Below are positions 1-64,000 of a stretch of DNA of 64,000 bases, in pieces. Position 1 is the stretch's first letter. Each line of letters opens with the position of its first letter. Position numbers and translations under genes: made by a program. The notes beneath the pieces were generated by a model. That model searched no databases and was not told the DNA's origin. It worked only from the letters and a program-made list of their open reading frames with translations. Source of the DNA: Methylophilus sp. 13 (lineage in GTDB: Bacteria; Pseudomonadota; Gammaproteobacteria; Burkholderiales; Methylophilaceae); contig NZ_JADKYR010000002.1 of the NCBI RefSeq assembly GCF_015354335.1, positions 186,001-250,000 on the forward strand, in the 5' to 3' direction.

Positions 1-301
1 CATGCTGGACGGCGTCAATGACACCCTGGAACACGCCAAGCAACTGATGAATATCGTGCGCGATGTCCCTTGCAAATTTAACCTGATCCCATTCAACCCG
101 TTCCCTAACAGTGGTTACGGGACGTCCAAGCCCATGCAGGTGCGTGCGTTTCGTGATATGTTAATGCAGGCAGGCTTTGTAGTCACCGTACGTAAAACCC
201 GCGGAGACGACATTGATGCGGCCTGCGGGCAACTGGCAGGTAAAGTGCTCGATAAAACCCGCCGCACTGAGAAAACCATAGCGATACATCCGGAACAGTA
301 A
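1..301 (+). CDS. rlmN: RlmN, dual-specificity 23S rRNA/tRNA adenine-C2 methyltransferase (C-terminal part)
   Basis: Only the last ~99 residues are present; the reading frame is open to the left edge, so the radical-SAM CxxxCxxC core lies outside the window. The visible part matches the RlmN C-terminus: a substrate-handling stretch [11 protein letters not shown], then the [15 protein letters not shown] segment, which holds the conserved cysteine that forms the methyl-transfer adduct in this family. RlmN methylates A2503 of 23S rRNA and A37 of some tRNAs. The stop codon lies 3 bases before the ATG of the next gene, and rlmN-pilW-rodZ-ispG-hisS is a well-known gamma/betaproteobacterial gene order, which supports the call. 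Confidence 0.93.
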
Positions 302-304
302 GTG

Positions 305-1105
305 ATGACAGCCCCCTTTTACAAGCCTTTCGTGGTCATCTCTGCAGTGACCTTGTTACTGTGGCTGTCAGGGTGTGCGCAAAACCCTTCTTCCAACGCT
401 CAAGCTCAACCTTATGACCAGCAGCCTATCGGACGCGAAAGCGGCGATATGGAATCTGCCCGCGTGCATACCGAACTTGGCGCGGAGTATTTCCGTCTCA
501 AACGCTACGATGTGGCGCTTGAAGAGTTTAATACCGCGCTTGAACGCAGCGCGACCTATGCCCTTGCCTACAACGGTTTAGGCCTGGTCTATGCGGCCCT
601 CGGTGAAAAAGCACGGGCAGAAGCCGCATTCAAGCGGGCGATTCAACTGCAACCAGCTAACTCGGAGTCACACAACAACTACGGCCGTTTTTTGTGCGAC
701 CAAGGCCAATACGACGCCTCACAAAAAGAATTTCTGCTCGCGGTGAAGAATCCGTTGTATAAAACACCGCAAATTGCGCTGTATAACGCCGGCGTCTGTG
801 CCTTACGTGCCCAGCAAAAACCACAGGCTGAGCAGTATTTTTATCAGGCACTGCAAGTGGACCCATTGGCCCACGCCAGTGCTTATCAATTGGCCAACCT
901 GCAATTTGCACGCGGCGAGGCACAACTGGCACTCAACACCGTGCAAAATAGTGTGAACGTTGCCCCGACACCAGAGTCCCTCTTTTTGGCAGTCCGAATT
1001 TGCCGGTCCTTACAATTGGCCGATGATGCAAATTATTACAGTGTGCAACTGCACAAACTGTTTCCGAATGCCAATGAAACTAAACAATTGCTGAAAACGG
1101 AGTAA
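305..1105 (+). CDS. pilW: PilW/PilF-type TPR lipoprotein for type IV pilus biogenesis
   Basis: 266 residues from the ATG at 305; a GTG directly before it at 302 is an alternative start. The N-terminus is a lipoprotein signal with a hydrophobic stretch and lipobox LSGC (Cys at about residue 24), so the protein is probably outer-membrane anchored. The rest is a series of TPR helices (for example AEYFRLKRYDVALEEFNTAL and AYNGLGLVYAALGEKARAE). In this family the protein helps assemble or stabilise the PilQ secretin. It lies between rlmN and rodZ, the usual place for pilW. The next gene's ATG follows the stop directly, so translation is probably coupled. Confidence 0.9.
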   Translation: MTAPFYKPFVVISAVTLLLWLSGCAQNPSSNAQAQPYDQQPIGRESGDMESARVHTELGAEYFRLKRYDVALEEFNTALERSATYALAYNGLGLVYAALGEKARAEAAFKRAIQLQPANSESHNNYGRFLCDQGQYDASQKEFLLAVKNPLYKTPQIALYNAGVCALRAQQKPQAEQYFYQALQVDPLAHASAYQLANLQFARGEAQLALNTVQNSVNVAPTPESLFLAVRICRSLQLADDANYYSVQLHKLFPNANETKQLLKTE

Positions 1106-2380
1106 ATGCACGTGACGTCAGAAGATACCACCAACGTCAATCCTGCACCGGCAGAAAAACCCAGACGTGGCCGTCGGCCCAAGAATGCTGCCACCACGCA
1201 GACGGCAGCCAGCCATGCGCCCACAACAGACACTGCGGTGAGCCTGGAGCAAACGCCTGCAGCAGTCTCGGTTGCGCAAGCAGCGGCCGCAGAAGCTTCG
1301 CGCATGGATATCACACCTGGCGATACTAGCAATCTCAATCCAGCACCTACCGATGCGCCTGAAGAGTACGGTGCCGCCATGGGCTTGGAAAGCATCCCGC
1401 AGCAAGCAGTGAACCCGTCGATCGCTTATGGCTCTGGCTGCGGCAATGTCCTCAAAGCGGCACGAGAGGCACAGGGCTTGAGTATCCACGAAGTGTCTGG
1501 CCAATTGCGCCTGGGCGTCAAGCAAATCCAGGCCATTGAGCAGGATGACTTTGATAAGTTGCCACAACCAAGCATTGTGCGCGGCTTTATCCGTAACTAC
1601 GCACGCTTGCTCAATATTGATGTGGCGCCCATCATCGAGGCCTATCAACGCATCGTGCCTAACAAGACCCCGCTGCCCTTGAGTGTCCGCTCGAATGCCA
1701 GCCGTTCGGTGATTGATAAACCGGTGCGCGTCTTGCGTCCGCAACGCTTGCTCACCCTGCTGATCTTTTTGATATTGGCCGCGATTGCCGCCTATTTTTA
1801 TATCAACCATATCAAGCCGCACACACTCAAAGATGCTTCACTGGCGCTGGATGTGGAAGAAATCAGTGAAACAACGGGTCAGCAAATCGAAATTCCAGTG
1901 CCTCCGGCAACTGCGACCGCCCCCGAAGCAAGCAATAGCGCGACCGTAGAAACCGGTAATACTGCCAGTACAGCCTCAGTAGAGGCGCCCGCAGAAACCA
2001 GTCTAGCCATGCAACCGGCCGCAGGCATGCAGCCAGCAAGCCCGGCTGATACGGTTGCCAGCACGCCTACCATTGTCAGCACCCCGACACCGGCAGCCGG
2101 TCAGTCGCTTGAAACGACCACGCTCAAAGCCGTGGATCCGCAAAAGGCAAATCTGAGCTTTAAAGTGACTGAAGACTCCTGGGTGCGCATTGAAGATATG
2201 CAAGGCAAAAAATTATTTAGTGAGGTACTGCCGGCCGGTTCAGAACGTCAGGTAGTGACAGACAAACCGGTCAATATCACGGTTGGACATGCCGCAGGCA
2301 CCCAACTGACCATTGATAACCAACCTTACGATTTAACCCAAGCCACACGTGGTCGTGTTGCGCGTATTCAATTGAAATAA
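1106..2380 (+). CDS. rodZ: RodZ-family cytoskeletal/cell-shape protein (HTH-TM-DUF4115)
   Basis: 424 residues. An Ala/Thr/Pro-rich N-terminal ~110 residues is followed by an Xre-type HTH (about 115-175, [20 protein letters not shown]), one membrane segment (about 213-233, [17 protein letters not shown]), a low-complexity Ala/Thr/Pro periplasmic linker, and a C-terminal DUF4115 beta domain (about 345-424). RodZ links MreB to the cell wall synthesis machinery. The extended N-terminus before the HTH is unusual, since the HTH normally lies near residue 10-20. It contains a diverged duplicate of its own beginning (DTTNVNPAP near residue 7, DTSNLNPAP near residue 73). An ATG at 1304 just before the second copy could be an alternative start. 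The gene follows pilW without a gap and precedes ispG by 2 bases. Confidence 0.9.
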
Positions 2381-2382
2381 TC

Positions 2383-3663
2383 ATGATATCCCGTAGACAT
2401 ACCCGTCAGGTCATGGTCGGACACGTTGCGGTCGGCGGTGGCTTATATGGTACACAGGTGTCGCCTGTGGTCGTGCAAAGCATGACCAATACCGATACCG
2501 CCGATGCGGCTGCCACCATCGCGCAGGTCTATGCCTTATGGCAGGCCGGTTCTGAAGTGGTCAGGATTACCGTCAACAGCGCCGAAGCTGCCGCGCAAGT
2601 CGCCACCATCCGCAAAGGCCTGGATGCTATGGGGTGTTCTGTGCCTCTGGTGGGCGACTTTCACTTTAACGGCCACAAGCTGTTGCAAGCTTACCCGGAT
2701 TGCGCCGAAGCACTGGCCAAGTATCGGATCAACCCCGGTAATGTCGGCAAAGGCAGCAAGCGTGACGAACAGTTTGCGGCGATGATAGAAGCCGCCATCC
2801 AGTACAAAAAAGCTGTCCGCATCGGCGTGAACTGGGGCAGCCTGGATCAAGCCAAAATGGCACAAATGATGGATGAGAATGGCAAATCTGCCAACCCGCT
2901 CACGGCCGATGCATTGATGCGCGAAGCGCTGATTCAATCCGCGCTCGAAAGTGCCCAGCAAGCCGTCGATTTAGGCTTAAACCCCGATCAAATCATCATT
3001 TCTTGCAAGGTCAGCAACGTGCAGGATCTGGTAATGGTCTATCAGGCGCTGGCGCAACGCTGTGATTATCCCCTTCATTTGGGACTGACTGAAGCGGGCA
3101 TGGGCTCCAAAGGCATTGTTGCCTCCACTGCCGCACTGGCGATTCTGTTACAGCAAGGCATAGGCGACACCATCCGCGTCTCACTGACCCCCGAGCCGAA
3201 TGAGTCCCGCACAAAAGAAGTCGTGGTCGCCCAAGAAATTCTGCAGACCATGGGGATCCGCTCGTTTACGCCCTTGGTGACCGCCTGCCCTGGCTGCGGC
3301 CGGACCACCAGCACCTATTTTCAGGAGCTGGCGATGCAAATCCAGAGCTGGTTACGCAATCAGATGCCAATCTGGCGTAGCCAATATCCCGGCGTAGAAA
3401 CCCTCAATGTGGCAGTCATGGGCTGCGTGGTCAATGGCCCTGGCGAATCCAAATTAGCCAATATCGGCATTAGCCTGCCGGGCACGGGCGAAACGCCGGT
3501 GGCGCCGGTGTTTGTTGATGGTGAAAAAACCGTCACCCTTAAAGGCGACCATATTGCTGAAGAGTTTCAACAGATCGTGGATGAGTATGTGCGCACGCAT
3601 TATGCCGAAGGTGGCAAACTGCGCACAAACAAAGCGCCCGTGATCCCGATTGTGGCCGTATAA
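2383..3663 (+). CDS. ispG: IspG, 4-hydroxy-3-methylbut-2-enyl diphosphate synthase
   Basis: 426 residues. IspG converts MEcPP to HMBPP in the MEP isoprenoid pathway using a [4Fe-4S] cluster and a reductant such as flavodoxin. The sequence shows the TIM-barrel N-terminal half ([25 protein letters not shown]) and the C-terminal cluster domain with cysteines in [10 protein letters not shown] (CxxC) and [11 protein letters not shown]. Length and order are those of the proteobacterial single-insert form. It sits in the rodZ-ispG-hisS arrangement, 2 bases after rodZ, and so is presumably co-transcribed with it. Confidence 0.96.
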
Positions 3664-3690
3664 GCCATCCACCTCCCCCATTCGTACAAG

Positions 3691-4950
3691 ATGAGTCAAA
3701 CATTTCAATCCATTAAAGGTTTTTACGACATCCTGCCAGAAGCCACGCCCTTGTGGTTCAAGCTTGAAGATACGGCACGCCGGATCTTGAGCCAGTATGG
3801 TTACAACAATATTCGCATGCCACTGGTCGAGCCGACCGAGTTGTTTGTGCGCAGCGTAGGCGAGCATACAGATATCGTAGAAAAGGAAATGTACGCCTGG
3901 GAAGACAAGCTCAATGGCGACAAACTGACGTTGCGCCCGGAAGGCACGGCTGGTTGCGTACGTGCCGTCGTGGAACACAATCTCACTTACAATGGCCCGC
4001 AACGCCTGTGGTATATGGGACCCATGTTCCGTCATGAAAACGTACAAAAAGGCCGTCAGCGCCAGTTTCACCAAATCGGCGTAGAAGCCTTTGGCTTTGA
4101 AGGGCCGGATGTGGATGCCGAGCAAATCGTATTGCTGGCCAGACTGTGGCAAGCGCTGGGCATTGCCGACGTTGAATTACAGTTAAATAGCATTGGTGAT
4201 GCGGAGGAGCGCGCGCAATATCGCCAAACCTTGATTGCCTATTTTGAGCAACACATGGACTTGCTGGATGAAGACGCAAAACGTCGTCTGCATAGCAATC
4301 CCCTGCGCATTCTGGATACGAAAAACCCACGCATGCAGGCCATGTGTGAGGCGGCCCCCAAGCTGATGGATTGCCTGGGTGAAACATCCAAGCAGCATTT
4401 TGCCCAATTGTGCACCCTGCTTGATCAGGCTGGCATTGCTTATACCATCAACCACAGACTGGTGCGTGGTCTGGACTATTACAACCGCACGGTCTTTGAA
4501 TGGGTGACCACCAAACTTGGCGCGCAAGGCACCATTGCCGGCGGCGGACGCTACGACACGCTGGTAGAACGTATTGGTGGTAGCGCCACGCCAGCTTGTG
4601 GCTTTGGCATTGGTCTGGAACGTGTATTCCTGTTGATGCAGGAATATGGCGTCACCGCTCAGAACCAACCCGATATTTACCTGGTCAATGTGGGCGAGTT
4701 GGCGACACAAAAAGCCTTTACGCTGGCCGAAAGACTGCGTAGCATGGGACTCAAGGTGGTCTTGCACGCCGGTGGCGGTAGCTTCAAATCACAAATGAAA
4801 AAGGCCGACCGCAGTGGTGCGCGCTTTGCCGGCATTTTTGGGGATGATGAAGCAGCCGTTGACGAACTCACCTTAAAACCCATGCTGGGTCAAGGCGAGC
4901 AAGCACGTGTCAGCTATGATCGAGTCGCCTCCATCGTTAATGCGGGCTGA
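3691..4950 (+). CDS. hisS: Histidyl-tRNA synthetase
   Basis: 419 residues, a class II aminoacyl-tRNA synthetase. Motif 2 (PMFRHENVQKGRQRQFHQIGVE), the histidine-specific stretch VRGLDYYNRTVFEW, and motif 3 (GFGIGLERV) are all visible, followed by the C-terminal anticodon-binding domain (about 325-419). It charges tRNA-His with histidine in the cytoplasm. A 27-base gap separates it from ispG. A 123-base gap to the next gene suggests that the ABC genes may have their own promoter. Confidence 0.97.
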   Translation: MSQTFQSIKGFYDILPEATPLWFKLEDTARRILSQYGYNNIRMPLVEPTELFVRSVGEHTDIVEKEMYAWEDKLNGDKLTLRPEGTAGCVRAVVEHNLTYNGPQRLWYMGPMFRHENVQKGRQRQFHQIGVEAFGFEGPDVDAEQIVLLARLWQALGIADVELQLNSIGDAEERAQYRQTLIAYFEQHMDLLDEDAKRRLHSNPLRILDTKNPRMQAMCEAAPKLMDCLGETSKQHFAQLCTLLDQAGIAYTINHRLVRGLDYYNRTVFEWVTTKLGAQGTIAGGGRYDTLVERIGGSATPACGFGIGLERVFLLMQEYGVTAQNQPDIYLVNVGELATQKAFTLAERLRSMGLKVVLHAGGGSFKSQMKKADRSGARFAGIFGDDEAAVDELTLKPMLGQGEQARVSYDRVASIVNAG

Positions 4951-5073
4951 TTGGCGGCAGTGTTCTGTTTAAATGATGACTGGTCTAAATAGCAAGGCTG
5001 GTAAATATCAACAACGGTCGCTGGCATGGCGATAAATCCGTAATTTTGTGAATCTGGTGATTGATCTATCAAC

Positions 5074-5898
5074 ATGAGCGAAATCTTAAATATCCAGGAC
5101 CTCAATATTTACCCGGCCAATGCGCCAGGGCGCTACTTGGTCAAACAGGCCTCGCTCAGCCTCGCCCGTGGCAAGACTACTTGTATCGTGGGTGAGTCTG
5201 GTAGTGGCAAAAGCCTCACTGCGCTCAGCATCATGAAGCTACTTTCCCCGCAATTGCGCATGCAAGGCCGCGTGGTGTTTCAAGGCCAGGATCTCAGCCA
5301 ATTAAGCGAGCGCGAAATGCAAGCCATCCGTGGCCGAAAAATCGGCATGATTTTTCAGGAGCCCATGACCTCGTTAAACCCGGTACTCACCATCGGCTTT
5401 CAGATCGGTGAGCCACTGCAAACGCATTTAGCGCTTAAAGGTGCCGCACTTAAACAAAAAGTCGCTGAATTACTAACGCAAGTGGGCATTGATCCCACGC
5501 GCGCCAACAGTTATCCCGACGAACTTTCAGGCGGACAACGTCAGCGTGTCATGATTGCCATGAGCATTGCTTGCCAACCTGCCCTGCTGATTGCCGATGA
5601 GCCGACAACTGCACTAGATGTCACCGTGCAAGCACAGGTGCTGCGCTTGCTCGATGAACTCAAGCAACGGCTGAATATGGCGATGCTGTTTATTACCCAT
5701 GACTTCGGTGTGGTCGCTGATATTGCCGACGATGTCATCGTCATGTTCAGAGGTGAAATCGTAGAAGCTGGCCCGGTCAGCCAGGTATTGGATGCGCCAC
5801 AGCATCCATATACCCGCGCGTTGCTCGCTTGTGTGCCCGATGCCGAGGGCAAAAAAGTGTTGCAGCCCATGCGCTATGACTGGCTGACGCCTGCGTGA
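5074..5898 (+). CDS. ABC transporter ATP-binding protein, oligopeptide/dipeptide (DppD/YejF-N) type
   Basis: 274 residues. The Walker A GESGSGKS (about residue 43), Q-loop region [15 protein letters not shown], signature [10 protein letters not shown] and Walker [13 protein letters not shown] are all intact, with the switch histidine in FITHDFG. The C-terminal extension ending in [12 protein letters not shown] is typical of peptide/nickel-type ABC ATPases. In this family two different ATPases pair with two permeases and a binding protein. The partner ATPase follows 7 bases later, but no permease or binding-protein gene is in the window. The pair resembles a split YejF. The substrate cannot be inferred. 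Confidence 0.85.
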
Positions 5899-5905
5899 GG
5901 TCGAT

Positions 5906-6715
5906 ATGACGGATTTCCTGTTACAAGCCCATCATCTAAGCAAAAGTTACCGCCAGCGGACCGGCACGCTCGGGCTGAATACCCAGACCATACATGCCCT
6001 CGACGATGTCAGCCTGCAACTCAAACGCGGCAGTACGCTGGCTGTGGTCGGCGAATCTGGCAGCGGAAAATCCACACTGGCTCGCGGCATTTTGCGCCTG
6101 TTGCCGCTAGACCAAGGCCAGGTACTGTTCGATGGTCAAGACTTTCTCGCCCTAGACCAAAGCAGCCTGCGGCATGCACGCCGCCATATGCAAATGGTGT
6201 TTCAAGACCCATTTGCTTCACTCAACCCCAGAATGCGTGTGGGTGAAATCATTGCCGAGGGCCTGGTGATCCATGGCATCGGCGATAAAAAACAACAACA
6301 AAACAGCGTCTTTGAGATGCTGGAAAAAGTCGGGCTAAAAGCTGAAGATGCCAGCAAATATCCGCACCAGTTTTCCGGCGGCCAACGCCAGCGTATCGGC
6401 ATCGCGCGTGCCCTGATTCTGCAGCCTAAGTTGGTCATCTGCGATGAGCCGGTGTCGGCGCTAGATGTATCAGTGCAGGCGCAAATCCTCCTATTACTCA
6501 AGCAACTGCAACAAGAAATGGGGCTCAGTTACCTGTTTATCACGCATGATTTACGCGTGGTCAGGCATATTGCCGATGAGGTTTTGGTCATGCAAAAAGG
6601 CAAAGTAATTGAGCAAGGAAGCGTAGAAACCATTTATAATGCTCCCCAACAAAAATATACCCAACAGCTGCTCAGCGCAATTCCTGGTCAAGGCCTGCGC
6701 GGGGCTGCCGCATAA
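5906..6715 (+). CDS. ABC transporter ATP-binding protein, oligopeptide/dipeptide (DppF/YejF-C) type
   Basis: 269 residues. Walker A is GESGSGKST (about 49-57), Q-loop MVFQDPFASLNPRMRVG, signature QFSGGQRQRIGIARAL, Walker B LVICDEPVSALDVS, switch FITHDLRVV. This is the DppF-like partner of the preceding ATPase (7-base gap), so the two probably form the heterodimeric nucleotide-binding unit of an oligopeptide-type importer. The permeases must be encoded elsewhere, or the pair serves a shared transporter. The position between hisS and yfgM is not part of the common rlmN-der gene order and looks like an insertion into it. Confidence 0.85.
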   Translation: MTDFLLQAHHLSKSYRQRTGTLGLNTQTIHALDDVSLQLKRGSTLAVVGESGSGKSTLARGILRLLPLDQGQVLFDGQDFLALDQSSLRHARRHMQMVFQDPFASLNPRMRVGEIIAEGLVIHGIGDKKQQQNSVFEMLEKVGLKAEDASKYPHQFSGGQRQRIGIARALILQPKLVICDEPVSALDVSVQAQILLLLKQLQQEMGLSYLFITHDLRVVRHIADEVLVMQKGKVIEQGSVETIYNAPQQKYTQQLLSAIPGQGLRGAAA

Positions 6716-6750
6716 TTAAGATCCTAATACAAGAATACGCAGGAAATTCA

Positions 6751-7389
6751 ATGGCATACGATTTGGAAGAACAGGAACAACTAGACGAGTTTAAAGCCTG
6801 GTGGAACAAAAACGGTAAACTGGTCACCCGCCTGGTGATTGCAGCGGTCGTCGTCTATGGCGGCTGGCAAGGATACCAGTCTTACATGAATAGCAAGGCC
6901 ACTGCCGCCTCTACCGCCTATCAGACCTTGATCAGCAGCTCATTGCTGGATGTTGATAGCAAAAAAGCCGAGCAAATTAGCAAAGAAGCGCAAGCCATTG
7001 AGCAAGACTACAGCATGACCCCTTATGCAGGCCGTGCCGCCCTGTTTGCAGCGCGCGCATTGCATGAAGCCAAGCAGTCCGAAGCCGCTGAAAAGCAATT
7101 GCGCTGGGCGATGGCTGAAGCAAAAGAACCCGCCATTAAACAGATGGCCGCCATTGAAATTGCCGGCTTGCAAATTGAACGCAATGCACTGGACGATGCC
7201 AAGAAAACCTTGGAAGGCATCAATGATCCAGGCTTTGATGGCATTAAAAACAGTTTGCTTGGCGATATCCTGATGGCGAAAAAACAGGAAAAAGAAGCGA
7301 AACAAGCCTATACCAAAGCATTGCAAGCGCTTGATCCTGAAGGAAAATTGTTTTACCTGACCCAGCAGAAGCTGGATGCTTTAGGATAA
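6751..7389 (+). CDS. yfgM: YfgM-like membrane-anchored TPR protein
   Basis: 212 residues. The N-terminal cytoplasmic motif LEEQEQLDEFKAWWNKNGK (about 4-22) is characteristic of YfgM. It is followed by one membrane segment (about 27-45, LVIAAVVVYGGWQGY) and a periplasmic TPR-like helical domain (TPR_21 type). In E. coli YfgM associates with the SecYEG translocon and periplasmic chaperones. It directly precedes bamB and der, as in many proteobacteria. A purine-rich AGGAAA lies 10-15 bases before the ATG. Confidence 0.9.
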   Translation: MAYDLEEQEQLDEFKAWWNKNGKLVTRLVIAAVVVYGGWQGYQSYMNSKATAASTAYQTLISSSLLDVDSKKAEQISKEAQAIEQDYSMTPYAGRAALFAARALHEAKQSEAAEKQLRWAMAEAKEPAIKQMAAIEIAGLQIERNALDDAKKTLEGINDPGFDGIKNSLLGDILMAKKQEKEAKQAYTKALQALDPEGKLFYLTQQKLDALG

Positions 7390-7395
7390 TTGCTA

Positions 7396-8610
7396 ATGAA
7401 GTTGAATGTTGCCGCCATGCCTGTCCCGTCTCACCGTCTCAAACAATGGACACTGGTTGCCTTGTGTGTCATAGGGAGCAGTTTGACTGCGTGTACGGCA
7501 TTCAACGACGTTAAAACCAATTTAAGTGAAAGTATTTTTGGCGCCGAGCCTGCCAACCCGCCTGTAGAGCTTGAGGATATCAAATCCTCTTACGAGACAC
7601 GCGTACAGTGGTCCACCGATGTGGGCGAGGCAGGCCGTTTCAGCTACGTGCCCGTCCTGGCTGACAACATGGTATATGCCGTCAATGCTGAAGGCAGCGT
7701 GATGCAGCTTTCTGCAGAAAATGGCAAAACGCTGTGGCAAACAGAATTAGGCGAGCCCATCAGCAGTGGTGCAGGACTGGGCGGTGGCCTGGTGTTGGTC
7801 GGGACCAGCAAAGGCCACGTCTATGCACTCAACCTGAATGGCAGAAAGCTCTGGAGCGCCGTGCTCTCCAGTGAAATACAAGGCTCCCCGCGCTATTATG
7901 ATGGTACGGTGATTGTGCGTACCACCGATCACCACATTTACGGCATTGATGCGGCGGATGGCCGTCGCAAATGGTCTTATGAACGTGCCACCCCTTCCCT
8001 CTCGCTCAAAACGCATGCCGGCATCGTCGTGGATGGCGGCGCCATTTATGCAGGCTTTCCTGGTGGAAAACTGGTGGCGATTCGTGCGGACAATGGCAAA
8101 CTGATTTGGGAAGCAACGGTTGCCCAACCCAAAGGCGTGACCGAAATCGAACGCATTGCAGACATCACCAGCTTGCCGTTTGTCGATGGCCCGCTGGTGT
8201 ATGTGGTAGCTTATCAGGGCAAAGTCGCCGCCGTTGACCGTCAGCGTGGACAAGTGGTGTGGAGCCGCGATATTTCAAGCTATGTCGGCCTGACCGCAGA
8301 GAATAACAAAGTGTATCTGAGTCACACCATCGGCTCAGTCTACTCACTGGATGCCAGCAATGGCAAAACTTTTTGGCGCCAGGGCAACCTGGGCTACCGC
8401 AACCTGACTGTGCCTCTGCCACTCAGCAATATTGTGGCTGTTGGTGACCTGGAAGGCTATGTCCATTTACTGAGCCAGGATGACGGCAGCTTTGTCGGCC
8501 GTCTGCAATTAGGTTCCAAACCCCTTATGGCATTGATCGCAGGCACCAATGCCAACCAGTTTCTTGCACAATCGCGTGACGGTCACCTTTACGCAGTGAC
8601 ATATAAATAA
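7396..8610 (+). CDS. bamB: BamB, outer membrane protein assembly lipoprotein
   Basis: 404 residues from the ATG at 7396; the in-frame TTG at 7390 is less likely. A lipoprotein signal peptide ends in LTAC (lipobox Cys near residue 33). The body is an eight-bladed beta-propeller with repeated PQQ-like blade motifs ([55 protein letters not shown]). BamB is the scaffold lipoprotein of the BAM complex and binds BamA. The stop codon overlaps the der start by one base (TAATG), consistent with coupled translation. Confidence 0.94.
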
Positions 8611-10043
8611 TGCTACCTACCATCGTGCTTGTTGGCCGACCCAATGTCGGCAAATCTACTTTATTCAATCGTTTGACCAAATCGCGAGATGCGCTGGTCG
8701 CCGATTTGCCTGGTCTCACGCGTGACCGGCACTACGGCCGTGGCCTGGGCGCCAGCCAGCCCTATCTGGTTATTGATACCGGCGGCTTTGAGCCCACCGC
8801 AGATACGGGCATCTTGAAAGAAATGGCCAAGCAAACCTTGCTTGCCATTGATGAAGCCGATGTCATTATTTTCCTGGTCGACGCCCGTGCTGGCCTGACA
8901 CCGCAAGAATTTACCATTGCGCAAACCTTGCGCAAGGCCCAGCGGCCGGTGCTGCTGGCAGTGAACAAAACCGAAGGCATGCGCAAAGCCATCGTCAGCG
9001 CTGACTTTCATGAACTGGGCATGGGTGAACCCCTGTCCATCTCTTCCGCGCATGGCGAAGGGGTCAGAGACTTGATTGAACTGGCGCTGGAAACCATCGC
9101 CGATAAGGAAATCGAAGCTGCCGAGCCTGTGAATCCGAACAATCCCCGCATTGCAATTGTTGGCCGCCCTAACGTTGGCAAATCGACACTGGTGAATGCG
9201 CTGCTGGGAGAAGACCGCGTGATTGCCTTTGACCAGCCAGGCACGACACGCGACTCGATTGAAATCGCGCTCGAAAAGAACGGCAAGCACTATACGATTA
9301 TTGACACTGCGGGCGTACGCAAGCGCGGCAAGGTCTTTGAAGCGGTTGAAAAATTCTCCGTGATCAAAACCATGCAAGCCATTGAGGACGCCAACGTGGC
9401 TATTTTGGTGGTGGATGCCCAAGAGGGCATTACCGAGCAGGATGCACATGTTGCGGCCTATATTGTCGATGCCGGACGTGCCCTAGTAGTTGCGATTAAC
9501 AAATGGGATGGCTTGCAGGATGATGAACGCGAATGGATCAAACGCGAAATCGACCGCAAACTGCAATTCCTCGACTTTGCCAAATTCCACTACATCTCGG
9601 CACTGCGTAAAAAAGGCCTGAATGAGTTACTGGACTCAGTTGATGTTGCCTTTAAGGCGGCCATGGCCAAGTTAGCCACGCCACAACTGACGCGCGTGCT
9701 TGGCGAGGCCACCACCCAGCATCAACCACCCATCAGCCGTGGTATTCGCCCCAAACTGCGCTATGCACACCAGGGCGGCAGCAACCCACCGATTGTGGTG
9801 GTACACGGCAACCACATTGATGGCGTCAAAGCGAGCTATACGCGTTTTCTCGAAGGGGTGTTCCGTAAAGCCTTTCAATTGGTAGGCACGCCGCTACGCG
9901 TGCAATACCATCAGGGTGAAAACCCGTTTGATAAAGAAGAAGAGCGCAAAAAAGGCGAAGGCCTGGTCACCATGCGTAGACGTAAAAATGAAATGCGCGC
10001 CAAGCTGAAGGCGCGCAACGAGCAAAATAAAACCAAAAAATAA
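8610..10043 (+). CDS. der: Der (EngA), double-domain GTPase for ribosome assembly
   Basis: 477 residues with two tandem Era-like GTPase domains. Domain 1 has P-loop [12 protein letters not shown] (about 8-19), G3 DTGG and G4 NKTE. Domain 2 has [17 protein letters not shown]3 DTAG, G4 NKWD and the SAL G5. A C-terminal KH-like domain (about 380-477) ends in a Lys/Arg-rich tail. Der acts in 50S subunit maturation. It is the last gene of the forward cluster. hfq, which commonly follows der in betaproteobacteria, does not; a hairpin lies just after the stop. Confidence 0.97.
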
Positions 10044-10056
10044 TTGCTTGGGCGCT

Positions 10057-10086
10057 CAGGATGGGCTTTTGCTTTATTCCATCCTG
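10057..10086. terminator. Hairpin between der and the convergent acetyltransferase gene
   Basis: An 8-base perfect inverted repeat (CAGGATGG 10057-10064 with CCATCCTG 10079-10086) lies 14 bases after the der stop. There is no clear T-run after it, so intrinsic termination is plausible but not certain. It could serve both converging transcripts. Confidence 0.4.
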
Positions 10087-10146
10087 CGCAGTCAAGCTCA
10101 CACGCACTGGCAGCACGCCTCTTGAGTGCTCAACTTGAAATCAGAC

Positions 10147-10608
10147 TTATTTCAAGCTGATTTCATAGGTTTGCCAGCCTGTATGCCTTGCCAGCTTATC
10201 ATAGCAGGCACGTGCCAGCTGGTTATCCTCAGCAGTCACCCAACGGATCACCGACCATCCCTGCAGTTGTCCAATCTGCACCACTGCCTTGATCAAAGCG
10301 GTGCCAACACCTTGCCCTCTGGCAGCGGATGCTACAAACAAATCATCGAGATAACCGCCCATGCTCGCCGCCAAGGGTCTAACAAAAGCACGATAATGTG
10401 CAAATCCAATCAGGCGCCCCTGCGCATCCACTGCCACCAAAGCAAATATGGCGGGAGACGGCTGGTGTAACCACTGCCAGACCTGTTCCCGCATGGCGAC
10501 AGACTGATTCACAGCATAAAACCTGGCGTAGTCAGCATACAAGGCTGACCACTCGGCATGATCTTCACCAGCGATTGGACGAATATGGAAACGGGATGGT
10601 TGTGTCAT
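10147..10608 (-). CDS. GNAT-family N-acetyltransferase
   Basis: 153 residues. The GNAT acetyl-CoA-binding motif A is visible as YLDDLFVASAARGQGVGTALI (about 88-107; consensus R/QxxGxG/A), followed by helix alpha-4-type sequence with ARACYDKLARHTGW near the C-terminus. The protein presumably transfers an acetyl group from acetyl-CoA to an amine. The substrate cannot be predicted. It lies downstream of sppA on the same strand, but an intrinsic terminator separates the two. Confidence 0.85.
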   Translation of the reverse strand: MTQPSRFHIRPIAGEDHAEWSALYADYARFYAVNQSVAMREQVWQWLHQPSPAIFALVAVDAQGRLIGFAHYRAFVRPLAASMGGYLDDLFVASAARGQGVGTALIKAVVQIGQLQGWSVIRWVTAEDNQLARACYDKLARHTGWQTYEISLK

Positions 10609-10640
10609 GAGAGTCCTTCAGTCATACGGCAAACAAAAAA

Positions 10641-10658
10641 AGGGACCTTGCGGTCCCT
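10641..10658 (-). terminator. Intrinsic terminator of sppA
   Basis: Read on the minus strand, a 7-bp GC-rich stem (10652-10658 with 10641-10647, 4-base loop) is followed by a run of seven T, 19 bases after the sppA stop codon. This separates sppA from the acetyltransferase gene. Confidence 0.8.
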
Positions 10659-10676
10659 TTGTATCCCTTTCAAAGG

Positions 10677-11660
10677 TTATCGCAAGGTGGGCAGCAGATT
10701 TTTTGCGCTCACGCCCAGCTCTTGTGCCATGCTGGCCCCCAACTTCTTGGCAAAGCGATCAACAACCGTCTCCTGGTAGGTGAAATCAACAATCTCAGCC
10801 TGCTTGATCACTTCACGGGCGACGTATTCTGCGCTGCCTTGCGCATCCGCAAGACCCAGCTTGATACTTTCTTCGCCGTTCCAGAACAGGCCACTAAAGG
10901 TGTCTGCATCTTCCTTGAGGCGGCTACCGCGGCCTTCACGCACCACGGTGATAAATTGCTGGTGGATTTGATTGAGCATGCTTTGCGCAAACGCCTGCTG
11001 CTTTGGATTGACCGGTGAGAATGGATCCAGCATGCCTTTGTTTTCGCCAGCGGTCATCAAACGGCGCTCTACCCCCACCTTTTTCATGGCTTCAGTAAAA
11101 CCGTAGCCATCCATTAGCACGCCGATGGAGCCAACGATACTGGCTTTATCGACAAATATTTTGTCCGCTGCGACGGCAATGTAATAGCCTCCCGAAGCGC
11201 AGATATCCTCAACCACGGCGTAAACGGGAATTTCCGGGTGCAATTTGCGCTGACGGTGAATTTCATCATTGATGATGCCTGCTTGTACCGGACTGCCACC
11301 TGGACTGTTGATACGCAAGATAATACCCTTGGTGCCCTTGTTGTCGTAAGCATCATTGAGGCTGCTGATCACCGCATCGGCATTGACTTGGCCACCGGCC
11401 TCAATCACGCCGGAAATGTCGATCAGCGCAGTGTGGGCAATAGAGGTGCTTTTACTTTGCCCGACCCAGCCCAACAACATCATGAGCAGGAAGAACAGAT
11501 AGATAAACGTCAGCGACTTGAACAACACAGACCAGCGTCTGGCTGTTTTTTGCTCCTGCAATCCGGCCAGTGCAATTTTTTCTACCGTGCGCAAAGCCCA
11601 ATCCTGCGAGGCAGGGCTCGGTTGTGTGTCTGAGGATGGCGTATGGTTTTCTTGCATCAT
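10677..11660 (-). CDS. sppA: SppA-type signal peptide peptidase (S49 family)
   Basis: 327 residues, so the short single-protease-domain form rather than the 618-residue E. coli SppA. One N-terminal membrane segment (about 49-66, LTFIYLFFLLMMLLGWV) is followed by the S49 domain. The catalytic serine is in DICASGGYYIAVAADKI and the catalytic lysine in the DKASIVGSIGV stretch, with the upstream LRINSPGGSPVQ oxyanion motif. S49 proteases degrade remnant signal peptides and other membrane peptides at the periplasmic face. Confidence 0.92.
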   Translation of the reverse strand: MMQENHTPSSDTQPSPASQDWALRTVEKIALAGLQEQKTARRWSVLFKSLTFIYLFFLLMMLLGWVGQSKSTSIAHTALIDISGVIEAGGQVNADAVISSLNDAYDNKGTKGIILRINSPGGSPVQAGIINDEIHRQRKLHPEIPVYAVVEDICASGGYYIAVAADKIFVDKASIVGSIGVLMDGYGFTEAMKKVGVERRLMTAGENKGMLDPFSPVNPKQQAFAQSMLNQIHQQFITVVREGRGSRLKEDADTFSGLFWNGEESIKLGLADAQGSAEYVAREVIKQAEIVDFTYQETVVDRFAKKLGASMAQELGVSAKNLLPTLR

Positions 11661-11766
11661 TCAACTTTCGTCTATTAATTTTTAGCTATTCTAGCAATAT
11701 TTGTGTGCTCGCCGTTGGCTATTTAAGCAATGAGGCAGAGGCTGTCACACGGACGAATCCTCATCA

Positions 11767-12117
11767 CTAAAACTGATCGAGATGGACCGTGATCATGCCA
11801 TCGGCTTCAGTAACAGGGATGGATGACAGGCGTTTGCCCTGGCATGGCCCCACCACACAATAGCCGGTTTCTGGCGCGTACATGGCTCCATGCGTCGCAC
11901 AGATCAACCACTCTTGTGTCATGTTAAAAAATTTACCATGCTCCCAGTCCAGCTCCACCGGCACATGCGCACAGCGATTAACATACGCATAGGGCTTGCC
12001 CTCAAAGCGGACGACAAAGCCTGTGGCATGCGGACCGAACGCCGGGATATCAAAGCGTAACCCATCGCCTTTTTCAGGCAAGGCGGCACTGTCAAAAGTG
12101 ACGGCGTTCAGGCTCAT
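11767..12117 (-). CDS. Rieske [2Fe-2S] ferredoxin-like protein
   Basis: 116 residues, a stand-alone Rieske domain. The two cluster-binding motifs are CAH (RCAHVPVEL, about residue 49) and CATH (LICATHGAMY, about 73); the spacing fits the CxH...CxxH pattern. It resembles dioxygenase-type Rieske ferredoxins and could carry electrons to an unidentified oxygenase or other partner. No oxygenase gene is nearby. Its start overlaps the stop of the upstream HAD gene by 4 bases, so the two are translationally coupled, an arrangement seen in betaproteobacteria next to rluC. Confidence 0.88.
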   Translation of the reverse strand: MSLNAVTFDSAALPEKGDGLRFDIPAFGPHATGFVVRFEGKPYAYVNRCAHVPVELDWEHGKFFNMTQEWLICATHGAMYAPETGYCVVGPCQGKRLSSIPVTEADGMITVHLDQF

Positions 12118-12785
12118 GTCTGCTCCAATAACCAGGCGCTTAATGTTGCCACATCATGAAACAGGTAATCCGGGGAATACTGCTGTAAATGCTCGGCTGT
12201 TTGCGACCCATAACTGACCGCAGCCGTGATCACCCCAGCGTTTTTGCCCATTTGCATATCATATTGTGAGTCGCCTATCATCAAGGTACGCTCTGGCATC
12301 ACCACCAGTTCGTCCATGAGCGCATCCAGCATTTGCGGATGCGGTTTTGAAAAACACTCATCCACGGTTTTGGTGGCATTAAAGCACCTGGCCAGGCCCG
12401 ATTGTTGCAAAGCAGTATTTAAGCCACGCCGCCCTTTGCCTGTCGCGACCGCCTGCTTGCAACCTTTGCGGTCGATGGCAATAATCGTTTCGGCAATGCC
12501 TTCAAACAATACAATATTGTTTTCATTGTTGTAATAGTTACGGTTGTAATTGGAGACCAGGGCCTGTGCCTGAAACTCTGGAATATCACCAAACAGTACT
12601 TCTATGGATTCGCGCAGTCCCAGGCCGATAATGCTACGCGCACGTGCTTCGGTCAGGCCGGGTAGGCCTGCCTGTTCTGCGGCCTTAATCAGCGCCTGAG
12701 AAATCAAACCGGTAGAATCTGCAATGGTGCCATCCCAATCCCAGACAATTAAATCAAACTGTTTCACTAAATCAGACTTCTTCAC
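12114..12785 (-). CDS. HAD-superfamily phosphatase, phosphoglycolate phosphatase-like
   Basis: 223 residues. HAD motif I is DWDGTIADS (nucleophile Asp near residue 15), motif II is in AVATGKGRRGL, and motif III/IV is KPHPQMLD...MIGDSQYDMQMGKNAG. The cap is the helical C1 type. This pattern is that of Gph/PGP-like phosphatases, often placed next to rluC. The substrate is uncertain (2-phosphoglycolate, or a nucleotide or sugar phosphate). It overlaps the Rieske gene by 4 bases and follows rluC by 55 bases on the same strand. Confidence 0.87.
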   Translation of the reverse strand: MKKSDLVKQFDLIVWDWDGTIADSTGLISQALIKAAEQAGLPGLTEARARSIIGLGLRESIEVLFGDIPEFQAQALVSNYNRNYYNNENNIVLFEGIAETIIAIDRKGCKQAVATGKGRRGLNTALQQSGLARCFNATKTVDECFSKPHPQMLDALMDELVVMPERTLMIGDSQYDMQMGKNAGVITAAVSYGSQTAEHLQQYSPDYLFHDVATLSAWLLEQT

Positions 12786-12840
12786 TCAGCAAACTTTCTT
12801 TAAAACTCAACATTGATGCGGCCAGAACACACGACCAACT

Positions 12841-13959
12841 TTATTTTACGGCCTGAAGTTGACGTTGTTGTTGCAAAAAGCTTTCTAATTCTGCCGGCAA
12901 CGGTGCCACCAAATGCAGGGGCTCTCCCGTCAGCGGATGGGCAATCCGCGTCTCGCTGGAATGCAAAAACATGCGTTTCAAGCCCTGCTTGCTTAATTGC
13001 TTGTTCAAGGCAAAGTCACCATATTTATCGTCGCCCAGAATCGGGAAGCCCAAATGAGACAACTGCACCCGCAACTGGTGCGTACGTCCGGTGATTAATT
13101 TGGCTTGTAAAAAACTGTACTGTCCCAACACGGATTGCAGGTAAAACCAGGTTTCAGAGATTTGCGTTTCCACCTCAAACTTGCCTTTGGCCGCGTGTCG
13201 CTTGGCGGTCAAGCCACTTGCCTTGAGTGACTTTCTGCCGCCCGCTTCGTGATTGAGCAAAGGTTCATCGACGACTTGCACCCTACGCTCACCACTTTCT
13301 GTCACGTATTTTTGCAAATCCAGGGTGACTTTCTTTTTCGCCTCTGTCCACTGCCCCTGCACCAGGATTAAATAGCGTTTATCCATATGATGATGGCGCA
13401 TGGCTTCGTGCAAGGCAGTCAAGGCCGAGCGTTTTTTGGCAATCATCAATACGCCGGAGGTTTCACGGTCCAGACGATGCACCAACTCGAGAAATTTGGC
13501 TTGCGGCCGCTCCAGGCGCAATTGCTCAATCACGCCCAGACTAATGCCACTGCCACCATGCACCGCCATCCCGGCCGGTTTATTCAGCGCCAGCATGGCA
13601 TCATCTTCATAAATCACTTGCTCGGCTAACTTGGCCTTGACCGTGGGAGCAGCTGGCTTGGCTGCCGCTTCCGCAAGGCGAATGGGCGGCACGCGCACTT
13701 CATCGCCCAGTTGCAATCGGTATTCTGCATCAACGCGCTTCTTATTGACGCGGACTTCGCCACTGCGCAAAATCCGGTAAATATGGCTTTTAGGCACGCC
13801 TTTGAGCACCTTGGTCAGAAAGTTATCTACCCGCTGTGTTTCAGATGCCTCGTCCACCATCAAGAATGTGACGCGATCACTGGCGGGCCTGGGCTCGGAA
13901 TCGAGGCTGGAAGCCATTGCGGCCGTCGCGGATGTAGATGATCGTAATTGTGAGCTCAT
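12841..13959 (-). CDS. rluC: RluC, 23S rRNA pseudouridine(955/2504/2580) synthase
   Basis: 372 residues. An N-terminal S4 RNA-binding domain (about 44-105, QRVDNFLTKVLKGVPKSHIYRILRSGEVRVNKKRV, split here for reading) is followed by the RluA/RluC catalytic domain with the signature HRLDRETSGVL holding the catalytic Asp. The N-terminal ~30 Ser/Ala-rich residues are poorly conserved in the family; a later start is possible. It is divergent from rne, the same rluC/rne arrangement as in E. coli, and heads the reverse group with the HAD and Rieske genes. Confidence 0.93.
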   Translation of the reverse strand: MSSQLRSSTSATAAMASSLDSEPRPASDRVTFLMVDEASETQRVDNFLTKVLKGVPKSHIYRILRSGEVRVNKKRVDAEYRLQLGDEVRVPPIRLAEAAAKPAAPTVKAKLAEQVIYEDDAMLALNKPAGMAVHGGSGISLGVIEQLRLERPQAKFLELVHRLDRETSGVLMIAKKRSALTALHEAMRHHHMDKRYLILVQGQWTEAKKKVTLDLQKYVTESGERRVQVVDEPLLNHEAGGRKSLKASGLTAKRHAAKGKFEVETQISETWFYLQSVLGQYSFLQAKLITGRTHQLRVQLSHLGFPILGDDKYGDFALNKQLSKQGLKRMFLHSSETRIAHPLTGEPLHLVAPLPAELESFLQQQRQLQAVK

Positions 13960-14579
13960 AGTTGCAGGTCGTGCTTTGCTTTATCAGGACTTATGGATAT
14001 ACTGTCGAGATTCTGAATCAATGGTTTACCGGCAAAAGCGACAACATTGCCATGCCGATTTCGAGATGACAAACTGTTTTCATCTCTGACCTGAGAGCCC
14101 TGATATCCGGACTCGCCAGATTTTGGGTCTCGTCACTGCATTCAGAATCAAAAAAATTTTGGTGAATACCGCTCGCCATCAAGTAGCGATAATTAATTAG
14201 AAATGTTTTAACGCGAAGCTCACGCAGAATAAACAAAGAAATGAGCTCGGCGTTAGCCAACCCGAATTTTAACGAAATTGCCCTCTGTTTAGGGTTTTAT
14301 TTTTGCAGTCTATCGCGCTGGACAATACAGGTCACACACTCCTGCCACGCACACACTGCCCCTTGCAGAAACCGAGTCTTCAGCCACATTCAGTGTTGGC
14401 TGCACTCAAGTGCATATTGATGCCTGCCTGCTGCGCTGACAATCTTGTAGCGCACCTCGCAAAAGCCATTGCACATCCCCGGTGACATCTTGGTCACTTC
14501 GTTAAGTTCTGGTGGTTGTTTACGACCACGGCCCGCCCTGCGCACATCTCTATTCTGTGGCTTCGTCTAGGAGCCCTGC
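13960..14579 (+). promoter_or_regulatory. Long rluC-rne intergenic region, probable rne leader
   Basis: 620 bases without a convincing gene. rne mRNAs in other proteobacteria have a long 5' leader through which RNase E autoregulates its own message, and this region fits that role by position and length. A possible weak promoter for rne lies near 14305-14335. A Shine-Dalgarno GGAG lies about 8 bases before the rne ATG. A reverse 80-codon open frame at 14018-14260 has no recognisable features and I do not call it a gene. Confidence 0.5.
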
Positions 14580-17303
14580 ATGAAAAGAATGTTGTTTAAC
14601 GCAACGCAATCAGAAGAATTGCGCGTTGCGATCGTCGATGGACAAAAACTCATCGATCTGGATATTGAACACGCTGGTAAAGAACAGCGCAAAAGTAATA
14701 TCTACAAAGGGGTGATCACCCGTATTGAACCGTCTCTCGAAGCCGCATTTGTCGACTACGGGACTGACAGACACGGCTTTTTGCCGTTCAAGGAAATCGC
14801 CCGCAGTTACTTCCAGGAAAAACCGGACCAAGGACGTGCCCGTATTCAGGACGTGATCAAAGAAGGTCAGGAAGTCATTGTGCAGGTAGACAAAGACGAG
14901 CGCGGCAGCAAAGGCGCTGCGCTGACTACCTTTATCTCGCTGGCTGGCCGTTACCTGGTCTTGATGCCCAACAATCCACGCGGAGGCGGTGTCTCCCGTC
15001 GCGTGGAAGGTGAAGATCGCAATGAGTTGCGCGACACCATGGCGCAACTGGAAGTGCCTAACGGCATGAGCATCATTGCCCGCACTGCTGGCATTGGCCG
15101 CAATGCAGAAGAGCTGCAATGGGATTTGAATTACCTGACCCAATTGTGGCAAGCGATTGAAGATGCCTCCAATTTCCAGCCTGGCGCTTACCTGATTTAC
15201 CAGGAAAGCAGCCTGGTGATCCGCGCTATCCGTGACTACTTCAGTGCTGATATCGGCGAGATCCTGATTGATACCGCTGACGTACACGAGCAAGCCTTGC
15301 AGTTCATGAACCACGTGATGCCAGGCAATGTCACCCGCGTCAAACTGTATCAGGACGAAATTCCGCTGTTCTCCCGCTTCCAGATCGAACATCAGATCGA
15401 ATCTGCGTTTGCGCGTGAAGTACGTCTGCCTTCCGGTGGCGCCATCGTGATCGACCACACCGAAGCACTGGTGTCCATCGACGTCAACTCTGGCCGCTCC
15501 ATCAAAGGCGCAGATATTGAACAAACCGCGTTTAATACCAACCTTGAAGCGGCCGAAGAAGTGGCACGTCAGATGCGTCTGCGTGACCTGGGTGGCCTGG
15601 TGGTCATTGACTTTATTGACATGGAAAACCAGCGCAACCAGCGTGATGTCGAGAATGCCCTGCGCGACGCCTTGCATCACGACCGCGCACGCGTGCAAAT
15701 GGGCAAGATTTCACGCTTTGGCCTGTTGGAAATGTCCCGCCAGCGCCTGCGTCCTAGCCTGGGCGAAACCAACCACATGACCTGCCCACGTTGTAACGGT
15801 ACAGGTCATATCCGCGGCATTGAATCCACGGCACTGCATATCCTGCGCATCACGCAGGAAGAGGCCATGAAGGACAACAGCGCCATCATTCAGGTACAGT
15901 TGCCGGTTGAAGCCGCCACCTTCCTGCTCAATGAAAAACGTGCCGACATCCACAAGATTGAGCAACGTACCGGCGTGGAAGTGATCCTGATTCCTAATAT
16001 CCATATGGAAACGCCAAATTACAACATCTTGCGTATCCGCCATGATGATGTGAACGAAGAAACCACGCAAGCCAGCTACAAGATGGTGGACTTGCCAAGC
16101 GAGTCCGATTACCAGCATCGCCTGGAACAGGCCGCAGCCCCTGCCAAAGCTGAAGCTCTAGTTAAAGGCATTACGCCTGCAACATCGGCCCCGATTGTAG
16201 AAGAGAAACCTGCGCCTGCGCCGGTACAAGTGACTGAGCAGAAAAAGTCATTCTTTGGCGTGATCAAGTCCTGGCTTGGTCTGGACGAAAAAGAAGTGCT
16301 GCCCTCAGAACCTGAAAAACCAGCGCGCGAAAGCAAAGAGCATGGCCGTGACCGGAACAAAAACCGTAACCGTCGTGACCGTCAGCGTGACCGCGGTCAA
16401 GAGCGTAATGAGCGTCCAGCCAATGAACGTACAGGCAAAGAGCAACAGGAAACGCAGCATGGTAGCAAACCTCGCCAGGAGCGTCCGGCACAGGAAAAAC
16501 CTGCGCAGAGAGAACGTCAAGAGCGCCAAGCCAATCAAGAAGTCAAAGCAGAGACCAATCAGCCCGCATTGACCGCACAATCAGGCGACAACAAGCAGGA
16601 ACGTGGTGAGCGCGGCAACCGCCGTAACCGTCATGGCCGCCGTGATCGCCGTAACCGTGATGAAGCACCTAACCAGAACGTTGTAGAGTCTGAAAACAGT
16701 GTGGTGACTGAAACTGCTGCATCCGTCAATCTTGCCGCTGCACCAGTTGTTGCTGACACAGTGCCTACGTTTGCGGTGGCAGAAACAACTGCCACAGTTA
16801 GCCCAGTAGAAGTAGTGGCTGCCGCACCAATCGTGGAGAGCCCGGCTGCCGCAGTGGAAGCACCCGTTGAAGACACCGCCATCCAAACCGCAGATGACAA
16901 TCAGACTGAAGCGCCCAAGGCACAAAAACCTGCGCGCAATCGTTCAAGAGCAGGCAAGCCAGCAGGAAAAGCCAAAGCGAAACAGGCTGATCAGGCGGTA
17001 GACACCAGCGGGATTGAATTGGTGGAAACCGCTGCAACGTCCTCCCCTGTGGTGACTGAAACCACTGAAGCTCCAGCGGACGCGAAAAAGAAACCGGCCC
17101 GTAAACGCAAGCCATCCACGGCAAAAACCACAGAAGCCCAGGCGGACAGTGGCATTCAACTGGTAGAGACCAAAGCAGAAGTGGTGAATACGGGCGTGGA
17201 AGCCACCCAAAAAACCAAAAAGCCACGTAATGCGGCTAAATGGAAAAAAGATGAGGCCGGCACCGGTGAAGATGGACTGGTGATGGTAGAGACTCAGAAG
17301 TAA
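14580..17303 (+). CDS. rne: Ribonuclease E
   Basis: 907 residues. The N-terminal catalytic half carries the S1 domain (about 36-120), the 5'-sensor, and the DNase I-like domain with catalytic aspartates in SIDVNSGRS and VIDFIDMEN. The zinc-link CPRCNGTGH (about 402-410) holds the tetramer together. The C-terminal ~380 residues are low-complexity: Arg/Glu/Gln-rich (about 585-700), then Ala/Val/Pro-rich with Lys/Arg clusters, as expected for the degradosome scaffold and RNA-binding region. RNase E starts most mRNA decay and processes rRNA and tRNA. It is monocistronic, ended by a strong bidirectional terminator. Confidence 0.96.
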
Positions 17304-17318
17304 AACGCTGAGTATGAT

Positions 17319-17350
17319 AAAAAAGAGGGCCTGTCAGGCCCTCTTTTTTT
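17319..17350. terminator. Bidirectional terminator between rne and crcB
   Basis: A GC-rich stem (AGAGGGCCTG with CAGGCCCTCT) is flanked by six A on the left and seven T on the right, so it reads as an intrinsic terminator in both directions, for rne (+) and crcB (-). Confidence 0.9.
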
Positions 17351-17365
17351 ATGGCATCAATGGTA

Positions 17366-17746
17366 TTACCAACTGGAGTGCAAACGCACGACACTCCAAT
17401 AGCCGACTATCGTCAGCAAGATAGAGACCACCACATGCGAGGTGACATAAAGCAACATTCCACCGTAATTTTGCTTTTGTAACAAGCTGAAAGCTTCTGC
17501 CGAAAAGGTTGAGAAAGTGGTTAACCCGCCCAAAAAACCGGTTGTCATCAACAAGCGCCACTCCATAGACAGGGTTGGAATCACCTGCAAGATACCCAAC
17601 GCAATGCCCATTAACAGGCCCCCAATGGCATTGGCGAGAAAAGTGCCGAGCGGAATCAGTCCACCTTGATTCAAGCTCAATGCCAGGCCCCATCTGATCC
17701 ATGCACCAACACTGGCACCGAATGCGACTGCTAGCCATGATTTCAT
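17366..17746 (-). CDS. crcB: CrcB/Fluc fluoride ion channel
   Basis: 126 residues with four hydrophobic segments. The family signatures GASVGAWIRWG (residues 10-20), GTFLANAIGG (with the pore-lining Asn) and TGFLGGLTTFSTFS (about 69-82, with the Phe box and Na+-binding TM3 break) are all visible. These small proteins form dual-topology dimers that export fluoride. I looked for a crcB (fluoride) riboswitch in the bases before the start and saw none. Confidence 0.94.
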   Translation of the reverse strand: MKSWLAVAFGASVGAWIRWGLALSLNQGGLIPLGTFLANAIGGLLMGIALGILQVIPTLSMEWRLLMTTGFLGGLTTFSTFSAEAFSLLQKQNYGGMLLYVTSHVVVSILLTIVGYWSVVRLHSSW

Positions 17747-17835
17747 TTGAATATCCTTCTAAAACGTGAACAGGCAATGTATCATAAGTTTAAAAACATT
17801 CAGCTTCAACCGCCCGTTGATTTAAAGAGATTGCC

Positions 17836-19293
17836 TTGCGTTTACTATTCGTTACTTCAGAAGTTTTCCCGTTAATCAAAACAGGTGGTTTGGCAGATGT
17901 CAGTGGTGCACTCCCCACCGCCCTCGCTAGCAGTGACACAGAGATTCAAATTCTGTTACCGGCTTATCGTGGCATGCTGGCGCAATGTAGTTCGCCCAAA
18001 CACTTGGGCAGCTTACAGCCCTTCCATGATATCCGCTGCGAGCTCTACAAAACTTTGTTACCAGGCACCAATATCCCCTTGCTACTCATAGACTGCCCTG
18101 CGCTCTATGACCGGGATGGCGGCCCTTACCATCACCCGCTTCATGGGGAGTGGGAAGATAACCCGTTGCGGTTTGGGGTGTTGTCAAAAGTGGCAGCCAT
18201 GCTGGCGATGCCTAACATGCTGCAGGCCTGGCAGCCAGAGATCGTCCATTGCAATGACTGGCAAACTGGATTAACACCCTACTACCTCAAGCAAATGGGC
18301 AGTCAGGCCAAGTCCGTGTTCAGCATCCACAACCTGGCCTTCCAAGGCAACTTTCATGCTGACTGGCGCTATCGATTAACCCTCAACCTTGAGGACTATC
18401 AGGCAGAAGGCTACGAGTTTTATGGCCAGGTCTCATTCATGAAGTCCGGCCTGTTTTACGCCGATGCTTTATCAACCGTCAGCCCAACCTATGCTCGTGA
18501 AATTCAAACCGATCAGTTTGGTTTTGGTTTTCAAGGCTTGCTGCAGCATCGTGCGGCAGATTTAACCGGGATTTTGAATGGCATCGATACCGAAATCTGG
18601 AATCCCGCACAAGACCCTTACTTACCAGCACACTACACTGCCAGTGCGTTATCCGGCAAGCAAGCGATCAAGCAAGCCTTGCAGGCAGAATTAGGACTGC
18701 GTCAGCAAGCAGATACGCCACTATTGGGGGTCGTTAGTCGCCTCACCTATCAAAAAGGGCTGGATATGCTGATCGAGATTGCTGACTCACTGCTTGGCAG
18801 CGGTTGTCAATTAGCCGTGCTTGGCAGTGGTGAGGCCAGCATGCAACGGCAGTATCTGAGTTTAATGCAACGCTATCCTGGACAAGTGGCCGTGACCATC
18901 GGCTATAACGAGCCACTCTCGCACCGTATCATGGCCGGTACCGATATTTTTGTCATGCCCTCGCGGTTTGAGCCCTGCGGGCTGAACCAGATGTATGGCT
19001 TGCGATATGGCACGATTCCCGTAGTCGCCAATACTGGTGGACTGGCAGACTCAGTGCATGGCGGCGAAATCAATGCACGAGGAGTTCCCGGCACGATGAC
19101 TGGATGGGTCATGGCTGACAATGACGCATCGACACTTTTGGTCACATTACAAACTGCGATACAGGTTTATGCCAATTCTGGTCAGTGGCAACAGCTGCAA
19201 CGGCAAGCGATGCAACAGGATGTGAGCTGGGAAACCAGCGCCCAACACTATCAAACACTGTACCAAAACGTGCTTTCAAGCCCAAAAGCCTGA
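17836..19293 (+). CDS. glgA: GlgA, glycogen synthase (ADP-glucose)
   Basis: 485 residues, GT5 family. The start is a TTG at 17836, chosen because the protein then begins MRLLFVTSEVFPLIKTGGLA, the conserved GlgA N-terminus with the KTGGL ADP-glucose site, and AAAGAGA lies 5-11 bases upstream. Later motifs: NDWQTG, SRLTYQKGLDM, and the C-terminal PSRFEPCGLNQMYGLRYG with the catalytic Glu. It extends alpha-1,4-glucan chains. No other glycogen genes are in the window. Its 3' region holds a sigma-54-like promoter and a terminator. Confidence 0.93.
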   Translation: MRLLFVTSEVFPLIKTGGLADVSGALPTALASSDTEIQILLPAYRGMLAQCSSPKHLGSLQPFHDIRCELYKTLLPGTNIPLLLIDCPALYDRDGGPYHHPLHGEWEDNPLRFGVLSKVAAMLAMPNMLQAWQPEIVHCNDWQTGLTPYYLKQMGSQAKSVFSIHNLAFQGNFHADWRYRLTLNLEDYQAEGYEFYGQVSFMKSGLFYADALSTVSPTYAREIQTDQFGFGFQGLLQHRAADLTGILNGIDTEIWNPAQDPYLPAHYTASALSGKQAIKQALQAELGLRQQADTPLLGVVSRLTYQKGLDMLIEIADSLLGSGCQLAVLGSGEASMQRQYLSLMQRYPGQVAVTIGYNEPLSHRIMAGTDIFVMPSRFEPCGLNQMYGLRYGTIPVVANTGGLADSVHGGEINARGVPGTMTGWVMADNDASTLLVTLQTAIQVYANSGQWQQLQRQAMQQDVSWETSAQHYQTLYQNVLSSPKA

Positions 19294-19324
19294 TTTTTAA
19301 AGCCAGAGAGACAAAAAGGAGAAG

Positions 19325-19340
19325 TTGGCACGGAAGCTGC
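19325..19340 (+). promoter_or_regulatory. Sigma-54 promoter match (-24/-12) downstream of glgA
   Basis: TTGGCACG-N4-CTGC: the -24 element is a perfect match to the YTGGCACG consensus, the -12 element differs at one base (CTGC for TTGC), and GG and GC are separated by exactly 10 bases. The predicted start point is about 19352. The next forward gene is more than 700 bases away beyond a terminator, so the promoter does not obviously serve a protein gene. Confidence 0.6.
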
Positions 19341-19351
19341 TTATTACTAAT

Positions 19352-19410
19352 CAAGCTTCTCCAAAGCTAACTTCTCCTCCCTCAAGACGCCGAATAGGCG
19401 TCTTTTTTTT
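19352..19410 (+). ncRNA. Candidate small RNA from the sigma-54-like promoter, ending at the glgA terminator
   Basis: The predicted ~55-nt transcript carries two CTTCTCC motifs (19356-19362 and 19371-19377, the second extended to CTCCTCCC), complementary to GGAGAAG Shine-Dalgarno-like sequences. It then forms the terminator stem 19385-19403. In the longer glgA transcript the motif at 19369-19378 would be sequestered by the perfect 10-base complement at 19317-19326, whereas in the short RNA it would be free. No ORF is present. The call rests on pattern only; the RNA could equally be just the glgA 3' UTR. Confidence 0.4.
19385..19410 (+). terminator. Intrinsic terminator after glgA
   Basis: A 7-bp stem (AGACGCC 19385-19391, GGCGTCT 19397-19403) with a 5-base loop runs directly into a T-run to 19410. 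It ends the glgA transcript and any RNA started at the sigma-54-like site before it. Confidence 0.9.
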
Positions 19411-19432
19411 GCCTGAATTCAGACTCAGTCGC

Positions 19433-19999
19433 TTATTCAGCGGCCGCAGGTGGTGTCATATTCAAAAAGTGTTCACGGTAATACTTGAGCTCATCAATCG
19501 ACTCATAAATATCCGCCAGGGCTTCATGACGGCTGGCTTTTTTAAATCCCGCATAAATATCCGGGCGCCAGCGACGTGATAACTCTTTAAACACGCTTAC
19601 ATCAAGATTGCGGTAATGGAAAAATGACTCCAGACGCGGCATGTAACGCGCCATAAAGCGTCTGTCCTGGCAGATGGAATTGCCACACATCGGCGACTTG
19701 CCTGCAGGCACATGCTCTTTCAAGAATGCCAGCATGGCATCTGTTGCCGCTTCTTCATCCAGGATCGATGCCTTGACCTTATCGATCAAGCCACTCCGGC
19801 CATGCGTGCCTTTATTCCAGGCATCCATGCCATCGAGTACCGCGTCAGACTGATGAATGACCAGCACAGGGGACTCTGCAATCACATTTAATTGTGCATC
19901 GGTGACGACGGCAGCTAATTCCAGAATGCGGTCCGTGTCAGGCAGTAAACCGCTCATCTCCATATCCAGCCAGATTAAATTGTCCTGATTAGTTGCCAA
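19433..19999 (-). CDS. orn: Oligoribonuclease
   Basis: 188 residues if started at the TTG at 19999. That start has GAGAGG 8 bases upstream and makes the protein begin [17 protein letters not shown], aligning with known Orn N-termini; upstream ATGs at 20026 and 20017 are alternatives. The DEDDh exonuclease residues are visible: DMEMSG (D, E), the DRRF region and the C-terminal [10 protein letters not shown] (H, D). Orn degrades 2-5-nt RNA to mononucleotides and is usually essential. It is divergent from the M48 protease gene, a common betaproteobacterial arrangement. Confidence 0.94.
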
Positions 20000-20116
20000 T
20001 TGTGTGCCTCTCGTCATGATTTCCATTAAAATGAAACATTATATTCAGTTCAGTGAACAAGGTGGAGTTAAATCCATCAAAATAGCTAACTGAAATCATT
20101 CATCATCATTACTGTT

Positions 20117-21364
20117 ATGTCCGGATTATTTACTCAAATTTTTGTCGCTGTGATTGTAATCAGCTTGGCAGTACGTGTCTGGCTGGGCTTGCGCCATATT
20201 CGCCATATCCAGCAACATCGTGCACAAGTGCCTGCTGCCTTTAGTCAAACAATCAGCCTGGAGGCACATCAACGCGCTGCAGACTATACGACCGCCAAGG
20301 TAAAACTGCGCCTGAATGAAACCGTCATGGAGTCATTGATTTTGCTGGCACTCACGCTAGGCGGCGTTTTACAACTGCTGGATCAGGCCTGGCAACAATG
20401 GCTGCCTGACCATGAAATCATTCGTGGTGCACTGGTCATTTGCTCGGCCATGTTGATCTCGGGTGCAGCCACCCTGCCGTTTGATTACATTCAGACTTTT
20501 AAAGTCGATGAGAAATTTGGCTTTAACAAGATGTCACGCAGCATGTTTTTTAGTGACCTGGTTAAACACACCGTTGTTGGCTTAATGCTAGGCGGACCAA
20601 TCTTGTTTGTCGCGCTCTGGCTCATGCAAGGTGCTGGCGATTTATGGTGGCTATACCTGTGGCTGATCTGGAGTGCCTTTAATCTGTTTATGCTGGCAGT
20701 GTATCCCATCTGGATTGCGCCACTGTTTAACAAATTTACGCCCATGCAGGATCAATCCCTCAAGGCACGCATTGAAGCTTTGCTGCAAAAATGCGGCTTT
20801 GCCAGCCAAGGCTTGTTTGTGATGGATGGATCCACCCGCTCTGGTCATGGCAATGCCTACTTCACCGGTTTTGGCAAAAACAAACGTGTCGTGTTCTTTG
20901 ACACCTTGCTTGAAAAGCTCAGTGCCGATGAAATTGAAGCGGTGTTGGCCCATGAGCTTGGTCACTTCAAACACCAGCATGTCATTAAACGCATCATCAT
21001 GATGTTTGGATTAAGCCTGTTAGGATTGGCGTTATTGGGTTACCTGATCAAACAGGAATGGTTCTTTACAGGGCTGGGGATTTCGGCACCGAGTAACCAC
21101 ATGGCTTTGCTGCTGTTTGTGCTGGTCTCTCCCGTCTTCATGTTTATTCTGCGTCCAGTCATGGCGGCTTACTCCCGAACCAATGAGTTTGAAGCCGACC
21201 ACTACGCGGCACAACAATCCAGACCACAGTTTCTGATTGATGCACTGGTCAAGCTGTATCGTGACAATGCGTCTACGTTGACGCCGGATCCACTCCACTC
21301 TGCATTCTATGACTCGCATCCACCGGCGAGCCTGCGGATTGCCAAGTTACAAACGTACGCATGA
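20117..21364 (+). CDS. M48-family (Ste24/CAAX prenyl protease 1-like) membrane metallopeptidase
   Basis: 415 residues with several hydrophobic segments. The zinc motif HELGH is in AVLAHELGHFKHQH (about 278-291), and the third ligand Glu is in TNEFEADHYA (about 356-365). The N-terminal four-helix region and length match the Ste24-type peptidase M48A group rather than HtpX (about 290 residues). In bacteria the substrates are largely unknown; membrane protein quality control is inferred. Its stop overlaps the cytochrome gene by 4 bases. Confidence 0.9.
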   Translation: MSGLFTQIFVAVIVISLAVRVWLGLRHIRHIQQHRAQVPAAFSQTISLEAHQRAADYTTAKVKLRLNETVMESLILLALTLGGVLQLLDQAWQQWLPDHEIIRGALVICSAMLISGAATLPFDYIQTFKVDEKFGFNKMSRSMFFSDLVKHTVVGLMLGGPILFVALWLMQGAGDLWWLYLWLIWSAFNLFMLAVYPIWIAPLFNKFTPMQDQSLKARIEALLQKCGFASQGLFVMDGSTRSGHGNAYFTGFGKNKRVVFFDTLLEKLSADEIEAVLAHELGHFKHQHVIKRIIMMFGLSLLGLALLGYLIKQEWFFTGLGISAPSNHMALLLFVLVSPVFMFILRPVMAAYSRTNEFEADHYAAQQSRPQFLIDALVKLYRDNASTLTPDPLHSAFYDSHPPASLRIAKLQTYA

Positions 21365-21660
21365 AAGCGCTCCTGCTGATCAGTTGGTCTTTATTGCTCG
21401 CCAGCCATGATGCAAGCGCAACTGAAGCCCAGCTGCAAGCAGGAAAAAAACTGGTCGACACCCATTGCATCAGTTGTCATGCCAGCAGCTATGGCGGCGA
21501 TGGTAGCGGCATTTATACACGTGACTACCGCAAAGTGCGTTCTTTCAATGGTTTAAAAGCTCAAGTCACCAACTGTAATACCATGCTCAACCTTAAATGG
21601 TTCGATGATGAAGAACAGCAAGTGGTACAGTACTTGAATCATACCTACTATCATTTCTAG
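21361..21660 (+). CDS. Small periplasmic c-type cytochrome
   Basis: 99 residues. The signal peptide (about 1-21, ending ASA) is followed by a single haem-binding CISCH (about 39-43). MLNLKWFDDEEQQVVQYLN (about 75-93) resembles the C-terminal helix of class I cytochromes and holds a candidate Met axial ligand. It overlaps the protease gene by 4 bases and precedes rsgA by 1 base. This small cytochrome between an M48 protease and rsgA occurs in related betaproteobacteria; the electron-transfer partner is not known. Confidence 0.88.
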   Translation: MKALLLISWSLLLASHDASATEAQLQAGKKLVDTHCISCHASSYGGDGSGIYTRDYRKVRSFNGLKAQVTNCNTMLNLKWFDDEEQQVVQYLNHTYYHF

Positions 21661-21661
21661 C

Positions 21662-22537
21662 ATGTCGTATCCAGGCCTGATTGTCGCTGCCTATGGCAAG
21701 CGCTATAACGTAGAATTGCCCGATGGGCGTATTCTTAGCTGTGTCACGCGTGGCAAAAAAGTCGATAATGCGGCAGGTGACCGCGTCACAGTGACCCTCA
21801 CTGCCAACAATGAAGGCGTCATTGAGAAAACCGCAGAACGGACCACCCTGCTCTATCGCAGCAATGCTTATAAAAGCAAAGTGCTGGCAGCCAATGTCAC
21901 CCAGATATTGATTGTGCTGGCAACGCAGCCAAGCTTTTATGAAGACCTGCTTAACCGTTGCCTGGTCGCTGCAGAAGCCGCTGGCATTCGGGCTGTCATT
22001 CTCCTCAACAAATGTGACTTGCCTAATCCACAAGCCCTACAAAAGCTGGAGCAATATGCAGCGCTTGGCTACCTCACTTTGCAACTCAATGCACGGCAAT
22101 CGGTAGAGGCGCTCAAACCGCTACTTGCGGGTCACACCAGTGTATTAGTTGGGCAGTCCGGCATGGGAAAATCTACGATTATCAATAGCCTACTCCCTGA
22201 AGCACGCAGCAAAACACAGGAAATCAGTACCACACTGGATAGTGGCAAACACACCACGACAGCCACCCATCTCTACCATCTTGATCAGGACAGCGCCATT
22301 ATTGACTCGCCGGGCCTGCAGGAGTTTGGGCTGTATCATATTAATGAGGCCGAGCTTGAATATGCATTTGTCGAGTTCAGGCCTTTTATTGGTCACTGCA
22401 AATTCAATAATTGCACCCATACGCACGAACCAGACTGCGCAATTCTGAAGGCTGTCCAAGCAGGCAGCATCCCCCCCGAACGCTTACAAATATTCCAGCA
22501 AATCCGTAGCGAAAATAGCGTACAAGTCTACGGTTAA
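21662..22537 (+). CDS. rsgA: RsgA, small ribosomal subunit biogenesis GTPase
   Basis: 291 residues. The circularly permuted GTPase order is visible: G4 NKCD (about 119-122), then the P-loop GQSGMGKSTI, then G3 DSPG. It is preceded by an OB-fold domain and followed by the zinc-binding C-terminal motif HCKFNNCTHTHEPDC. RsgA checks late 30S subunit assembly near the decoding centre. It is last in the forward three-gene group, 24 bases after typical spacing constraints end, followed by terminators shared with xoxF. Confidence 0.95.
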   Translation: MSYPGLIVAAYGKRYNVELPDGRILSCVTRGKKVDNAAGDRVTVTLTANNEGVIEKTAERTTLLYRSNAYKSKVLAANVTQILIVLATQPSFYEDLLNRCLVAAEAAGIRAVILLNKCDLPNPQALQKLEQYAALGYLTLQLNARQSVEALKPLLAGHTSVLVGQSGMGKSTIINSLLPEARSKTQEISTTLDSGKHTTTATHLYHLDQDSAIIDSPGLQEFGLYHINEAELEYAFVEFRPFIGHCKFNNCTHTHEPDCAILKAVQAGSIPPERLQIFQQIRSENSVQVYG

Positions 22538-22580
22538 CTCCCCCCGTTTTTTATTCATTTTTCAGTATTGAGAGACAAAA

Positions 22581-22606
22581 AAACACCCTGCCGAAGCAGG
22601 GTGTTT
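22581..22606. terminator. Terminator between rsgA and xoxF
   Basis: An 11-bp perfect stem (22581-22591 with 22596-22606) with a CGAA loop. The minus strand continues into a T-run, making it a strong intrinsic terminator for xoxF; it may also stop rsgA transcripts. Confidence 0.88.
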
Positions 22607-22615
22607 AGTCTGTTT

Positions 22616-22639
22616 AACCGATCAATGACTTGATCGGTT
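22616..22639. terminator. Second hairpin downstream of xoxF
   Basis: A 10-bp perfect inverted repeat (AACCGATCAA with TTGATCGGTT, TGAC loop) begins 15 bases after the xoxF stop. Together with the next hairpin it makes a tandem 3' structure that could stabilise the abundant xoxF mRNA. It has no T-run of its own. Confidence 0.55.
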
Positions 22640-22654
22640 ATAAGCTGTGCTTGA

Positions 22655-24523
22655 TTACAGTGCGAACACGCTCAATGCACCGCCGCCAGGCGCAGCGTTG
22701 TACTTGGTCAACTCTTTGTAACCACCAGCAGCACCCAGTGCGTCTGTGTCAGTCGTCATGCCCAAGTTCATCGCAACACCAGCCCAACCACCGATACCAG
22801 ACAAGATACCCACGTATTGCTTGCCTTTGTTACCGTAGGTGAATGCGTTACCAATCGCGCCGGAACCCACTTGGAATTTCCACAGTTCTTTACCGGTTTT
22901 CGCGTCAACCGCCTTGAACCAACGATCCAATGTACCGTAGAACACGATGTCTGAAGCCGTTGTCAGTGCACCACTCCACGCAGAGAACTTCTCTTTGTTG
23001 TACCAAACTTTTTTGTTGGTCATTGGGTCGTAAGCACCGAAACCACCCATCACGCCGTCTGGACCAGCAAACATGGTCAGTGTCGCACCAACCCATGGTT
23101 GACCAGCAACGTATTTGGACTCAACGGGCTCGTATGTCATACATACGTGGTTCAGTGGAGAGTACATCAAACCGGTTTTTGGTGAGTAGGCTGCTGGCTG
23201 TTGGTCTTTAGTCCCCAAAGCTGCTGGGCAGATACCCTTAGCATTGTAGTCCTGGTGTGTTGAGTAACGGCCATCTTTGCTTGGCACACCTGTTTTCAGG
23301 TCTACATCATTTGCCCAGTTAACGAATGGGTGTACTTTTTCAGCGGCAATTAAAGTACCGGTCAGTGCGTTCCAGGTGTAAGCAAAACCGTTACGGTCAT
23401 GGTGCCATGCGTATGTTTTGCCACCTTTGTCAAACAGGATCACTTCGTTCACACCGTCGTAGTCCCACTCATCGTGTGGTGTCATTTGCATTGCCCATTT
23501 AGCAACACCAGTATCCAGATCACGTGCAGTCACAGTCATAGACCATTTGTTGTCGCCTGGACGTACATCTGGGTTCCAAACGGATGGGTTACCCGCACCG
23601 TAGTAAACCAAGTTTGTACGTGCATCATATGGCCACCAGCCCCATACGGAACCACCACCATGTTGCCAGCCGTCTTTAATCGCTTGTGGTTTCAACCAGG
23701 TACGAGTACCCAACTCTTTTTCGCCACCTTTGATTTGGTCAGCTGACAAGCGCTTGAAAGAACCACCTTCTTTGTTACCACCATTCACGTCTTGATAAAC
23801 AGACAGTGCGTTGTAAAGCGGATTGTCTTTGTTAGTGTTAGCGTCGTGCAGTGTTTCAGCATCAGGACCTGTAGAGTAGGCTTTCCATGCCAGAGAACCG
23901 TCTTTCAGGTTGTATGCAGCGATAAAGCAACGTACGCCGAACTCAGCACCTGAGCAACCGGTCAGTACTTTGTCTTTGATCACATGTGGTGCGTTGGTGT
24001 TAGTTGCACCGACTTTTGGATCAGTGTTTTTAACGTCCCAAACTTTAGCACCGGTTTTTGCATCCAAAGCAACCAGCATGCCGTCGTTTTGTTGCAAGAA
24101 GATTTTACCGTCACCAAAACCCAGACCACGCGTCACGTTGTCACAGCACAATACTGCTTGTACGCTTGGGTCTTGTTTAGGAAAATAGGTCCAAACGATT
24201 TTCTGATTGTCGTTCAGGTCAAGTGCGTATACGTTGTTTGGGAAAGCAGTCACGATATACATCATGTTGCCAACAACGACTGGAGAGCCTTCGTGACCAC
24301 GGTTTACACCAGTCGCGAATGTCCACGCCATTTTCAGGTTTTTAACGTTGCCCTTGTTGATTTGTGCCAAAGCGCTGTAGCCTTGGTTATTATGTTGACC
24401 ACGTGGATGTGCCCAGTTGTTGGGATCTTTCATCGCAGCTTCTTGATCAGCAGCAGCGAATGCGAGCATTGGCATGGCAAGCGCAACGCTGGCAGCAATA
24501 CCAAAAGCAGTTTTGATTTTCAT
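22655..24523 (-). CDS. xoxF: XoxF, lanthanide-dependent PQQ methanol dehydrogenase
   Basis: 622 residues from the ATG at 24523, which has GGAG about 10 bases upstream and a clean signal peptide (cleavage after AFA, about residue 23). It is a periplasmic PQQ beta-propeller enzyme oxidising methanol. The adjacent-cysteine ring (VLCCDN, about 126-127) is present. The metal/PQQ ligands are GAEFG (Glu ~194) and GAGNPS (Asn ~312). The DEWDYDGVNE stretch has catalytic Asp ~354 and, two residues on, Asp ~356, the extra aspartate that marks lanthanide (XoxF) rather than calcium (MxaF) enzymes. The Glu-Asn spacing is about 34 residues longer than in well-known XoxF/MxaF proteins. No cytochrome (xoxG) or xoxJ gene is adjacent. 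Confidence 0.95.
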   Translation of the reverse strand: MKIKTAFGIAASVALAMPMLAFAAADQEAAMKDPNNWAHPRGQHNNQGYSALAQINKGNVKNLKMAWTFATGVNRGHEGSPVVVGNMMYIVTAFPNNVYALDLNDNQKIVWTYFPKQDPSVQAVLCCDNVTRGLGFGDGKIFLQQNDGMLVALDAKTGAKVWDVKNTDPKVGATNTNAPHVIKDKVLTGCSGAEFGVRCFIAAYNLKDGSLAWKAYSTGPDAETLHDANTNKDNPLYNALSVYQDVNGGNKEGGSFKRLSADQIKGGEKELGTRTWLKPQAIKDGWQHGGGSVWGWWPYDARTNLVYYGAGNPSVWNPDVRPGDNKWSMTVTARDLDTGVAKWAMQMTPHDEWDYDGVNEVILFDKGGKTYAWHHDRNGFAYTWNALTGTLIAAEKVHPFVNWANDVDLKTGVPSKDGRYSTHQDYNAKGICPAALGTKDQQPAAYSPKTGLMYSPLNHVCMTYEPVESKYVAGQPWVGATLTMFAGPDGVMGGFGAYDPMTNKKVWYNKEKFSAWSGALTTASDIVFYGTLDRWFKAVDAKTGKELWKFQVGSGAIGNAFTYGNKGKQYVGILSGIGGWAGVAMNLGMTTDTDALGAAGGYKELTKYNAAPGGGALSVFAL

Positions 24524-24555
24524 GATAGTTATATCTCCGAGATAATCACAAGGTA

Positions 24556-24576
24556 GCAATTGTTAACATCAATTGC
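24556..24576. promoter_or_regulatory. Inverted repeat in the xoxF 5' region
   Basis: GCAATTG-N7-CAATTGC (24556-24562 and 24570-24576), 33 bases before the xoxF start codon. It could be an operator for a dimeric regulator or an mRNA leader hairpin. No binding factor can be assigned. Confidence 0.35.
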
Positions 24577-24680
24577 GCGGTGCTTAAGTTGCCACTGGCA
24601 CTAGGATTTCCAGAGCTGAAACATCCTGTAACGGATATATGTCACTTTATTAAGCGCTTGTAACTGTAATATAAATAACC

Positions 24681-24720
24681 GCCCATGACAGCCAGCCAGT
24701 TTAAGGTTTTATTCATGGGC
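24681..24720. promoter_or_regulatory. Wide inverted repeat between xoxF and the MocR-type gene
   Basis: Perfect 8-base arms GCCCATGA (24681-24688) and TCATGGGC (24713-24720), centre to centre 32 bases apart (about three helical turns), in the middle of the divergent xoxF/regulator region. A GntR/MocR-type dimer site is possible; this is inference from position only. Confidence 0.35.
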
Positions 24721-24816
24721 CAGAGCGGGAATTTTTCCGAAAACTTTATTGAATTGCTTTTTTTTTGTATCATCTGGTAACGGAAGGCCATGTCCTAGTG
24801 TGCCCTTCAGGTAAGC

Positions 24817-25977
24817 GTGCCCAATGTGATGTGCAGGCACCCTTTTCTTGAACATAAGGCAAACGCAGACGTGCTGAGACCCTGGTATTACTCACTGGTA
24901 TTAGATAAGGATTCCCCTTCCTCCATACATCAGCAACTCATAGACCACTTCAGGTCGATGATAGAAGCAGGTGACTGGTTAGGCGGTAGTCCCTTGCCCA
25001 GCTCACGCGATATTGCGCAACGCCTGGGGATCAACCGAAAAACGGTTTCACGCGTATACGAAGAGCTTTCTGCACAAGGACTGATCTACACTCAACCCAA
25101 GCGCGGCACTTTTGTGGCCGAGACCGCCAAGCGCGCCAGCTCAGCAGACAAAGTGATGGCGGGCCAGAGCCAGTCATCTCTCGCACCACTCACCGAAACC
25201 AGCAACATAGAAAGCCTGATCCAAAAAAGTAGTATTCATCATCTGCGGCGGGCAGCATTGCATCTGCACAAATTGCGGCAAGCAGATTACGATGTCACGG
25301 GCTTGCATCATCTCAAGCATTTGCTGGCAAATTTGCTGGCACATGAACGGCGCTATCTGGTGCCGCCGGAACATATTGCCTGTGGCGCGCGGCATGGCCT
25401 GCAACAGGCGATCCTCTGCAATCTGGATGCAGCCCATGGTTATGTATTAATTGATGCCGAAGTCGGGACGGGGTTGGAGCGCGCGTTGAAAAAGCACGGT
25501 ATTCCAGTCATGAAACTGCCTGAAATGGCATGTAACCAGACTCAGCAGTTTATTGATCAGGTTGAAAAATACTGCATCAATTTTCCGGTATCCGCAGTGT
25601 GGTGTGATAGCAGCAAGATTGTGTCACCAGACCACCTGGAAGCCGAACACACCCTGATTGCACAAAAATTGTCCGATTATGGCCTGCTGCTCATTGATGA
25701 CCAGCGTAGCCGCCTCCCCCTGGGCCTTGAGCATCAACCGCCACTGGCCGCAAAGTACGCACGCAGCCTGCTACTCGGCAGCCTCTATGGAACCTTTTGC
25801 GAGATGTTCAACATTTGCTATGTGGCGAGCAACCTGGGATTCACAGACAAGTTCTTGAATGAAATGGACGCCCATTCACAATCTCCGTTGCTCTTGAATA
25901 TGCTGGCGCAAAGTGACCTGATTAAACGCGGTGAGTATAAAAAACTGGTGACCACAATACATCGCACCATGGCTTAA
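24817..25977 (+). CDS. MocR/GntR-type transcriptional regulator with degenerate aminotransferase domain
   Basis: 386 residues from a GTG with AGG 5 bases upstream; an ATG at 24829 is an alternative. The N-terminal GntR winged helix is clear (about 38-102: IHQQLIDHFRSMIEAGDWL, LPSSRDIAQRLGINRKTVSRVYEEL, split here). The rest is homologous to a fold-type I aminotransferase but shorter than usual MocR proteins (about 450-500). The usual PLP site GTFSKxLxPxLRxGY is replaced by GSLYGTFCEMFNICY, so the Schiff-base lysine is absent, and the DDYDxEFRY motif reads DDQRSRLPL. It probably cannot bind PLP covalently. Divergence from xoxF makes it a candidate xoxF regulator (inference). Confidence 0.82.
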   Translation: MPNVMCRHPFLEHKANADVLRPWYYSLVLDKDSPSSIHQQLIDHFRSMIEAGDWLGGSPLPSSRDIAQRLGINRKTVSRVYEELSAQGLIYTQPKRGTFVAETAKRASSADKVMAGQSQSSLAPLTETSNIESLIQKSSIHHLRRAALHLHKLRQADYDVTGLHHLKHLLANLLAHERRYLVPPEHIACGARHGLQQAILCNLDAAHGYVLIDAEVGTGLERALKKHGIPVMKLPEMACNQTQQFIDQVEKYCINFPVSAVWCDSSKIVSPDHLEAEHTLIAQKLSDYGLLLIDDQRSRLPLGLEHQPPLAAKYARSLLLGSLYGTFCEMFNICYVASNLGFTDKFLNEMDAHSQSPLLLNMLAQSDLIKRGEYKKLVTTIHRTMA

Positions 25978-26006
25978 ACAAATACGCTCACCTAGCAATC
26001 AGGCAC

Positions 26007-26021
26007 GCACCAAATTGGTTG
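26007..26021. promoter_or_regulatory. NtrC-like enhancer site upstream of the sigma-54 promoter
   Basis: GCACC-AAATT-GGTTG matches the NtrC consensus GCACY-N5-GGTGC at 8 of 10 positions. Its centre is about 150 bases upstream of the predicted start at 26166, a usual distance for enhancer-binding proteins. The core CACCAAATT recurs at 26061-26069, 53 bases (five helical turns) downstream. Confidence 0.45.
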
Positions 26022-26138
26022 AAAGGAACCAAACAAAGGCGAAAATCGGCTATTAATAACCACCAAATTTTCGGGAAAAAATCCTATTTACTTTAAAAAT
26101 AGATTTTTAAAACATTGAGTTAAATTGAATTTATAGAG

Positions 26139-26155
26139 TTGGCATGAGAAATGCT
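26139..26155 (+). promoter_or_regulatory. Sigma-54 promoter match (-24/-12) between the MocR-type and PepSY genes
   Basis: TTGGCATG-N4-ATGCT: GG (26141-26142) and GC (26153-26154) are exactly 10 bases apart, and the -24 and -12 blocks each differ from consensus at one base. The predicted start is about 26166-26167, which is the first base of the GGGAGTG stem described in the next entry. Confidence 0.6.
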
Positions 26156-26165
26156 AAGTTCAAGC

Positions 26166-26301
26166 CGGGAGTGAGCTATCACTAGGACCGATACCAGCAG
26201 ACTGCATATCCGCCGGTATCGGGGTAGACACTCCCAAACTTGCATATTGATCTCAGTCAGAATAAAAAAGGCAACGCAATTGCGCTGCCTTTTTTATTCT
26301 G
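26166..26301 (+). ncRNA. Candidate sigma-54-dependent small structured RNA
   Basis: About 135 nt between the predicted start and an intrinsic terminator, with no ORF. The 5' end GGGAGTG (26167-26173) pairs with CACTCCC (26229-26235). Inside it CCGATACC (26188-26195) pairs with GGTATCGG (26215-26222), giving a closed two-stem 5' domain. A short unpaired stretch (26236-26257) leads to the terminator hairpin. The agreement of promoter spacing, predicted 5' base and closing stem is the main support. I do not recognise the RNA family. The partner activator is inferred to be NtrC-like from the upstream site. Confidence 0.5.
26258..26301. terminator. Strong bidirectional terminator
   Basis: A 16-base perfect inverted repeat (26258-26273 with 26286-26301) encloses a further CGCAATTGCG stem. 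A-run and T-run flank the GC core, so it terminates both the candidate RNA (+) and the PepSY gene (-). Confidence 0.9.
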
Positions 26302-26346
26302 CCTTAGAGACTGGATCTGCCTCACTGAGAGACAGACACAACCCAA

Positions 26347-26874
26347 TTACTCTTGACCGATTTGGTACACTTCGTAGCTGGTTTCCACAATCTTACCGGT
26401 TGTCGCATCAACTTCAACTTTGACTTCTTCATTGTCTGCTTCGAGGATATCAAATTCGTAAGAGGCTTTGCCATCTGGTTCAAGCTCATACTCCACTTCA
26501 ACCACTTTACCGGCATGCGCCGCCAGAGCTGTGGCTTTGGCATCGGCCTCTGAAACTTTAGCCAAGGCTTTGAATTTCTCGTCATCCGCGGTCACTTCTT
26601 GCTCTACTTCTGTGACTTTACCTGTTTTGGCGCTACACTCGATATCCCAAGCAGTGCCGTCTTTGGACTGCACATCAAACTCGTATACCAATTGCTTGCG
26701 CTCTGATTTGGCTTCGACTTTTACAATTTTGCCATCATGCACAGACAAGGCCGCTTTTACGCACTTACCCAGGCTGTCGTAGGCTTTTGGTTTGATAGTT
26801 TCATGGTCAGCGAATGCTGGCGCTGACAATACACCGCATACAGCGGCAATGATGAATGACGCTTTGATTTGCAT
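26347..26874 (-). CDS. Periplasmic PepSY-domain protein
   Basis: 175 residues. A signal peptide (about 1-22, ending APAFA) is followed by two PepSY repeats (about 35-95 and 100-170), each with the pattern of a helix then VxxVEaKxxxGkxvYEfdv...DGxxweIeCxAxTGkV. The second repeat shows [20 protein letters not shown] and DATTGKIVE. PepSY proteins are secreted or periplasmic and thought to modulate partners such as proteases; no catalytic residues are seen. AGGAG lies 7-11 bases before the ATG. It is monocistronic by its terminator. Strongly acidic (many Glu/Asp). Confidence 0.85.
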
Positions 26875-27006
26875 AATGATCTCCTAAGATTAAGTCATGA
26901 ACTCATCGTGCAAGACTGCGCTAGGGACGCATCTTGACACATTCACAACGATGCAAAGGATATCAAAAACAAACAGGGGTTTTGCAAATATTACACCTTA
27001 TTAACA

Positions 27007-27028
27007 AAATGGTTTAAATCAACCATTT
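27007..27028 (-). terminator. Weak hairpin after thyA
   Basis: An 8-bp AT-rich inverted repeat (AAATGGTT, AACCATTT) lies about 20 bases beyond the thyA stop. No T-run follows on the minus strand, so termination is uncertain. Confidence 0.3.
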
Positions 27029-27048
27029 CACGCCCTTCACCAGCCTCT

Positions 27049-27843
27049 TTAGACCGCAACTGGCGCCTTGATAGCAGGATAAGGATCGTAGTTTTCCAGT
27101 GTGAAATCTTCAAACTTAAAGGCAAAAATATCGTTAACTGCCGGGTTAATCCGCATGTTAGGCAAGGCACGTGGTGTGCGTGCAAGCTGCTCTTTGACTT
27201 GCTCCATATGGTTGCTATAGATGTGGGCATCGCCCAGCGTATGCACAAAATCCCCCAGCTGCAAATCACACACCTGCGCGACCATCATGGTCAACAAAGC
27301 ATATGAGGCAATGTTAAACGGCACGCCGAGAAAAATATCCGCACTTCGCTGATAGAGCTGGCAGGACAGTTTGCCATCTGCCACGTAAAACTGGAAAAAA
27401 GCATGGCATGGTGGCAACTTCATCCGCTCAACATCGGCCACATTCCAGGCAGACACAATTAAGCGACGAGAGTCAGGGGTCTTTTTGATCTGCTCTATAA
27501 CCTGCGAAATCTGGTCAATATGACTGCCATCCGGCTTGGGCCAATTGCGCCATTGATAACCATACACAGGCCCAAGATTGCCTTGTTCGTCTGCCCACTC
27601 ATCCCAAATGGTAACGCCGTGTTCCTTGAGATAGGCAATATTGGTACTGCCTTGCAAAAACCAGAGGAGCTCATGAATAATCGACTTCAGGTGTACCTTT
27701 TTGGTCGTTAATAATGGAAAACCTTCTGCCAGGTTAAAGCGCATCTGATAGCCAAACACCGAGATCGTGCCTGTACCGGTGCGATCAGTTTTGACATGAC
27801 CATGCGCAAGTACGTGGTTCAGTAAATCATGATACTGTTGCAT
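27049..27843 (-). CDS. thyA: Thymidylate synthase
   Basis: 264 residues, the exact length of E. coli ThyA. The catalytic cysteine is in [12 protein letters not shown] (about residue 146). The N-terminal [16 protein letters not shown], the dUMP-binding RRLIVSAWN and the [20 protein letters not shown] stretch are all conserved. It methylates dUMP to dTMP using methylene-tetrahydrofolate. It lies 18 bases downstream of thrC and so may be co-transcribed with the hom-thrC genes. Confidence 0.97.
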
Positions 27844-27861
27844 AGACAGGCTCCCGCTAAT

Positions 27862-29295
27862 TTAGGTATTGGCGACGATAAATGCTTTAATCGCATCGAC
27901 ACTGACGTCCATGACGGTCGAGGTTTGCGGCAAGTCTTCCAGGCCTTGCAGGCTGGCTGGCCGCTCTGGTTTTTCTCCTAGAGCTTCCACGATGGCGTCT
28001 TCAAACTTGGCCGGCAGTGCCGTTTCCAATACTAGCATGGGCACATTTGGCTTACGGTGTTCCAGAGCGACTTTCAAGCCATCGGCAGTATGCGTATCAA
28101 TAGTCACGCCATATTTTTCTTTGGTAGTGCGTATGATTTGCATCCGGTTGGCATGGTTACTATGGCCTGAAACAAACCCAAAGTCAGCCACTTTCTCAAA
28201 ATAACCATCTGCATTCAGGTCAAACTTGCCCCCATGATCCACAGCGGTCCACAGCTCGCGTACCCTTGCGCTGTCTTGCCCCACCAAGTCATAGACAAAG
28301 CGCTCAAAGTTGGAGGCTTTGCTGATATCCATGGACGGGCTGGAGGTATGATAAGTATTGGCTGAACCACGCGGCGCATAAACGCCGGTATTGAAAAATT
28401 CGTCCAGCACATCATTTTCGTTGGTAGCAACGATCAATTGATCAATGGGCAAGCCCATCATGCGCGCAATATGCCCTGCACAGACATTACCAAAGTTGCC
28501 ACTTGGCACGGTGAAGCTGACCTTCTGGCTGTTGTTTGTGGTCACAGCCAAATAGCCTTTGAAGTAATACACAATTTGGGCTGCAATGCGCCCCCAGTTA
28601 ATGGAGTTGACTGCGCCGATTTTGTATTGCGCCTTGAATGCATGATCATTTGAGACGGCTTTGACCATATCCTGTGCATCATCAAATACCCCTTTAACCG
28701 CAATATTGAAGATGTTTTTATCTTGCAGGCTGAACATCTGCGCCGTCTGGAAGCGGCTCATTTTCTGGTAAGGCGACAGCATGAAGACACGCACGCCTTT
28801 TTTGCCACGCATGGCGTATTCGGCCGCTGAGCCTGTATCACCGGACGTTGCGCCCAAAATATTGGTGGTCTGGCCAGTTTTTTCCAGCACGTATTCAAAC
28901 AGGTTGCCCAGCAGCTGCATCGCCATGTCTTTAAACGCCAGCGTTGGCCCATTTGAGAGACTCAACAGGTAGAGATTATCTTCGAGCTTGAGTGTAGGTG
29001 TAATGTCTTCGGCATTTTGGCCAGCACGCGCATATTGATAGACTTCAGCCCGATAGGTTTTATCAATAATGGCTTTGAGATCTGCGTGTGGAATATCACT
29101 GTCATCAACCAAGCGTGACAAAACCGCAAACGCCAGCTCACGGTAACTCATGCCACGCATGGCATTGAGGTCAGCATCGCTGAATTGCGGATACTGCTCA
29201 GGCAGATACAAGCCGCCGTCTGGCGCCAGGCCACCCAGCAAAATCGCACTAAAATTCAAAGCAGGCGATTGCCCGCGGGTACTGATATATTTCAT
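27862..29295 (-). CDS. thrC: Threonine synthase
   Basis: 477 residues, the longer class of threonine synthase. The N-terminal MKYISTRGQSPALNF and the PLP-lysine motif NGPTLAFKDMAMQ (Lys at about 113-115) are visible, with the phosphate-cradle SGDTGSAAEYA. It converts O-phosphohomoserine to threonine. It follows hom by 44 bases on the same strand, and both follow alaA, a familiar betaproteobacterial order. Confidence 0.96.
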   Translation of the reverse strand: MKYISTRGQSPALNFSAILLGGLAPDGGLYLPEQYPQFSDADLNAMRGMSYRELAFAVLSRLVDDSDIPHADLKAIIDKTYRAEVYQYARAGQNAEDITPTLKLEDNLYLLSLSNGPTLAFKDMAMQLLGNLFEYVLEKTGQTTNILGATSGDTGSAAEYAMRGKKGVRVFMLSPYQKMSRFQTAQMFSLQDKNIFNIAVKGVFDDAQDMVKAVSNDHAFKAQYKIGAVNSINWGRIAAQIVYYFKGYLAVTTNNSQKVSFTVPSGNFGNVCAGHIARMMGLPIDQLIVATNENDVLDEFFNTGVYAPRGSANTYHTSSPSMDISKASNFERFVYDLVGQDSARVRELWTAVDHGGKFDLNADGYFEKVADFGFVSGHSNHANRMQIIRTTKEKYGVTIDTHTADGLKVALEHRKPNVPMLVLETALPAKFEDAIVEALGEKPERPASLQGLEDLPQTSTVMDVSVDAIKAFIVANT

Positions 29296-29339
29296 TGTAT
29301 GACACTCATTGAATTAGGCCGGGTCAGCATTACACTGAC

Positions 29340-30653
29340 TTAGCGCGACAAGGATTCGACGCGGATTTTTGTCACTTTACCGGTCAAGGCGGGCAAGGCC
29401 TCGATACGGGCGATCGCGGTATCCATGGTTTTTTCCTGGGTGGTGTGGGTCAGAATAACGATATCCGCTTCTGACTCCCCATCTGCCGGCTCTTTCTGCA
29501 GCATGGCATCAATCGAAATTTGCAGATCAGCCAGAATCTTGGTGAGATCGGCCATGACACCAGGTTTATCCGATGCACGCAAACGCAAGTAGTAATCAGA
29601 ATGCACATCTGCAATCGGCAACACGGGCAAAGCTTGCTGCTGGTCCAACTGGTAGCCCAAATAGGCCACGCGTTGTTCGGCCTGCGTGCCCTGCAAGCGC
29701 GCGATATCGACTAAATCAGCCACCACAGCACTCGCAGTAGGCTCAGCGCCCGCACCGGCGCCGTAGTACAAGGTTGGCCCGACGGCATCGCCTTTCACCA
29801 CAACGGCATTCATGGCGCCATCGACATTGGCAATCAGGCGTTTTTCCGGGATCAAAGTCGGATGCACACGCAACTCGACGCCCTCACTGGTTTTCTTGCT
29901 GATGCCCAGCAATTTAACGCGGTAGCCCAACTCTGCCGCATAGCTAATATCTTGAATGCTGAGTTGAGTGATGCCCTCAGTGTAAGCTTGTTCAAACTGC
30001 ATGGGCATGCCAAACGCAATACTGGCCATGATGGTCAGCTTGTGTGCGGCATCAATGCCTTCGACGTCAAACGTCGGATCAGCCTCGGCATATCCCAGAC
30101 GCTGCGCTTCTTTGAGCACATCTGCGAAGGCGAGGCCTTTGTCACGCATTTCGCTCAGGATAAAGTTGGTGGTGCCGTTGATAATGCCAGCCACCCATTC
30201 GATTTTGTTGGCACTCAAGCCTTCACGTAAAGCCTTGATGATGGGGATACCACCTGCGACCGCCGCCTCAAATGCTACGATCACGCCTTTATCAGACGCA
30301 GCTTTAAAAATTTCGTTACCATGCACGGCCAGCAAGGCCTTGTTGGCCGTGACCACGTGCTTGCCATTGGCAATGGCTTGTAGCACCAACTCCTTGGCAA
30401 TGGTGTAGCCGCCGATCAACTCGACAACCACATCAATCTCCGGGTTATTGACCACGGCAAAGGCGTCGTCAGTCAAGGCAACCTGCCCATTCGTGACCTG
30501 TTTGGCGAGCTCCAGGTTGCGGTCAGCCACTTGCACAATACGGATATTGCCCCCAATCCGGCGTGCGATTTCCGCCTGGTTACGGGTGAGCACGGTGTAA
30601 GTACCACCGCCTACTGTGCCTATGCCCAACAATCCAACTTTTAATTCTTTCAT
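29340..30653 (-). CDS. hom: Homoserine dehydrogenase
   Basis: 437 residues. The NAD(P)-binding GLLGIGTVGGGTY (about 8-20) is followed by the catalytic region with GGIPIIKALREGLSANKIEW and NGTTNFIL, and a C-terminal ACT domain (about 350-430, YYLRLRASDKPGVMADLTKI) that commonly mediates threonine feedback. It reduces aspartate semialdehyde to homoserine. Monofunctional, not fused to aspartokinase. It lies 42 bases downstream of alaA. Confidence 0.96.
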   Translation of the reverse strand: MKELKVGLLGIGTVGGGTYTVLTRNQAEIARRIGGNIRIVQVADRNLELAKQVTNGQVALTDDAFAVVNNPEIDVVVELIGGYTIAKELVLQAIANGKHVVTANKALLAVHGNEIFKAASDKGVIVAFEAAVAGGIPIIKALREGLSANKIEWVAGIINGTTNFILSEMRDKGLAFADVLKEAQRLGYAEADPTFDVEGIDAAHKLTIMASIAFGMPMQFEQAYTEGITQLSIQDISYAAELGYRVKLLGISKKTSEGVELRVHPTLIPEKRLIANVDGAMNAVVVKGDAVGPTLYYGAGAGAEPTASAVVADLVDIARLQGTQAEQRVAYLGYQLDQQQALPVLPIADVHSDYYLRLRASDKPGVMADLTKILADLQISIDAMLQKEPADGESEADIVILTHTTQEKTMDTAIARIEALPALTGKVTKIRVESLSR

Positions 30654-30695
30654 ACTTAATACTCACCATTGATGGCATGCCCACTGGCACACCTT

Positions 30696-31922
30696 TTATT
30701 TTGAATGTTTCTTTCGATACCCATCGAGGTAACGCCCTATACGTGTCATGGCCTCGGTCAGGTCATCCACATTAGGCAGGAAGACTACACGGAAGTGGTC
30801 TGGCGACTTCCAGTTAAAACCGGTCCCCTGTACCAACAGCACTTTTTCTTCGAGCAGCAAGTCCAGAATAAATTGCTGGTCATCCGCAATCGGATACATG
30901 TTGGCATCCAGCTTGGGGAACAAATACATGGCGGCCTGAGGTTTGACACAGGTCACCCCTGGCATCGCGGTCAACATGTCATAGGCCAGATCGCGCTGTT
31001 TGCACAGACGACCACCAGGGGCCACCAGATCGTTGATACTTTGGTATCCTCCCAACGCAGTCTGGATCGCCAGTTGACCTGGCACATTGGCACATAAGCG
31101 CATAGAGGCCAGCATATTCAGGCCTTCGATGTAGTCCTTGGCGTCTTTTTTATCGCCAGAGATAATCATCCAGCCGGAACGATAGCCACAAGCCCGGTAG
31201 TTCTTGGACAAGCCATTGAAGGTCACAAACAATACGTCATCGGCCAAAGAGGCAATCGAAGTATGTGTATTGCCGTCGTACAAGACCTTGTCGTAAATTT
31301 CATCGGCAAAAATCACCAGGCCGTGATGGCGGGCGATCTCAATAATGCCTTCCAGCGTCTCTTTAGGATACAAGGCACCGGTGGGGTTATTGGGGTTGAT
31401 AATCACAATACCTTTGGTATTGGCATTGATTTTGTTCTCAATATCCTCAAGGTCAGGCAACCAGCCAGACTGCTCATCACACACATAATGCCTTGCGGTG
31501 CCGCCAGCCAGATTGACAGCCGCCGTCCACAGTGGATAGTCGGGCATGGGCACCAGAATCTGGTCACCATTATTGAGCAGGCCTTGCATTGCCATGACAA
31601 TCAGCTCGGACACGCCGTTGCCAATAATAATGTCGTCTATGGTCACACCAGTAACATTTTTTTGCTGGGTGTAATGCATGATGGCTTTGCGCGCGGCAAA
31701 CAAGCCTTTGGAATCCGTATAGCCAGAGGCCTGATCCATATTATGAATCACGTCCTGAACGATTTCCTCTGGCGCATTGAAACCGAATGGCATCGGGTTA
31801 CCGATATTCAGCTTGATAATGCGCTGCCCGTCTTCCTCCATCTGGCGTGCGCGCTGTAATACAGGGCCACGGATGTCGTAACAGACATTACTGAGTTTGC
31901 TGGATTTATTGACTGGCTGCAT
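30696..31922 (-). CDS. alaA: AlaA-type PLP-dependent aminotransferase (alanine transaminase)
   Basis: 408 residues, fold-type I class I/II aminotransferase. The PLP lysine is in FNGLSKNYRACGYRSGW (about 240-255). The AlaA group is indicated by the N-terminal YDIRGPVLQRARQMEEDG and NIGNPMPFGFNAPEEI. It interconverts pyruvate/glutamate and alanine/2-oxoglutarate. It is first in the reverse alaA-hom-thrC-thyA run. Members of this group next to hom are sometimes labelled as aspartate or valine-pyruvate transaminases, so the substrate is less certain than the family. Confidence 0.9.
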   Translation of the reverse strand: MQPVNKSSKLSNVCYDIRGPVLQRARQMEEDGQRIIKLNIGNPMPFGFNAPEEIVQDVIHNMDQASGYTDSKGLFAARKAIMHYTQQKNVTGVTIDDIIIGNGVSELIVMAMQGLLNNGDQILVPMPDYPLWTAAVNLAGGTARHYVCDEQSGWLPDLEDIENKINANTKGIVIINPNNPTGALYPKETLEGIIEIARHHGLVIFADEIYDKVLYDGNTHTSIASLADDVLFVTFNGLSKNYRACGYRSGWMIISGDKKDAKDYIEGLNMLASMRLCANVPGQLAIQTALGGYQSINDLVAPGGRLCKQRDLAYDMLTAMPGVTCVKPQAAMYLFPKLDANMYPIADDQQFILDLLLEEKVLLVQGTGFNWKSPDHFRVVFLPNVDDLTEAMTRIGRYLDGYRKKHSK

Positions 31923-32082
31923 AGCGGATTAACAAACACATCTGGCGTGTGTTAAGCTCTTAAAGTAAAACTTTCATTCTACCTGCAAACCCTTGCTACA
32001 TCAATGAACCTAGTACGCGGCATCGGGTCTGGATTGGATAGTCCTTGCACATTCAGTCACCTCACAATCGAGCTTCAAACTT

Positions 32083-32475
32083 ATGAAACTACATCTGCAT
32101 ACCGGTGAACAGCAATACCAGATTCATGGCGTCGATAGCGATGCGGTAACCATCAATCAGCAGCGCTATCCACAACCAGTCATTGTCAGCGATCAGACTC
32201 TGCGCACGGACTGGTTTCATGGCCCATGGGAAAAGCTGGACGCTCAAGCTTTATCACTCATTCTGGAGTTCAAACCAGAAGTCGTGTTATTGGGGACGGG
32301 AGACAAACAGCGGTTTATTCACCCCAAACATCTGCAGCCCTTTTTATCTGAACTGATCGCTGTGGAATGCATGACCACTGCAGCCGCTTGCCGTACCTTC
32401 AACATTTTAAGCGCAGAAAACAGAAAAGTCGTGGCTGCCCTGCTACTTGAAAAACACCTCTCGGACGCAAGTTAA
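32083..32475 (+). CDS. Mth938-like domain protein
   Basis: 130 residues, a single Mth938-like (DUF498/NDUFAF3-type) domain. Conserved pieces are the hydrophobic FKPEVVLLGTGDKQRFIHP (about 67-85) and the C-terminal MTTAAACRTFNILSAENRKVVAALL. The bacterial role is not known; the human relative is a complex I assembly factor. It is divergent from alaA and converges on the DUF1439 gene with a 4-base gap. Confidence 0.88.
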   Translation: MKLHLHTGEQQYQIHGVDSDAVTINQQRYPQPVIVSDQTLRTDWFHGPWEKLDAQALSLILEFKPEVVLLGTGDKQRFIHPKHLQPFLSELIAVECMTTAAACRTFNILSAENRKVVAALLLEKHLSDAS

Positions 32476-32479
32476 CCGC

Positions 32480-33025
32480 TTACTGCGGCTTGAGCGTCAC
32501 GCTTAGCCCCTCCGGGGTGACTTTGAGCTGATCGGGTTGATACTTTCTACCGGCATAACTCAAATCTTCCGGCTTCACTTCATATAGGACGACCTGCTTA
32601 AACCATTGCCGACCTATGTCTTTAGCCAACTGCTGGGCGAGGTTGCTCCACTCGCTGCCGGCACCATCCAGCTGTAACGAATCCACCTCAGGCTGATCCA
32701 GCACCACCGCCTGTTGCGCCTGATCAAACCGCAACAAACCGGAGAGACCGAGTTTGCCGGTCGCAGAGTTAGCCAGCAAATCGCTACGAACATTCGCATC
32801 CATCAAGGCATGTATGCGGCCTGAGCCAGACTCGACCGACACGAGTGCATTAGAAAGCTGAAGGTGAAATATACGCATGAGCGTGATCGGTTTTTCCAGT
32901 TTTCGATTCAACTTTTGCTGTAATTGTGCCGTATTAATATGCAAGGTGCGCTCGCCCAGACTCACACAGTGCGAGAGGAGTAACGCTAGCAAAACACTGA
33001 GGCAAAGCCCGATTAATTGACGCAT
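32480..33025 (-). CDS. DUF1439 (YceB-like) lipoprotein
   Basis: 181 residues. The signal sequence ends in LLSHC (Cys ~20), a plausible but imperfect lipobox. The remainder is a DUF1439-type domain with the family's N-terminal helix (LQQKLNRKLEKPITLMRIFHLQLSNALVSVE, split across this note) and beta-rich core. The function of E. coli YceB is not known. The protein is presumably outer-membrane or periplasm-facing. The C-terminal EGLSVTLKPQ matches the usual end of the family. Confidence 0.8.
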   Translation of the reverse strand: MRQLIGLCLSVLLALLLSHCVSLGERTLHINTAQLQQKLNRKLEKPITLMRIFHLQLSNALVSVESGSGRIHALMDANVRSDLLANSATGKLGLSGLLRFDQAQQAVVLDQPEVDSLQLDGAGSEWSNLAQQLAKDIGRQWFKQVVLYEVKPEDLSYAGRKYQPDQLKVTPEGLSVTLKPQ

Positions 33026-33104
33026 TTGTAAGCCCTATTTAACACTTGTAACATTCAACAAAAATCGAAAACACTTCACAGAGGATACGATAAGATCGTG
33101 CGCT

Positions 33105-33602
33105 ATGGAAATTAAACATCGCCTCCAGCCTGGATTTACATTGGTAGAAATGATTGTGGTCATGCTGATTCTATCAGCGCTGGCTGTGACTGCCTATGCA
33201 CGTATTTCTCAGGTCGACTCACAGGCCAGACAAGCCAGCTTGTCAGCCTTCAAAGCTAACGTACAAGCGACTGCCATCATGGCCAAAGGCGTATGCATGT
33301 CCGACCCGCAATGTGACAGCCAGCAAGTGGCACCGTCAACTACGATAGAGGGCAATGTTATTTACTTCAGCCAAAGCTATCCTGTCGGCTGGCTGGGCAA
33401 TAGTGATGGTGCAGGCACCCTCAACCAGTTACTAGACACTGGGAAATTTGCTATCCAGCCATCCCTGTCAGATCGTGAGCATGCCACCTATTATTTGCAA
33501 GGGGCCAGAAACAGCGCACACTGCAAGCTGGAATATATCCTGACCTCTGGTGCAAACAGCACTCAGCCCCTGACAATCCAGACAGACAGTAGCGGTTGCT
33601 AA
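33105..33602 (+). CDS. Type IV pilin-like/pseudopilin protein
   Basis: 165 residues. A short leader with the prepilin peptidase site PGFTLVEM (cleavage after Gly10, then Phe, Glu at +5) is followed by the hydrophobic N-terminal helix IVVMLILSALAVTAYARI. Cysteine pairs (CMSDPQC about 66-72 and a C-terminal pair ending in Cys165) suggest disulfides. The size and globular domain suggest a minor or MSHA-type pilin. No other pilus genes are adjacent, so its assembly machinery lies elsewhere. Confidence 0.85.
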   Translation: MEIKHRLQPGFTLVEMIVVMLILSALAVTAYARISQVDSQARQASLSAFKANVQATAIMAKGVCMSDPQCDSQQVAPSTTIEGNVIYFSQSYPVGWLGNSDGAGTLNQLLDTGKFAIQPSLSDREHATYYLQGARNSAHCKLEYILTSGANSTQPLTIQTDSSGC

Positions 33603-33633
33603 TAACACCTCCAACAAGCGCCAAAAATAAAAA

Positions 33634-33660
33634 AGCCGTGTGTTGAAATCACACACGGCT
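33634..33660 (-). terminator. Intrinsic terminator of fabB
   Basis: A 10-bp perfect stem (33634-33643 with 33651-33660) followed on the minus strand by six T, 20 bases after the fabB stop. It also lies 31 bases after the pilin stop and may act in both directions. Confidence 0.88.
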
Positions 33661-33680
33661 ATATACAGCTCAACCCAAAC

Positions 33681-34907
33681 TTAAAGATGTTTGGTTGACA
33701 AGGTCAATGTGGCGTTGGTGCCACCAAAACCAAAGCTGTTAGAAAGTGCGGTTTGCACCTTGGCAGATGGAATGGCCTGACGCACAATATTCAAGCCCTC
33801 AGCCGCCGGGTCCAGATGATCAATATTGGCAGAGGCCGCAATAAATCCGTGCTGCATCATCAGCAAGGTATAAATGGCTTCATTGACACCGGCGGCCCCA
33901 AGCGCATGACCAGACAGTGATTTGGTCGAAGCAATCGCTGCCCGGCTTTGCGTGCCAAAAACAGCGCGAATGGCTTCGAGCTCTTTGGTATCGCCAACCG
34001 GGGTACTGGTCCCATGCGTATTGATGTAATCAATATCGTCCGGACTAATCCCTTGCAGGGCTTGCTGCATACAGCGCACCGCCCCTTCGCCACTAGGGGC
34101 GACCATGTCGTAGCCGTCAGAGGTTGCTCCATAACCGATCACTTCAGCATAAATCTGCGCACCGCGGGCTTTGGCATGTTCGTACTCTTCAAGCACGACA
34201 ATGCCGCCTCCACCGGAGATGACAAAGCCATCCCTATCCACATCGTAAGTACGGGAAGCTTTTTCAGGCGTCTCGTTATACTTGCTCGACAAGGCGCCCA
34301 TGGCATCAAACAGATAACTCATGGTCCAGTGCTCTTCTTCGCCGCCGCCAGCAAACACGATATCCTGTTTACCCAATTGAATTTGCTCTACACCGGCGCC
34401 GATACAGTGGGCACTGGTTGAACAGGCAGAACTGATGCCGTAATTGACGCCCTTGATTTTCGCCCCGGTCGCCAAGCAGGCAGCAATGCCACTGCTCATG
34501 GTTTTGGTGACCATGTAAGGTCCCACACGACGAATCCCTTTTTCAGCCAGTGTATTGGTGCCTTCCAGCATACTCTCGGTGGAGGTCCCCCCGGCACCGA
34601 CAATAAGGCCGGTCCGCACACTGGACACCAGTTCCGCTGGCAGTTGCGCATCAGCAATCGCTTCCTGCATGGCCAACCAGGCATAAGCATGGCCTTTGGC
34701 CATAAAACGCAACAACTTACGGTCAATCAGGGCTTCGATATCCAAATTCTTAATCGAACCCGCCACGTGCGAGCGCAAACCGCGCTCGGCATACTCCGGC
34801 TGATAGCTTATGCCAGAGCGCCCGGCTTTCAGGCTCTCCAGCACTTCTTGTTTGTTATTACCGAGACTTGATACGATACCAAATCCTGTAATCACTACGC
34901 GACGCAT
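33681..34907 (-). CDS. fabB: FabB, 3-oxoacyl-ACP synthase I
   Basis: 408 residues from the ATG at 34907, chosen because GGGAGG lies 6-8 bases upstream; an upstream in-frame start at 34928 is less likely. The thiolase-fold catalytic triad is visible: Cys in [10 protein letters not shown] (about 163-172), His in [11 protein letters not shown] and His in [11 protein letters not shown]. It condenses malonyl-ACP with acyl-ACP and, with FabA, makes unsaturated fatty acids. It lies downstream of fabA with a 53-base gap, forming a fabA-fabB operon. Confidence 0.94.
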
Positions 34908-34960
34908 TGCGCCTCCCTTAAACTTCAAAAAACGGTCACGAATACTAAAAATGATCCGTA

Positions 34961-35476
34961 CTAAAAATTGTCTGTGGTGGTAAACAGCCCAACACGCAAA
35001 TCGCTGGCAGAATAAATCTCACGACCATCCACCTCCATCCGTGCATCTGCAATCCCCATCACCAGTTTGCGCATGATCACGCGTTTTAAGTCAATGTGAT
35101 AACGCACCAACTTGGCCTTGGGCAGGACTTGACCGGTAAACTTCACCTCGCCTGAACCCAGCGCGCGACCACGTCCAGGCCCACCTTTCCAACCCAGAAA
35201 AAAGCCAACCAACTGCCACATCGCATCCAGACCCAAACAGCCTGGCATCACAGGGTCTCCGGTGAAGTGGCATTCAAAAAACCACAGGTCAGGACGGATA
35301 TCCAGCTCGGCAATAATTTCGCCCTGGCCATATTTTCCACCTTCATCAGAAATCTTTACGATCCTGTCAAACATCAGCATAGGAGGCAGTGGCAATTGTG
35401 CGTTGCCTTCACCAAACATTTCGCCGCGACCGCAAGACAGCAACTCCTCTTTACTGAAACTACTTTTTCTAGTCAT
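34961..35476 (-). CDS. fabA: FabA, 3-hydroxydecanoyl-ACP dehydratase/isomerase
   Basis: 171 residues, the typical FabA length. The hot-dog fold catalytic His is in [24 protein letters not shown] (about 66-89), with the catalytic Asp in the GLDAMWQ part. [17 protein letters not shown] follows. It introduces the cis double bond during unsaturated fatty acid synthesis. It is first in the fabA-fabB pair and divergent from the mxa cluster across 267 bases. Confidence 0.95.
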
Positions 35477-35554
35477 GTATTTTTAGATTTTTAGTATAAA
35501 ACAATATTTTCGCCGGAAATTGCGTTTAGTGAAAGCTTTTTGTCACGCAAAGAC

Positions 35555-35570
35555 TATACAGACCTGTATA
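35555..35570. promoter_or_regulatory. Palindrome between fabA and mxaR
   Basis: TATACAG-AC-CTGTATA, 7-base perfect arms. It lies 79 bases before fabA and 174 before mxaR. An operator for a dimeric repressor is possible (fabA is controlled by FabR/FadR-type regulators in other bacteria); the binding factor is unknown. Confidence 0.35.
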
Positions 35571-35641
35571 CTTTTCTTCAAAACACAGGTAACATTCCCA
35601 AAATTGTTACTGAATTTTACATATTAAAAACCGGCTGTCTG

Positions 35642-35680
35642 ACGGGGTTTAAAAAAGGATTCGTGATTTTTTCACCCCGT
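35642..35680. promoter_or_regulatory. Inverted repeat upstream of mxaR
   Basis: ACGGGGT (35642-35648) and ACCCCGT (35674-35680) enclose complementary A6 and T6 runs (35651-35656, 35667-35672). It could form a hairpin, or act as a regulator site or an upstream terminator shielding the mxa promoter. Confidence 0.35.
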
Positions 35681-35684
35681 TAAA

Positions 35685-35703
35685 GTTACAATTTAGTTAC
35701 AAT
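35685..35703 (+). promoter_or_regulatory. 11-base-period direct repeat upstream of mxaR
   Basis: GTTACAAT occurs twice (35685-35692 and 35696-35703), with an 11-base period, 41 bases before the mxaR ATG. Two half-sites one helical turn apart are the usual target of OmpR/PhoB-type response regulators. Two-component control of mxa genes is established in methylotrophs; the link here is inferred. Confidence 0.4.
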
Positions 35704-35743
35704 CAGAATCACTTAATACATTCAAATCATCAGGAAATCAGGC

Positions 35744-36760
35744 ATGCAAGAACAACAACTCAACGATTGGCGTACCCATGCGCTCACACTCGAGTCAGAA
35801 GTCAACAAAGTGGTCGTCGGTCAGGAAACCCCGGTACGCCTGATTACCACGGCCGTGTTTGCGCGTGGCCATGTGCTGCTGGAAGGTGATGTGGGCGTTG
35901 GCAAAACTACCTTGCTGCGCGCATTCACCCGTGGCATTGGCGGTGGCTACCAGCGAATTGAAGGCACCATCGACCTGATGCCGAATGATTTGGTGTATCA
36001 CACTTATTTGGGCGAAGATGGCAAACCTCATGTCAGCCCCGGTCCGCTGCTGATGTCAGGCCAGGACTTGTCGATCTTCTTCTTTAACGAGATCAACCGC
36101 GCGCGACCACAAGTGCACTCCCTCATGCTGCGCGTGATGGCGGAACGGACACTGACCGCGTTTAACAAAGAACATCACTTCCCGCACATGCTGGTGTTTG
36201 CTGACCGCAACCAGGTAGAGCGTGAAGAAACCTTTGATATTCCTTCAGCAGCGCGCGACCGTTTCATGATGGAAATTCCAATCGTGGTGCCGCCTGCACA
36301 CGACATTATGGAATCCCTGATTTTTGATACCCGCTTTCATGATGTAGACCAACTGATTTCAAATGTGCCAGCCGACATCCTCCAGTTTGACCAGCTAAAC
36401 AGTTTTGCCAAGGTAATCCAGGAAAACATTCAGGCCAGCCCTGCCCTGCGCAAATATGCACTTGACCTGTGGCTGGCCACCAAAGATCCGGTTGCCTATG
36501 GCGTCAAGGTCTCCAACGTAGACATGAAGCGCCTGGTACTGAGTGGCGCCAGCCCGCGCGGGATGGGTATGCTGCTGCGTGCCGCCCGCGTCAATGCCTG
36601 GCTCAATAACCGCGCTGCAGTGGTACCGGAAGACATCCATGCAGTATTCCATGAAACCATTGCCCACCGCCTGGTCTTTAGCCCGGTCTACGAAATGCGC
36701 CGGACTGAAATCGCCCGCGAATTGCTGTCTGGTATCGTTCACGCGATTGCTGCCCCTTAA
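35744..36760 (+). CDS. mxaR: MxaR, MoxR-type AAA ATPase
   Basis: 338 residues. Walker A is EGDVGVGKTTLLRAF (about 49-63), Walker B is FFFNEINRARP (about 109-119), and the sensor/arginine-finger region reads FDIPSAARDRFMMEIP. MoxR ATPases act as chaperones together with VWA-domain proteins. In methylotrophs mxaR belongs to the methanol dehydrogenase cluster mxaFJGIRSACKLD. It starts a forward run whose members match R, S, A, C, K, L in order, so MxaR is preferred to a generic MoxR call. AGGAAAT lies about 12 bases before the ATG. Confidence 0.9.
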   Translation: MQEQQLNDWRTHALTLESEVNKVVVGQETPVRLITTAVFARGHVLLEGDVGVGKTTLLRAFTRGIGGGYQRIEGTIDLMPNDLVYHTYLGEDGKPHVSPGPLLMSGQDLSIFFFNEINRARPQVHSLMLRVMAERTLTAFNKEHHFPHMLVFADRNQVEREETFDIPSAARDRFMMEIPIVVPPAHDIMESLIFDTRFHDVDQLISNVPADILQFDQLNSFAKVIQENIQASPALRKYALDLWLATKDPVAYGVKVSNVDMKRLVLSGASPRGMGMLLRAARVNAWLNNRAAVVPEDIHAVFHETIAHRLVFSPVYEMRRTEIARELLSGIVHAIAAP

Positions 36761-36802
36761 TGGATGATGCACGAATTCACAAATAACGAGTACTGAAAAG
36801 TG

Positions 36803-37660
36803 ATGCAGACAATTAAGGAATTCAGCTACCACATCGGCTGGCGCTCGCGCGCACGTCGCCCTGGCCGCCACAAGAGCAATCAGCGTGGCATGGGGATGGA
36901 GTTTCGCGGTCATACCACGCTGCTGTCCTATCCTGACCCGCGCCGGATTGACATCCGCCAAACCATACGTGACCCCATGGAGCAGGTTTATGTGCGTATT
37001 TTTAACCAGAAAAGCGCCACGCCTGTGTTTGTCCTGTGTGATATGTCGGGCTCCATGCAATACGGCACACCGCATACCAAACTGGTGACTGCGGCTGAAA
37101 TCACCCGCTCGGTCGCCCAATCGGCTTGCCGCAATACGGATCCTGTTGGCTTTATCGGCTTTGATGATGATTTGCATGACGCGTGGCTGTCTACGTTGTC
37201 TTCACGGCCACACAGCATGTTTGACCTGGCTGACCGCCTTGAAAACCATTTACCCAATGAGGTCGGTGCCGCCGCCCTGCTGGAAAGCGTCAGGTTGTTG
37301 CCACGCGAGCGATCCCTGATTTTCATGGTGTCCGATTTCCATATGCCGCTGGAGCAACTGGAAGCCGCGCTGGTGCTCATGCTGCGTCATCATATTGTGC
37401 CAGTGGTGTTATGGAATAGCACTGAATACAAGCAGTTGCCGGAATTTGGCATCACCAGTATCAATGACCCTGAAACCGGCGAGCGGCGCACGCTGTTTTT
37501 ACGTGCCTCCTATCGTCAACGCATCCTGGAAGCGTTCGCGGCCCGTCGCCAGGCCATTGAAGATATTTTTATGAGATTTGATATGCAGCCCTTTTTTGTG
37601 GAAGACCAATTCGATGCCGATTTACTGACCGAATACTTCCATCAATACGTGCCTGCCTGA
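36803..37660 (+). CDS. mxaS: MxaS, DUF58/VWA-type protein
   Basis: 285 residues from the ATG at 36803; a GTG directly before it is also possible. It is a DUF58-type protein with a von Willebrand A fold. The MIDAS motif DMSGS is in VLCDMSGSMQYG (about 76-87), and an acidic FIGFDDDLHDAWLS follows. No membrane segment is evident. MxaS is the usual partner of the MoxR ATPase. It lies 42 bases after mxaR and 12 before mxaA. Its precise role in methanol dehydrogenase maturation is not settled. Confidence 0.87.
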   Translation: MQTIKEFSYHIGWRSRARRPGRHKSNQRGMGMEFRGHTTLLSYPDPRRIDIRQTIRDPMEQVYVRIFNQKSATPVFVLCDMSGSMQYGTPHTKLVTAAEITRSVAQSACRNTDPVGFIGFDDDLHDAWLSTLSSRPHSMFDLADRLENHLPNEVGAAALLESVRLLPRERSLIFMVSDFHMPLEQLEAALVLMLRHHIVPVVLWNSTEYKQLPEFGITSINDPETGERRTLFLRASYRQRILEAFAARRQAIEDIFMRFDMQPFFVEDQFDADLLTEYFHQYVPA

Positions 37661-37672
37661 GGAAAGCGACCC

Positions 37673-38653
37673 ATGAAAGCGCGCCACCATCTTTTATCTT
37701 TAGTGTTAGCAGCCAGCCTGTTGTCTGCCTCACTTAGCAGCGTTGCCGATGTGATTTTGCCATCCGTTGACAATAAATTTGTCAGTGTCCAGGAAATCAA
37801 CCCGACCCGCGATGCCGGCTTTTTCGTCGGTGACAAGCTGCAACGGACCATGATCCTGACCGTCAAGCAACCTTACGAATTGATCAAGGAGTCGCTACCG
37901 ATTGTCGGTTATGAGCACCGTTACCGCGGCCAGGTTTCTGGCATTGAATTGACGGCAATTGACATGGAGGAAGCCCATGAGCGACAACAGACCGTGTATA
38001 CGATACATCTCGAATATCAGGTCTTCAAATCTGGTCGCGTGGTCAAGCCCGCCATCCTCAGAGGTGAAATCGTCAAGCTTCGCCAGCAAGGCAGTCAGGA
38101 CATCAAGCAATTCCGCATGCCCTCGTTTAACTTCAGGACCTCGCCCCTCTCTGTGTATGGCGAAGTCAACCTGAAGAATGAAATGAGCCCGTTTGTAGCC
38201 CCCTTGAAACTGCATGCCGACAAAGAATGGCTGGCGCTAAAGGTGGCGACTGGTGTGCTGGCTGTCTGTTTGCTAGGCTTAGTCTACATTTTGGCGGCCA
38301 ATACTTGGTTACCGCGCATGGGTGGTGCTTTTGCCAAGGCCTACCGCAAGCTTGGCAAATTGCCGGACGACGCGCAAGGTCTGCAACAGGCAATTTCCAC
38401 GGTACATGAAGCCTTGCATCAGGTGGCGGGGCACAGCGTATTTGGTAATGGTATCGAGCATTTCTTGCAGCAAAAACCTGGTTTTACCCCTGCCAGGCCA
38501 GAAATTGAACGTTTTTTTGCCTTGTCTCGCCAAGTATTTTTTGACGCCAGCACACCGCTGGAGCTGGGCATCCCACCACGTGAATGGCTGAAAAAATTCT
38601 GTAGGCACATGCGCGACTGCGAACGCGGCTTGAAGCCAGAGGTACATGCATAA
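37673..38653 (+). CDS. mxaA: MxaA, methanol dehydrogenase maturation protein
   Basis: 326 residues. A signal peptide (about 1-25) is followed by a beta-rich periplasmic domain (25-180), one membrane segment (about 190-208, VATGVLAVCLLGLVYILAA) and a cytoplasmic helical domain. This topology and its position between mxaS and mxaC fit MxaA, which with MxaC, K, L and D is needed for calcium insertion into MxaFI in Methylobacterium. Its stop codon shares one base with the mxaC start. Confidence 0.82.
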   Translation: MKARHHLLSLVLAASLLSASLSSVADVILPSVDNKFVSVQEINPTRDAGFFVGDKLQRTMILTVKQPYELIKESLPIVGYEHRYRGQVSGIELTAIDMEEAHERQQTVYTIHLEYQVFKSGRVVKPAILRGEIVKLRQQGSQDIKQFRMPSFNFRTSPLSVYGEVNLKNEMSPFVAPLKLHADKEWLALKVATGVLAVCLLGLVYILAANTWLPRMGGAFAKAYRKLGKLPDDAQGLQQAISTVHEALHQVAGHSVFGNGIEHFLQQKPGFTPARPEIERFFALSRQVFFDASTPLELGIPPREWLKKFCRHMRDCERGLKPEVHA

Positions 38654-39639
38654 TGGCTTTTACCCATCCGTGGCTGTTGTGGGCACTCCCCTTGGCGCTA
38701 TTACCATTATTGCTAGATCGTTCCCATAGTAAACATTACTCCTGGGTGAGCCTGTTGCCACCGGACCCGCTGTCCAAAACCATCGGTTTTTTACTCAAGG
38801 TCTTGGCCGTCATTAGCATCGTCTTCATTATTTTGGGCCTGGCCGGCCCACATAGTCTGGAGCAACAAGTGGAGCGTACCGGCATAGGTGCGCAGATCGG
38901 CCTGGTGCTGGACCGCAGCGCGAGTATGGACGACCCGTTTGCCGGAGACAAAGATGGCAATGTCGGTGAAACCAAATCGGTCGCAGCCGCACGTATCATG
39001 ACCAAATTTGTGCAAAGCCGTCAGAACGACATGATGGGTCTGATTACCTTTAGTAACTCAGCCATGTATGTGTTACCCCTGACTGAAAATAAAGAAGCGA
39101 TTTTGTCTGCCATTCAGGCGACTGCCGGCAACTCGCTGTTTCAAACCAATATTGGCGGCGGTTTGACCAGTGCGGTTGAATTGTTCAAGGATATGCCGGA
39201 CTCCGGCTCTCGCGTGATTATCCTGATTTCTGATGGTGCAGGACGCGTCAGTGACATGGTGCAACAGAAGCTGCGTGACTGGCTGCAACGCTATAACATC
39301 GGCTTGTACTGGATTGTATTGCGCCAGCCAGGTGGCATTACCATCTTCGATCCCAAATATACGGCCAGTGGCTACGACGGCCCCATGCCAACCGAAGTGT
39401 TGCTGTATCAGTTCTTCCAGACGCTGCGTACCCCGTTTAGCGCCTATGAAGCCGCAGATCCCAAGTCACTGGAAGCGGCGATTGCCGATATCAACAGCAA
39501 AGAAAAAAAACCGATTCAATATCTGGAAAAAATCCCCGGCCATGATTACACCAATGTGTGTTACTGGGTGGCTTTCGTCATGATTGCACTCTTGCTGGCG
39601 GTTAAATATTTGGAGATTCATACATGGCGCTCAGCGTAA
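38653..39639 (+). CDS. mxaC: MxaC, membrane VWA-domain protein
   Basis: 328 residues with BatA/BatB-like architecture: two N-terminal membrane segments (about 5-20 and 46-66), a VWA domain with MIDAS DRSAS in GLVLDRSASMDD (about 92-103) and the T in LFQTNIGGG, and a C-terminal membrane helix (about 304-321). In methylotrophs MxaC is part of the set needed to load Ca2+ into methanol dehydrogenase. Its end overlaps mxaK by 16 bases. Confidence 0.87.
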   Translation: MAFTHPWLLWALPLALLPLLLDRSHSKHYSWVSLLPPDPLSKTIGFLLKVLAVISIVFIILGLAGPHSLEQQVERTGIGAQIGLVLDRSASMDDPFAGDKDGNVGETKSVAAARIMTKFVQSRQNDMMGLITFSNSAMYVLPLTENKEAILSAIQATAGNSLFQTNIGGGLTSAVELFKDMPDSGSRVIILISDGAGRVSDMVQQKLRDWLQRYNIGLYWIVLRQPGGITIFDPKYTASGYDGPMPTEVLLYQFFQTLRTPFSAYEAADPKSLEAAIADINSKEKKPIQYLEKIPGHDYTNVCYWVAFVMIALLLAVKYLEIHTWRSA

Positions 39640-40163
39640 ATAAACTTGTGATTGGACTGGTCGTTGTTGCGGTCTTGGCCGCGGGCACCATCGCCTACAG
39701 CTGGCAACGTATCAAGCAAGTCGAAGCCTTTAATCAGGCCGTGGCGACAGCTAAAAGTCCACAAACGGACCAGCAAAGTTTCGAAGCCAAGTATGCAGTC
39801 GCCTACTGGTTAGGCAAAAATGAGCGTTACAAGGAGTCCACACTTTTGTTTACCAAGCTCATCGAACAAGCCAATGCCAGTCAGCGCGCGGCCATTCTGC
39901 ACAATGTGGGTAATATGTTTTTCATGCGTGCAATCCAAATGACGGGCGGCAATGACAACAGCACACGTGATGAGATTGAATACCTGTTGTCGCAAGCGGC
40001 CACCTCTTATAAATCAGCGCTCAAAGCAGATAACAGCAACTGGGGCACACGCCGCAACTATGACCGCGTTCTTGGCTTGCTGCCAGAAAAACCCACGCCA
40101 GGTGTAGGCGAATCTGACAATCCCGGGTTGATCATGGGCAACATTCCCAACGGATTGCCATAA
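39624..40163 (+). CDS. mxaK: MxaK, membrane-anchored TPR-like protein
   Basis: 179 residues. An N-terminal membrane helix (about 8-25, LVIGLVVVAVLAAGTIAY) is followed by a helical, TPR-like periplasmic domain (YAVAYWLGKNERYKESTLLF, NSNWGTRRNYDRVLGLL) and a Pro/Gly-rich tail. The position between mxaC and mxaL and the overlap with mxaC support MxaK. Its exact role is unknown beyond being required for active MDH in Methylobacterium. Confidence 0.82.
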   Translation: MALSVNKLVIGLVVVAVLAAGTIAYSWQRIKQVEAFNQAVATAKSPQTDQQSFEAKYAVAYWLGKNERYKESTLLFTKLIEQANASQRAAILHNVGNMFFMRAIQMTGGNDNSTRDEIEYLLSQAATSYKSALKADNSNWGTRRNYDRVLGLLPEKPTPGVGESDNPGLIMGNIPNGLP

Positions 40164-40214
40164 CAGGCGGCGATTTTCTCTGGCTCTGGATCTGAACATA
40201 TTGACTGGCATGGC

Positions 40215-41246
40215 ATGAAAATCTGGCTAAGACACTTTATCAAACATCGCGACACGGCGCTGCTCGCCTTGGCACTGCTCTTTCTGCTGGGAGCAATTTT
40301 ACGACCCAGCATCCCGTTTAAACATAATATCTATGCCTATTTTCTGGTTGCAGATATTTCGCAAAGCATGAATGCAGAGGACATGATGCTGCATGGCAAA
40401 AAAGTCACGCGCATGGCCTATATGCAAAACATGATGCATGAAGTGGTGGCTTCATTGCCATGTGGCACCAAAGTCAGCATCGGCATGTTTGCAGGTAACT
40501 CGGTCGCCGCCATGTATGCACCGATTGAGGTATGCCGTAATTTTGCCGCAATCCAGGACACCATTGCCCATCTGGACTGGCGTATGGCGTGGTCAGGTAA
40601 CAGCCGGGTGCGTGAAAGCCTGTTTGTGACCGCGAAAGTGGTGCGTGCCATGCCTGAGCCGGCGCAAGTGCTGTATTTTACCGATGGCGAAGAAGCCCCT
40701 AAACTGCACGCCTTCAACACCAAAAACCTCGATGAATTTCAAGGCGGTGATGACTGGCTGTTTGTTGGCATCGGTACCGATGAAGGCGTGGCGATTCCCA
40801 AGCTGAGCCAGGATAATCAGGTCATTGGCTACTGGTCTAATGAAAGTTTTGCCATGCAGCCTGGTATCGCACAGATCTCCGAAAGCACTTTGGGCGTGCG
40901 CGACGATAACGTCGCATTTGGTGACCATGACCGCTATGTCTCCAAACTGGCCAGCGAATATCTGGAAAACCTGACCAAAGAAATTGGCGCAAAATTCATC
41001 AAAGGTGACAGCACCTATACCGTCCTCAAAGCCATGAAGGAGCAAAAACCGGCCCGCCGCGATATTGCTCCCTTACCATTGGATTGGCTACTGGCCAGCC
41101 TAGCAGGCTTATGTATACTCGCGACCTATGCGAGCCATCACCCTTGGCGGCAAATCAAGCAGAATCTGCATCTTTACCGTCGTGAGATTCAATCCAGATT
41201 TTTTGTAAAAAGCGAGGCCGTCGCCCACGACAACCATTTTCAATAA
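40215..41246 (+). CDS. mxaL: MxaL, membrane VWA-domain protein (first copy)
   Basis: 343 residues. An N-terminal membrane helix (about 13-30) is followed by a periplasmic VWA domain with an intact MIDAS DISQS (in LVADISQSMNAED, about 44-56), the downstream SGNSRVRES and YFTDGEEAP metal/MIDAS loops, and a C-terminal membrane helix (about 284-302). It fits MxaL of the Ca-insertion set. It is followed 63 bases later by a close paralogue. Confidence 0.86.
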   Translation: MKIWLRHFIKHRDTALLALALLFLLGAILRPSIPFKHNIYAYFLVADISQSMNAEDMMLHGKKVTRMAYMQNMMHEVVASLPCGTKVSIGMFAGNSVAAMYAPIEVCRNFAAIQDTIAHLDWRMAWSGNSRVRESLFVTAKVVRAMPEPAQVLYFTDGEEAPKLHAFNTKNLDEFQGGDDWLFVGIGTDEGVAIPKLSQDNQVIGYWSNESFAMQPGIAQISESTLGVRDDNVAFGDHDRYVSKLASEYLENLTKEIGAKFIKGDSTYTVLKAMKEQKPARRDIAPLPLDWLLASLAGLCILATYASHHPWRQIKQNLHLYRREIQSRFFVKSEAVAHDNHFQ

Positions 41247-41309
41247 CCGTTAACGCCTCGCCCCTCTGACATCCTAGGCCAGCGATGCAGGCAAACAGAA
41301 GACCTGACC

Positions 41310-42344
41310 ATGCACAAAAAATGGCTACCCTTTTGCCTGAAACATCGCGACACCCTGCTGCTAGGCATTGCCCTGATGCTTTTACTCGGGGCGGCCTTGC
41401 GGCCTTCAATACCGATTAAGCGGAATATCCATACTTACCTGCTGATAGCAGATATCACGCAAAGTATGAATGTGGTCGATATGTCGCTCGATCATGCCCC
41501 TGCCAGCCGTCTCGATTACACCAAACGCATGATGCATGACATCATCGCCCAACTGCCCTGTCAGACCCGCATCAGTATCGGCCTGTTTGCGGGCGATGCG
41601 GTAGCCGCCCTTTATACGCCCCTGCATGTCTGCAAACACTTTTCAGCTATACAGCAGACCATAGACCATCTCGATTGGCGCATGGCCTGGACCGGCAACA
41701 GTCAGTTACGCCAAAGCGTGCCGATGGCAGCAAAACTATTGCGGCAAATGCCTGAGGCAACCAAAGCCGTCATTTTTACTGATGGCGATGAAGCGCCCCT
41801 GTTGCATGCCTTTAACACGCGTAACCTCAAAGACTTTCAGGGCTCGGACGACTTTTACTTTGTCGGCGTCGGGACAGACCAAGGGGCTGGCATTCCCAAG
41901 CTGACAGAAAACAATCAGATGATAGGCTACTGGTCAAATGAAAGCTTCGCCGTCCAGCCTAATATCGCGCAGGTCACCGCCAGTAAAAGCAGTGGACGTG
42001 ATGACAGCGTGGCTGTCTCGGACTATGACCGCTATATTTCCAGACGGGCGTCGGCCTATTTGAAAAAACTGTCTGAAGAAATTGGCGCGCAATACCTGGA
42101 TGGCGATGACCCCCACCATGTATTGCAACACATCCAAAAACACAGCTCGCCACGTTATGAAATTGTGGCATACCCGATAGACTGGATACTCGCCACCCTG
42201 TCTGCGGTATGCATCGTCAGCGCCTATATCAACCAGGACTCCAAACGACAGCTCACGCATACACTACGCAAACGATTTACCAAGTTGAGGCAGACGCGCT
42301 TGTTTAAAGCTAGACACGATGTCGCACACGACAATCACTTTTAA
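41310..42344 (+). CDS. Second MxaL-like VWA-domain protein (tandem paralogue)
   Basis: 344 residues, clearly a duplicate of the preceding gene. Shared blocks include KHRDT near the start, LRPSIP, HLDWRMAW, HAFNT, IPKL and GYWSNESFA, and both end in VAHDNHF. The MIDAS reads DITQS, so the first serine is replaced by threonine, which can still coordinate a metal. Membrane segments are at about 15-32 and 284-303. The duplication is tandem and old enough to have diverged widely. It may have specialised, for example to a different dehydrogenase, but this is inference. Confidence 0.83.
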   Translation: MHKKWLPFCLKHRDTLLLGIALMLLLGAALRPSIPIKRNIHTYLLIADITQSMNVVDMSLDHAPASRLDYTKRMMHDIIAQLPCQTRISIGLFAGDAVAALYTPLHVCKHFSAIQQTIDHLDWRMAWTGNSQLRQSVPMAAKLLRQMPEATKAVIFTDGDEAPLLHAFNTRNLKDFQGSDDFYFVGVGTDQGAGIPKLTENNQMIGYWSNESFAVQPNIAQVTASKSSGRDDSVAVSDYDRYISRRASAYLKKLSEEIGAQYLDGDDPHHVLQHIQKHSSPRYEIVAYPIDWILATLSAVCIVSAYINQDSKRQLTHTLRKRFTKLRQTRLFKARHDVAHDNHF

Positions 42345-42355
42345 GCATGGGCCAT

Positions 42356-42820
42356 TCAAGCCTGTCCCCAACGCAACCAGACGCGCAAAGCCGTCAAGCT
42401 TGCCCTGTCGGCCTGGTCAGGGAGCAGTAGCATACGCTGCGTGCGCATGATGGGTTCAGCCGCAGCCTCATGCAGCAGTTGCAGCTGCATATGCAAGACC
42501 AGGCACCACGGATGCACAACGCTATCAGGGAGCACGCTGACCTGATAGACCTGTCCCGTGCGGTTCACGACCGTCATCTGCCCATAAACATCCACACGCA
42601 GTCTCTGGATACTGTGTTTCCAAGAAGTTGCCGCCAGTTGCGTCCAGTGCCAGCCACTTGCCAGTCCATAGACAGCCGTTGCACTCAACGCCCACACAAA
42701 CGCTAATTTCCACCACAGGCAGGCCATCACCAGCATTGAAAATAAGCACCACCAGCCCCATAAAAGATATGATGGTCGTAAGCGCAGATCAATTTCAGTT
42801 GATAAAATAGCTTTTTTCAT
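42356..42820 (-). CDS. YgfX-like membrane protein
   Basis: 154 residues if started at the ATG at 42820 (MKKAILSTEIDLRLRPSY...), the start that gives the usual YgfX N-terminus; a longer frame to 42904 overlaps ygfZ. Two adjacent membrane segments (about 20-55, LLWGWWCLFSMLVMACLWW and LAFVWALSATAVYGL) are followed by a soluble domain, and the protein ends with DQADRASLTALRVWLRWG. This matches the YgfX family (E. coli CptA). Its divergent neighbour is ygfZ. Whether it has the toxin activity proposed for E. coli YgfX cannot be judged. Confidence 0.75.
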   Translation of the reverse strand: MKKAILSTEIDLRLRPSYLLWGWWCLFSMLVMACLWWKLAFVWALSATAVYGLASGWHWTQLAATSWKHSIQRLRVDVYGQMTVVNRTGQVYQVSVLPDSVVHPWCLVLHMQLQLLHEAAAEPIMRTQRMLLLPDQADRASLTALRVWLRWGQA

Positions 42821-42877
42821 TGCATGAACCAGGGCAAAGCCGCGCAAGCGACTCTGGCCCAGAAGGAAAACCGAGTT

Positions 42878-43885
42878 ATGTCCAATCCAGCCACCGCATG
42901 GCAAACGTTTTTAATCTCGCAAGGGGCGCACTTCAATTCACAAGGTGAAGCCAGCTTCCCCATAGAAAAGGCCTCTGCGCAACTATTTGACCTGTCGGGC
43001 AATGGCCTGATCGCCATCAGCGGTGCAGACAGCCAGACCTTTTTGCAGGGCCAGGTCACCAATGATATTAAACTGCTCGCTCAAGGTGCGCAATTCAATG
43101 GTTATTGCACGCCCAAAGGCCGCTTGCTGGCGCTGTTCTACTCCTTTATTGTTGAGGATGTCATTTACTTGCAATGCCCGCGCGCCTTGGTGCCAGACCT
43201 GGTGAAACGCTTGCGCATGTATGTGCTCCGCAGCAAGGTGGTGGTAGAGGATGCCAGTGAGCGCCTGTACAGCCTGGGATTGGCGAGTGATGCGCTTGCG
43301 AGCACATTGACTGGCCTGCCCGCGGATCCGCATCAACTGGCCCAAACCGAGCTGGGGACGCTGATCCGCCTCGCTGACGCTGGCACACAACAACGCGCCC
43401 AGCTGATTGTCGCTGCCGACAAGGCTGAAACCGTTTGGCAATCGCTGCGCGCGACCTTCACCCCAAGCAGCACGGCTCACTGGGAAGCGCTTGAAATTCA
43501 GGCAGGGATTCCGCAAGTTTACCCAGCCACTAAAGAACAGTTTGTCCCACAAATGGTCAATCTGGATGCATTAAATGGCATCAACTTTAAGAAAGGCTGC
43601 TATACCGGCCAGGAGATCGTTGCCCGCACGCACTATCTGGGCAAGGTCAAGCGCCGCACATTGCTGGCACAGTTGCCTAAAACCGCCCAAGTCCCACTGG
43701 CAGGCGACACCTTGCAGGATGCCCAGACACAAGACGCGGGTCAACTGGTGCGCGTTGCGCCCGATGCCTTGAGTGGCGGCTGGTGGGTATTGGCAGAATG
43801 CCGGCTGGAGGCCAAAGAGGCCGGAGAGATTCTCTGGCAAGGTCAGCCCTTGCTGTTTAAAGAATTACCGTATGCCTTGCCCTAA
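42878..43885 (+). CDS. ygfZ: YgfZ/GcvT-like folate-binding Fe-S cluster protein
   Basis: 335 residues from the ATG at 42878, which has AGAAGGAAAA 8-17 bases upstream; an ATG at 42824 would overlap the divergent ygfX start region. The family signature KGCYTGQEIVAR (K-G-C-[FY]-x-G-Q-E-x3-R) is at about 246-257. The N-terminal part resembles GcvT. YgfZ binds tetrahydrofolate and supports the activity of Fe-S enzymes such as MiaB. Its transcript ends at the terminator shared with ftsB. Confidence 0.92.
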   Translation: MSNPATAWQTFLISQGAHFNSQGEASFPIEKASAQLFDLSGNGLIAISGADSQTFLQGQVTNDIKLLAQGAQFNGYCTPKGRLLALFYSFIVEDVIYLQCPRALVPDLVKRLRMYVLRSKVVVEDASERLYSLGLASDALASTLTGLPADPHQLAQTELGTLIRLADAGTQQRAQLIVAADKAETVWQSLRATFTPSSTAHWEALEIQAGIPQVYPATKEQFVPQMVNLDALNGINFKKGCYTGQEIVARTHYLGKVKRRTLLAQLPKTAQVPLAGDTLQDAQTQDAGQLVRVAPDALSGGWWVLAECRLEAKEAGEILWQGQPLLFKELPYALP

Positions 43886-43902
43886 TCTACTAGGTCAATA
43901 AA

Positions 43903-43935
43903 AATAAAAAAGGCGCTAGAAGCGCCTTTTTTATT
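43903..43935. terminator. Bidirectional terminator between ygfZ and ftsB
   Basis: A 15-bp inverted repeat with A-rich left arm, GC core (GGCGCT, AGCGCC) and T-rich right arm. The ftsB stop codon at 43931 lies inside the right arm. Confidence 0.9.
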
Positions 43936-44287
43936 GGGACGGCTGCGCCGGGATCACAGGCGCTGCATCTGCGGGCTTGGCCACAGCGTCGCTCTGGCTC
44001 TTGCTGGCTGAAGACTTGTTCTGAATCACCTGAAAAAATACTTCGTCCTGCTTCACCAGGCCCAGCTCACTGCGTGCCCGCTCTTCAATCGCAGACTGTC
44101 CCTGCTTGAGATCGCGCACTTCAGCGCGCAGTGTTTCATTGCGTTGCCGATAATAATCGTTACGCTTTTGGTGCGCCTCAATCTGCTGTGAATATTGCCA
44201 TACGCGCAACCAACTGCCCTTGCCCAGCCACAACGGATATTGCAGCAGGGCAATCAGGACCACTAATACAACTGTCAGTTTACGCAC
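43931..44287 (-). CDS. ftsB: FtsB, cell division protein (septum formation initiator)
   Basis: 118 residues. A short N-terminus is followed by one membrane helix (about 4-20) and a leucine-zipper-like coiled coil (about 30-75, YSQQIEAHQKRNDYYRQRN, LRAEVRDLKQG). The conserved ERARSELGLVKQDEVFFQV follows, then a Ser/Ala-rich tail about 20 residues longer than in E. coli (103 aa). FtsB forms the FtsQLB complex. It lies 16 bases after eno, the classic pyrG-kdsA-eno-ftsB order. Confidence 0.93.
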   Translation of the reverse strand: MRKLTVVLVVLIALLQYPLWLGKGSWLRVWQYSQQIEAHQKRNDYYRQRNETLRAEVRDLKQGQSAIEERARSELGLVKQDEVFFQVIQNKSSASKSQSDAVAKPADAAPVIPAQPSQ

Positions 44288-44303
44288 CGTGGCCCAAAAT
44301 CAG

Positions 44304-45593
<1,290 letters not shown>

Positions 45594-45619
45594 TTATCCT
45601 TATCTAAGATGAAAAAAAA

Positions 45620-46459
45620 TTATAGGGTTTGTTCTGCGAAACCGGCTTTTTTGACCAGCTTGTCGAGATCGACCAGCAAGTGCAGCAAGTCTTCCATTTT
45701 GCCCAAGGGCCAGGCGTTCGGGCCATCAGACAAAGCTTGGCTCGGGTCAGGATGCGTTTCCATAAAGACCCCGGCAATACCACTTGCCACCGCTGCACGT
45801 GCCAACACCGGCACAAACTCACGCTGACCGCCACTCTTCTCGCCCTGCCCGCCTGGTTGCTGGACAGAATGGGTGGCATCAAAAACCACTGGACACTGTG
45901 TTTCACGCATAATCGCCAAACCACGCATGTCAGAAACCAGCGTGTTATAGCCAAACGAAGCGCCGCGTTCACAAACCATAATATTGTCGGCACCGCCGTT
46001 GGCTTCTTTAGCCTTGTTGACCACTTGTTTCATGTCACCAGGGGCTAGAAACTGGCCTTTTTTGATATTGACCGGCTTGCCAGACTGGGCACAAGCCACG
46101 ATAAAGTCAGTCTGACGGCACAGAAAAGCCGGGGTTTGCAACACATCCACCACCGCGGCCACATGAGGCACCTGTTCTTCGGTATGCACGTCGGTCAAGA
46201 TCGGTACACCGATCTGGGCACGCACTTCGTCCAGAATTTTCAGGCCCTCTTCCATGCCAAAACCACGGAAAGTCTTGGTCGAACTACGGTTGGCTTTGTC
46301 GTAAGAAGATTTATAAATAAATGGCACCCCCACGCGGGCAGCCATCTCTTTTAACTGGCCAGCCGTATCAATTGCCATTTGTTTGGATTCAATGACGCAA
46401 GGGCCAGCGATCAGAAACAGAGGATGTTCGAGACCGACGTCAAAACCACATAATTTCAT
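45620..46459 (-). CDS. kdsA: KdsA, 3-deoxy-D-manno-octulosonate 8-phosphate synthase
   Basis: 279 residues. The family motifs [11 protein letters not shown] (about 15-25), [12 protein letters not shown] and LTDVHTEEQ are visible, along with [22 protein letters not shown]. It condenses arabinose 5-phosphate with PEP to make KDO-8-phosphate for lipopolysaccharide. It lies 10 bases after pyrG and 29 before eno. PEP made by the neighbouring enolase is its substrate. Confidence 0.97.
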
Positions 46460-46469
46460 TCAACATTCC

Positions 46470-48107
<1,638 letters not shown>

Positions 48108-48232
48108 TCAGGTACTTTGAGATTGTTACAGACGGGAGAACATTTTACCGTAAAGCCCCCTCTCCCACAATGAAAGTCAGGCATTAAATCTGGCAGAGAC
48201 TCGCCAAGGCCTGCGCTTACGCATACAATTCA

Positions 48233-49078
48233 ATGATGTATGACACTCAAACAAACGCTCCAGCCCTGTGGCAACCATTATTGCCGCAACCGCATGCGCA
48301 AAGCCATAAATATAGCCGCGGCTATGTGCTGATCCAGGGTGGCTACCCGGTCACTGGCGCAGCCCGCCTCGCGGCAATGGCGGCAGCCAGATGCGGGGCA
48401 GGCATGACAGCGATTGCGGCACCAGCGATCGCACTGCCTATTTATGCCAGCGCGCTATTGAGCGTGATGGTGAAACCCTATGCGAATACCGCAGAATTAC
48501 AGACACTGCTTGAAGACACCCGCGTGAGTTGCTATTTAATTGGCCCCGGGGCAGGTCTCTCACAAGACACCAGACTCACCACCCTGGCCATGTTAGCCAC
48601 AGGCAAACCGGTGGTGATCGATGCCGATGCCCTGACAACCTTTGCCGGTCAGGCAGACACCCTCAAGCAAGCAATACGTGCAAGTTGCGTGCTCACCCCG
48701 CATGAAGGCGAGTTCAAAAGCGTTTTTGGAATGAGTGCGGCGCATGATAGACCCACCCGTATCACACAAGTAATGACGGCGGCACAAACCTGCGGGGCGA
48801 TTGTTTTACTCAAAGGGGCCCACACCATTATTGCCACACCGGAAGGCCGGGTGTTGATCAACGAACAGGCACCACCGACCTTGGCGACTGCAGGCGCTGG
48901 CGATGTGCTGGCGGGCATGATTGCCAGTCTGTTGGCACAAGACATGCCCGCATTCGAAGCATGTGCGGCGGCCACCTGGATGCATGCGCAAGCCGCGCGT
49001 TTATTTGGAGTGGGATTGATTGCAGAAGATTTGCCAGGGATGATTCCGGCCGTGTTGCAGGCGCTTTTAAAAACTTAA
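48233..49078 (+). CDS. nnrD: ADP-dependent NAD(P)H-hydrate dehydratase (NnrD/CarKD domain)
   Basis: 281 residues from the first of two adjacent ATGs (48233, 48236). It has the ribokinase-like YjeF C-terminal domain: GYPVTGAARLAAMAAARCGAG, IGPGAGLS, VIDADAL, LTPHEGEF, and the C-terminal TAGAGDVLAGMI with the catalytic Asp. It repairs hydrated NAD(P)H. The N-terminal epimerase domain (NnrE) to which this is fused in E. coli is absent, so the epimerase must be a separate gene. It is divergent from pyrG and convergent with smpB. Confidence 0.9.
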   Translation: MMYDTQTNAPALWQPLLPQPHAQSHKYSRGYVLIQGGYPVTGAARLAAMAAARCGAGMTAIAAPAIALPIYASALLSVMVKPYANTAELQTLLEDTRVSCYLIGPGAGLSQDTRLTTLAMLATGKPVVIDADALTTFAGQADTLKQAIRASCVLTPHEGEFKSVFGMSAAHDRPTRITQVMTAAQTCGAIVLLKGAHTIIATPEGRVLINEQAPPTLATAGAGDVLAGMIASLLAQDMPAFEACAAATWMHAQAARLFGVGLIAEDLPGMIPAVLQALLKT

Positions 49079-49129
49079 CCCTTTTCTAAAGATTCGCCTT
49101 TGCTAAGCGCACTTGATTTCGCGTCACTT

Positions 49130-49582
49130 TTAACGCTTCATCTTGTTTTTCATCAGCGCATTTTGCTCGCGCTTCCAGTCGCGCTCTTTTTCAGCATCAC
49201 GCTTATCGTGTTGTTTTTTACCTTTAGCCAACCCAATTTGCACTTTTACCCGTCCGCGGGTGAAATGCATGTCCAGCGGCACCAAGGTGTACCCTGCACG
49301 CTCGACCTTACCGATCAATTTGTCGATCTCTTCGCGGTGCAGCAGCAATTTGCGTGTACGGATCGCATCGGGACGCACATGGGTGGATGCCGAGCCTAGC
49401 GGCGTAATGTGGCAACCGATCAGGTACAACTCCCCACGCATGACCACCACGTAGGATTCCTTGAGGTTGGTACGGTTATCGCGTATCGCCTTGACTTCCC
49501 AGCCCTCGAGCACGAGGCCGGCTTCGTACTTTTCTTCAATAAAATAGTCAAAAAACGCTTTTTTGTTTTGCGCGATAGTCAT
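49130..49582 (-). CDS. smpB: SmpB, SsrA (tmRNA)-binding protein
   Basis: 150 residues. The OB-fold shows [41 protein letters not shown] (split) and [10 protein letters not shown]. The basic C-terminal tail ([21 protein letters not shown]) ends with KNKMKR. SmpB delivers tmRNA to stalled ribosomes for trans-translation. It is divergent from ratA, an arrangement common in proteobacteria (smpB/ratA-rnfH). Confidence 0.97.
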
Positions 49583-49652
49583 AACGCTGCTGTGCGGGCT
49601 TAAATCACTTAAAATAGCATTTTAACTCAAAACCGACTTTCGTTCTGACGCA

Positions 49653-50087
49653 ATGGCTCAAGTAGAAAAAACCGTGCTGGTCATGCATTCGTGTGAAGCG
49701 ATGTTTCAATTGGTTGATGCCGTTGAAACCTATGCTGACTTTTTACCCTGGTGTGGCGGTAGCCAAGTCATCGAGCGCACGGATACCGTAACCCAGGCCA
49801 CCATCCACATCCGTTACCACGGCATACAGCAGCACTTTACAACACGCAACCACAAACAGTTCCCGCACCGCATGGAAATCACGCTGGTGGATGGCCCGTT
49901 CAAGCAACTGAGTGGACACTGGCACTTTATAAGACTGCGTGAAGATGCCTGCAAAATTGAATTCAAGCTTGAATATGTCTTTGCCAACGGCCTGATTGAA
50001 CGCATGATTGCGCCGGTGTTCAGCCATATTGCCAACACCTTCGTCGACAGCTTCGTCAAACAGGCTGGCAAGCTCCAACTCAAGTAA
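49653..50087 (+). CDS. ratA: RatA/CoQ10-type START-domain protein
   Basis: 144 residues of the polyketide cyclase/START fold (PF03364). Typical pieces are the N-terminal VMHSCEAMFQLVDAVETYADFLPWC (split) and the C-terminal EFKLEYVFANGLIERMIAPVF, ending in VDSFVKQAG. The family includes mitochondrial Coq10 (ubiquinone binding) and E. coli RatA, reported to block 70S subunit association. Which of these applies here is not decided. It is 23 bases before rnfH. Confidence 0.9.
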   Translation: MAQVEKTVLVMHSCEAMFQLVDAVETYADFLPWCGGSQVIERTDTVTQATIHIRYHGIQQHFTTRNHKQFPHRMEITLVDGPFKQLSGHWHFIRLREDACKIEFKLEYVFANGLIERMIAPVFSHIANTFVDSFVKQAGKLQLK

Positions 50088-50110
50088 GGACCAAACGGGT
50101 CACACCAGCC

Positions 50111-50437
50111 ATGCCTGAAGAACTTACCGGGATGCTCAATATAGAAGTGGTCTATGCGCTGCCAACGTCGCAAACGCTGATCACACTTGTTGTGCCGCCA
50201 GGCACCACGGCAATCGCGGCCGTGCGACAATCCGGCATTCTGGAACAACACCAGATGACCGCAAGCAAAGAATTACCCTTAGGCATTTTTGGCAAAAAAG
50301 TCAGCCACGACAGGCCACTAAAAGCGATGGACAGGGTGGAAATTTATCGCCCGCTGATTGCGAACGCCAAAGAAATGCGCCGTCAGCGTGCCACTAAACA
50401 GAAAACAGCCACGGCCAAGCGGGCCAATTCCCGTTAA
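50111..50437 (+). CDS. rnfH: RnfH-family ubiquitin-like protein
   Basis: 108 residues. The conserved N-terminal NIEVVYALPTSQTLITLVVPPGTT and the central LGIFGKKVSHDRPLKAMDRVEIYRPL match the RnfH/UPF0125 (RatB) family. The basic tail (RRQRATKQKTATAKRANSR) is typical. Its function is unknown; the stable pairing with ratA is the best clue. It converges with the DUF4124 gene and no clear terminator lies in the gap. Confidence 0.9.
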   Translation: MPEELTGMLNIEVVYALPTSQTLITLVVPPGTTAIAAVRQSGILEQHQMTASKELPLGIFGKKVSHDRPLKAMDRVEIYRPLIANAKEMRRQRATKQKTATAKRANSR

Positions 50438-50504
50438 TTACGTATTGCACCATTCAGCGCACTGACAAAACTGCAGGCTTTCTGATCAACACCATAAAGA
50501 TGCA

Positions 50505-50978
50505 TTACTCGGGTGGACAATTTTCGTCGATTTCTTGCTGCGCGGCTGCCAGCCCCTGACGAATTTGCTCATCTGACAGATATTCGCGCTGACCATTCTC
50601 GTTCACATTCTGCATGCGGCCACCCACGGCATAGTTACGATAGTTGCTTCTGGCTGCTGCACAATTTTGGGCTTTTTGACGCGCTTCCATCGCCTTGAGC
50701 GCTTCAGCTTCTGGGGACGCATTCTGCCCGGCTGAGTTCTCGGGCATTTTCTGTTTGGCCGGATTCATTTGCTCGCGCGAATAGGCGTCGGATCGCGTCA
50801 GTGGCGTATCCGCTGGCACCGTCGTCGCCTTGATTTTTTGCGTGGATGGACCGGCGACAGGAGGCGTATCCGAATAATTCATAATGCCTTTTTCATCGCG
50901 CCATTTATAAATCTCGGCCGCCGCCTGCATGGTCCAGCACAAGCCCAGCATCAACATCCATCTCAACGTCATTCTCAT
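50505..50978 (-). CDS. DUF4124-domain periplasmic protein
   Basis: 157 residues from the ATG at 50978; in-frame starts at 50993 and 50972 are alternatives. A signal peptide (about 1-21, ending AAA) is followed at once by the DUF4124 core EIYKWRDEKGIMNYSDTPP (about 22-40). The remaining ~110 residues are hydrophilic and Gln/Ala/Glu-rich, with a cysteine pair. Function unknown. DUF4124 proteins are common in betaproteobacteria and are often found near guaB-guaA. Confidence 0.82.
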   Translation of the reverse strand: MRMTLRWMLMLGLCWTMQAAAEIYKWRDEKGIMNYSDTPPVAGPSTQKIKATTVPADTPLTRSDAYSREQMNPAKQKMPENSAGQNASPEAEALKAMEARQKAQNCAAARSNYRNYAVGGRMQNVNENGQREYLSDEQIRQGLAAAQQEIDENCPPE

Positions 50979-51077
50979 TTGATAAACCCACACTTGCTTA
51001 GAAAAAGGTTAAGTAAAGGCCTCATGCACAAACCATGCCAGACATCAGCAAACAGAACTGCAAAAACGCAAAACGCT

Positions 51078-51106
51078 TTGTCAAGGCAAAGTGAAATCGG
51101 TATAAT
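51078..51106 (+). promoter_or_regulatory. Sigma-70 promoter of guaB
   Basis: TTGTCA (51078-51083), a 17-base spacer and a perfect TATAAT (51101-51106), 26 bases before the guaB ATG at 51132. This is a very close consensus match, giving a short leader. Confidence 0.8.
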
Positions 51107-51122
51107 TATATTTTGGAGATAA

Positions 51123-52592
<1,470 letters not shown>

Positions 52593-52629
52593 CCCTTATT
52601 GATAAACGCGAATTCATCCATTTAATCAA

Positions 52630-52702
52630 AGCCACAGAGGACACAGAGATCACAGAGAAATGACTTCTCTAAGACTCTGTGTCCTCTGTGCACTCTGTGG
52701 CT
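52630..52702. repeat. Inverted repeat of CACAGAG heptamers between guaB and guaA
   Basis: The left arm holds three CACAGAG units with a 9-base period (52633-52657) and the right arm three CTCTGTG units (52675-52699), so the region can fold into a long hairpin; the outermost AGCCACAGAG/CTCTGTGGCT is perfect. Similar CACAGAGGACACAGAG-type repeats are dispersed in many proteobacterial genomes. The right arm ends 7 bases before the guaA ATG and could affect its translation. Confidence 0.75.
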
Positions 52703-52708
52703 AAACAA

Positions 52709-54316
52709 ATGTCTCATTCAAAAATCCTGATTCTAGATTTCGGCTCCCAGGTCACCCAACTGATTGCACGCCGTGTACGCGAAGCGCATGTCTACTGCGA
52801 AATTCATCCTTGTGATGTGTCCGATGAATTTGTCCGCAATTTCGGTGCTGACGGCATCATTTTGTCTGGCAGCCACGCCAGCGTTTACGAAGAAGAAACT
52901 GACAAGGCCCCACAAGCCGTGTTTGAACAAGGCGTACCTGTGCTGGGCATTTGCTACGGCATGCAAACCATGGCGCAGCAGTTAGGCGGCAAGGTTGAGG
53001 CAGGTGCAAAACGCGAATTTGGCTACGCCCAAGTGCGTGCACGTGGCCACTCTGCCCTGTTTCGCGACATTCAGGATGCCACCAACGCTGAAGGCCACGG
53101 CCTGATCGACGTCTGGATGAGCCACGGCGACAAGGTCACCGAACTGCCTGACGGTTTCAAAGTGATCGCCAGCAACGACACCACGCCCATCGCCGCCATG
53201 GCTGACGAAAGCCGCAAGTTTTACGCGGTGCAATTTCACCCTGAAGTCACCCACACCAAGCAAGGCCAGGCCATGCTTGAGCGCTTTGTACTGGATATCT
53301 GCGCGGCCAAGGCAGACTGGATCATGGGTGACTATATCGCCGAAGCCGTTGCAAAAATCAAGGCGCAAGTTGGCGATGAAGAAGTCATTCTCGGCTTATC
53401 AGGAGGCGTAGACTCCTCCGTGGCAGCCGCACTGATACACCGTGCCATTGGTGACCAACTCACCTGCGTCTTTGTCGATCACGGCCTGCTGCGTCTGAAT
53501 GAAGGCGATATGGTGATGGACATGTTTGCTGGTCGTCTGCACGCCAAAGTCATCCGCGTGGATGCCTCTGCACAATTCATGGGTAAACTGGCTGGCGTCA
53601 GTGACCCGGAGGCCAAGCGCAAGATCATAGGCGCAGAATTCGTTGAAGTGTTTAAGGCCGAAGCCGCCAAGCTCAAGGCCAGCGGTGCCGGTCACAAAGG
53701 CGCCACCTTCCTGGCACAGGGCACCATTTACCCGGATGTGATTGAATCGGGCGGCGCCAAGTCCAAAAAAGCGGTCACCATCAAGAGCCACCACAATGTC
53801 GGTGGCTTGCCAGAACAATTAGGCCTCAAGCTGCTGGAGCCATTGCGTGACCTGTTTAAGGATGAAGTGCGTGAACTGGGCGTCGCGCTCGGCTTACCCC
53901 GCGACATGGTTTATCGCCACCCCTTCCCTGGCCCTGGCTTGGGCGTACGCATTCTGGGTGAGGTCAAACAGGAATATGCCTTGTTATTGCAACGAGCAGA
54001 TGCGATCTTCATTGAAGAATTACGTAATACCGTGGATGTCGCCAGCGGCAAAACCTGGTACGACCTCACCAGCCAGGCCTTTACTGTGTTCCTGCCGGTC
54101 AAGTCTGTTGGCGTGATGGGCGATGGCCGCACTTACGATTATGTGGTGGCATTGCGCGCCGTGATCACCAGCGACTTTATGACTGCACATTGGGCGGAAT
54201 TACCCTATAGCCTGCTGGGCAAAGTGTCTAACCGCATCATTAATGAAGTGCGCGGCATTAACCGCGTGGTTTATGATATTTCCGGCAAACCTCCCGCAAC
54301 GATTGAGTGGGAATAA
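52709..54316 (+). CDS. guaA: GuaA, GMP synthase (glutamine-hydrolysing)
   Basis: 535 residues from the ATG at 52709 ([18 protein letters not shown]); the frame is open to a GTG at 52679, but that part lies inside the repeat hairpin. The class I amidotransferase domain has its catalytic Cys in LGICYGMQ and His/Glu in QFHPEVTHT. The ATP pyrophosphatase P-loop is LSGGVDSS (about 240), and the C-terminal dimerisation domain ends in PPATIEWE. It converts XMP to GMP. No obvious Shine-Dalgarno precedes the ATG. Confidence 0.97.
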
Positions 54317-54357
54317 GCTTTAAACATTATTCTGACGGCCTACACTGAGAACAAAAA

Positions 54358-55377
54358 ATGAGCACTAAATCCATCATCCTTACTGGTGATCGCCCGACTG
54401 GCCCGCTGCATTTGGGCCATTTTGTCGGCAGTTTGCGCAACCGTGTCAAATACCAACATGAATACAAACAGTATGTCATGCTGGCCGACGCGCAAGCGCT
54501 GACCGACAATATGGATGATATCGACAAGGTGCATCGCAACGTGGTGGAAGTCGCGCTGGATTATCTGGCAGTCGGTATAGACCCCAAGCTGTCGACCATA
54601 TTTATCCAGTCGCAAGTACCTGAACTGACTGAGCTGGCCTTTTACTACCTCAACCTGGTCACTGTGGCGCGTTTGGAGCGCAATCCGACGGTGAAAGAAG
54701 AGATACGCCTGCGTGATTTTGAGCGCGACATTCCGGCCGGTTTCCTCACCTACCCAGTCAGTCAGGCAGCCGATATTACGGCCTTTAAAGCAACGCTGGT
54801 GCCAGTGGGCGAAGACCAGATTCCCATGATTGAGCAAACCAATGAAATCGTGCGCCGCTTTAACCGCACCTATAAAAACATTCAAACCAAGCAAGAGATT
54901 CTGGTTGAAACCAAGGCTCTGGTGCCTGAACTCGGCCGCTTGCCTGGCATTGACGGTAAAGCCAAGATGAGCAAATCCCTGGGTAATGTGATAAATCTGG
55001 GTGCAAGCGCAGACGAAGTCACCAAAGCCGTCAAGCGCGTCTACACCGATCCCTTGCATTTGAAGATTGAAGATCCTGGCCATGTAGAGGGCAATATTGC
55101 CTTTACCTATCTAGATGCGTTTGACCCGGATAAAGCAGCGGTCGCCGAGTTAAAAGCACACTACACACGCGGTGGACTGGCAGACAGCATTGTAAAAAAA
55201 CGCCTGGAAGCCGTATTGCAGGAAATGCTGGAACCCATTCGTACCCGCCGGGCCGAACTGGCCAATGACAAAGGCTACATTTTGCAGTTGTTGCGCGAAG
55301 GTACCGAGCAAGCGCGTGAAGTCGCCGCTCAAACCATGAGCGAAGTGCGCGCGGCGCTGGGCCTGAATTACTTTTAA
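54358..55377 (+). CDS. trpS: Tryptophanyl-tRNA synthetase
   Basis: 339 residues, a class I synthetase. The HIGH-type motif reads GPLHLGHF (about 14-21) preceded by TGDRPT, and the KMSKS motif is intact in [11 protein letters not shown] (about 200-210). The Trp-site region [15 protein letters not shown] is present. The C-terminal [11 protein letters not shown] is usual. It lies 41 bases after guaA and may be co-transcribed. Confidence 0.96.
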
Positions 55378-55403
55378 ATGGCGCAGGCAACCACACCTCA
55401 CCT

Positions 55404-55901
55404 ATGAGCCGGGGCTTTGTCAAAGAAGACGATCTGGAACTGGCGGGCACCGATTTACCGGAACGCCCCATCAGTGCGCATGTCAATTACGTCACGCCTG
55501 CAGGCTTGCAACAATTGCAGCAGGCAGTGAAAACGCTGGAAGCTGACCGCTTGCACTATAGTGCGCGCAAGGAAGATCCCAACGCGCAACAGAAGCTGGC
55601 CGAGATAGACCGCGACCTGCGCTACTTTGTCGCACGGCTGGAAACCGCACAACTGGTGGATCCCGTCCAACAGCCGCAACATACGGTGCTCTTCGGCGCG
55701 ACCGTGACCGTAGAAGACGAACTGGGGACGCAACAGGCTTACCAGATTGTTGGAGAAGACGAGGCAGACATTGCGCAGCACAAAGTCAGCTATGTTTCGC
55801 CCGTGGCCAAAGCCCTGCTCGGCCGTAAAGTCGGTGACACCACGGTCTGGCAACGGCCTGCGGGTCCCTTGTCACTGGATATTTTAGACATTAAATACTG
55901 A
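55404..55901 (+). CDS. greB: GreB, transcription elongation factor
   Basis: 165 residues. The N-terminal coiled coil (about 25-85; NYVTPAGLQQLQQAVKTLEADR, then DRDLRYFVARLETAQLV) is followed by the FKBP-like C-terminal domain with TVLFGATVTVEDELG, YQIVGEDEADI, SYVSPVAKALLGRKVGD. The start SRGFVKEDD is a GreB rather than GreA N-terminus. Gre factors rescue backtracked RNA polymerase by promoting transcript cleavage. It starts 26 bases after trpS. Confidence 0.93.
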   Translation: MSRGFVKEDDLELAGTDLPERPISAHVNYVTPAGLQQLQQAVKTLEADRLHYSARKEDPNAQQKLAEIDRDLRYFVARLETAQLVDPVQQPQHTVLFGATVTVEDELGTQQAYQIVGEDEADIAQHKVSYVSPVAKALLGRKVGDTTVWQRPAGPLSLDILDIKY

Positions 55902-55908
55902 AAACACG

Positions 55909-56511
55909 ATGAACGTTTCCCAAGCAATTGAACAACGCCGCTCTATTAAAGCCTACGACCCTGCACACCGCATGACAGAGGCAGAAATCCAGCAACTCTT
56001 GTCGCTGGCCATGCTCTCCCCGACCGCTTTTAACATCCAGCACTGGCGTTTTGTGGTCGTGACTGACCCGGTGTTACGTCATCAGATCCGCGCGGTGAGC
56101 TGGAACCAGGCACAAGTCACCGATGCCTCATTGCTGATTATCCTGACTGCGGATTTAAAGGCCTGGGAAAAAGACCCTGCCCGCTACTGGGTCAACGCGC
56201 CACAGCCGGTTAGTGACTACCTGGTCAAGGCCATTCACGGCTATTACACTGATCAACCTCTGGCACAACGCGATGAAGGCATGCGTTCTTGCGGCATGGC
56301 AGCCATGACCTTGATGCTGGCCGCCAAAGAAATGGGCTATGACACCTGCCCGATGGATGGTTTTGATTTTGAGGCTGTGTCCAAATTAATCAACTTGCCT
56401 GAAGATCATGTCCCCGTGATGTTTGTCGTGGTAGGAAAAGCCCTCGAAGCAGCCAAGCCACGTGGTGGCCAATTGGCCATGGATGAAGTCGTCATTTATA
56501 ACCGTTTTTAG
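55909..56511 (+). CDS. Nitroreductase-family FMN oxidoreductase
   Basis: 200 residues. The N-terminal RRSIKAYDP (about 10-18) is the usual FMN phosphate-binding start, with SPTAFNIQHWRFVVV (about 37-51) and the C-terminal GKALEAAKPRGG. These enzymes reduce nitro, quinone or related compounds with NAD(P)H; the physiological substrate is not predictable. It starts 7 bases after greB. A short hairpin follows the stop. Confidence 0.88.
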   Translation: MNVSQAIEQRRSIKAYDPAHRMTEAEIQQLLSLAMLSPTAFNIQHWRFVVVTDPVLRHQIRAVSWNQAQVTDASLLIILTADLKAWEKDPARYWVNAPQPVSDYLVKAIHGYYTDQPLAQRDEGMRSCGMAAMTLMLAAKEMGYDTCPMDGFDFEAVSKLINLPEDHVPVMFVVVGKALEAAKPRGGQLAMDEVVIYNRF

Positions 56512-56523
56512 CAAAATTACGAT

Positions 56524-56545
56524 GCCTGAAGCAGGCGCACCTTTT
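56524..56545 (+). terminator. Possible weak terminator after the nitroreductase gene
   Basis: A 5-bp stem GCCTG/CAGGC with a 3-base loop, then a T5 run 5 bases later. Weak, but placed as a terminator would be between the nitroreductase and ABC-F genes. Confidence 0.4.
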
Positions 56546-56569
56546 TAATTATTGATTGAGAGTTCTTGC

Positions 56570-58165
56570 ATGTTAGTTGCGAACAATATCACCATGCAGT
56601 TTGGCTCCAAGCCACTGTTTGAAAATGTTTCCGTCAAATTTGGTGATGGCAACCGTTATGGTCTGATTGGCGCCAATGGCTGTGGTAAATCCACGTTTAT
56701 GAAGATCCTGGCCGGGGTGCTGGAGCCTACCAGTGGCAACGTCAGCCTGGACCCGAACGAACGCATGGCCTTTTTGAAGCAGGACCAATTTGCCTATGAA
56801 GACCAGCGCGTGCTGGACGTGGTGATGATGGGTCACGAGCAAATGTGGAAAGCCATGCAAGAGCGTGACGCGATTTACGCAAACCTCGAAGCCACCGAGG
56901 ACGACTACATGCGTGCCGCCGAACTGGAAGGCGTGTTTGCAGAGTATGACGGCTATACTGCCGAAGCACGTGCTGGCGAATTGCTGTTAGGCGTAGGCAT
57001 TCCCCTGGAGCAACATAATGGCCCGATGAGCGCCGTAGCCCCAGGCTGGAAGTTGCGTGTGCTGCTGGTACAAGCCCTGTTTGCAAATCCAGATGTGTTA
57101 TTGCTGGACGAACCGACCAACAACCTGGACATCAACACCATCCGCTGGCTGGAAGATGTGGTCAATAATCGTGACTGTACCATGGTCATTATTTCGCACG
57201 ACCGCCACTTTTTAAATCAGGTCTGTACCCATACCTGTGATATGGATTACGGCAAGATTACCTCTTATCCAGGTAACTATGATGATTACATGGAAGCCAG
57301 CATTGCCGCACGTAATCAGCAAGCCAAGGACAATGCCAAGGCCAAACAGCAGATTGCAGACTTGCAGGACTTTGTCCGTCGCTTCTCTGCTAATGCGTCT
57401 AAAGCCAAGCAGGCAACCAGCCGCGCCAAACAGATTGATAAAATCAAGGTCGAAGAGTTTAAACCCTCTAGCCGCCAGTATCCGTTTATTCGCTTTGAAT
57501 TTGACGACAAAGAGAAGCTGCACCGCAATGCCGTCGAGCTCAAGAAACTCGGCCATGGCTTTGACAAACCCTTGTTTAACAACGTGGAATTGATCTTCGA
57601 AGCAGGTGAAAAAGTCGCCATCATTGGTGAAAACGGCATTGGTAAAACCACCTTTTTGCGTTGCCTGGCCGGGGATTTGCAGCCCAAGCATGGCGAAGTC
57701 AAATGGGCAGAAAAAGCCAAGCTGGGCTATTTTGCGCAAGACCATGAATACGAGTTTGCAGAAGGTGAAGACTTGTTTGAATGGATGACCAAGCAACGCC
57801 AGCAAGGCGATGATGACAACACCGTGCGCAGCATGCTGGGCCGTTTGCTGTTCCCGACCGAAGCCACTAAAAAATCAGTCAAAGTGCTGTCCGGGGGTGA
57901 AAAAGGCCGCATGCTTTACGGCAAACTAATGCTGGCGAAAACCAATGTTTTGCTGATGGACGAACCGACTAACCATATGGACATGGAGTCGATTGAAGCG
58001 CTGAATACGGCACTGGACAAATACAAGGGTACCTTGTTTTTTGTCAGCCATGACCGTGAATTTGTCAGCTCGATTGCCACCCGTATTATCGAAATCAAGA
58101 CGGATGGCATTGTCGACTTTACCGGCAACTATGAAGACTATTTAGCCAGCCAGGGGATTGCCTAA
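56570..58165 (+). CDS. ybiT: ABC-F family ATPase, YbiT type
   Basis: 531 residues from the ATG at 56570 (GAGAG 8-12 bases upstream); a TTG at 56552 opens the same frame earlier. Two ABC domains: Walker [10 protein letters not shown] and GENGIGKTT, Walker [12 protein letters not shown] and [11 protein letters not shown], and second signature LSGGEKGRM. The first signature region reads [12 protein letters not shown], as in YbiT. The inter-domain linker (about 240-305) is helical and basic. No membrane domain. ABC-F proteins act on ribosomes in translation control. Confidence 0.92.
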
Positions 58166-58207
58166 AAACTGACGATACATTCCGTTACACAGCTGACCAC
58201 CCCTGAC

Positions 58208-58232
58208 AAACACCCGATACAATCGGGTGTTT
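58208..58232 (+). terminator. Intrinsic terminator after the ABC-F gene
   Basis: An 11-bp perfect stem (AAACACCCGAT, ATCGGGTGTTT) with an ACA loop and a T-rich 3' side, 43 bases after the stop. A second small hairpin (CATTGC/GCAATG, 58242-58259) lies between it and the next gene's ribosome binding site. Confidence 0.85.
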
Positions 58233-58278
58233 TAATATCATCATTGCAAATTCGCAATGGTGATTGAAAGGAACCATC

Positions 58279-58740
58279 ATGAAACTGAACAAACTGGTAT
58301 TCGCGGGGCTTTTGGTGTTGGTGTGCGGAACTGCCTTTGCCGAGCATGGCCATGATTGCGGTAAAGGCAAATTTGACCCTGCCAACTGGCAAGCACAGCG
58401 CCTGGAGCACTTTGAACAGCATCAGGAAAAATTGCATACCATTTTGCAACTGACAAGCGCACAGGAAAATGCCTGGAAAACCTATCAGGCACAGATCAAA
58501 CCGCAAGACAAGGAACATCCGGACTTTGCAGAGTTAAGCAAACTGAATACCTTGCAACGCCTGGACAAAATGGAAGCCTGGGATAAAGCGCGTGACGCAC
58601 GTCAGGCTGAACGTGCCAAAGCCATCCGTACATTTTACGCCCAGCTGAATGATGCACAGAAGAAAGCATTTGATGAAAATGCCTTACCGCAATATCCGCA
58701 TCATGCCAATGCGCATCACGAAAAACCTGTGCGTGAATAA
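58279..58740 (+). CDS. Spy/CpxP-like periplasmic protein
   Basis: 153 residues from the ATG at 58279, with GAAAGGAA 6-13 bases upstream. The signal peptide (about 1-21, ending TAFA) is followed by a highly helical, charged domain with an LTxxQ-type motif (LQLTSAQENAWKTY, about 60-73) and a second copy-like stretch LNDAQKKAFDENAL (about 122-135). His-rich ends (EHGHDC at the mature N-terminus, PHHANAHHEK at the C-terminus) suggest metal binding. Spy/CpxP proteins are stress-induced chaperones or modulators of sensor kinases. It lies directly before a two-component pair. Confidence 0.82.
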   Translation: MKLNKLVFAGLLVLVCGTAFAEHGHDCGKGKFDPANWQAQRLEHFEQHQEKLHTILQLTSAQENAWKTYQAQIKPQDKEHPDFAELSKLNTLQRLDKMEAWDKARDARQAERAKAIRTFYAQLNDAQKKAFDENALPQYPHHANAHHEKPVRE

Positions 58741-58762
58741 TCTCAACGCGTTTCACAGACTC

Positions 58763-58785
58763 ACCGGCCACAATGGCCGGTTTTT
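58763..58785 (+). terminator. Intrinsic terminator/attenuator between the Spy-like gene and the response regulator
   Basis: An 8-bp GC-rich stem (ACCGGCCA, TGGCCGGT) with a CAA loop followed by T5. It would make the Spy-like transcript the main product, with reduced read-through into the regulator genes. Confidence 0.82.
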
Positions 58786-58823
58786 GTGCTCAAATACTCC
58801 CCTTGCAAGTCCGAGACACTTTT

Positions 58824-59591
58824 ATGACTGACGGCCATCCTGATACCCATGTGCTTGTCGTTGATGACGACGATGCCATCCGTGATTTATTGTGCGACTT
58901 TTTGCAGGATAATCAACTCAGCACACAACAAGCCAGCAATCATGCACAAATGTGGCAAGCGTTGCAGCAGCGCATGCCTGATGTCATTATCCTCGACATC
59001 AACATGCCGCAGCGGAGTGGTATTGAGCTCTGCCGTGAACTGCGCGAGTCCGGCAAATATCATCTCCTGCCCATCATCATGCTCACAGCCAGAACCAGCT
59101 CTCTGGATACCATCATGGGCCTGGAAACCGGGGCAGATGACTACGTGGCCAAACCGTTTGAGCCGCTGGAACTGCTGTCGCGTATCCGTAGCGTGGTCAG
59201 ACGGTCGCGCATGATGCTGGAGAGCGCAGGCAAACCCGATCACGAATGGCAGACCGATCACGCTCTTTTGCGTTTCATTGAGTTTAACGAATGGACTCTG
59301 GATATTCAAAACCGTACCCTGGTCGACAGCCAGCATACGCGCATTCCCCTCTCCAATGCCGAATTCAAGTTCTTGCGTTTCATGCTCCTGCATGCCAACC
59401 GCACCTTGAGCCGTGATCAGCTCATGGAAGAAATGCATGGACGGGAGGCGGGTCCATTTGACCGGTCAATAGACTTACAAATCAGTAGATTAAGACAGAA
59501 ACTTGAAGTGGATACTAAGAATCCATCCATGATCAAAACGCTACGCAACGAAGGCTATTTACTCACCGCCGAAGTGCGTTACATTAAATAA
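58824..59591 (+). CDS. OmpR-family response regulator
   Basis: 255 residues from the ATG at 58824; the frame is open to 58773, inside the terminator. The receiver domain has VLVVDDDDAI (acidic pocket), phospho-acceptor Asp in VIILDINMP (about residue 57), Thr in MLTAR and Lys in VAKPFEP. The C-terminal winged helix (about 155-250) has AEFKFLRFMLLHANRTLSRD and FDRSIDLQISRLRQKLE. It probably regulates the Spy-like gene and its own operon. The sensor kinase starts about 30 bases later. Confidence 0.92.
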   Translation: MTDGHPDTHVLVVDDDDAIRDLLCDFLQDNQLSTQQASNHAQMWQALQQRMPDVIILDINMPQRSGIELCRELRESGKYHLLPIIMLTARTSSLDTIMGLETGADDYVAKPFEPLELLSRIRSVVRRSRMMLESAGKPDHEWQTDHALLRFIEFNEWTLDIQNRTLVDSQHTRIPLSNAEFKFLRFMLLHANRTLSRDQLMEEMHGREAGPFDRSIDLQISRLRQKLEVDTKNPSMIKTLRNEGYLLTAEVRYIK

Positions 59592-59621
59592 TGTGTGACA
59601 TTCAATGACCGGATACACAAG

Positions 59622-61001
59622 ATGATGAAAAAATGGCTAGGCACCATGTCGGTTCGTATTTTCCTGATCACGGTGATCGGTATTCTATTGACCGCCACCA
59701 CGGTCAGGATGCTGGGACAGCGGGACTTTAAAGAAAATGAATCTCGCATGCGCGACCAATTTGCCTTTGACCGCATTGAGAGCATGGTGCGCATACTTGA
59801 AGCCACCGTCCCCGAAAAACGCGTCGAAATTCAAGATGTGTTTAAGCGTATGGGCAGCCACGTCACCATTGGCGCCAACAAACCTTCACAGATGCCCGCC
59901 TTACCCGCAGAACTGGCGCACTTGAATACCTTGCTGGTACCAGAAGTGGCAGACATGATTGATCTGGTTCCCCTCAGTAATTGTGCTCCACGCCGCATGA
60001 CACTGCCGCCGCCGTCTGCCATGGGTTTCTCGCCGCCGCCCCGTCCGCATGGGCAATGTCTAGCCATTTACACCCACCTTGAAGACCAGACACCGATAGT
60101 GATCACTCTGCACTATGGCGGCCATAGACCACCGCCACCGCACGAACGCAACCCTTTAGCCATTTTACTGGCCTTCCTCGGCTTACTGCTTATCATTTGG
60201 ACCGTAGCCTCCGTGGCCACCAGACCCCTGCGTAAACTGGCCGATGCGGCCTTGCAGCTCGCCCATAATATCGAGCACCCGCCGCTCCCAGAAAATAAAG
60301 GCTCGACAGAGGTTCGCCATGCCGCCAAAGCCTTTAATGAAATGCAACGCAGCATCCTCAAGCATATTCAGGAGCGTGGCTTTATTCTGGGAGCCATCGC
60401 GCATGACCTGCAAACACCGTTGACCCGTCTGCGCTTGCGCCTCGAAAAAGTCAAAGACCCAGAACTCAAGCAGGGACTGATCAAAGACCTGACCGCCACC
60501 CAGGAAATGGTCCGAGAAGGACTGGATTTTGCGCGCCTCTGCGGTGAAAACATCCACAAAAACAAAGTGGATCTCACCGCCCTGGCAACGGCTGTTTGTG
60601 ACGACTTTGAAGACGCAGGCCAAGCCATTCAAAAAACACTACCCGAACAGGCAATCACCGTCATGGGCTCAGCCCATCTGCTCACACGCTGTCTCACCAA
60701 CCTGCTCAACAATACCATTGCCTATGCAAAAACGCCTGCCTTATCCATTCAAGTCAAAGGTAAACAAGTCATCTGTACCGTCTCGGACAATGGCCCAGGC
60801 ATTCCTGAATCTGCCCTAACCAGCGTGCTGGAACCGTTCCGGCGCCTGGAGGACTCCCGCTCCCGCCAGACCGGTGGCACCGGCCTCGGCCTGGCCATTG
60901 CACGAATGATTGTTGAAAAACACGGTGGAAAAATGACATTGAACAACAAGACAGCCCCTGAAACCGGCCTGGTCGTGCAGATTGTGCTACCACTGAACTA
61001 A
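59622..61001 (+). CDS. Sensor histidine kinase with Pro/His-rich periplasmic loop
   Basis: 459 residues from the ATG at 59622 (ATG 59625 and GTG 59595 are alternatives). Two membrane segments (about 11-29 and 180-200) flank a periplasmic loop. The loop contains two cysteines and clusters such as PPPSAMGFSPPPRPHG and HRPPPPHERN. A HAMP domain follows, then the H-box IAHDLQTPLTRLRL (His ~ 263), N-box LLNNTIAYAK, G1 DNGPGIPE and G2 GGTGLGLAIA. Metal or envelope-stress sensing is inferred from the loop and the Spy-like neighbour, as in CpxA/ZraS-type systems. Confidence 0.9.
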   Translation: MMKKWLGTMSVRIFLITVIGILLTATTVRMLGQRDFKENESRMRDQFAFDRIESMVRILEATVPEKRVEIQDVFKRMGSHVTIGANKPSQMPALPAELAHLNTLLVPEVADMIDLVPLSNCAPRRMTLPPPSAMGFSPPPRPHGQCLAIYTHLEDQTPIVITLHYGGHRPPPPHERNPLAILLAFLGLLLIIWTVASVATRPLRKLADAALQLAHNIEHPPLPENKGSTEVRHAAKAFNEMQRSILKHIQERGFILGAIAHDLQTPLTRLRLRLEKVKDPELKQGLIKDLTATQEMVREGLDFARLCGENIHKNKVDLTALATAVCDDFEDAGQAIQKTLPEQAITVMGSAHLLTRCLTNLLNNTIAYAKTPALSIQVKGKQVICTVSDNGPGIPESALTSVLEPFRRLEDSRSRQTGGTGLGLAIARMIVEKHGGKMTLNNKTAPETGLVVQIVLPLN

Positions 61002-61036
61002 ATCAGCCGTTGCGTAACACTGCTTGCATATTTTTG

Positions 61037-61066
61037 TTGAAGCGCGAGGCCACCACAGTGTAGACT
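61037..61066 (+). promoter_or_regulatory. Probable promoter of tRNA-Ser
   Basis: TTGAAG (61037-61042), an 18-base spacer and TAGACT (61061-61066), about 50 bases before the tRNA. A moderate sigma-70 match. Confidence 0.45.
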
Positions 61067-61115
61067 AGCGCCCTTATCAAAGCTTGCTGGTCGCAATGAT
61101 TACGCAAGACCTCCC

Positions 61116-61206
61116 GGAGAAGTGGCAGAGCTGGTTGAATGTACCTGACTCGAAATCAGGCATACGTGAAAGCGTATCGGGGGTTCGAATCCCCCCTTCT
61201 CCGCCA
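61116..61206 (+). tRNA. tRNA-Ser (anticodon CGA)
   Basis: 91 nt including encoded CCA. The acceptor arms GGAGAAG (61116-61122) and CTTCTCC (61196-61202) pair, followed by discriminator G and CCA. The anticodon stem CCTGA/TCAGG encloses the loop with anticodon CGA at 61151-61153. A long variable arm (about 61161-61178, ATACGTGAAAGCGTAT) is diagnostic of a class II tRNA. The T-arm has GGGGG-TTCGAAT-CCCCC. It reads the codon UCG. It lies at the edge of what looks like accessory DNA. Confidence 0.97.
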
Positions 61207-61351
61207 GCTTTTTTATGTGTCTATTAATACTTATAAATCAATAGGTTACATACAGTACATTTCTCGGCTCTACCCCGCGCTTTTACCCCTCGCTAGGTAG
61301 TCTATGGATGTCCCCTTGAATGCTCAATTAATTCAACTTTAAGGACATACC

Positions 61352-61510
61352 ATGCAACGCTTAGCAACAACCCTCAACAAACTGACAACCCCCTTTGCTC
61401 ATCGTATCGCCTTTGAGGCTGTAGACTCCTCCGGCGTATTCGATAAGTGGCACGATGGGCAGTCGCTCAATGTCATCCTTGGCGGGAAGCTGAAGGTCAT
61501 CCTCAACTGA
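61352..61510 (+). CDS. Small hypothetical protein (52 residues)
   Basis: ATG at 61352 with AAGGAC 6-11 bases upstream; stop TGA at 61508. The product begins MQRLATTLNKLTTPFAHRIA and ends LGGKLKVILN. No motif, signal peptide or membrane segment is recognised. The ribosome binding site and spacing support a real gene; the short length and lack of known relatives leave doubt. It is downstream of tRNA-Ser in the accessory region. A hairpin (GACGCTC 61539-61545 with GGGCGTC 61560-61566) lies about 30 bases after the stop. Confidence 0.5.
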   Translation: MQRLATTLNKLTTPFAHRIAFEAVDSSGVFDKWHDGQSLNVILGGKLKVILN

Positions 61511-61575
61511 TTAATTCAGTTACATAGATACACAAACGGACGCTCGAATATTCACCTATGGGCGTCTGGTCTACC

Positions 61576-61590
61576 TGTCCACGGTGGACA
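61576..61590. promoter_or_regulatory. Palindrome TGTCCAC-G-GTGGACA
   Basis: A perfect 7-base-arm palindrome between the 52-residue ORF and the ParB-like gene. It could be a protein-binding site; nothing more can be said from sequence. Confidence 0.3.
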
Positions 61591-61646
61591 CCTGCCTGTG
61601 CATTAGCATACCCCCAACGGTGTACACCCTAGCTGTCCCTTGAAGT

Positions 61647-61681
61647 CCCCTCAAAGCCTTGTTATAGCTGGCCTCAAGGGG
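61647..61681 (-). terminator. Hairpin downstream of the ParB-like gene
   Basis: CCCCT (61647-61651) and AGGGG (61677-61681) with additional GCC/GGC pairing inside; about 40 bases beyond the stop of the reverse ParB-like gene. A stem-loop with no clear T-run. Confidence 0.35.
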
Positions 61682-61721
61682 ATTCTTCATGTGTGACTAG
61701 GGGCAGTGCCGTTGCCGCGCT

Positions 61722-62567
61722 TTAGAACTCTGGATTATCATCAATATCATTCGCAGGAAACGGGTTCTCATCCTCCTCTGCTGGTGAATGGTACTCTCCG
61801 ATGTAATCAAGCAGTCCGGGACTGTAAATAGCCAATGCTTCATAGGCCATCTCAGGGTGTCTCCTCAAGGTGTCGCCAAAGGTCTTGGACAGCTTGTCAG
61901 CCATCTTCTTTGCTTCAGCCTTGAGCCACTCCTTATCATCATAATCACCCTTAGTGGCCTTGCCCGCCAGAAGGTCACGCGCCTGCATCCATGTGAGACT
62001 ATCTAACTCCTTATCGGGATGATTGATTTTTAACATGTCTCTGGTCTTCCTAGCAGTGCCCACAAAGCCATTGCTTACCCCTGTGGCTCTAGAGACCTCA
62101 GCCTTGGACTTGGTGGTGCCAATGGTCAACCGCCACGCCGCCTCACACTTCTCTGTAGAGCACATAGGCAGCTTGTCCCTTGAGTTGCGTCTGGCAGCTT
62201 CCAACATTGCATCCTCAAGCTTGCCGCTGAAGACAACCACAGGGATTGCTGCCTTGGTCTCCAGTTTACGGTATGCTGACAGCCGATGATGACCATCAAT
62301 GACGCACCAAGCATCGCCAATCCAGTAGACAACCAAGGGCGCTAAAGGCTGGTCAGGGTGTCGCGTAATAGCTTGCCCTAGTGACCTGACGTGCCAGTCG
62401 TCTATTTGTTGCTGCCATCTATGCAGGAATACAGGTCGACACTCATGGATATCCTTGAGCTTCAGTTTAGTGACCTTCTGCGCTGGTGGGGGCTGGCCTT
62501 TGTCGATGCGTTCTTTAAGCTTGGCTTTAGCAGCTAATAAGCTGTCATTGTTTTCAATACCAATCAT
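61722..62567 (-). CDS. ParB/Srx-fold (ParB N-terminal domain-like) protein
   Basis: 281 residues. The N-terminal half is a ParB/sulfiredoxin-like domain (about 30-125): LKLKDIHECRP, HVRSLGQAI, PLVVYWIGDAWCVIDGHHRLSAYRKL, where the DGHHR box is the hallmark. An HTH-like segment follows (about 148-175, SKAEVSRATGVSNGFVGTARK). The C-terminus is acidic. It is not a chromosomal ParB, since no parA is adjacent and the GERR box is replaced; stand-alone proteins of this type occur in phages and plasmids as DNA-binding, nuclease or CTPase-like factors. Its start overlaps the stop of the upstream 58-residue ORF by 4 bases. Confidence 0.8.
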   Translation of the reverse strand: MIGIENNDSLLAAKAKLKERIDKGQPPPAQKVTKLKLKDIHECRPVFLHRWQQQIDDWHVRSLGQAITRHPDQPLAPLVVYWIGDAWCVIDGHHRLSAYRKLETKAAIPVVVFSGKLEDAMLEAARRNSRDKLPMCSTEKCEAAWRLTIGTTKSKAEVSRATGVSNGFVGTARKTRDMLKINHPDKELDSLTWMQARDLLAGKATKGDYDDKEWLKAEAKKMADKLSKTFGDTLRRHPEMAYEALAIYSPGLLDYIGEYHSPAEEDENPFPANDIDDNPEF

Positions 62568-62740
62568 GCCGACACCTGCTGAGATAGTGCCTTATGCTGG
62601 GACAGAATCAAAGCCAACGCCTGATTGTTGTTTAAGACTACGCCATGCTTGCCAGCATAGTTACGCTGGAAGTCCTTGAGATAGTCGAAGGTTGTTAAAG
62701 GGAATGCGATGTGTCTGTACACCGCGTGTGATTCATTCAT
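62564..62740 (-). CDS. Small hypothetical protein (58 residues), coupled to the ParB-like gene
   Basis: ATG at 62740 with GGAG 9-12 bases upstream; its TGA overlaps the ATG of the ParB-like gene by 4 bases (ATGA), a typical translational coupling. The product begins MNESHAVYRHIAFPLTTFDY and ends LSQHKALSQQVSA. It is helical and Gln/Leu-rich and has the feel of a small DNA-binding or regulatory partner, but no family is recognised. The coupling and ribosome site make it likely real. Confidence 0.65.
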   Translation of the reverse strand: MNESHAVYRHIAFPLTTFDYLKDFQRNYAGKHGVVLNNNQALALILSQHKALSQQVSA

Positions 62741-63299
62741 TTCATATGCTCCGTTTTGATTGATTTAAAGATGAGAGAAACAAGCCAATTTTCGAGCTGA
62801 AAATTACTTGGGGCTTCTCTAGTAGTGGGGGGAATTAATTAACCCTTACAAATCAGTCACTTACTCAAAGTGCAAAATTGACCAATTTTCAGCTTAGATT
62901 TGCCTAATTTTTAAGCAGATTTGAGACTGATTCGGATGAGTTTCATCCTTTGGATTGAATACAAATCTCTTGCCCTCTCCCTGTAGTTGGGTAGGGCTTT
63001 CTGACCGTCTGGGGACGACCAAAAAACTTGTGTGTATTACCACCATGGGGGTGATTAGCCAAGGCCATTTCCAGCCACGTGGAGACACTTTAAGCTCGAG
63101 GCAATGGGGTTGCTTGGGTTGGGGCGAGATGATGAGCTGTAGCGCGTTTCTGAGCGTTTATTTGGAGTGTGCGCTGGTGAGGTTGTCAGGCTGGAAGGGT
63201 TTTGCTTGAGGTGAGAGCTTAAGCTGTTAAAATCTATAAAAAATAATTCTTACCTAATTGAAAAGTTGGTTAGGTGCCTTTTGTCACAGGGGAGAGTTC
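62741..63299. other. Gene-free region with hairpin and repeats in the accessory segment
   Basis: 559 bases between divergent genes. A long imperfect hairpin at 62774-62820 has arms AATTTTC (62787-62793) and GAAAATT (62799-62805), extended by AAGCC/GGCTT and AGAG/CTCT. CCAATTTTC occurs at its left arm and again at 62881-62889, there followed by AGCT. An inverted repeat ACCTAA/TTAGGT lies at 63252-63275. A possible promoter for the last gene (TTGAGG 63206-63211, 16-base spacer, TAAAAT 63228-63233) is present. Open frames at 62955-63209 (+) and 62894-63088 (-) lack ribosome sites or recognisable features. Confidence 0.5.
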
Positions 63300-64000
63300 A
63301 TGCCTAGTAAATGGATTACGGTTGCGCCTTTTTCCAATCCCAATATTGCACCGAAGATTGAGTTACCATTTAACTTAGGTCATGGTGTGTCCATAGCTGA
63401 AATCCCACCTGCTATATTTGCCTTGCAACAAAATGATAGTGTGAGTAAAGCATTTAAAGAGTCTCTCGAGAGCAAAAGATATTGTTTATTGATTGAGTAT
63501 GAAGCTGAGTCACTGGGTCAAGAGCAAATAAACGCTTCTGAAAAACTATGCTTCGCTCACAAAACTTTGTGGCTCCTAAAGAATGCAAGCTTTGGAGTCG
63601 AAGGTTATGGACACATCAACTTGATTGAGAACGAATACATTGTGCGACAGGCGGTGAAGACTTCGATATGTTACCTATCAGGGAATGATGTATATGAGCC
63701 GCTAGATAATGGTGACTTTGATGATTACATCAAAATATTCAACACATTGATAAGCTTAAAAAGAGGAACACCTTTAACGGTTACCTTGAAGTCTATTATA
63801 AAAGGCGTAACCGAGTTTCAATGGGAGTGGAGATATCTTTGCTTTTGGGTGGCTTTAGAAGCTCTTTTTGGAGCTGAGACAGAGATTCGATACAGACTAT
63901 CCCAAAGAATGGGTTTGTTCTTAGGCACGGATTTGAAAGAAGCGTCTGAAATATATGAGTTTATAAAAAGGGCTTATGTTTACAGGAGCAAGGTAGTACA
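63300..64000 (+). CDS. ApeA-like HEPN-domain protein (N-terminal part, runs off the window)
   Basis: ATG at 63300 with GGGGAGAG 5-12 bases upstream; the frame is open for 233 codons to the window end. The first ~150 residues (MPSKWITVAPFSNPN...) are unassigned. From about 178 the pattern WRYLCFWVALEALFGAETEI, RYRLSQRMGLFLG and IYEFIKRAYVYRSKVV matches the ApeA-like HEPN domain, whose RNase motif RxxxxH would fall on RSKVV plus a codon beginning CA, cut by the window edge. Such proteins include anti-phage defence factors. The base composition is more AT-rich than the neighbouring chromosome, suggesting transfer. Confidence 0.68.
   Translation, partial: MPSKWITVAPFSNPNIAPKIELPFNLGHGVSIAEIPPAIFALQQNDSVSKAFKESLESKRYCLLIEYEAESLGQEQINASEKLCFAHKTLWLLKNASFGVEGYGHINLIENEYIVRQAVKTSICYLSGNDVYEPLDNGDFDDYIKIFNTLISLKRGTPLTVTLKSIIKGVTEFQWEWRYLCFWVALEALFGAETEIRYRLSQRMGLFLGTDLKEASEIYEFIKRAYVYRSKVV

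Follow-up and report, generated by a model that had tools for sequence, protein, structure and literature searches.

The stretch of DNA analysed here (the window) comprises 64,000 nt of Methylophilus sp. 13 (GCF_015354335.1, contig NZ_JADKYR010000002.1, positions 186,001-250,000 of the forward strand), and contains a predicted small RNA (sRNA) gene between mocR, which adjoins the methanol dehydrogenase gene xoxF1, and an apparent orthologue of lanPepSY (Table 1). This sRNA is designated type A and a paralogue of it type B; G-numbers denote genomes (G000 being that of Methylophilus sp. 13), L-numbers denote loci, and g46 and g7 are two other genera of Methylophilaceae. In all 14 type-A loci compared, the RNA lies between mocR and the PepSY gene, and the order xoxF-mocR-sRNA-PepSY recurs in those g46 and g7 loci that are long enough, making three genera in all; L080, L084, and L085 retain mocR and xoxF, with no PepSY gene adjacent.

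Table 1. Features of the sRNA locus and its neighbours (window coordinates).
Feature	Position	Strand	Basis
xoxF1, lanthanide-type methanol dehydrogenase, predicted target	22655-24523	-	TIGR03075 above cut-off; D-Y-D after EW
TCCTAGT in xoxF1 leader, complementary to bulge	24600-24606	-	
TCCTAGT in mocR leader	24793-24799	+	
mocR, MocR-type regulator, predicted target	24871-25977	+	GntR domain
Upstream inverted repeat GGTTGAAAGGAACC (9/10 matches), about -142, putative activator site	26017-26030	+	repeat scan
Weaker repeat copy GGCTATTAATAACC, placed as in most relatives (-110)	26048-26061		sequence
RGGA-N5-TCCY box, GGGAAAAAATCCT, a palindrome that occurs once in the window	26073-26085		
-24/-12 sigma-54 promoter TGGCATGAGAAATGCT (GG 26141-26142, N10, GC 26153-26154)	26140-26155	+	pattern, conservation
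sRNA gene (type A), predicted +1 (26166-26167) through terminator end	26166-26301	+	fold, blastn, covariance model
P1 stem GGGAGTG (26167-26173) / CACTCCC (26229-26235), enclosing P2 and P3	26167-26235	+	covariation
P2 stem CTATC (26176-26180) / GGTAG (26223-26227)	26176-26227	+	two-sided changes between types
7-nt bulge ACTAGGA, complementary to TCCTAGT of target leaders	26181-26187	+	invariant in 26 aligned sequences
P3 hairpin CCGATACC (26188-26195) / GGTATCGG (26215-26222)	26188-26222	+	sequence varies, pairing kept
Linker seed AACTTGCATATTGATCTC, complementary over 18 nt to the start codon and ribosome site of xoxF2	26237-26254	+	
Terminator hairpin, nearly symmetrical	26258-26301	+	fold; aligned in 14/14
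lanPepSY orthologue, predicted target; ribosome site and start GGAGATCATTATGCAA at 26869-26884	26347-26874	-	
CCTAG in lanPepSY leader hairpin loop	26921-26925	-	

The second Asp of the D-x-D motif of methanol dehydrogenases is a lanthanide ligand, and D-Y-D, the lanthanide-type signature, is present in XoxF1 as well as in the portion of XoxF2 that was read. The start codon of mocR is probably the GTG at 24871, judging from comparison with related sequences. The aligned MocR proteins of Methylophilus read GSLYG or GSLAH and are missing the PLP-lysine motif (those of g46 and g7 mostly read GS[LF]SK), and the MocR proteins beside RNAs of the L001-L014 type have a shortened C-terminus, which suggests that the MocR-type regulator of the window may no longer bind PLP covalently. 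The PepSY protein (175 aa, with two PepSY stretches) matches PDB entry 9vy3, inferred to be LanPepSY itself, over the length of the mature protein (E 2.7e-49). The LanPepSY protein of Methylobacillus flagellatus is described, in the available parts of the reports, as periplasmic, of 19 kDa, and with two PepSY domains (PMC12482762); it was expressed as residues D24-E175 (PMC11899968). The product of the window gene meets this description (about 19 kDa, two PepSY stretches), and the gene looks like an orthologue, with lanthanide binding inferred.

The original prediction was of a structured, sigma-54-driven sRNA without an ORF. The RNA of 26166-26301 folds at -57.1 kcal/mol, compared with -30.1 kcal/mol (sd 3.2) in 200 shuffles, none of which is as low (z -8.4), and the GGGAGTG/CACTCCC pairing, the inner stem, and the terminator hairpin are all as had been described. 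No ORF of at least 60 aa overlaps the RNA on either strand; a protein-coding reading was dropped because the helices covary and there is no 60-aa ORF. The hairpin at the 3' end qualifies as a Rho-independent terminator, and its near symmetry means that it could also stop the convergent PepSY transcript. The RNA had not been recognised as a known one, and Rfam (15) gives no match to it at gathering scores, the Qrr model included, and at a relaxed threshold returns 23 rows, all below gathering scores, many on the terminator, and none of them Qrr.

Compensatory changes, which had been proposed as a check, are numerous in the helices of the Methylophilaceae alignment. Among 21 type-A sequences (20 distinct) with 22 base pairs, 96.3% of alignment cells are paired, compared with at most 50.1% for slid-partner controls, and 11 of the 22 pairs have changed on both sides, a number reached by 4 of 500 shuffles (mean 8.3). 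The 13 type-B sequences, with 26 pairs, have 94.9% of cells paired and nine pairs changed on both sides; a mixed set of 26 sequences, restricted to the 13 pairs of P2 and P3, has 97.9% paired and again nine pairs with two-sided changes. P2 changes little within type A, both of its sides changing between type A and type B. The alignment rows in which the bulge is invariant were excised around ACTAGGAC[CT], and members without that string could have been missed.

The predicted -24/-12 element, GG-N10-GC, is present upstream of the RNA, and a match of this kind is by itself at the level of chance (two in the window, 1.07 expected); the promoter rises above chance because it is conserved, a script that kept the last match within 60 nt having found one in each of the 23 type-A loci examined (three genera). 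Of two further loci, inspected by eye, L115 has TGGCAT..TCGC, and L117 keeps GG-N10-GC with AGGCAC in place of TGGCAC. Failure of the -24/-12 element or the stems to be conserved in close relatives would have refuted the original prediction, and both are conserved. Promoter conservation, a conserved inverted repeat upstream, and helix covariation together support the prediction, and 26166-26301 is confirmed as the gene of a structured RNA that is conserved together with its -24/-12 promoter, the transcript itself being inferred.

The inverted repeat, close to GGTTGNNNNCAACC (GGTTG-N4-CAACC) with at least 8 of 10 matches, lies upstream in all 23 type-A loci, at -108 to -114 in 15 of 17 from Methylophilus, at about -126 in three from g46, and at about -152 and -133 in three from g7, its distance being constant within a genus and different between genera. 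Against dinucleotide shuffles it reaches p <=0.05 in 22 of the 23 loci (0.095 for L007), with a consensus that was picked after the sequences had been seen. The genome of Methylophilus sp. 13 has rpoN and ten matches to the sigma-54 activator domain, and it is inferred, without binding data, that such an activator would bind at the repeat. A search for the repeat (GGTTN6AACC) together with a sigma-54 box elsewhere did not reveal the identity of the activator, and found the combination also ahead of operons for FecI-like sigma factors and FecR (L144, L148, L154, L155, L159-L161, and, in the same genome with a 1257-aa TonB receptor, L264 at G000:C8:62000-72000), which suggests that the putative activator also acts on other genes and that an iron-type sigma factor may be under sigma-54 control. 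The same combination occurs in L157 and L176 (around 1500-1700) in intergenic DNA with at most a short frame, beside a gene that resembles ispH by eye, possibly marking another sigma-54 sRNA; and in the g7 loci L164, L165, L166, and L170 (around 1500-1950) beside a gene that by eye resembles glyA, a few hundred nucleotides ahead of the next ORF on the same strand, where yet another sRNA is possible.

The type-B paralogue has the same bulge and a linker that matches the start of xoxF2. Thirteen copies were read from twelve Methylophilus genomes (L072-L079, L081-L083, L086, and L091, with the second copy of G012 left out), the copy of Methylophilus sp. 13 being L072 (G000:C9:13871-14003). No sigma-54 box is evident by eye; instead, an RGGA-N5-TCCY palindrome is found at -50 in 12 of 13. 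The same box precedes 11 of 21 type-A genes and 8 of 14 xoxF2 genes of Methylophilus, 2 of 18 xoxF1 genes, none of 14 lanPepSY genes, and none of 12 xoxF leaders from RNA-negative genomes. One unidentified factor may serve the box of type A, type B, and some xoxF2 genes.

Near full-length homologues of the sRNA are found by blastn in 13 of 20 relatives of the same genus in addition to Methylophilus sp. 13, and in four other genera the match covers the terminator part only. A covariance model of the structured domain (R2) has matches in 27 of 187 genomes of the family (18 of 22 Methylophilus, three of g46, and six of g7), and at least two matches in 13 of the 18 positive Methylophilus genomes; searches of more than 40 genomes were run with stricter filters. 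In 399 genomes of the order, a draw poor in Methylophilaceae, R2 has three matches, all in Methylophilus. In g7 all six matches have weak E-values (6e-4 to 9e-3); when read out, L113-L116 and L118 show both core and promoter (the sequence of L114 starting within the promoter), and in L117 the core is accompanied by a weaker promoter match. An exact pattern scan across GTDB found 16 stretches, ten of them in Methylophilus or Methylophilaceae; the other six were taken as chance, and among them a model designated R1 reports two up to E 10, the better at 0.19.

The complement of the bulge, TCCTAGT, occurs three times on the two strands of the window: opposite the sRNA bulge itself and in the leaders of xoxF1 and mocR. 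The shorter CCTAG lies within 125 nt before the start of mocR in 20 of 20 loci (L014 unscored), of xoxF1 in 17 of 18, of lanPepSY in 15 of 20, and of xoxF2 in 9 of 14 from Methylophilus (two of these from one species), and falls in predicted hairpin loops of the leaders; its distance to the start is 73-116 nt for xoxF1 and 54-98 nt for mocR. Of the 60 genes of the window, 5 have CCTAG in their leaders, three of them being xoxF1, mocR, and lanPepSY. Because the leader sequences are related, binomial values for such counts are not probabilities. No CCTAG occurs within 125 nt of 12 xoxF starts in nine genomes without the RNA, a contrast that is largely a paralogue effect, since the motif is also absent from xoxF2-type leaders of g46 and g7 genomes that do have the RNA (L231, L244, L246, L256, and L258-L261). 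In the lanPepSY leader hairpin (15 in Methylophilus, nine distinct), six of seven pairs have changed on both sides around an invariant CCTAGC; covariation in the mocR leader hairpin taken alone (6 of 20 hairpins) is not significant.

The genome of Methylophilus sp. 13 has 21 occurrences of TCCTAGTG, compared with 69 of the reversed control. Two of the 21 lie opposite the sRNAs, and the leaders of xoxF1, mocR, and xoxF2 account for three more; the remaining 16 comprise 11 that fall within ORFs of one or the other strand, one that precedes an ORF by 191 nt, two with no ORF nearby, and those at L209 and L221. At L209 (G000:C7:4437 region), TCCTAGTG begins 38 nt before the probable start (AGAGATCAGATTATG) of a gene that by eye is PAS/chemoreceptor-like, in a leader that reads TTTC-GTCCTAGT-GAAA, and this gene is a possible further target. 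At L221 it lies just ahead of a gene that by eye resembles ilvD.

A second complementarity is provided by the linker between P1 and the terminator. Its reverse complement, searched in 22 Methylophilus genomes with at most two mismatches, matches GGAGATCAA[T/C]ATGCAAG in 21 (all except G015), and in the 14 of these that were fetched the matched sequence comprises the start and ribosome site of a xoxF-type gene; in Methylophilus sp. 13 this gene, xoxF2, is followed by genes for a periplasmic binding protein and two cytochromes c. The 18-nt duplex with xoxF2 has an energy of -28.9 kcal/mol, equalled by none of 1000 shuffled linkers. Against the 60 genes of the window the linker averages -15.1 kcal/mol (sd 3.3), and the best is lanPepSY (-25.6 kcal/mol, the next being -23.6), the ribosome site and start of which are nearly antisense to it.

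Each linker tends to follow the target of its own clade, the match being longest there (18 nt for G000, compared with 9; 17 for G016, compared with 9 or 7; 12 for G159, compared with 9 or 6). The target reads AAC-ATG in G001, G006, G012, and G016, and the available sRNAs of these genomes (G001, G012, and G016) read GTTGATC, not ATTGATC. The g7 genomes G159, G166, and G169 have the target ATGCAAATC and linkers reading TTTGCAT, with matches of 12 nt (shuffle p 0.0004), 9 nt (0.005), and 9 nt (0.009), respectively; these three are the only ones of six g7 genomes that can be compared, as G165 and G167 have no target site within three mismatches and that of G157 reads AAAATGCAAGTT. A conserved seed complementary to target ribosome sites and co-varying with them is thus present, with the exception of g46, where no match is apparent by eye, and on the strength of few events, one inside Methylophilus and one between genera. 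Single changes unmatched in the target are found in the linkers of L004, L005, L007, L009, L013, and L014, with one extra each in L084 and L085. The start of xoxF2 is identical in Methylophilus genomes in which the sRNA was not detected (G006, G018, and G019), and so is not maintained for the sRNA alone. The linker is open in the fold of the window RNA; the alignment fold pairs its ends, mostly TTGC with GCAA, a pairing lost from the window RNA, and in type B the linker forms a hairpin, so that the seed may be partly closed. As far as comparison of sequences can establish it, pairing of the sRNA with its targets is well supported in Methylophilus, and the complementarities point to mRNAs of lanthanide methylotrophy, which goes beyond the original prediction.

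The promoter, the structure, and the complementarities with their co-variation can be read from the sequences themselves, and from these 26166-26301 is probably the gene of a trans-acting, sigma-54-dependent, base-pairing sRNA, most likely repressing mRNAs of lanthanide methylotrophy. RNA polymerase with sigma-54 would transcribe it with the help of an activator bound at the GGTTG-N4-CAACC-like repeats, and the folded 5' domain would present the ACUAGGA bulge to hairpin loops with CCUAG or UCCUAGU that the mRNAs of xoxF1, mocR, lanPepSY, and xoxF2 have in their leaders. For xoxF2 and lanPepSY of Methylophilus, the linker would in addition cover both the ribosome site and the start codon and block translation. 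Lanthanide-dependent methanol oxidation would in this way be placed under coordinated post-transcriptional control, most likely repressive. Transcription of the gene, encounters with the targets in the cell, the sign of the effect, the signal, the identity of the activator, and any role of Hfq are inferred. That the bulge contact and the linker contact are not colinear on one mRNA counts against this reading. A more specific form of it, held with no more than even confidence, has two paralogous sRNA types (one with a sigma-54 promoter and one with another promoter) sharing one frozen bulge that would dock on the loops of at least four mRNAs (two of xoxF, mocR, and lanPepSY), possibly also that of L209, after which the linker would close the start.

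The same leaders might be paired with a different result, some mRNAs being activated or stabilised, for example by opening of the xoxF1 and mocR hairpins, and only xoxF2 being repressed, so that the sRNA would switch cells between two XoxF enzymes. This is unlikely. In its favour, the upstream loop is all that xoxF1 and mocR have, with no linker match at their ribosome sites by eye, and xoxF2 and lanPepSY do have a ribosome-site match; against it, lanPepSY, a presumed partner of XoxF, would be repressed along with xoxF2. It is quite improbable that CCTAG/ACTAGGA is instead a DNA operator (of MocR, for instance) or the motif of an RNA-binding protein titrated by the sRNA, the complementarity being a by-product of the palindromic CTAG. 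The self-complementarity of CTAG would place it in both partners, its position before mocR itself is what autoregulation would produce, and it follows the xoxF1-mocR-lanPepSY cluster rather than every xoxF of RNA-bearing genomes; but the stems around the motif vary and yet pair (in lanPepSY, and in xoxF2 by single-sequence folds), which DNA binding would not need, the C before CTAG in the leaders matches the G after CTAG in the sRNA, and the linker match is a second, independent complementarity.

Titrating RNAs of the Csr/Rsm type carry many GGA motifs in apical hairpin loops. The bulge contains a GGA, and there is a weak match to the CsrC model, yet titration of CsrA/RsmA with this GGA as the protein site is hardly credible: the conserved GGA is a single one and lies in a bulge, the ACU beside it is just as fixed, and the CsrC score is far below gathering (20.1 bits, compared with 61). 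A riboswitch-like function, with the bulge binding metal, is no more than conjecture. Base pairing with the leaders, most likely repressive, remains the preferred reading.

In its general plan the predicted RNA resembles the Qrr sRNAs of Vibrio, a small multi-copy family with sigma-54 promoters dependent on an activator, terminators, and pairing with target mRNAs; it differs in lineage, in having no Rfam match, in the fixed internal bulge that faces the hairpin loops of its targets, and in that those predicted targets are mRNAs of lanthanide methylotrophy. With NrsZ and CrcZ, sigma-54-dependent sRNAs of Pseudomonas, the RNA has only the type of promoter in common. The repeated A-rich motifs of CrcZ serve to titrate Hfq/Crc; the RNA described here has instead one structured bulge together with an antisense linker, and is without a match in Rfam. 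The lanthanide switch of methylotrophs, which acts on xoxF genes as the sRNA would, is described in the accessible part of the account as inverse transcriptional regulation of calcium- and lanthanide-dependent enzymes (PMC6028718), whereas the sRNA would act post-transcriptionally. No sRNA is mentioned in the available parts of the reports on LanPepSY of M. flagellatus (PMC12482762, PMC11845868, and PMC11899968), the apparent orthologue of which adjoins the sRNA as a predicted target. Among the matches listed in the open-licence literature, no title or beginning of an abstract concerns such an RNA for xoxF or methanol dehydrogenase, Methylophilus, or Methylophilaceae; the sole mention of 'small RNA' in PMC8262872 is a title in its reference list.

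What decides which XoxF enzyme a cell uses, and how much of its lanthanide-binding proteins it makes, is an open question, for which the control described, as far as the available parts of the literature go, is transcriptional. The exact bases to be mutated are defined, and the idea is directly testable in Methylophilus. If it is true, sigma-54 would tie these genes perhaps to a signal other than the metal; the two contacts would constitute a mode of recognition in which mRNAs enter the regulon by gaining a CCUAG hairpin; and a post-transcriptional layer of control would be encoded inside the lanthanide gene cluster, complementary to the mRNAs of that very cluster.
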